This document shows, in pieces, positions 1 through 21,315 of a DNA stretch of 21,315 bases. The stretch spans positions 1 through 21,315 of the IMG/VR virus record IMGVR_UViG_3300048833_000492. One strand, 5' to 3'. How positions within the stretch are numbered: position 1 is the stretch's first letter; the number at the start of each line of letters is the position of its first letter. The DNA comes from a virus. A program made the position numbers and the translations under genes. The notes under the pieces were generated by a model, which was not told the DNA's origin, did no database searches, and was given only the letters and a program-made list of their open reading frames with translations.

Positions 1-764
1 TCGAGGCTCGACACGACGCCGACCACGGCAGCCTTGAAGCCGTTATTGATGGTCGCGGCGATCTCCTGAAACTGCTTGTCGATCTCCGACGCTTTCTTGA
101 TCACGTCGTCTTGCAGCACGCCGCCCAGTTCGTGCGCCCGCTGGATCGTCGCCCGCAGCCCCTTCTCGCCTTGGTCGATCAGCTGCACGAACTGCTCGCC
201 ACCGGAACCTCCGAGCAGTTCATCGAAAATGCGTATCTGCGCCGCCTTATCGAGGTCGCCGAGCCGCTTAATGATCTCCAGCATCATCTCCGAGGGATCG
301 GCCATGCGCTTGGCCAGGTCTTCGGCGCTGAAACCGAGACGCTGGAACGCCTCGGCCGCGCTGCCGCCGCCCGTGGTGATGAACTCATCCGCGCGCAGGC
401 TCAATTCCTTGAACCCGTCCACCATGGCGTCGAGGCCGATGCGGTTGCGCTCGGCGACAAACCTCCATTCTTGGAAAGACTGGAGCGAGAGGCCGGAGCG
501 TTTCGCCTGATCGTCCAGTTCGGCGAGGGCGCTGACAGAGCCCTGAATGGCAGTCGTCACCGCAGCGAAGGTGAGCCCGGCGATGCCGGCGCGGATGCCA
601 GCGGCAGCGGCCGAAACGCCTTTCGCCAAGGCCCCCATGCTGGCCTCGGTTTCCCTCGCGAAGGTCTTGGCCTGCTTGCCCGACTGCGCGAGGCTGTTCT
701 CGAACTCGGCGCTATCGAGGCCGAGACTGACGCGCAGGGCGCCGACGACTTGTCCTTTCGCCAT
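1..764 (-). CDS. Phage tail tape measure protein, N-terminal part (runs off left edge)
   Basis: The minus strand is open from an ATG at 764 to the window edge, giving 254 residues with no stop. The start is preceded by GGAGG about 9 bases upstream; another in-frame ATG at 779 sits on that GGAGG and is less likely. The protein opens MAKGQVVGALRVSLGLDSAEF, the usual opening of tail-length tape measure proteins, followed by a small Ala/Gly-rich hydrophobic segment (about residues 50-75) and long helical stretches with phrases such as RLGFSAEDLAKRMADPSE and LLGGSGGEQFVQLI that are typical of the TMP N-terminal domain. The role would be to set tail length inside a siphovirus-type tail. It lies 174 bases downstream of the capsid gene, which is odd because connector and major tail genes normally separate the two. 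Family call from motif recognition only. Confidence 0.85.
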   Translation of the reverse strand, partial: MAKGQVVGALRVSLGLDSAEFENSLAQSGKQAKTFARETEASMGALAKGVSAAAAGIRAGIAGLTFAAVTTAIQGSVSALAELDDQAKRSGLSLQSFQEWRFVAERNRIGLDAMVDGFKELSLRADEFITTGGGSAAEAFQRLGFSAEDLAKRMADPSEMMLEIIKRLGDLDKAAQIRIFDELLGGSGGEQFVQLIDQGEKGLRATIQRAHELGGVLQDDVIKKASEIDKQFQEIAATINNGFKAAVVGVVSSL

Positions 765-938
765 CGGGCGAGCCTCCATTCGTGTTGAGGGAGTTGCCGG
801 CCGCGCGCCCGAGGAGCGGGGGCCGCCGGCTGTCGGGGTTGTTGCGGACACTCGCCGACTTGTCCGGGCGCGCAGCACTACAGCGCGCCTCGCAGCTCCC
901 CGCCCTCCTGACAGGAAGCCGCGATTGCTCGGAGGAGA
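765..938. other. Capsid to tape-measure junction, no gene
   Basis: This short GC-rich gap holds no convincing gene on either strand. It contains an inverted repeat, GGCGCGC at 867-873 and GCGCGCC at 883-889 (9-base loop), without a U-run after it on either strand, so it is only a weak terminator candidate. In a complete siphovirus several head-completion and tail genes would lie here, so the gap may be the scar of a deletion. Confidence 0.5.
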
Positions 939-2399
939 TCAGGTCTCGCTGATCTTAAGGAGCTTGATCGCCTCGAAGTCGTTCACAGCGCCACCGACGC
1001 GGCGGTAGCAGTAGAAGACCACGTAAGGCTTGGCCGAATAGGGGTCGCGCACCACGCGCGTGGCATGACGATCAACGATGGTGTAGCCACGCCGGAAGTC
1101 GCCGAAGGCGATCGGGAAGGCGCCAGCGGCGACGTTGGGCATGTTCTCGTCCAGCTCGACGGGATGCCCCAGCAGAAGCGACGGCTGGCCGGCCTGCATG
1201 GATTCGTGCCAGATGTAATTGCCGTCCCCATCCTTGAACTTGCGAATGGTTCCAGCGGTCTTGCGGTTCATCAGCCACACCGCGCCGGGACGGAAGGTCG
1301 CCTTCATGGTGTAAACGAGGTCGATCAGGCAATCGCCCGGCGACGGCGAGGTAGTGAAGCCGCTGGCGTTGCCGCTCGGCACATACTGCAGCGTGCCCCA
1401 CGGCCGGGCCCCATCGTCGTCCGCGCTCTTGGCATAGGTGAGGAACCCGCGCGGCCGCTTCACGCCATCGCCGGCAACGAATGCCTGCCCCTCCTTCAGG
1501 CCCAGACGATCACCGACTTTCTCAACCAGCCAGTTGGCGAGGTCGATGTTCGAATCATCGAGAAGGGTCTGGGTGATCTTCGGCGCCGCGTAGATTTCAC
1601 GCGCCGGGATCTCCAGTTGGCCGAGCTTCGGCGAGGCCGTTTCCGGACGACCTTCCTCTTCGCCAACCCACTCCGCAGCCGCCTGGTCGGCGTCCACCAG
1701 TTCCGTCAACGCCCCCGTTCCGATGGGCACCACCCGCGCCAGACGACGAAGCGGCGACACGTCGTAGATGCGACGGGTGATCGAGTCGGTGAAATAGGGG
1801 ATGACAGTATAGCCGCCATCCGGGTTGGACTGCGACGTCAGCGAAGCCTGCACACCGAACCCGCCGCGCGGATTGAGTTCCGCCAACGGTCCATCGTCGC
1901 CCTTGTTGATGTAAGCCCGCAGGGCAGCGTTCACATCGTCATGCGGCGCCGACGAAGGCGGGTTATTGCCACCACCGCCGCCCAGCCCGCTGAGCTTGAG
2001 CGAAGCCATGGCCGCGTTGATCTCATCGACGCCAGCGATGATATTGTCGATCCGCTTCGTTTCCTTGGTCTGGAAACTCGCGAAGGTCTGTTTCAGCTCG
2101 TTGAATACAGCCACCGGATCATCGGGGACCGGCCCAGCATTCACCGACATGATGCCGCGCGCCGGAGGCGGCGTTATCGACGCCAGCGGCGACGCGGGGA
2201 ACGCGTCACCCAAATGGAGCCGCAGATTGGACGGCGACGCGCCCACGGACGGCGCTGCCGCCGCAGCAAGCGCCGACATCGAGAATACGTCAGCGAGCGC
2301 CCCAACACCGGCATGCGCAGCGTTGGGGTCGACCAGTACGGAGACGGCAACCAGCGCCGCCACGATGCCGAGAACGGCAAGAAAACGAAACGCCTTCAT
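939..2399 (-). CDS. HK97-family phage major capsid protein with signal-peptide-like N-terminal extension
   Basis: This 486-residue protein builds the icosahedral shell. From about residue 175 to the end it reads as an HK97-fold capsid: GGYTVIPYFTDSITRRIYDV, then SPLRRLARVVPIGTGAL, an acidic AAEWVGEEEGRPE segment, ALWLMNR-like GAVWLMNRKTAGTIRKFKD, and LLGHPVELDENMP before a final FGDFRRGYTIVDR. Residues 84-135 are a charged helical delta-domain-like segment, then a Gly-rich linker. Residues 1-31 look like a Sec signal peptide: KAFR, a hydrophobic core, then AHA before Gly31. The ATG at 2399 has GAAAGG about 9 bases upstream; the internal ATG at 2150 has no good ribosome binding site, so the long start is preferred. 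A separate prohead protease or portal gene is not found upstream. Confidence 0.9.
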   Translation of the reverse strand: MKAFRFLAVLGIVAALVAVSVLVDPNAAHAGVGALADVFSMSALAAAAAPSVGASPSNLRLHLGDAFPASPLASITPPPARGIMSVNAGPVPDDPVAVFNELKQTFASFQTKETKRIDNIIAGVDEINAAMASLKLSGLGGGGGNNPPSSAPHDDVNAALRAYINKGDDGPLAELNPRGGFGVQASLTSQSNPDGGYTVIPYFTDSITRRIYDVSPLRRLARVVPIGTGALTELVDADQAAAEWVGEEEGRPETASPKLGQLEIPAREIYAAPKITQTLLDDSNIDLANWLVEKVGDRLGLKEGQAFVAGDGVKRPRGFLTYAKSADDDGARPWGTLQYVPSGNASGFTTSPSPGDCLIDLVYTMKATFRPGAVWLMNRKTAGTIRKFKDGDGNYIWHESMQAGQPSLLLGHPVELDENMPNVAAGAFPIAFGDFRRGYTIVDRHATRVVRDPYSAKPYVVFYCYRRVGGAVNDFEAIKLLKISET

Positions 2400-2825
2400 A
2401 GCGTTATGCCTTTCGTGATGATGAAATTGAGGCGCGAAGGGGCTTCACCAGCGGGACACGCTAGGTAAGGCCGTTCGCCAATCGGAAGCCGCGATCCGCC
2501 CCACAGCGCCAGGCGCGCGAGGCGATCACGTATCGGGCTGCATCTCGCTCACCCGCAGATCGTCCGCAGCGCAGGGCATGCGGTCGAAGGTCCTAACCTG
2601 CATCACGCGGAGCTAGGATGAATACACGTACCCGCAGCCCAAAGGATGCGGTCAACTGCGGCTGCATCACGCGCGCCAAGTCGACGGAAAGACTGAGCCC
2701 TGCCAAGCGATCCGTCAACGCCGGGAATTATAACACGCACAAAGAAGGGGACCTGTTCTAAGCCATTGTTTTTTCTCCTATTTCCTAGGCCAAAGATGTG
2801 GACATCCGAAAAATCAAACGTCCTA
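2400..2825. other. Non-coding leader upstream of capsid with short repeats
   Basis: No credible gene lies here. A pair ATGCGGTC...CTGCATCACGCG occurs twice, at 2578-2609 (12-base gap) and 2646-2673 (8-base gap), and a partial third copy CTGCATC lies near 2538. On the minus strand there is a TATAAT at 2732-2727 with only a poor -35 partner, a weak promoter candidate for the capsid gene. Also on the minus strand, a good AGGAG ribosome binding site near 2775 precedes ATG GCT TAG, an aborted reading frame of two codons, perhaps the remnant of a lost gene. Composition is more AT-rich near 2720-2840 than in the flanks. Confidence 0.5.
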
Positions 2826-2900
2826 AGGAAAAAATCTCCGAACTTGGGGGGCGCGGGTCTGAAAGCGAGGGGGGTCCAAGACTTTTCAGCCCCCCCTCCC
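2826..2900 (-). repeat. 75-bp element, copy 1 (cos-like repeat)
   Basis: This is the left copy of a long imperfect direct repeat, also present at 5403-5476. The first 18 bases AGGAAAAAATCTCCGAAC are identical, then one mismatch, then TGGGGGGCGCGGGT identical, then a diverged stretch keeping AAGCGAG and AGACTTT, and finally a C-run with CTCCC. Copy 1 lies directly after the stop of the winged-helix gene at 2903. The right copy sits between an HNH nuclease gene and a TerS-like gene, the normal place for a cohesive-end site in HNH-associated packaging systems. Function as cos or pac is inference. Confidence 0.8.
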
Positions 2901-2902
2901 CT

Positions 2903-3340
2903 CTACGGGCGACGGCGCTTCGACTTAGGGGCAATGCCTCCCAAAGCTCGGATTGTTTCCTCGGCTCGCTTCGCTACAGCCGCGCGCACCTCTGCCGTGT
3001 GCTCGACGCGCTCCAGCCTGCGCCGCTCCATCTCCTGCATCACCCGCTGATCGCGCAGCGCGCGCCGGTCGGGGTCAGGCAGCACTGTCTCAACCGCCCT
3101 CTTGGTCGCCAGAAGCCTTATACCTTTGCCCAGACCCACGATCAGCCCAGCCTCCTCCATCTCGCGCAGCCGGCGCTGGATGATCTCAGGTGACTGTACG
3201 GTCCGCATCGCCAGGTGCTCGCGATCCGCCGGGCTGTAGCCTGCATGGTCGCAGGTGTCGGCGATCACCAGCAGCACAAGGCGAGCGCTAGGCGAAAGGT
3301 CGGGCACGTTCCATGCCCACGCCAGCAGATCAGTCGACAT
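2903..3340 (-). CDS. Winged-helix DNA-binding protein, unknown role
   Basis: The 145-residue protein begins MSTDLLAWAWNVPDLSPSAR; the first in-frame ATG at 3352 is less likely because 3340 gives the short overlap (11 bases) with the preceding gene that is common in phage operons. Residues about 15-75 form a winged helix: SARLVLLVIADTCD, a helix-turn-helix region, and LREMEEAGLIVGLGKGIRLL as recognition helix and wing. The second half is basic, Arg/Glu-rich and helical. Such N-termini occur in phage replication initiators and regulators, but a specific family was not recognised. It is the last gene of the four-gene cassette starting with the AlpA-like gene and ends just before the cos-like repeat. 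Alternative start: 3352. Confidence 0.65.
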   Translation of the reverse strand: MSTDLLAWAWNVPDLSPSARLVLLVIADTCDHAGYSPADREHLAMRTVQSPEIIQRRLREMEEAGLIVGLGKGIRLLATKRAVETVLPDPDRRALRDQRVMQEMERRRLERVEHTAEVRAAVAKRAEETIRALGGIAPKSKRRRP

Positions 3341-3650
3341 CAGCACCACCATCGACGGGATAGGTCAGCATGTAGCGGTTCGGCCGCCCGGGCTGGCGCA
3401 GAGCGATCAAGTATCCAGCCGTGATCAACCGCCCTATGGCTGACGAAAGCGCGCGTTCCGACATATTCACTGCCTCTGAAAGCCTCTTCATCGTGATCTC
3501 TATCTTCATATCCGCTCTCATGGATATGGCAATGAACCACGCGACGATCATATCGCCTCTGCGGACGCGCTTTGATCGTGTGAGTTCATAGAACCAGAGA
3601 AACACCTCTATCGCCAACTTATCGATGAGCCGCCTATTCTTACTCGACAT
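3330..3650 (-). CDS. Winged-helix DNA-binding protein, unknown role
   Basis: This 106-residue protein starts MSSKNRRLIDKLAIEVFLWF. The ATG at 3650 was chosen over 3698 because AGAGGTG lies 7-8 bases upstream and the preceding gene ends at 3655, leaving a 4-base gap. A winged helix is visible at about residues 45-100: MRADMKIEITMKRLSEAVNM, then SERALSSAIGRLITAGYL (recognition helix), then a basic wing ALRQPGRPNRYMLTYP. This resembles the MarR/replication-initiator style of fold. The codon and base use is noticeably more AT-rich than in the flanking phage operons, which together with its neighbours suggests a separately acquired cassette. No specific function can be assigned. Confidence 0.65.
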   Translation of the reverse strand: MSSKNRRLIDKLAIEVFLWFYELTRSKRVRRGDMIVAWFIAISMRADMKIEITMKRLSEAVNMSERALSSAIGRLITAGYLIALRQPGRPNRYMLTYPVDGGADVD

Positions 3651-3654
3651 ATGC

Positions 3655-4230
3655 TCACCTCTTCTTTTGTTGAAGGCGAATTGCCATTGCGAGGTCAATC
3701 TCAGTCATCCGGCCGTGCTTGAGGGCCAGGCACAGCCGAGACAGCTCCCCGTCTGGTATCGCGAGGTCCGCGTGCTCGATGCCGAGGATGCTCGCCAGCT
3801 GCGCCTCATAGGCGGCTCTGTCCGGGAATTTCGGCAAGGATGAACCATAAGGTTCTCTAAGGATGTTATTGCGCGCACTCAGGCGCATGGGTCCCGCGCG
3901 CTCTGGCGCATCGGTCGCGCGCACTTTCTTGCAATCGTCGGCGGCGGCCGAGGGTGGCCATGTGAGCCGATATCGGTTCGCCAACCCGTTCGCGCGCCAC
4001 ACGCTTAGCCAGAGGCGCGTTTCAAGCGCCACAATAATTTCAGATATTCGCCTGTCGCCAAGTCCGGTTATTCTACCAATATGCTCGCGACTTATGAGTG
4101 CATCGCCTGTGCTGTTGCGAATTCTCTGCTCTATAGTCCACGCAACATAGAATTCAGATGGCGTTGTTTTAGAGTCAACACCAATGGCTCGCAACCAGCG
4201 CAGGCGATCCTTGCTTGTGGTGCCGGCCAC
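3655..4230 (-). CDS. Winged-helix protein, possible initiator-like, unknown role
   Basis: This 191-residue protein begins at a GTG at 4230, 13 bases after the stop of the AlpA-like gene; no closer ATG exists in frame. The N-terminal 90 residues read as a helix-turn-helix or winged helix: TPSEFYVAWTIEQRIR, ALISREHIGRITGLGDRRIS, EIIVALETRLWLSVWRANGL, and a YRLTWP strand. The C-terminal part is helical and charged, ending LAMAIRLQQKKR. Together with the next two genes this makes three adjacent winged-helix proteins of different sequence, which is unusual. A plausible but unproven role is replication or transcription control of the cassette. The start is uncertain because the ribosome binding site is weak. 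Confidence 0.6.
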   Translation of the reverse strand: MAGTTSKDRLRWLRAIGVDSKTTPSEFYVAWTIEQRIRNSTGDALISREHIGRITGLGDRRISEIIVALETRLWLSVWRANGLANRYRLTWPPSAAADDCKKVRATDAPERAGPMRLSARNNILREPYGSSLPKFPDRAAYEAQLASILGIEHADLAIPDGELSRLCLALKHGRMTEIDLAMAIRLQQKKR

Positions 4231-4243
4231 ATTGCACCGACCG

Positions 4244-4465
4244 TCAGGCTATCCCGCCGGATGCGGGGGACTTGGCCTTAGCCTCCTGCTCAGCGAGCCA
4301 TGCGGCGAGGGATGCGCGCCGGGAACAGACCTTCTTGCCGATTTTGAACGTCGGTATCTGCCCTCTGGCGTGCAGGTGGTAGACTTGCGCGGTCGTCATG
4401 TTGAGGCACTTCGAAATGGCCTCCACGCCATACAGCAAATCGGTAGCGTCGGAGCCGTCGACCAT
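4244..4465 (-). CDS. AlpA/excisionase-like HTH DNA-binding protein
   Basis: The 73-residue protein has the compact MerR-like helix-turn-helix seen in AlpA and excisionase families: YGVEAISKCLNMTTAQVYHL, a turn, ARGQIPTFKIGKKV and a final helix RRASLAAWLAEQEAKAK. These proteins typically bind short direct repeats and either activate integrase or excision genes or switch on phage-satellite operons. The ATG at 4465 has AAGGA 9 bases upstream. It heads a four-gene minus-strand cassette of DNA-binding proteins, and its upstream region carries phased short repeats (4482-4533) that could be its operators. Cys30- and Lys-rich recognition regions are ordinary for the family. Exact role (excision versus regulation) is not determined by sequence. 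Confidence 0.75.
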   Translation of the reverse strand: MVDGSDATDLLYGVEAISKCLNMTTAQVYHLHARGQIPTFKIGKKVCSRRASLAAWLAEQEAKAKSPASGGIA

Positions 4466-4481
4466 GTTGAGGTTCCTTTCA

Positions 4482-4533
4482 TGTCGCGCCCTTGTCGCGC
4501 GCAGATGCGGCTAGCCTTGGCTAAAGCCGGCTA
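4482..4533 (-). promoter_or_regulatory. Phased short repeats upstream of the AlpA-like gene, putative operators
   Basis: Reading the plus strand, TGTCGCGC occurs at 4482-4489 and 4493-4500 (11-base period), followed by GGCTA at 4509, 4519 and 4529 (exact 10-base period). All five lie on one helical face or nearly so, 17-70 bases upstream of the AlpA-like start. Such phased direct repeats are typical of cooperative binding by small HTH regulators. The binding protein is inferred, not shown. Confidence 0.45.
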
Positions 4534-4570
4534 AGTCATTGAAATTCTTATCGCGGTGCTTGCAACAAGA

Positions 4571-4601
4571 AACCCGCCCCGGAAGCCCTCCGAAGCGGGT
4601 T
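4571..4601 (-). terminator. Rho-independent terminator after truncated terL
   Basis: AACCCGC at 4571-4577 pairs with GCGGGTT at 4595-4601, with an inner CGGA/TCCG stem. On the minus strand it is followed by the U-rich TTTCTTGTTG. It lies 26 bases after the stop of the terL-like gene at 4627 and would separate packaging transcription from the AlpA cassette. Confidence 0.7.
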
Positions 4602-4626
4602 AAGATATTGATTAGACTATACGTTT

Positions 4627-4911
4627 TCAGAGCTTATCGGTGTTATTCGGCACGAGGTTGAAAATCTCGCCTACGAAACGGCGGCCGGTTTCCGGTTCGA
4701 TCGAGCCGAACGCCGCACGCACGATGTCGCGCATCCACTCGCCGGCGGCCTCGCCCATGGTCGGCATGCCGGCGATGTCCGGAACGCGCAGCTTGTTGAA
4801 GAGCGCGACGGCGCAGTCGGCCAGCACGTCGTCGAGCGGCAACGCCGGGATCGGGCTCTGTCCGGCCTGCAGCTTGGCAAACCAGTCGGGACAGGCGAAG
4901 GAGACGGACAT
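4627..4911 (-). pseudogene. Terminase large subunit N-terminal fragment, ends at Walker A
   Basis: The 94-residue product matches the N-terminal region of a common large-terminase family: CPDWFAKLQAG, LPLDDVLADCAVALFNKLRVPDIAG, TMGEAAGEWMRDIVRAAFGS, and GRRFVGEIFNLVP. In intact relatives the next residues are the ATP-binding loop (of the VPKKNSKT kind); here the text becomes VPNNTDKL and then stops at 4627. The ATPase and nuclease domains, normally about 400 further residues, are missing and no continuation is found in the window. The start overlaps the terS-like stop as TGATG at 4911. It is therefore probably a truncated, non-functional terL; a small independent protein derived from it cannot be excluded. 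The homology call is from recalled family sequence, not a search. Confidence 0.7.
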
Positions 4912-5402
4912 CAGTGCCGCTGCATCCGGGCGAAGATATCGCCGTAGTCCGGCGGGATATCCTGCGCGTCCCTCTGTGCCTGTTCCTTCTTGCCCACCTT
5001 CACCGGCCGATCGTCCTCGGTATCGTCGTCCTCGTCGAGGCTCGCGCCGCGGCTGCGGGGGGCCTGCGGCCCGGCGGCTTTCATCATCTCATGCAGCCGC
5101 CCGACAGCCGCCGTCTTCCCCTCGCGCACCAGCTTGAGCAGCACGTCGAGCATCAGCCCCTCGATCGACAGCCGCCCCACCTCCAGCTCGCGGGAAAAAT
5201 GTTTGCGCAGCGTCTTCTCGTCGATGCCCATGTCGTCGGCGATAGCCTTCTGCGTCCAGCCCGCCGCCACGCGAACGGCTACAAAGTCTTGATTTGTCTT
5301 GTCTTTTTTGAAGGACGGGCGCCCCCGCCGATCACGGATCGGCAGGATAGGCTGGCCGAACAGATCAACCTGCGGCACCGGCTCGGAATTTTCATCGCTC
5401 AC
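4911..5402 (-). CDS. TerS-like HTH protein (putative terminase small subunit)
   Basis: I take a GTG at 5402 as the start (163 residues, VSDENSEPVPQVDLFGQPIL) because GGAG lies 10 bases upstream and anything further upstream would translate the cos-like repeat. The order is a Pro-rich opening, a basic patch RDRRGRPSFKKDK, a helix-turn-helix at about 45-75 (FVAVRVAAGWTQKAIADDMG, IDEKTLRKHFSREL), a helical segment LMLDVLLKLVREGKTAAVGR typical of oligomerising small terminases, and an acidic then basic tail. Small terminases recognise cos or pac DNA and load the motor. Position between the cos-like element and terL, with TGATG overlap to terL, supports the call. It could instead be a generic HTH regulator. 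Confidence 0.65.
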   Translation of the reverse strand: MSDENSEPVPQVDLFGQPILPIRDRRGRPSFKKDKTNQDFVAVRVAAGWTQKAIADDMGIDEKTLRKHFSRELEVGRLSIEGLMLDVLLKLVREGKTAAVGRLHEMMKAAGPQAPRSRGASLDEDDDTEDDRPVKVGKKEQAQRDAQDIPPDYGDIFARMQRH

Positions 5403-5476
5403 AGGAAAAAATCTCCGAACATGGGGGGCGCGGGTAGGGAAGCGAGTGGCCTTCCAGACTTTCCAACCCCCCTCCC
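5403..5476 (-). repeat. 75-bp element, copy 2 (putative cos site)
   Basis: Right copy of the repeat described at 2826-2900, in the same orientation. It fills most of the gap between the HNH-kinase stop (5525) and the terS-like GTG (5402), and its minus-strand sequence supplies the GGAG ribosome binding site of that gene. The core TGGGGGGCGCGGGT is shared by both copies. Location next to HNH and terminase genes fits a 3-prime-overhang type cos, which is inference. Confidence 0.75.
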
Positions 5477-5524
5477 GGCCCCGCGTGGGACCCCTTGTGG
5501 GGTAGTGCCGACCTTGCGACCGCT

Positions 5525-6364
5525 TCAATCCCTTGGGGCAGTGGTGGATTGCTTGGCCCGCTCAAACCACTGGTCCACCAGCATCCCCATCCGCTCGACC
5601 TCACCCTTGCGGCTGGGGTCGGAAGCGATGCGGCGAAGGCACTCTTCCCGACAGGTATCCATCAGGACCACACGGGCTTCGCCCAATTGCGCCGACCACG
5701 CCAGCCGCTCCTGCACGGTGGGCGCCGCCACAACGAACCAAGCGAGGGCGTGGGTGGTATCGGTCGCAAGCGACACCAGCATTCTGTTGCGCTCTTCAAG
5801 GGCGTGGCCGGTGAAGCCCGGAGCATGGGCATGCAACCCACCCCCCGAGAGGCGCGCCCTGATGACATCGAGGTCGATCACGAGATCGTTCGGCCCCTTG
5901 TGCCGTGCGACATAGGTGCTTTTGCCCGATCCCGGCGGGCCGCACACGATCACCACCGGGATGCGCGGCCTCGGTATCTCCGGCGCCGCCCTGCTTGCTG
6001 CCTCACGGCTTATGCCGCGACGCTCTTCCGCCTGCTTCACCTTGTCATGGCAAGGCTTGCAGAGCGTCTGCAGATTGCCCTCATCCCAGAACAGGCGCTC
6101 ATCGCCGCGATGCGGCAAGATGTGATCGCAGACGAGACGTGACGTCTCCGCGATCACGGCCCCGCATTCCGGCCTCTGACAGGTGAATAGATCACGCAGG
6201 AACACCCTGCGCCGCAGCTTTTTCCAGCGAGCGAGATCGTACCAAGCGCGCCACGGCGCCGCGATGCTGCGGGCGCGATCTCGATCAGGACCTGCATGTG
6301 TCTGGGTGGCAAGACGAGACGGCGCGGGAGCAAGCCGGGCTGGCAGCGTCTTCAGCCGCGCCAT
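5525..6364 (-). CDS. HNH endonuclease fused to P-loop kinase-like domain
   Basis: The 279-residue protein starts at ATG 6364 (GGAG 7 bases upstream; a GTG at 6370 is the alternative). Residues about 40-115 are an HNH nuclease: WYDLARWKKLRRRVFLRD, a zinc-type pair CQRPECG, then CDHILPHRGDERLFWDEGNLQ and LCKPCHDKVK, so the metal-binding His/Asn/His and four Cys are present. Residues about 130-275 are a P-loop NTPase: VVIVCGPPGSGKSTYVARHK (Walker A), DLVIDLDVIRARL, and DTCREECLRRIASDPSRKG, resembling small-molecule or polynucleotide 5-prime kinases. HNH proteins next to terminase genes are known to assist cos cleavage. The kinase fusion could modify DNA ends, but this is speculation. It is followed by the cos-like repeat and terS. 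Confidence 0.8.
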   Translation of the reverse strand: MARLKTLPARLAPAPSRLATQTHAGPDRDRARSIAAPWRAWYDLARWKKLRRRVFLRDLFTCQRPECGAVIAETSRLVCDHILPHRGDERLFWDEGNLQTLCKPCHDKVKQAEERRGISREAASRAAPEIPRPRIPVVIVCGPPGSGKSTYVARHKGPNDLVIDLDVIRARLSGGGLHAHAPGFTGHALEERNRMLVSLATDTTHALAWFVVAAPTVQERLAWSAQLGEARVVLMDTCREECLRRIASDPSRKGEVERMGMLVDQWFERAKQSTTAPRD

Positions 6365-6386
6365 CGCCACGCTCCAGAAATGACAA

Positions 6387-6413
6387 TGCCCGGCCGCGTT
6401 TCCGCTCCGGGCA
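6387..6413 (-). terminator. Rho-independent terminator ending the leftward early operon
   Basis: TGCCCGG at 6387-6393 pairs with CCGGGCA at 6407-6413, followed on the minus strand by TTGTCATTTCT. It lies between the last early gene (stop 6468) and the HNH gene start (6364), a natural boundary between early and late transcription where an antiterminator could act. Confidence 0.55.
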
Positions 6414-6467
6414 CAACTTGGACAATCTCATTTCGTGCGCAAATACGCGCACAGCTTCTGCCCACCG

Positions 6468-7121
6468 TCAAGCGTCGCTATAGACGATCCTGATCTCGCG
6501 CTCCTCGTGTTCCCACGCGGCACGCTCCGGGCGCCACACCCTGCGTTTGCGTAACCCACTGTCATCGCTCAGCTTCCACAGCCAGGCCAGCGCGTCGAGC
6601 CCGCGCTGCAGGTGATCCTGCTCCCACTTGGTGCACGCGCAATCCCTGAGGATAACTGCCTCCATCGCCCGGAAGATCAGCGGCGCCGAGTCGAGCGCGC
6701 GGATCTCGGCCATCGCCGCCTTGTGCTGGGTCAGCACGCGCTCGCGCATCTCCTCTTCCGTCTCCCGCCGCTCATCGGTGCCGGAAGCCTCCTCCTGTCC
6801 CGCCGCGGGCGCTACCATGCGGCCAAGCATGGAGCCGGGCGTCATCGGCGTGGCCAGCACCACATGGAACTGCGCCACCAGCGCCCGCCAGCGATCCGCT
6901 GCCCAATACTGCGCCTCGCTGATGGCCCCGGTCAGGAACATGCGGCCGATCACGCTCTCGGCCCGCTGGTCCATGCGCAGCTCTTCCGGCAGGCTGGCGC
7001 GGTGTGGCTGCGCCATCACCGCCTCGCGCTCGCCGCGCTCCAGCACCGCCATGGTGGAACGCGACAGCTGACCGGACGCCGTCCGCTTGCCCGCCTTCCT
7101 CGGCCTACCCCGTCGCGCCAT
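6468..7121 (-). CDS. Unknown phage protein at end of early operon
   Basis: The 217-residue protein starts at ATG 7121, which has GAGGAGAGG just upstream and follows the O-like gene stop by 11 bases; upstream in-frame ATGs lie inside the preceding gene and are rejected. It opens with a basic, AT-hook-like MARRGRPRKAGKRTASG, then is mainly helical: LRMDQRAESVIGRMFL, AQYWAADRWRALVAQFHVVL, an acidic-basic linker, EEMRERVLTQHKAAMAEIRA, ILRDCACTKWEQDHLQRGL and DALAWLWKL. I do not recognise a family. Its position as the last early gene, before a terminator and the packaging genes, is that of late-gene regulators such as Q-type antiterminators; this is a positional guess only. Confidence 0.75.
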   Translation of the reverse strand: MARRGRPRKAGKRTASGQLSRSTMAVLERGEREAVMAQPHRASLPEELRMDQRAESVIGRMFLTGAISEAQYWAADRWRALVAQFHVVLATPMTPGSMLGRMVAPAAGQEEASGTDERRETEEEMRERVLTQHKAAMAEIRALDSAPLIFRAMEAVILRDCACTKWEQDHLQRGLDALAWLWKLSDDSGLRKRRVWRPERAAWEHEEREIRIVYSDA

Positions 7122-7132
7122 CTCGCCTCTCC

Positions 7133-8200
7133 TCACCCGCCGCCGTCCACAAATGCCGCCATGTCGTCGTCGCTCGTCGCCGCCTCGCCCGGCGGGCCGG
7201 CGCCGGGCTTGGGCGGGAACAGCATGGGAAAGCTCCGCCCCAGCCGGCGCTGGTGCGTGCCGTCCGGCATGCGCGTCAGGATGCGGGCGCAGGTCATGCG
7301 ATTGCCGAAGCCGGCGGCGGCATAGGCCTCCTGCCACGCCCGCCACGCCTCGCTGTCGGCCGCGACGAACACCCAGCGCTCATCGGTGCGCCCGCTCATC
7401 GCCCATTGCACGGCCCGGGTCACCGGGTCCGTCTCCACCGGCCGCGCGGCCGGCGCGTCAGAGGCCGGCGCCGTCGCCGGCAGCGTGGCGAAGCGCTCCC
7501 AGCGTCGTTCGGAAAGGTAGGTTGCCGGGTCGCAGATACGGCGCTTCACCGCCCGGCAGTGGTCGAGGAAGCGCGAGGCCAGCGCCAGCGCCTGCGCCCG
7601 GTCGACGGGCGAGAGGCGAGCCCATGCCCGCAGGAACTTGGCCTTGCTGGCGGCCGGGTCGGGAACGAACATTTCCCACAGCGCATCGGCCTGGGTGTCC
7701 GGTCCCGCCGGTGCCGCCCCCTGCTCCCCTTCCCCATCGGAATTTGAAATCCCCACCCCTGCCCCTTGGGGGGCTTGGGGGGATTCTTCTTCAATTGAGG
7801 GTTCAAGTGAGGGATCTGGACTCGTCACCGTGACGAGGGGGCCTGATCGTGGTGACGAGGGGGCCTTGTCACCATGACAAGTGCCCCCCTCATCACCATG
7901 ACAAGGGGGGGCGGCAGAGCGCGGCGAAATGCCGACCAGCAGCCGGATCATGTCGGTGGTGCGGGAGCCGTTTTCCCGCGCGCGTTCCGTGCGCTCGATA
8001 AGCCCGCGCGCCTCCAGATCGCGTAGCGCCCGGGTCACGGTGGCGAGGCTCAACTCGGTGTATCGGACAATCGTGCGCCGGGCGACCCATGCGAGATTGT
8101 CATCATTGGCGAAGTTCGCCAGCGCCATCAGCACGAAGCGCGTGCTGGAACCCAGCACGATGTCGAGCTTCGATGCCCATGCCTGCGCTTCGTTGCTCAT
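7133..8200 (-). CDS. Winged-helix replication initiator-like protein (phage O-type) with origin iterons inside
   Basis: The 355-residue protein starts at ATG 8200, overlapping the upstream stop as ATGA. Residues 5-85 form a winged helix (SSTRFVLMALANFANDDNLA, RRTIVRYTELSLATVTRALR, DLEARGLIERTERARENGSR), as in phage O-type initiators. A disordered linker (about 99-165) is encoded by four iterons and then an AT-richer tract. The C-terminal part (ALWEMFVPDPAASKAKFLRA, YLSERRWERF, WQEAYAAAGF) resembles segments of phage initiators that contact a helicase or loader. Lambda O has the same design: initiator gene carrying its own origin. No primase or DnaC motif is present. The gene is the eighth in a chain of start-stop overlaps. 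Confidence 0.75.
   Translation of the reverse strand: MSNEAQAWASKLDIVLGSSTRFVLMALANFANDDNLAWVARRTIVRYTELSLATVTRALRDLEARGLIERTERARENGSRTTDMIRLLVGISPRSAAPPCHGDEGGTCHGDKAPSSPRSGPLVTVTSPDPSLEPSIEEESPQAPQGAGVGISNSDGEGEQGAAPAGPDTQADALWEMFVPDPAASKAKFLRAWARLSPVDRAQALALASRFLDHCRAVKRRICDPATYLSERRWERFATLPATAPASDAPAARPVETDPVTRAVQWAMSGRTDERWVFVAADSEAWRAWQEAYAAAGFGNRMTCARILTRMPDGTHQRRLGRSFPMLFPPKPGAGPPGEAATSDDDMAAFVDGGG
7738..7820. other. Relatively AT-rich tract next to iterons, candidate unwinding element
   Basis: Beside the iterons, on the downstream side of the minus-strand gene, lie GAATTTGAAAT (7740-7750) and ATTCTTCTTCAATTGA (7783-7798), standing out against very GC-rich surroundings. In lambda-type origins an AT-rich tract adjoins the iterons and melts first. 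Assignment here is by analogy. Confidence 0.35.
7821..7905. repeat. Four 17-bp palindromic iterons, putative phage replication origin
   Basis: Four 17-base units start at 7821 (CTCGTCACCGTGACGAG), 7843 (CTGATCGTGGTGACGAG), 7865 (CTTGTCACCATGACAAG) and 7889 (CTCATCACCATGACAAG), so the period is 22, 22 and 24 bases, about two helical turns. Unit 1 is a perfect palindrome around its centre base; the others differ by a few bases. C- or G-runs separate them. They lie in the linker-coding part of the O-like gene, the same arrangement as the lambda origin. Confidence 0.8.
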
Positions 8201-8661
8201 GCCCGCCCCCATTTCTTCGTGAGGGCTGCGTCCCGGGCGTGAATGGCGCCGATCATACGATGGTGGTTCGCGTTCTCGATCGATTTCTGGTCGAGCAGCG
8301 CAGCCGCATAAGATCGAAGCGCGTATTTGACGATGTCGTTCTCCAAACGAAAAATCGTCTGCTCGTGATCGCTAAGAGATGACGGGTTGAACCACGGCCG
8401 GCACTCCCGGCTCACGGCCCCCGCATCGAGCGCGTGTTTGATCCACCCATCCCCGAACGTCTCGCCGGTCAATTCAAGGCAAGCATTCATGACTTGCGTC
8501 ATGGCGATCAGTTCATTGGCGAACTTCAACTCATCGCCGGAACCGGAAGACAGCCTCAACATCTGCGCAGCCACGCGCCGCACGGCCCACAGGACGGCCT
8601 CCTTGGCGCGCGCGACATTAAGGTCGTGCTGTGTCTGCTGCGAAACCAGCCGGACAACCAT
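8197..8661 (-). CDS. Unknown phage protein, helical
   Basis: This 154-residue protein starts at ATG 8661 (or the adjacent GTG 8664), overlapping the upstream TGA, with a G-rich GGGGAGGGGG just before it. It is predicted mostly helical, with VARAKEAVLWAVRRVAAQML, FANELIAMTQVMNACLEL, and EQTIFRLENDIVKYALRSYA, and no signal peptide, membrane segment, Cys cluster or nucleotide-binding motif. The end overlaps the O-like gene start as ATGA. I do not recognise the family. Being immediately upstream of the initiator in a coupled operon, a replication-accessory or regulatory role is possible, but nothing in the sequence shows it. Base use is somewhat less GC-rich than its neighbours around 8300-8550. 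Confidence 0.75.
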   Translation of the reverse strand: MVVRLVSQQTQHDLNVARAKEAVLWAVRRVAAQMLRLSSGSGDELKFANELIAMTQVMNACLELTGETFGDGWIKHALDAGAVSRECRPWFNPSSLSDHEQTIFRLENDIVKYALRSYAAALLDQKSIENANHHRMIGAIHARDAALTKKWGRA

Positions 8662-8990
8662 CACGCCCCCTCCCCGCTAGAGGAAGCCGCCGGCGCGGCC
8701 AGATGGTCGACCACGGCGCCAATAGGCCCAAGCGGCACGCCCTCGCTGTCGCGCTGCACGGCCGTCGCGAAGGCAGCGGGCGGCACGCCGTGCTGCATGG
8801 CAATGGAGAGGATCGCCGCCGCGTCACGGGCATTGGTTTCGGCGTCGGAACCGCTCTTTGGCCCGCCGACGAACACTTCGCCCACGCGCCCGTCATCGTA
8901 GTAACCGAGCGTGACGACATAAAAGATATTGCCGAGCGTGAAGCTCATGCTTTCGGCAAAGCGCCGCACGGGAAGCAGTTCGCGCGTCAT
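8661..8990 (-). CDS. TSCPD-domain protein
   Basis: The 109-residue protein reads as a stand-alone TSCPD domain, the small domain otherwise found at the C-terminus of B12-dependent ribonucleotide reductases and in small phage proteins. Recognisable parts are GRVGEVFVGGPKSGSDAETN, ARDAAAILSIAMQHGVPPAA and VQRDSEGVPLGPIGAVVDHL. The zinc-binding Cys of the reductase version are not present here. The start ATG at 8990 overlaps the methyltransferase stop. Its function in phages is not established; a link to nucleotide metabolism is suggested only by the parent family. It is translationally coupled to both neighbours. Confidence 0.75.
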   Translation of the reverse strand: MTRELLPVRRFAESMSFTLGNIFYVVTLGYYDDGRVGEVFVGGPKSGSDAETNARDAAAILSIAMQHGVPPAAFATAVQRDSEGVPLGPIGAVVDHLAAPAASSSGEGA

Positions 8991-10012
8991 TCCGCCGCCT
9001 CCGGCAGGAGGTCGGCCGCATCGTCAGTGGCGAACAGCCCGTCATCCTCGGGCTGGCTGGCACGGGCGCAGTTGCGCACCGCCTGGGCGAAATAGCTGGG
9101 CTTCAGTTCGAAGCCGATCCCACGCCGCCCCATGCGCACGGCGCAATAAACCTCGGAGCCGATGCCGAGGAACGGCGTCAGCACCGTGTCGCCCGGGTTG
9201 CTCCACAGGTCGAGGCACCGCTCGATCACGTCGAGCTGCAGCGGCGAAATGTGCTGCTCGTCCTTGGCGTCGCGGGCGCTGCGATATTGCAGGGTGCGCG
9301 TCTGGTTGATGTCCATCCACACCGGCGAGGCGTAGCGCTGCCAGATCAGCGTCGACACCCATGTGTCATAAGGCCAGGGCCTCGCCCCCGCCTCCAGCCC
9401 AGCACACCAGCGCTCATAGGCCGGGCGGGAAAGGTCGAGCCCCTCGCCGTGGAAGGTCTCGAAAGGCCCGCTGATCGGCTCGGGGTTGTCGCCCGGCTTG
9501 CGGAAGGTCAGCACATAATCCGCCAGCCCCTGGCCGGAGAGGGCGGAATCCTTCAGCACCTGCTTGTGCAGCAGGCGGATGGATTTGGTGCGCTGCTGCG
9601 CCACCACGGGGTTTTTCCAGATGCACACCTCGGAATGGAAGATCCACCCGGCATCCTCGTAAGCCCGCACGATCTCGCCGCGGAAATCCCGCATGCCGAT
9701 ATGCCCATGGCGGATCTTGCTGGTGGGCAGCTGCATGCAGTGCACGCTGTGCAGCCGGCCGGGCATCGTCACCCGCAGCAGCTCGGCGATCAGGAAGGCA
9801 TAGTGCTCCCAGAACAGCCCGCCCTCGCTGTTCGAGAGGTCGCGGTCGAAATTCGAGAACTTGTAGAGCCCTTCAAAGGGCGGCGAATGCACGCCGAAAT
9901 GCACCGTCCCGCTGGGAATGGCGCGGATCAGTTCGCAGCAATCGCCATGGTAGAGGGCATGGGTGTCCGTCACCACCTGCTCGATGGCGCGGATCTCGCG
10001 GGCGGCCATCAT
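8987..10012 (-). CDS. DNA methyltransferase (N4/N6-type, SPPF motif)
   Basis: The 341-residue protein transfers a methyl group from SAM to an exocyclic amino group in DNA. With the start at ATG 10012 (ATGA overlap with the helicase gene), catalytic motif IV SPPF is at about 43-46 and the SAM-binding motif I FLGIGSEVYCAVRMGRRGIGFE at about 281-302, preceded by the family phrase HISPLQLDVIERCLDLW. Motif IV before motif I is the beta-class order. SPP(F/Y) rather than DPPY is more usual in N4-cytosine enzymes. No restriction endonuclease partner is adjacent, so this is an orphan phage methylase, likely for protection from host restriction or for regulation. An ATG at 10030 would extend it by six residues. 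Confidence 0.85.
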   Translation of the reverse strand: MMAAREIRAIEQVVTDTHALYHGDCCELIRAIPSGTVHFGVHSPPFEGLYKFSNFDRDLSNSEGGLFWEHYAFLIAELLRVTMPGRLHSVHCMQLPTSKIRHGHIGMRDFRGEIVRAYEDAGWIFHSEVCIWKNPVVAQQRTKSIRLLHKQVLKDSALSGQGLADYVLTFRKPGDNPEPISGPFETFHGEGLDLSRPAYERWCAGLEAGARPWPYDTWVSTLIWQRYASPVWMDINQTRTLQYRSARDAKDEQHISPLQLDVIERCLDLWSNPGDTVLTPFLGIGSEVYCAVRMGRRGIGFELKPSYFAQAVRNCARASQPEDDGLFATDDAADLLPEAAE

Positions 10013-11403
10013 GCGCCGGCTCCTATCCATTCGGGGAGAACAAAGGGGTACCCGGGCGCATAGGCCGGGCGCTCGCGCTCCACGCCGCGCACGGCGCGGG
10101 TGGAAAGGTCGGCCATGTGGCGCACCATGGCGGCGGCCATGCGCTCGGCATCGGCCTCCTTGCGGCGCAGGTTCGCCAGCACGGCGCCCTCGGTCGCCGC
10201 CACCACGAAATGCACATTCACCGGCCGCGTCTGGCCGAAGCGCCAGAAGCGGCGGATGGCCTGATACACCTGCTCGAAACTGTCGGTCAGGCCGACAAAG
10301 CCGGTGTCGGCACAGTGCTGCCAGTTCATCCCGAAGCCGGCGATGGAAGGCTTCGTCACCAGCACGCGGATTCGCCCTTCGGAGAAGTCGACGAGCTTGC
10401 GCTCCTTCACGTCGTCAAGGTCGCTGCCCCGCACCTCCACAGCGCCGGGAATGGCGGCGGTGATCGCCTCGCTCTCGGCGTTGAGGTTGCACCACCACAC
10501 AAAGGGGCGATCCGCCGGGGTAAGCGCCGCCGCGCGGGCAACACGGGCGCCCACGCTGTCGCGGCGCGCGGCCAGCCGTTCCTTCATCGTCACCGCCATG
10601 GGCGCGAACAGGCCGAAGCCCTCGCCGGAAAGCTCCACCTCCACCCGATGCTCGATCTGGTTGAGCGGCGGCAGCGCATAGGCGCCATCGTCAAAGCCGA
10701 GATCGGAAGGCCGGCGCAGCATCACCGCCCAGCTGGCCATCCAGCGCCAGAAATCCTCCTCGGCATGGCCCTTCAGCCGCCATTTCTGGGTGTCGCCGCC
10801 GTCATGCACAAAGAAGGTGGCGAGCATGTCGGTGTAGCTCATCACACCGAGAAACTCGGCATGGTTGCCCAGCTCCATGAAATCGTTCGGCGCCGGTGTC
10901 GCGGTCGCCGCCAGCCGGTAGGGAATGCGCGCGCATTCCTCGATCAGCCGCGTGCGGTAATGCCCGTCGGTGGATTTCAGGATGGACGACTCGTCGAGGA
11001 TCACCCCGGCGAAGCGCGACAGGTCGAAACGGTCGATCTTCTGATAATTGGTGATGCTCGTGCCCGGCTCGGCGTCACGCCCCGCCTTCACCACCCGGGC
11101 GGCAAGGCCGAACTTCCCCGCCTCGCGCCCCAGCTGGGCGGAAACCGCCAGCGGTGCCAGGTGCAGCACGTCGCCCTGCGTCTCCCGGTGCACGGCGTCC
11201 GCCCAGGAAAGCTCCATAAGGCTCTTGCCCAGCCCGGTGCCGGCGAACAAGGCCGCCCGCCCGCGCCGCAGCGCCCAGCTGGTGCAGGCCTGCTGAAAGT
11301 CGAACAGGCATTCCGGCAGGCCGGAAGGCGCGGCGATCCCGCTCGGCGGATCGACAATCGCCTTGGCGGCAAGAAACTGGTGATAGGCGGAAAGGTCACC
11401 CAT
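10009..11403 (-). CDS. SNF2-family DEAD/DEAH-box helicase
   Basis: The 464-residue ATPase has the superfamily 2 motif set: a Q-motif-like FDFQQACTSWAL, Walker A GTGLGKS (about 55-61), Walker B region VILDESS (about 134-140), motif III ATATPAPND (about 166-174), and in the C-terminal RecA domain FSEGRIRVLVTKPSIAGFGM and motif VI QAIRRFWRFGQ. It would move on or remodel DNA using ATP. The start (ATG 11403, or adjacent GTG 11406) overlaps the dnaA-like stop, and its end overlaps the methyltransferase start. Phage proteins of this type often stand where a replicative helicase would be, but SNF2-type enzymes usually translocate rather than unwind; whether it drives the fork is unknown. Confidence 0.85.
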   Translation of the reverse strand: MGDLSAYHQFLAAKAIVDPPSGIAAPSGLPECLFDFQQACTSWALRRGRAALFAGTGLGKSLMELSWADAVHRETQGDVLHLAPLAVSAQLGREAGKFGLAARVVKAGRDAEPGTSITNYQKIDRFDLSRFAGVILDESSILKSTDGHYRTRLIEECARIPYRLAATATPAPNDFMELGNHAEFLGVMSYTDMLATFFVHDGGDTQKWRLKGHAEEDFWRWMASWAVMLRRPSDLGFDDGAYALPPLNQIEHRVEVELSGEGFGLFAPMAVTMKERLAARRDSVGARVARAAALTPADRPFVWWCNLNAESEAITAAIPGAVEVRGSDLDDVKERKLVDFSEGRIRVLVTKPSIAGFGMNWQHCADTGFVGLTDSFEQVYQAIRRFWRFGQTRPVNVHFVVAATEGAVLANLRRKEADAERMAAAMVRHMADLSTRAVRGVERERPAYAPGYPFVLPEWIGAGA

Positions 11404-12623
11404 CACCGCGCCTCCCGTATCGCGGCGGTGAGGCTCGCCACCTCGGCGGCAAGCGCGGCGTCGCTGGCGATCAGCCCCTCGATCTTGCGCACCGCATGCA
11501 GCACGGTCGTGTGGTCGCGGCCGGCAAAGCGCCGCCCCACTTCCGGCAGCGAGCGCAGGGTGAGCGTCTTCGCCAGATACATCGCGATCTGCCGCGGCTT
11601 CACCACGCTAGCCGTGCGCCGCTGCGAGAGAAGATCGGCCGGCGCCACCTTGTAATGCCGCGCCACGATGCGGATCACATTGTCCACCCGCACCGGCGGC
11701 GGCGCGCAGCCCGTCAGACCGCGCAGCGCCGCCTCCGCCGCTTCCATCGTCACCGGCGCGGCGCCCATGCCGCTGCCGGCTAGAAGCCGATTCATCGCGC
11801 CGTCGATCTGCCGCCCGCCGCCGGGGCAGCACCGCGCCACATAGGCCAGCACATCGGCAGGCACGGAAAAGCCGGGTGCACCTTCCGCCATCTCGGCGGC
11901 GCGCATCCCGGCCATTGCCTGGCGTGCGTCAAGGTCCGGTGGCTCCAGCTCCAGCGCCAGCCCGCCGCACAGGCGCGAGGCCAGCCGGTCCTCGCCCGTG
12001 GCGAAGTCGGCCGGCGGCGTGTCCATCGCCAGCACCATCTGGCCCCCCGCCTCCGCGCATGCCTGCATCACCCGCAGCAGCGCAGCCTGCGCCGAACGGC
12101 TGCGCAGTCCCTGCGCATCGTCGATCGCCAGCAGCGCCACCCCGTCCAGCGTTTGCAGGAAATGCCCGCAGTCGGCCGCGCCCAGCGCTCGCAGCATGAA
12201 CGCCTCGGCGGAAAGGTAGAGCGCCCGCCGCCCCGCCTGCCGCACCTCGGCAACGATGGCCTGCAAAAGGTGCGTCTTGCCCAGCCCAGCGCCACCATGC
12301 AGCACCAGCGGGTTGAAGGCGGGCGCCTCATTGGCTTCACCCGCCACACGCTGCGCCATCGCCAGCGGCAGGCGGTTGCACGCCCCGGCATGGAACCGGG
12401 CGAAAGTCAGGCCGGGGTTGAGCGGCGATCCGCCTTCCTCCCGTGCCGCCTCCACCTGCTGCAAGGGGGCGGCGTCGGCCTGCGCCATTTCCGCCGTCCG
12501 CAGCGCCGCCAGGCGCGGGCGCAGCTTCCCCGCCAGCATGCGGGCGCGCAGTTCCTTGTAGTGCCGCATCAACCCGGCGGCATCGGTCACGCCCGGGGGC
12601 AGCGCGTCGCCCATCTCAATCAT
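11403..12623 (-). CDS. DnaA-like replication initiator, phage-encoded
   Basis: This 406-residue protein keeps the AAA+ and DNA-binding parts of DnaA. Walker A GGAGLGKT is at 110-117, Walker B LLAIDD at 164-169, the arginine-finger region DRLASRLCGGLALEL near 212-226, sensor 2 GGGRQIDGAMNRL near 268-280, and domain IV from about 311, with the DnaA signature RRTASVVKPRQIAMYLAKTL and GRDHTTVLHAVRKIE. The first 70 residues do not resemble DnaA domain I, which in bacteria recruits DnaB. ATG 12623 has AGGA 9 bases upstream and overlaps the XRE gene stop. It may load replication at the phage origin or interfere with host initiation; both are inference. Its shortened N-terminus argues for a changed helicase-loading partner. 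Confidence 0.9.
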   Translation of the reverse strand: MIEMGDALPPGVTDAAGLMRHYKELRARMLAGKLRPRLAALRTAEMAQADAAPLQQVEAAREEGGSPLNPGLTFARFHAGACNRLPLAMAQRVAGEANEAPAFNPLVLHGGAGLGKTHLLQAIVAEVRQAGRRALYLSAEAFMLRALGAADCGHFLQTLDGVALLAIDDAQGLRSRSAQAALLRVMQACAEAGGQMVLAMDTPPADFATGEDRLASRLCGGLALELEPPDLDARQAMAGMRAAEMAEGAPGFSVPADVLAYVARCCPGGGRQIDGAMNRLLAGSGMGAAPVTMEAAEAALRGLTGCAPPPVRVDNVIRIVARHYKVAPADLLSQRRTASVVKPRQIAMYLAKTLTLRSLPEVGRRFAGRDHTTVLHAVRKIEGLIASDAALAAEVASLTAAIREAR

Positions 12624-13152
12624 GGCCAGCTTCCTGCAAAATCAAGCTGTTACAGTGGGTGTTTCCCGTGGAGCCGGGAGGCGCGGCGGCAGGCTGGCCA
12701 GTGCTCGCCACGGTGTAGCCACGCGGATGCAGGCCGACATAGGCGGCCAGCCGCGCCAGCCCGTCGAAGGAAAGCACCCGCCCGTTCTCGGAGCGCGAGA
12801 CGGTGGCTGCGGAAACGCCCACCGCCTTCGCCGCCTCGCGCACGCCATGCCCGCGCATCTCGCGCGTCACCCGCACCCCGGCGCCCAGCGTCGCCCAGCA
12901 CACCGGCCCGGCCGGGCGGGGCGCGGTCGAGGCCTTGATCCACACCGGATCGAGAAACAGCACGGCGCAGATCGCCATATGCGCGTCCGCCGCCACCGGG
13001 TGCGCGCAAGCGGCGCGGCGCCACACGCGCAGGCTCACGCCCGCCACCTCGGCCAGCCGGCATTCCGCCTCGCGCTCCAGCCGCAACCCGGCCATGTGCC
13101 GCGCCAGCGCCTCGGTGCGCCCCTTGGCGCTCAGTAGGGGGTGGCGGCTCAT
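12616..13152 (-). CDS. XRE-family HTH regulator
   Basis: The 178-residue protein contains an XRE/lambda-repressor-type helix-turn-helix at about 92-145: TREMRGHGVREAAKAVGVSA, ATVSRSENGRVLSFDGLARL, AAYVGLHP. The first 90 residues are Ala/Arg-rich and include VSLRVWRRAACAHPVAADAH, perhaps a second, degenerate HTH. No protease domain follows, so it is not a cleavable repressor. The C-terminal 30 residues look disordered. The start at 13152 overlaps the CII-like stop (ATGA), and its end overlaps dnaA-like by 8 bases. It probably tunes early operon expression or binds at the origin; a specific role cannot be assigned. Confidence 0.75.
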   Translation of the reverse strand: MSRHPLLSAKGRTEALARHMAGLRLEREAECRLAEVAGVSLRVWRRAACAHPVAADAHMAICAVLFLDPVWIKASTAPRPAGPVCWATLGAGVRVTREMRGHGVREAAKAVGVSAATVSRSENGRVLSFDGLARLAAYVGLHPRGYTVASTGQPAAAPPGSTGNTHCNSLILQEAGHD

Positions 13153-13646
13153 ACTGCCCCCTCCGCTTTGTCCCTCAGGCGGGAATAGAGGTTGCTCAGC
13201 GCCACCAGCGCCTCGTGCACCTCCGGCAGCGCCGCCCGGGCCTCATTGGCCGTGATCGCCGCGCCACCTTCGGAGAGCGGGCTCGTGCTGGCGAAAATGC
13301 GCGCCACAGCCTCGCCCATCTCGCGCATGGCGTCGGCCGTCAGGGCGGCAACAGCGTCACCCTCGCGCGGCAGCGGCACGAACACCCCGCCCGCGCACAG
13401 CGCCAGGTGCTCGGCCGCGTCCGTGCAGCCAAAGGCGCGGGTGAACTGCACCACCTTGGCATAGGAGATTTCCGAGCCCGTTTTGTCCGGGTTCAGTTGC
13501 GCCCGCAGCGTCCAGTGCGAAACGTCGAGCAGGCTGGCGGCGATATAGATGCCTTCGGAAGCAGCGGAGCCATGCGAGCGGCCGATGCTGTCGAACATCT
13601 TGTCGAGCGCGTCATGCGCGCTCCCGGGGAGAAGCCGCTTGCTCAT
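13149..13646 (-). CDS. CII-like phage regulatory protein (CP76 family)
   Basis: The 165-residue protein, starting MSKRLLPGSAHDALDKMFDS at ATG 13646, resembles the CP76/CII phage regulators: a helical N-terminal region, then an HTH-like AASLLDVSHWTLRAQLNPDK with the family phrase LNP, an acidic helical region FTRAFGCTDAAEHLALCAG, then GGVFVPLP, which is characteristic. The C-terminal half is helical and would serve oligomerisation. Such proteins activate promoters for lysogeny or replication functions. The upstream ribosome binding site is weak (GAACGAG). The in-frame ATG at 13739 lies within the preceding gene and was rejected. Its stop overlaps the XRE gene start. Family assignment is by recalled motifs. 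Confidence 0.7.
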   Translation of the reverse strand: MSKRLLPGSAHDALDKMFDSIGRSHGSAASEGIYIAASLLDVSHWTLRAQLNPDKTGSEISYAKVVQFTRAFGCTDAAEHLALCAGGVFVPLPREGDAVAALTADAMREMGEAVARIFASTSPLSEGGAAITANEARAALPEVHEALVALSNLYSRLRDKAEGAV

Positions 13647-13680
13647 GACGCTCGTTCCGATTGGCGAGTAAGGGGGCGGC

Positions 13681-13899
13681 CTAGGGCTCGCGGCAGCAAA
13701 CCGGCGCAGGGACGCTCCGCAGTCGCTCGTCGGCCGCAATAAGGTGGCGCGCCGCTTCGGCGAAGAATGTCTCGCGCTCGCCCTCGTCGAGCAGCGAATA
13801 GACCTCCCGCAGTGCCGCGCAGCGTTCTTCCGCTGTGGTGCGCGAAAGGGCTTCCCGTATAAATTGCGGCGATGCCCGCTCCATTATGGTGTTGCCCAT
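13681..13899 (-). CDS. Small helical phage protein, unknown
   Basis: Starting at ATG 13899 (GAGG 6 bases upstream), this 72-residue protein reads MGNTIMERASPQFIREALSR and TAEERCAALREVYSLLDEGE, then ETFFAEAARHLIAADERLRS, an entirely helical, charged composition. A second ATG at 13884 is possible. It lies 34 bases before the CII-like gene, and its start overlaps by two bases the start of the oppositely oriented DUF4145 gene. I do not recognise a family. The helical periodicity and ribosome binding site argue that it is a real gene rather than a shadow, but evidence is limited. Confidence 0.5.
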   Translation of the reverse strand: MGNTIMERASPQFIREALSRTTAEERCAALREVYSLLDEGERETFFAEAARHLIAADERLRSVPAPVCCREP

Positions 13900-14542
13900 G
13901 GCCATCCTCGCCCACGACTGCCCGCACTGCCGAACAGCGCACGTTTCTCTTGAGATAAAATTTGGGGTTTCCCACACTAATGGTAGTGGAGTGGTCGGCC
14001 TCCTGTGTCCAAAATGCCAGTTCCCGAGCGCAGCTCACATCTTGCGAACAGACCCGCTGCCGAACACCGATTATTATTTCATAACTGTTGTTCGGAAGGA
14101 CGGAGACCCTCAGGATAAAAACTATCGTGTCATAGAATTCTGGCCTGCAGTTCCTGCGCCAGTCATCCCGCAACACCTGCCGGAAAGCGTCGAGCGTGCC
14201 GCCCTTCAGGCCGAGCGCAACTTCGGAATCGCCGGAAATGAGGATGCCGCCGCGATGATGTATCGGCGCGCCATGGAGACGGGCCTGCGCATTCGGTACC
14301 CGGAGGTCAACGGCTCGCTGTTCCAACGCATCGAGCAACTCGTCGCGTCGCGCGAACTCCCGGCAGCCATGGGGGAATGGGCGCACGAAGTCCGCCTTGG
14401 CGGCAACGGCGCTGCACATGACGAGGAGGGAGTGACGCCGGAGGACGTGAAGGCCATTCGCGGCTTCACCGACACGTTGCTGCGCTACATCTTCACCTTG
14501 CCGGAAGAAATCCGGCTTCGGCGCGAGGCTCGGCAGGCTTAA
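13898..14542 (+). CDS. DUF4145-domain protein, plus-strand cassette (moron-like)
   Basis: The 214-residue protein opens with a zinc-ribbon pair: HDCPHCRTAHV and LLCPKCQFP. From about residue 95 it shows the DUF4145 pattern: PESVERAALQAERNFGIAGN, EDAAAMMYRRAMETGLRIRY, RIEQLVASRELPAAMGEWAH and RLGGNGAAHDEEGVTPEDVK, the GN-x-AAHD motif being characteristic and similar to HEPN-type active-site regions. DUF4145 proteins occur alone or beside restriction and other defence genes; activity is unproven. It points against the leftward early operon and is flanked by 12 bases to the gene at 14554, with more AT-rich sequence around 13950-14160, which suggests a moron cassette. Start 13898 is chosen for the domain opening; 13886 is possible and no ribosome binding site is clear. 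Confidence 0.75.
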   Translation: MAILAHDCPHCRTAHVSLEIKFGVSHTNGSGVVGLLCPKCQFPSAAHILRTDPLPNTDYYFITVVRKDGDPQDKNYRVIEFWPAVPAPVIPQHLPESVERAALQAERNFGIAGNEDAAAMMYRRAMETGLRIRYPEVNGSLFQRIEQLVASRELPAAMGEWAHEVRLGGNGAAHDEEGVTPEDVKAIRGFTDTLLRYIFTLPEEIRLRREARQA

Positions 14543-14553
14543 GGGCCCGCTCA

Positions 14554-14841
14554 TCACGCAATCTCCCGTTCACGCGCGCCCAGCGGCGCCAGCGACGCGC
14601 GCAGGGGCTCGATGGAGGTCGGCCGCACGGGGCGGAAATGGGCGGAGAGAAACCAGATCTCCGGGCCGAAGGGCTCCAGATGCAGGAACACCCCGCCGCC
14701 GAACGGCTTGAGGTCGGCAATGATGTAGACGCAGCCGGAGACCGGCAGCGGGATAGGCGGGGCGTCCTGCCCCGCCCTCACCCACCCGTCATCGACGCAC
14801 TCGACCATCTGGCCGGCGCGAAAGGCGCAGAAGCCGGTCAT
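14554..14841 (-). CDS. Small phage protein, unknown, SH3-like composition
   Basis: The 95-residue protein starts at ATG 14841 with GGAGGG 9 bases upstream (a 14865 start would lack this). It reads MTGFCAFRAGQMVECVDDGW, then SGCVYIIADLKPFGGGVFLH, LEPFGPEIWFLSAHFRPV. The pattern of a short beta-barrel-like protein beginning with GQMVECVDDGW is common among small proteins of alphaproteobacterial phages, of unknown function. It precedes the DUF4145 cassette in the leftward operon. Nothing indicates an enzymatic role. Confidence 0.65.
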   Translation of the reverse strand: MTGFCAFRAGQMVECVDDGWVRAGQDAPPIPLPVSGCVYIIADLKPFGGGVFLHLEPFGPEIWFLSAHFRPVRPTSIEPLRASLAPLGAREREIA

Positions 14842-14972
14842 GGCGCATCGCCCTCCGTGCTGCACGAAGACGCAGGCGCAACCGGGGCTGGTGTGTCACA
14901 GTGGTGGGGATGGCCGGCGCCAACCGCGCCATCCCCTTTCATCCCCGCGTCAGGCGCACACGGAGACGAAAC

Positions 14973-15194
14973 ATGGACCTCTTCGACAATGCCGAGATCG
15001 CCGTCCCCTGTCCGCAATGCGGGCACGAGAACAAGGAGACGCTCGGTCGGCTCAAGCACGACCCGCAAATCGTCTGCGGCGGCTGCGCCGAAGTCATCAC
15101 GATCGACAGTTCGGAACTGAAAGAGAGCCTCCAGGCCGTCGACAAGAAGCTGGCCGACTTCCGGCGAAATCTGTCCCGCCTCGGCAAGCGCTAG
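14973..15194 (+). CDS. Small zinc-ribbon protein
   Basis: The 73-residue protein starts at ATG 14973, with GGAG 8-9 bases upstream, and reads MDLFDNAEIAVPCPQCGHEN, KETLGRLKHDPQIVCGGCAE. The CPQC and CGGC pairs, 19 residues apart, form a zinc ribbon; the rest is a charged helix ending RRNLSRLGKR. It is on the strand opposite to the leftward early operon. A small GCGGGC/GCCCGC hairpin at 15198-15213 follows its stop but has no U-run. Function is unknown; a DNA- or protein-binding adaptor is plausible. The minus-strand frame opposite is rejected because it lacks such conserved signature. Confidence 0.7.
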   Translation: MDLFDNAEIAVPCPQCGHENKETLGRLKHDPQIVCGGCAEVITIDSSELKESLQAVDKKLADFRRNLSRLGKR

Positions 15195-15257
15195 CAGGCG
15201 GGCCGTCGCCCGCTCGGCCGGCCGTGCATCGAAGCAAAGTCTCAGACGAGAGGGAGC

Positions 15258-15302
15258 GCTCATCCCAACACCTCCGGGTGATTGGCATTTTCGGGGGAAG
15301 CC
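15258..15302 (-). repeat. 45-bp direct repeat, left copy
   Basis: This copy matches 15854-15898 at 44 of 45 positions (one mismatch near the right end). On the minus strand it encodes the end PENANHPEVLG, a TGA and an overlapping ATG. The copies flank a 551-base cassette and its presence at both ends marks an insertion or duplication event between cro and the next leftward gene. Confidence 0.9.
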
Positions 15303-15381
15303 TTAGGCTCGGCTGTCGAAAGGGCCGGGCAGGCATCGCAAAGCCGTCCGATGCCAAGGCTGGCGATCAGGTAGATGTCCA

Positions 15382-15852
15382 ATGCGCAGAGACTTCGGGA
15401 ACGGGTTTGAAGTTCCGCTACTAGGCGATTTCGGGTGTGCTCAACTACGCCCCCAAGGCGTTCGGTTGACCCTTCACCTTCCAGCTCTTCGAAGCGGCCC
15501 CGAAGAACCGCTAGCAGAACTGAAGGTGATCCTTCTGGACGATACGGCAGATGATCTTGCCGGCTCGCTCGCACGTCTGCATCGCAGCGCGGCAAAAGCC
15601 CGTCCGCACCATCTGCTTGCCCCTGTGGATCTGCCTTGGCCAGCCCATGCCTCTCCAGCGACGGACTACACATGCTGGCGCATCCGCGACGGAGGCATTC
15701 TCGTGCAGTTCGATCTTCTTCCCAGCCGAGCGGCGCTGGAAACAGGCGAGCGTCAGCCTCTCGTAATAGAGTTGTCAGACGACGACGCTGCTGCTCTCGC
15801 CGATGCGCTTCGGCGGACCCTTGATCCGGAAGGCGCACATCCTGCCGAATGA
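15382..15852 (+). CDS. Unknown protein in repeat-flanked cassette
   Basis: On the plus strand, an ATG at 15382 opens 156 residues that end just before the right 45-bp repeat. The C-terminal half looks protein-like, with YTCWRIRDGGILVQFDLLPS and LVIELSDDDAAALADALRRT, an amphipathic strand-then-helix pattern. The first 30 residues are less convincing, so the start may be further in. No family was recognised. The opposite strand is also open for 199 residues (15260-15859), starting at ATGA of cro, but that translation is Arg/Cys-rich and looks like a shadow. Only one is likely real; the plus-strand version is preferred with modest confidence. Confidence 0.45.
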   Translation: MRRDFGNGFEVPLLGDFGCAQLRPQGVRLTLHLPALRSGPEEPLAELKVILLDDTADDLAGSLARLHRSAAKARPHHLLAPVDLPWPAHASPATDYTCWRIRDGGILVQFDLLPSRAALETGERQPLVIELSDDDAAALADALRRTLDPEGAHPAE

Positions 15853-15853
15853 G

Positions 15854-15898
15854 GCTCATCCCAACACCTCCGGGTGATTGGCATTTTCGGGGGGAGCC
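15854..15898 (-). repeat. 45-bp direct repeat, right copy
   Basis: This copy forms the 3-prime end of the cro-like gene (residues PENANHPEVLG and stop). The left copy at 15258-15302 repeats the same coding end, so the natural junction of cro with its next gene has apparently been duplicated around an inserted segment. Confidence 0.9.
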
Positions 15899-16128
15899 GC
15901 ACCGCCTAAGAGTTGAGGCGCACCGGCGGTATGCGCCGCGACAAGAGCCGCGTGCGTGATCTCGCGAACGTTGCGCTGGGTCGATGCATCGAGGATGGCG
16001 GCCCAGTAGCGCACGGGAACAGAGCCACGCCGGCGCATGGAAGCCGCATGCTCTGTGCTTTTCCCGATGATGCGGCCGACTTCGGCCGGGCCGCCGAGAA
16101 GGTGAAAGATGTCATCAACGGTCATCAT
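15856..16128 (-). CDS. Cro-like HTH regulator
   Basis: The 90-residue protein begins MMTVDDIFHLLGGPAEVGRI at ATG 16128 (16125 is equally possible). An HTH of the Cro/YdaS-like type covers about residues 5-45: LLGGPAEVGRIIGKSTEHAA, SMRRRGSVPVRYWAAILD. It is transcribed divergently from the CI-like repressor with its promoter (TTGACC, 17-base spacer, TACTGT) lying in between. It is expected to repress the repressor gene and allow lytic development. The final residues come from the duplicated 45-bp repeat, so they are not a conserved functional part. It is the first gene of the leftward early transcript. Confidence 0.8.
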   Translation of the reverse strand: MMTVDDIFHLLGGPAEVGRIIGKSTEHAASMRRRGSVPVRYWAAILDASTQRNVREITHAALVAAHTAGAPQLLGGAAPPENANHPEVLG

Positions 16129-16136
16129 GGCGCGCG

Positions 16137-16177
16137 ACAGTACGTTTCGCACCGTCCACGGTCAAGGCGAAACGTAC
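16137..16177. promoter_or_regulatory. Leftward early promoter and divergent CI/Cro operator
   Basis: On the minus strand TTGACC (16165-16160), a 17-base spacer and TACTGT (16142-16137) form a sigma-70 promoter for cro. GTACGTTTCGC at 16140-16150 and its exact inverse GCGAAACGTAC at 16167-16177 form an 11-bp inverted repeat, one arm covering the -10 end and the other lying just upstream of -35. The same half-site occurs at the rightward promoter, supporting it as the repressor binding sequence. Confidence 0.8.
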
Positions 16178-16201
16178 AGGGCGTTTTGTTACGCATTAGG
16201 G

Positions 16202-16867
16202 ATGGAAGACGAACCTCACGAACGCCTCCGGGCTGCCCGTCGGGCAGCAGGCTTTGCCGAAGCAACCGACGCGGCGCATGCCTTCGGCTGGAATGAAAAC
16301 ACCTACCGGAGCCACGAGAACGGACAGCGCGGCCTGCGCCGCGATGTGGCCGAACGCTACGCCAAGCGACTGCGGGTAAGCGCCGGCTGGCTGTTGACCG
16401 GCGAAGGAACCATGGAGCTGCGCAATGTGGTTGCCATCATGGGCAGGATAGGCGCCGGCGCGGAAATCATTCCCGACGACGAGCAAATCCCGCCGGAAGG
16501 TCTCTATGAAATTGAGGTGCCCTTCCAGCTGCCAGACGACGCCATCGCCTTTGAAATCACCGGCGAATCCATGTGGCCCCGCTATGACAATGGCGATGTG
16601 ATCCTGTGCTGGCGCCAGGGCATCCAGCCTGCCGAAATCCTTGGGTGGGAAGCGGCGGTTAAGACGGCCGACGGTCGCCGCTATCTCAAGCGCGTCCTAA
16701 AGGGCTCGCAGCCAAATACTTACGATCTGGAGAGCCACAATGCGCCGCCGATCCGGGGCGTGCGGCTTGAGTGGTGCGCCGCCGTTCATTCCGTCATCCG
16801 ATCAGGCCAATGGCGGCGGCTCGATGCATCTGCGCGAGGGCGAGCGCTTCGGAAAATGACCAAGTGA
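16202..16867 (+). CDS. CI-like S24/LexA-type phage repressor
   Basis: The 221-residue protein binds early operators and keeps the lysogen silent. Residues 5-60 carry an HTH: HERLRAARRAAGFAEATDAA, HAFGWNENTYRSHENGQRGL, ending with RLRVSAGWLLTGEG. The C-terminal S24 domain has the autocleavage set: Ala-Gly near 85-86 (GRIGAGAE), catalytic Ser123 in FEITGESMWPRYDNGD, and Lys163 in RRYLKRVLKG, so RecA-induced self-cleavage is expected. ATG 16202 is chosen; the longer frame from 16109 would run through the operator. There is little or no ribosome binding site, so the transcript may be leaderless. It ends 2 bases before the convergent zinc-ribbon gene. Confidence 0.9.
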   Translation: MEDEPHERLRAARRAAGFAEATDAAHAFGWNENTYRSHENGQRGLRRDVAERYAKRLRVSAGWLLTGEGTMELRNVVAIMGRIGAGAEIIPDDEQIPPEGLYEIEVPFQLPDDAIAFEITGESMWPRYDNGDVILCWRQGIQPAEILGWEAAVKTADGRRYLKRVLKGSQPNTYDLESHNAPPIRGVRLEWCAAVHSVIRSGQWRRLDASARGRALRKMTK

Positions 16868-16869
16868 CC

Positions 16870-17325
16870 TTAGAGCTTTAGGTCGACCAACGTCCAAGTT
16901 TTCCGGGCAGGGTCATCAAGCTCAACCACGGCCCTGTAGTTGCTCCGCAGCTTGGCGGAGAAGCTGTTCTCCGCATCGACATAGCCGTCGACCCTATAGC
17001 GGGGCCGCGCACCATCGAGCCGGACAACGGACGTTTCCCGGCTGTCGCTGCAGTCGCTGAAACTGGCAGTTGACGGCGCTTTGAGGGTGCGTCGCACATA
17101 CTCGATTGCAACCCAACAGGCGGAGGCCGCTTGCGCAAGTGCAGGGTCGTCCCCGCTGGTTGTGGTCTCGCGCGTTGCCATCCATGCGAACGCTCCGCCG
17201 AACAGGGCCAGAGCGATGATAGCCGCCACGCCGTTGGAAGACCTGCGCCGCGCGCCACAGTGAATGCATCGATCCGCGCTTGATCCGACCATCTGGCCGC
17301 AATCGCGGCATTTAACTATCCCCAT
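16870..17325 (-). CDS. Zinc-ribbon membrane protein next to repressor
   Basis: The 151-residue protein starts at ATG 17325 (G-rich ribosome binding site) with a zinc ribbon MGIVKCRDCGQMVGSSADRC, IHCGARRR, followed by a single transmembrane segment GVAAIIALALFGGAFAWMA (about 33-51), and an extracytoplasmic or cytoplasmic domain with two Cys (ACWVAIEYV, FSDCSDSRE). The last part, RYRVDGYVDAENSFSAKLRS, has an immunity- or lipoprotein-associated beta pattern. It converges on the CI-like gene and diverges from the rightward operon, the position of lysogenic conversion or superinfection-exclusion genes, but no family was recognised and this role is a guess. A longer start at 17382 exists but lacks support. 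Confidence 0.7.
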   Translation of the reverse strand: MGIVKCRDCGQMVGSSADRCIHCGARRRSSNGVAAIIALALFGGAFAWMATRETTTSGDDPALAQAASACWVAIEYVRRTLKAPSTASFSDCSDSRETSVVRLDGARPRYRVDGYVDAENSFSAKLRSNYRAVVELDDPARKTWTLVDLKL

Positions 17326-17392
17326 GCCCACCCCCGAATAATCGGCCTGATTGTAGCCATCTCGATCGCAAGCCCCAAGCACATCGGCGCGC

Positions 17393-17434
17393 TGTACGTT
17401 TTGTGTTGACGCTCGCCTGTACGTTTCGTATCGT
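17393..17434 (+). promoter_or_regulatory. Rightward early promoter with two operator half-sites
   Basis: TTGACG (17406-17411), a 17-base spacer and TATCGT (17429-17434) form a promoter for the operon starting at 17472. TGTACGTTTTG (17393-17403) lies just upstream of -35 and TGTACGTTTCG (17418-17428) inside the spacer, in direct orientation and 25 bases apart. They share the GTACGTTT core with the cro-CI operator, so this promoter is expected to be repressed in the lysogen. Confidence 0.75.
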
Positions 17435-17471
17435 CCGCCCCCATCACCCCTTGCGTTGATGGGAGCACACC

Positions 17472-17744
17472 ATGCCCAGCCCCTTCCTGCCCACGTCCGC
17501 CCTCGCGCTGCCGCCCCATGAGGCCGGCGCCATTTGCGACCGCGTGTCCGCCGCCGTGCGGGCTGAAGCCTATACCGACACGGTCGAGCGTCTTGCCCGC
17601 GAGATTGAGGGCATCATCGCCCGCCAGGGCAGCATGCAGGAGGAAGACCTGCTGACGCTTGGCTGGTCCAAGCCCGCGCTGGTCGAGACGCTGCCGGACG
17701 CGCTGGAAACTGTCCGCGCCCGCGCCTCTCGCCATCTCTCCTGA
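17472..17744 (+). CDS. Unknown small protein, first gene of rightward early operon
   Basis: The 90-residue protein starts at ATG 17472 with GGGAG 7 bases upstream. It is mainly helical: PPHEAGAICDRVSAAVRAEA, YTDTVERLAREIEGIIARQG, MQEEDLLTLGWSKPALVETL. No domain was recognised. It lies directly behind the repressor-controlled promoter and before a strong terminator (17795-17836), the position of lambda N, so an antiterminator or early regulator is conceivable, but it lacks the Arg-rich motif of N. The role therefore remains unassigned. Confidence 0.7.
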   Translation: MPSPFLPTSALALPPHEAGAICDRVSAAVRAEAYTDTVERLAREIEGIIARQGSMQEEDLLTLGWSKPALVETLPDALETVRARASRHLS

Positions 17745-17761
17745 GCCTCCTCCCAGGGCGC

Positions 17762-17790
17762 GCCCGGCGGTTCCTCCTTGGCCGCCGGGC
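17762..17790 (+). terminator. Hairpin after the first early gene (structure without U-run)
   Basis: GCCCGGCGG (17762-17770) pairs with CCGCCGGGC (17782-17790) around an 11-base loop. There is no immediate U-run. It precedes a stronger hairpin by 4 bases and could act with it or be an RNA structure for antitermination. Confidence 0.5.
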
Positions 17791-17794
17791 ACTC

Positions 17795-17836
17795 GCCGGG
17801 GCGCGTGTTTCATACCTGAGCCCCACGCGCCCCGGC
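17795..17836 (+). terminator. Strong rho-independent terminator inside rightward operon
   Basis: The 13-base arm GCCGGGGCGCGTG (17795-17807) pairs perfectly with CACGCGCCCCGGC (17824-17836) around a 16-base loop and is followed by TCTTTCATT. It separates the first small gene from the rest of the operon, as a tR1-type terminator would, so downstream genes need read-through or antitermination, or another promoter. Confidence 0.8.
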
Positions 17837-17986
17837 TCTTTCATTCCCGCAGCGAGAAAACGTCCTGTCCTCAGCGTGAGCCCAGAAGCCGCCCGGCGGC
17901 GATGAGGGCGAGCAACAGCGCGACACCTTGGGCGTGACAGCCGGAGAGACGGCAACCCATTCACCCAGCGCGGAGCGGAGCGAGCC

Positions 17987-18265
17987 ATGTCGCCGCCGAC
18001 TTTTCCCGAGATTAAGGGCATCGCCAATGCCGGCTTTCAGGCGCTGTGCGGCGAGACGGAGCGCCGCGAGGTGCCGGCGCAGCACGCCATTTCGACCATG
18101 CTCATCGCCATGGCGTACATGCTCGGCACCTATGCCTGCACGGTGAGCGTCGCCACCGGGCGCTCTGCCGAGGAGGTGATCGACGACATCACGGAAGGCG
18201 CCAGATGCGCCGCCGCCGATGCAAAGGACCTGCTGCGCGCCGGGACGCACGGAGCGGTGCAATGA
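17987..18265 (+). CDS. Unknown small protein
   Basis: The 92-residue protein starts at ATG 17987, with GGAG 9 bases upstream, following the terminator region. It reads MSPPTFPEIKGIANAGFQAL, then ISTMLIAMAYMLGTYACTVS, a possible short hydrophobic helix, and SAEEVIDDITEGARCAAADA. It might be a small membrane-associated or coiled helical protein; the hydrophobic part is borderline. Its end overlaps the next start as ATGA. No family was recognised. Confidence 0.7.
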   Translation: MSPPTFPEIKGIANAGFQALCGETERREVPAQHAISTMLIAMAYMLGTYACTVSVATGRSAEEVIDDITEGARCAAADAKDLLRAGTHGAVQ

Positions 18266-18567
18266 CCCTGCACACCCCGAAGACGCCCCGCCTTCCCTCC
18301 TCGGAGGACTTTCGCTGCTGCGGTTGCGGCGCCGCAGCGTTCGACGGCGTGAAGCCCTGCGGCTGCCCCACGATGGTGGGTGCGCGCGGCGGCTTCTCCC
18401 AGCGCGAGTACGTGGTCTTCAAGACCGAGACGCAGGCTCGGCGGCTCGCACTTTCCAACCTCATCAAGACCCACCTTCTCGGCGTCAGGCCGGATGATCA
18501 GGATCTCGTGCTCGAAGATCACGACTGGATGGAGATCGTCGCCGCTCTGGAAGGGGCAGCGCAATGA
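18262..18567 (+). CDS. Unknown protein with Cys cluster
   Basis: The 101-residue protein starts at ATG 18262 in ATGA overlap with the previous stop; longer in-frame starts lie inside that gene and are rejected. Early on it has CCGCGAAAFDGVKPCGC, a four- or five-Cys zinc-knuckle-like group, then TQARRLALSNLIKTHLLGVR and DDQDLVLEDHDWMEIVAALE, a helical acidic end. Its stop overlaps the next gene start. No family was recognised; a nucleic-acid-binding role is suggested only by the Cys cluster. Confidence 0.65.
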   Translation: MTLHTPKTPRLPSSEDFRCCGCGAAAFDGVKPCGCPTMVGARGGFSQREYVVFKTETQARRLALSNLIKTHLLGVRPDDQDLVLEDHDWMEIVAALEGAAQ

Positions 18568-19106
18568 CCCTGCACCTCCCCGCCGGCCTCCGCCGCCGCC
18601 TGCTGCGCGCCGCCCTCGCCGTCATGGCCCGCCGCCCGGCGGATATGCTCATCGGCGGGGCGGAGCGCCCCTATATGCGCCGCTGGTGGCTCCTGCCGCG
18701 CAACGCTCTCTTCAACATCTACCTGCACGATTTCCAGCGGGATGATGATGACCGCGCCTTGCACGATCACCCGTGGCCCTCGCTGTCCATCCTGCTGCAG
18801 GGCGATCTGATCGAAACCTATGCGCCCATCCCGGCACTGGCGGCGGAACCGGCGCATCAGCGCACCCGCCACCTCACGCCCGGCGCCATCGTCTGGCGCG
18901 GCCCGCGTTTCGCCCATCGGCTCGCGCTCACATGGTCGCCGCGCGCCATGGCGCCGCGTCCGGCCATCACCCTCTTCATCGTCGGCCCGCGTGTGCGCGA
19001 ATGGGGCTTCTGGTGCCCGAAAGGCAGCCCGGCCGGCGGCTGGATTCCGTGGAAGCGGTTTGTCTCGCCGGATGACCCCGGCGCCGTCGGCCCCGGCTGC
19101 GAGTGA
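18564..19106 (+). CDS. Cupin-like phage protein, unknown function
   Basis: The 180-residue protein has a recognisable phage-family pattern: ADMLIGGAERPYMRRWWLLP, NALFNIYLHDFQRDDDDRAL, HDHPWPSLSILLQGDLIETY and, later, PGAIVWRGPRFAHRLALTW. The HDHPW and FAHRL histidines with a glycine-rich turn fit a cupin-type double-stranded beta-helix that holds a metal ion. Similar proteins occur in many alphaproteobacterial phages with no known substrate. The start at 18564 overlaps the previous stop (ATGA). Activity, if any, cannot be inferred. Confidence 0.75.
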   Translation: MTLHLPAGLRRRLLRAALAVMARRPADMLIGGAERPYMRRWWLLPRNALFNIYLHDFQRDDDDRALHDHPWPSLSILLQGDLIETYAPIPALAAEPAHQRTRHLTPGAIVWRGPRFAHRLALTWSPRAMAPRPAITLFIVGPRVREWGFWCPKGSPAGGWIPWKRFVSPDDPGAVGPGCE

Positions 19107-19114
19107 GGCACCCC

Positions 19115-19237
19115 ATGCACGCCCCCTCGCCCATCACCGCCCGCGATATCGGCCTCGCCTTGCGTGAGGCCATGCCCTTCGCGGCCTTTTTCGGCTCCAT
19201 CGCCGTCGGCCTCGTCTGGGTCGGCATCCTGTCCTGA
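19115..19237 (+). CDS. Tiny membrane protein (40 residues)
   Basis: From ATG 19115 (GAGG 7 bases upstream) the frame encodes a short N-terminus [20 protein letters not shown], then a transmembrane helix [20 protein letters not shown] reaching the stop. Length, spacing (8 bases after the cupin-like gene) and ribosome binding site fit a real small gene. Small single-span phage proteins include holin-like, inhibitor and membrane-association factors; no assignment is possible. It is followed 17 bases later by another of the same kind. Confidence 0.55.
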
Positions 19238-19254
19238 GCGAGGAGGAGGCTCCC

Positions 19255-19368
19255 ATGCTCGCCTGCCTGCGCCGTCTCTCGCCATCCGCCCGCCTCGCCT
19301 GGGCGCTGTGGGGCATCGCCCTCAGCGGCGCCGTCGGCCTGCTGCTCGCTGCCAGCGCGGGGAGGTGA
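19255..19368 (+). CDS. Tiny membrane protein (37 residues)
   Basis: From ATG 19255, with GAGGAGGAGG 4-6 bases upstream, the frame encodes [20 protein letters not shown] then [17 protein letters not shown] and stop, a single membrane helix with a basic N-terminus. The strong ribosome binding site and tight packing (2 bases before the gapR-like start) make this a likely real gene. Its stop TGA overlaps the ribosome binding site of gapR (GGAGGTGAGC), suggesting coupling. Function unknown. Confidence 0.55.
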
Positions 19369-19370
19369 GC

Positions 19371-19805
19371 ATGGCCAAATCCTCCGCAGCAAAGGGTCCC
19401 GTCGAGCGCTGGGGCAGCGAGGCGCCCCGGCCGCGCAAATCCACCAAGGCGACCGAAACCACGGCGGCGCTGGAGCAGGGGGCCGAACGGCCGAACGACC
19501 AGCCCGATGATGCGCCCTTGTCCGACGCCGCCGCCGGCTTCGCGAAGGGGCAGCTGAAATCCTTCATCGAGCGCATCGAGCGGCTGGAGGAGGAAAAGAA
19601 GACCATCGCCGACGACATCAAGGATGTCTTCGCCGAGGCGAAGGGCACGGGTTTCGACGTGAAGGCCCTGCGCGCCATCCTGCGCCTGCGCAAAGAGGAT
19701 GCCGACCAGCGCGCCGAGCATGCGGCGATTGTCGATCTCTACATGCAGGCGCTGGGCATGATCCCGTTCGAGCGCACCCCTCTCGGCCAGACGATGGAGG
19801 GGTGA
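19371..19805 (+). CDS. gapR: GapR-family (DUF2312) DNA-binding protein
   Basis: The 144-residue protein has an extended, disordered first 55 residues and then the GapR domain at about 58-130: [66 protein letters not shown]. GapR of Caulobacter is a tetrameric clamp that binds overtwisted DNA ahead of forks and supports replication and topoisomerase action. Conservation of the Lys/Arg-rich helices suggests DNA binding. ATG 19371 has GGAGGTGAGC directly upstream. It lies in the rightward early operon with DnaN; the leftward operon carries a DnaA homologue. Whether it works for phage replication or competes with host GapR is unknown. Confidence 0.85.
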
Positions 19806-19809
19806 GGCA

Positions 19810-20106
19810 ATGCGTCGATCTTGTCTCATCCCCTATGGCCACGAGGCCGAGCACGCGGCGGCGCTGGCGCGCGGGCTATCCCGGCTGCGCCGCGACTTCA
19901 TTGGCCAGGTCTGCCCGGTTTGTGCAGGGCAAGGGACTTATCGCCAGACCTACACGGCAGGGTGCGGCGGCGGGCACTTCAGCATGCCCGGCCCCTGCGA
20001 CTGCTGCGGCGAAACAGGCCTCCTGCAGAACGGTCGGCCGGCGCCGGACAGCGTCGTCCATCAGGTGCTCGTCGCCGCTTCCGATGGGGGCGGTCATGGT
20101 CACTGA
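19810..20106 (+). CDS. Zinc-finger protein, DnaJ-type cysteine repeats
   Basis: The 98-residue protein contains VCPVCAGQGTY and GPCDCCGETGLL, two CxxCxGxG-type repeats like the DnaJ central zinc domain, separated by a Gly-rich HFSMPG section. No J-domain is present. It starts at ATG 19810 with GGAGG 9-13 bases upstream, and 4 bases after the gapR stop. Such small Cys-rich proteins are frequent in phage early operons and are thought to bind proteins or nucleic acid, but this is not shown. It overlaps the next gene by 11 bases. Confidence 0.7.
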   Translation: MRRSCLIPYGHEAEHAAALARGLSRLRRDFIGQVCPVCAGQGTYRQTYTAGCGGGHFSMPGPCDCCGETGLLQNGRPAPDSVVHQVLVAASDGGGHGH

Positions 20107-20371
20107 AAGCATTTACCGGCTTCGGGGCCTTGTGAAGAACGGCACCGCCACCCGCGAGGATTTCAAGAGCGTGATCGTCCGCGCACGCGGGCTGGAATGC
20201 GATCTCGCCAGCGAGGCCGAAAGCCTGTTTCGCGACGGGCTGACCGAAGAGGCGCACGCCCGCTTGAACCTTTGGACGCGCCCGAAATGGGCGTCGGAAC
20301 ACGAATGCCGCAAGGCGTACGCCGCCCATATGGCCGCCCAGCGCGCGGCGCGCCCCTCCTCCGGAGCCTGA
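20096..20371 (+). CDS. Unknown small protein before dnaN
   Basis: From ATG 20096 the 91-residue protein reads MVTESIYRLRGLVKNGTATR, EDFKSVIVRARGLECDLASE, AESLFRDGLTEEAHARLNLW and a basic Ala-rich end. GGGGGCGG lies 4 bases upstream. An in-frame ATG at 20084 is possible. It overlaps the preceding gene by 11 bases and ends 2 bases before dnaN. Helical, no recognised family; the tight coupling suggests a role connected with early replication, which is inference. Confidence 0.65.
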   Translation: MVTESIYRLRGLVKNGTATREDFKSVIVRARGLECDLASEAESLFRDGLTEEAHARLNLWTRPKWASEHECRKAYAAHMAAQRAARPSSGA

Positions 20372-20373
20372 CC

Positions 20374-21315
20374 ATGAAGATCATTGCCGAGCGCACCCAT
20401 CTGCTCGCCGCCCTCAACGCGGTCGGCCATCTGGCGAAGGCCAAGGCCAAGATCCCGATGCTCGCCATGCTGCGGCTGCGCACGGAAGGGGATCGCCTCT
20501 TCATCGCCGCCACGGATCACGATGCCTATGCCGAGGCCGAAATCCCGGCTGTCGTGTCGCGCGAGGGCGCGGCGTGTGTGGAAGCGGCCATCCTCGCCCG
20601 GCTGGTGAAGGACTTCGCGGAAGGTTCGCAAGTGAGCTTCGACGCGGGCGACGCCCTCGCCACGCTCAAAGCTGGCCGCAGCCGCTATCAGCTGCATGTG
20701 CTGCCGGCCGGCGATTTCCCCTCCGCTTTCGAGCCGAACGGCGCCACGGCCCGCTTCATGCTGATGCCGGAGGAAGTCCGCCGGGTGCTCGATCTGCCCT
20801 GCGCCGCCGCCGCCAAGAGCCAGCCGGCGCTGGCCTATCTGGAGGGCGTCTATCTCCACACCTCGGAAGATGACGGCACGCTGTGGGGCGCCGCGACGGA
20901 CAGCTATGTCCTGCTCGCCGCCGATGTCGAGGCGCCCGAGGGCGCGCAGGATCTCCCCAAGCGGCGGGAAGCGGAAGGCGTCCGCGCCGCCCGTCCGCGC
21001 GGGCTCATGCTGCCGGCCGAAAGCGTCTCCCATATCCTGCGCCTCGGCGAGGTGCCGCTGGAAATCCATGCCGGCGAGAACGTCGTCGCCGTGCGGGGCG
21101 CCACAAGCGGGGTGAAGCTGCATTACGTCACCCGGCTGATCGAGAACACTTTCCCGCCTTATGAGCGGGTGATCCCGCCGGCGGAAGGCACATGCCTCAC
21201 CCTGGCGGGCGACAGCTTCACCGCCGCGCTCAAGCGCCTCGCCAGCGTCGCCGGCAGCGACGAGCGCGCCGTGGGGCTGGAATGGGGCGAAGAGGGCGAT
21301 CTGTCTCTCTGGCTC
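20374..21315 (+). CDS. dnaN: DNA polymerase III beta subunit-like sliding clamp (runs off right edge)
   Basis: The 314 residues in the window cover most of a clamp of usual length about 370. It begins MKIIAERTHLLAALNAVGHL and AKAKAKIPMLAMLRLRTEGD, then shows the typical beta-clamp pattern: ATDHDAYAEAEIPAVVSREG, HVLPAGDFPSAF (the conserved pairing before domain 2), YLEGVYLHTSEDDGTLWGAA, TDSYVLLAADVEAP and later VTRLIENTFPPYERVIPP. The ATG at 20374 is 2 bases after the previous stop with GGAG 8 bases upstream. As a processivity clamp it would tether DNA polymerase. The Ala/Gly-rich, high-GC codon use is like that of the operon, so it is probably long resident in the phage. Confidence 0.9.
   Translation, partial: MKIIAERTHLLAALNAVGHLAKAKAKIPMLAMLRLRTEGDRLFIAATDHDAYAEAEIPAVVSREGAACVEAAILARLVKDFAEGSQVSFDAGDALATLKAGRSRYQLHVLPAGDFPSAFEPNGATARFMLMPEEVRRVLDLPCAAAAKSQPALAYLEGVYLHTSEDDGTLWGAATDSYVLLAADVEAPEGAQDLPKRREAEGVRAARPRGLMLPAESVSHILRLGEVPLEIHAGENVVAVRGATSGVKLHYVTRLIENTFPPYERVIPPAEGTCLTLAGDSFTAALKRLASVAGSDERAVGLEWGEEGDLSLWL

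Follow-up and report, generated by a model that had tools for sequence, protein, structure and literature searches.

A stretch of viral DNA of 21,315 nucleotides (IMG/VR record IMGVR_UViG_3300048833_000492, hereafter the window) contains the same element of about 75 bp twice, which raises the question of why a sequence located among phage packaging genes should recur behind a group of small helix-turn-helix (HTH) genes. The initial annotation had described the element as cos-like and as bracketing an AlpA cassette and broken terminase genes, and had offered two explanations, a second packaging site acquired by a satellite-like cassette or recombination between two phages. The two copies are very probably two cos sites, each belonging to one of a pair of nested mobile elements: an HK97-like prophage and a 9.8-kb helper-embedded satellite, which a tyrosine integrase inserted in the large terminase gene (terL) of the prophage, within its Walker A codons. 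Features are listed in Table 1.

Table 1. Predicted features of the helper prophage and the satellite (window positions; those marked L043 lie beyond the window)
Feature	Position	Strand	Evidence
Satellite part inside window	1..4652	-	G001 identity and att mapping; remainder L043 4402-9554
Tape-measure gene, 5' part	1..764	-	phrog_10574 4.8e-109; continues in L043 to 5410
Satellite major capsid protein	939..2399	-	PF05065 2.9e-85; 44% identical to X501b satellite capsid
Predicted satellite cos site, helper-matched copy	2826..2900	-	84% identical to 5403-5476; five further embedded satellites have like copies
Replication-initiation-like HTH protein, directly upstream of satellite cos	2903..3352	-	phrog_1032 1e-10
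Winged-HTH protein	3330..3698	-	HTH_24 4e-4; no PHROG match
Replication-initiation-like HTH protein	3655..4230	-	phrog_391 (O-like) 2e-4
AlpA-like HTH_17 regulator/excisionase	4244..4465	-	HTH_17 8.5e-6 (just under Pfam cut-off); phrog_66 excisionase 1e-4
Doubled arm-type motif GCGACA-N5-GCGACA, AlpA side of attP	4482..4498	-	On both attP sides in satellites, with variants
Intrinsic terminator just inside attL	4571..4601	-	14-pair stem and T-rich tail; fold z = -5.1
Helper terL 5' fragment, insertion-truncated after residue 93	4627..4911	-	phrog_7622 (terminase large subunit) 2.5e-19
attL core TGCCGAA (on - strand), Walker A codons of terL	4646..4652	.	Core common to attR
Helper terS-like gene, GTG start right after cos	4911..5402	-	phrog_12540 8e-28; weak terS match phrog_309
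Predicted helper prophage cos site, HK97-type	5403..5476	-	HNH-terS gap; Rivra and vB_MseS-P1 homologues; HK97 end layout; other copy 84% identical
Helper HNH endonuclease fused to AAA_33 domain	5525..6370	-	PF01844 3.4e-6; PF13671 3.3e-10; phrog_589, phrog_4581
Satellite tyrosine integrase	L043 8314-9489		attR end, before terL 3' part

All genes relevant here lie on the minus strand. Read in that direction, the HNH-AAA gene is followed by the right copy of the element, the terS-like gene and a 94-codon open reading frame (ORF), and then by a terminator, the AlpA gene, three HTH genes and the left copy; some 430 bp free of genes then precede the capsid gene and a tape-measure gene that leaves the window. 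The duplication is as initially described. The two copies are co-oriented direct repeats with 84% identity over 74 to 75 bp (E = 3.9e-18 by BLAST within the record), and at one end 18 identical bases, one mismatch and 14 further identical bases follow each other. The right copy does lie between the HNH and terS genes, and the left copy comes after the final gene of a more AT-rich cassette (59.1% G+C at positions 2903-4626 versus 67.1% in the helper part). BLAST found no third copy in the record, and there is none in a longer identical contig, G001.

Contig G001 (IMGVR_UViG_3300048586_000854, 34.8 kb) contains the entire window at 100% identity and includes the other end of the inserted DNA. 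The 94-codon ORF encodes the TerL N-terminus as far as the Walker A motif and is 80% identical to intact terL genes in IMG/VR contigs; the 3' part of the gene lies in G001 beyond the tyrosine integrase, from L043 9540 onward, matches TerL families and resumes with LPKKNGKTTNAAALG. The ORF had also been considered as a stand-alone small protein of 94 amino acids (phrog_11206), a reading dropped once its Walker A end and the distal part of terL were seen. The 7-bp attL core recurs at attR (L043 about 9548-9554), and the flanks joined in silico give FNLVPKKNGKTTNAAALG in one open frame; relatives with an intact terL serve as empty sites for comparison. The whole inserted unit measures 9,798 bp and runs leftward from position 4652 past the start of the window; AlpA and the integrase occupy opposite ends of the unit, whose genes are co-oriented with the split terL. 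As mapped, a satellite of ~9.8 kb with its own predicted copy of the helper cos sits in the ATP-binding motif of the gene for the packaging motor.

The inserted unit is bounded by the att cores (4646-4652 and L043 9554) and hence not by the cos copies. The cassette bracketed by the two copies is not the unit, and terS and the terL fragment are helper genes outside the att-bounded satellite. Regarding the terminase genes, terL is indeed broken, but terS looks intact. Recombination between two phages is needless as an explanation and was set aside, as the junction is a clean and precise site-specific integration. The helper in the window's own contig is defective, with terL fused to a muramidase gene downstream and the genes from portal to tail gone, and the satellite copy in the window may be stranded as a result.

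Searches of phage records with the element gave matches in Agrobacterium phage Rivra and Mesorhizobium phage vB_MseS-P1, both in the HNH-terS gap, and the start region of the terS-like gene also resembles terS of these phages. A further match, in Nostoc phage Nsp-JY10, lies just upstream of a small gene preceding the terminase. The Rivra record closes 2 bp beyond the element; because it is labelled circular, however, that was not counted as a physical genome end. The linear record of HK97 both begins and ends in the HNH-terS gap, within the equivalent of the element, and alignment indicates a shared layout of a G-tract, an AAA-TC block and GACCGCCGCC near the end, followed by GATTTTTTT after the start. 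The HK97 TerS binds positions +15 to +29, where it recognizes an A-tract, and the cos ends carry a 10-nucleotide 3' overhang, according to a cryo-electron microscopy study (PMC11331095). The 18-bp block identical in both copies contains GGAGATTTTTT, presumed, by resemblance to the HK97 site only, to be the equivalent of this A-tract, and the 14-bp block contains ACCCGCGCCCCCC. The bases kept between the diverged copies would then be those that an HK97-like terminase is expected to need. The right copy is the predicted cos of an HK97-like prophage because its position between HNH and terS is that of the physical ends of HK97. The initial reading of the element as cos is supported by this comparative evidence.

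The inserted unit is one of several. Integrase searches yielded at least five further satellites of like architecture in isolate genomes or IMG/VR contigs. In Xanthobacteraceae bacterium 501b (X501b), the satellite again lies at Walker A of terL, and this terL shows only 22% identity across the part that matches; in Microvirga lupini and IMG/VR contig G003, it lies in the capsid gene; and in genome G979, a single helper prophage contains two satellites (S1 and S2), of which one occupies terS and the other a tail gene. The portal gene is a probable further target: in contig G256, which ends before attL, the integrase is followed by an apparent lambda-type portal C-terminus (read by eye). The six fully mapped satellites are units of 9.1 to 10.5 kb, each with joined flanks in frame, and a distant seventh, L111 (integrase 29% identical), interrupts terL at a different position. 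The family looks rare, with AlpA relatives (E ≤ 1e-15) in 2 of 297 genomes of the family of X501b and strong integrase matches in 2 of 385 genomes of its class. Scanning of genome contigs with four integrases gave four loci only, among them L051, which proved to be an ordinary prophage, and a tRNA scan beside nonembedded integrases found one tRNA only.

Each satellite cos matches the HNH-terS cos of its own helper and that of no other helper (six satellites, five helpers), with local alignment scores of 39 to 68 for the own helper versus 7 to 26 for other helpers and a maximum of 16 for shuffled sequences. The G003 satellite contains two cos copies, and in the whole 5-Mb genome of G979 the cos occurs exactly three times, in the helper, S1 and S2. 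No cos common to satellite and helper was detectable in L111. The left copy is accordingly placed among these as the predicted cos of the satellite integrated in terL, and the explanation by a second packaging site gains support from this comparison. The initial observation is confirmed and its interpretation partly supported.

The AlpA-like protein is 92 to 93% identical in the X501b and G979 S1 satellites, and IMG/VR searches with two HTH proteins (149 and 191 amino acids) and the capsid protein matched only the identical contig. The window's satellite has no recognizable primase, only replication-like HTH proteins; the G979 S2 satellite carries DUF5906. No packaging-redirecting gene of the SaPI/PICI type was identified.

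A strong hairpin followed by T's begins 35 to 54 bp inside attL, counted from the core, in all seven satellites examined. This terminator should stop the helper late transcript from entering the satellite or reaching the helper genes downstream.

In an integrase tree, the seven embedded alphaproteobacterial integrases form one branch (support, 100/99), apart from 14 relatives not seen in late genes. The DNA of the window's satellite and the two G979 satellites is mostly 80 to 100% identical up to integrase codon ~40 to 55; beyond it, DNA identity is chance-like and protein identity is 29 to 36%, and the targets are terL, terS and a tail gene. This pattern suggests retargeting by integrase domain exchange. 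A broader scheme is proposed tentatively, with slightly more doubt than confidence: a separate alphaproteobacterial satellite lineage in which the attL terminator would hold the helper late operon hostage, late-gene retargeting would proceed by swapping of the core-binding/catalytic domain of the integrase while a near-identical arm-binding N-terminus and the arm sites are kept, and cos would be tuned to each new helper.

The nested structure, att cores, in-frame restoration, helper-matched cos and terminators can be read directly from the sequences, and a cycle may be built on them. Integration would destroy terL, and the terminator inside attL would halt the helper late transcript, keeping the late genes off. 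Upon helper induction, AlpA and the integrase would excise the satellite, which, on the joined flanks, would restore terL in frame. The satellite circle would then replicate, and the restored helper terminase and HNH protein would use the satellite cos, which appears to keep the presumed TerS-binding and cleavage blocks of the helper. Satellite DNA would thereby enter particles, which the satellite capsid and tape-measure proteins may alter. The excision and packaging steps are plausible because excision of a comparable satellite, 11capE, after composite induction has been published (PMC10111431). The terminator and the split terL predict that helper packaging is switched on only by satellite excision, and isolate genomes carrying such satellites make this prediction testable. 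In addition, the matched cos pairs form a ready-made natural series, from which the cos bases that a terminase requires could be read.

The inserted element could instead be a decayed full-size temperate phage that integrated in another prophage and brought a cos of its own, and its capsid, tape-measure and tail genes are what decay would be expected to leave. This is improbable. Six independent elements are of like size (9.1 to 10.5 kb), and the genes recognized in each are AlpA, the integrase and a few capsid or tail genes, together with the cos copy; terS, terL and portal genes were not recognized inside them among the annotated genes, although annotation is partial. Furthermore, the cos of each element fits its present helper rather than a common ancestor, and decay would not yield such uniformity.

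That the repeat is a regulatory leader or another shared element with no role in packaging is less probable still. It directly precedes terS, and its 18-bp block places an A-tract beside the start codon, as a leader might, but no gene starts directly after the satellite copy, where the noncoding stretch extends ~430 bp to the capsid gene. Its position also equals that of the HK97 physical ends, and different helpers have distinct elements, each copied in the satellite carried. Misjoining of two mobile elements at a shared repeat during assembly is scarcely credible. The window comes from a metagenome, as a viral contig, and the same reads may underlie the longer identical contig; nevertheless, the cos copies are only 84% identical, terL is interrupted precisely and by co-oriented DNA carrying an integrase at its end, and like structures in scaffold KB899087.1 (5.08 Mb), Microvirga lupini and a 4.56-Mb contig, all in genome assemblies, make a chimera unlikely.

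The helper resembles HK97, with its HNH protein gp74, in the HNH-cos-terS order, the G-tract, the AAA-TC block, an ACC-GCGCC-type block near the cut and the A-tract after it. It differs in the fusion of HNH to AAA_33 and in the presence of cos twice, because the satellite brings its own copy. Capsid-forming PICIs (cf-PICIs) encode a complete head and packaging set of their own, with terminase, portal and protease among its members; unlike these, the window's satellite shows only capsid, tape-measure and tail genes among those recognized. Gram-negative PICIs of the EcCICFT073 type are likewise small satellites with AlpA, an integrase and cos, and a capsid gene is common among them, but they integrate at chromosomal sites. 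In EcCICFT073, cosB is unlike that of its helper, and Rpp switches TerS to that cosB (PMC6739421). Direct use of the helper TerS by the satellite cos is suggested here, since this cos retains the presumed TerS-binding block of the helper.

The closest parallel is with the helper-embedded PICIs (HE-PICIs) of Enterobacterales, e.g., 11capE in Escherichia coli NRG857c (Tommasini et al. 2023, PMC10111431). In that group, induction is followed by excision of the composite and its replication, and then by excision of the satellite. Like them, the satellites sit in, and are co-oriented with, a prophage late gene that is disrupted without replacement sequence (joined flanks are open in six satellites); carry int, an AlpA-type gene, a capsid gene and a helper-like cos; have attP flanked on either side by doubled arm-type motifs and an integrase clade that retargets among late genes; and can occur as two in one helper. 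Unlike them, they have alphaproteobacterial hosts and an integrase ~22% identical to that of 11capE (22.8%, 32 bits) and outside its clade; in the tree, the 11capE integrase is placed beside the embedded clade only via a very long branch. In their integrated form, int lies next to attR and AlpA next to attL, whereas 11capE has both at attL. The arm motif is GCGACA-N5-GCGACA rather than doubled TGTATTGC; the doubled HE-PICI motif tgTGTATTGCantgTGTATTGCa was not found on the two attP sides, which have the same layout with another sequence. The terminator just inside attL has no counterpart evident by eye in the attL-to-int stretch of 11capE, and the terL site at Walker A, a terS site and the lack of a recognizable primase in the window's satellite are further differences. 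No earlier report of such satellites in Alphaproteobacteria was found in the open-licence PMC literature, which is not proof of absence, and helper-embedded satellites were described from Enterobacterales with one integrase clade. Judged by these features, the element works like an HE-PICI, yet is a predicted separate lineage of alphaproteobacterial helper-embedded satellites, because the integrase clade, gene order and arm motif of HE-PICIs are not those found here. The same lifestyle with another integrase clade, gene order and att motif suggests that late-gene parasitism had more than one origin or is far older than has been assumed.

Over ~1-2 kb upstream of the integrase gene, the window's satellite is 97% identical to both satellites of the G979 prophage, even though these satellites have different insertion targets and share just 29-36% identity in the catalytic parts of their integrases.

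Features of the satellites and helpers (L043, locus from a longer contig identical over the window; L096 and L097, loci of the G979 terS and tail-gene satellites)
Feature	Location	Remarks
97%-identical stretch	L096 2061-4110 and L097 5751-6793 vs L043 6433-8483	upstream of integrase
HNH endonuclease fused to AAA_33 (kinase-like) domain	window 5525-6370	adjoins cos
terL 3' part joined in frame to N-acetylmuramidase with peptidoglycan-binding domain	L043 9604-11358	
DUF5906 protein gene	L097 175-1698	G979 tail-gene satellite

In the helper, the terL 3' part continues in frame into an N-acetylmuramidase, and the portal-to-tail genes were therefore lost by deletion. The family of the HNH-AAA_33 protein is named terminase small subunit in PHROGs. 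The window also carries a 45-bp direct repeat (98%; 15258-15302 and 15854-15898), owing to which two different minus-strand ORFs end in the same C terminus, ENANHPEVLG; a matching stretch is found in G979 (6403-6447 of the joined locus).

L111 (IMGVR_UViG_2788500572_000002), an AlpA/integrase element that is more distantly related, carries protease, capsid, and tape-measure genes of its own and is likewise embedded in terL, at a position different from that of the window's satellite, and no cos common to this element and its helper was found. An integrase match (H5), 38% identical over the full length, lies on an Azospirillum brasilense plasmid (NZ_CP059450.1), at 1083805-1084959, a stretch that carries no annotated gene.

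In the capsid gene satellite of contig G003 (locus L046, satellite part), the cos of its helper is present as two partial copies, ~2.3 kb apart, and this pairing recalls EcCICFT073, for which two cos sites have been reported. DUF5906, encoded by the G979 tail-gene satellite, is also the replication-zone family of enterobacterial PICIs.
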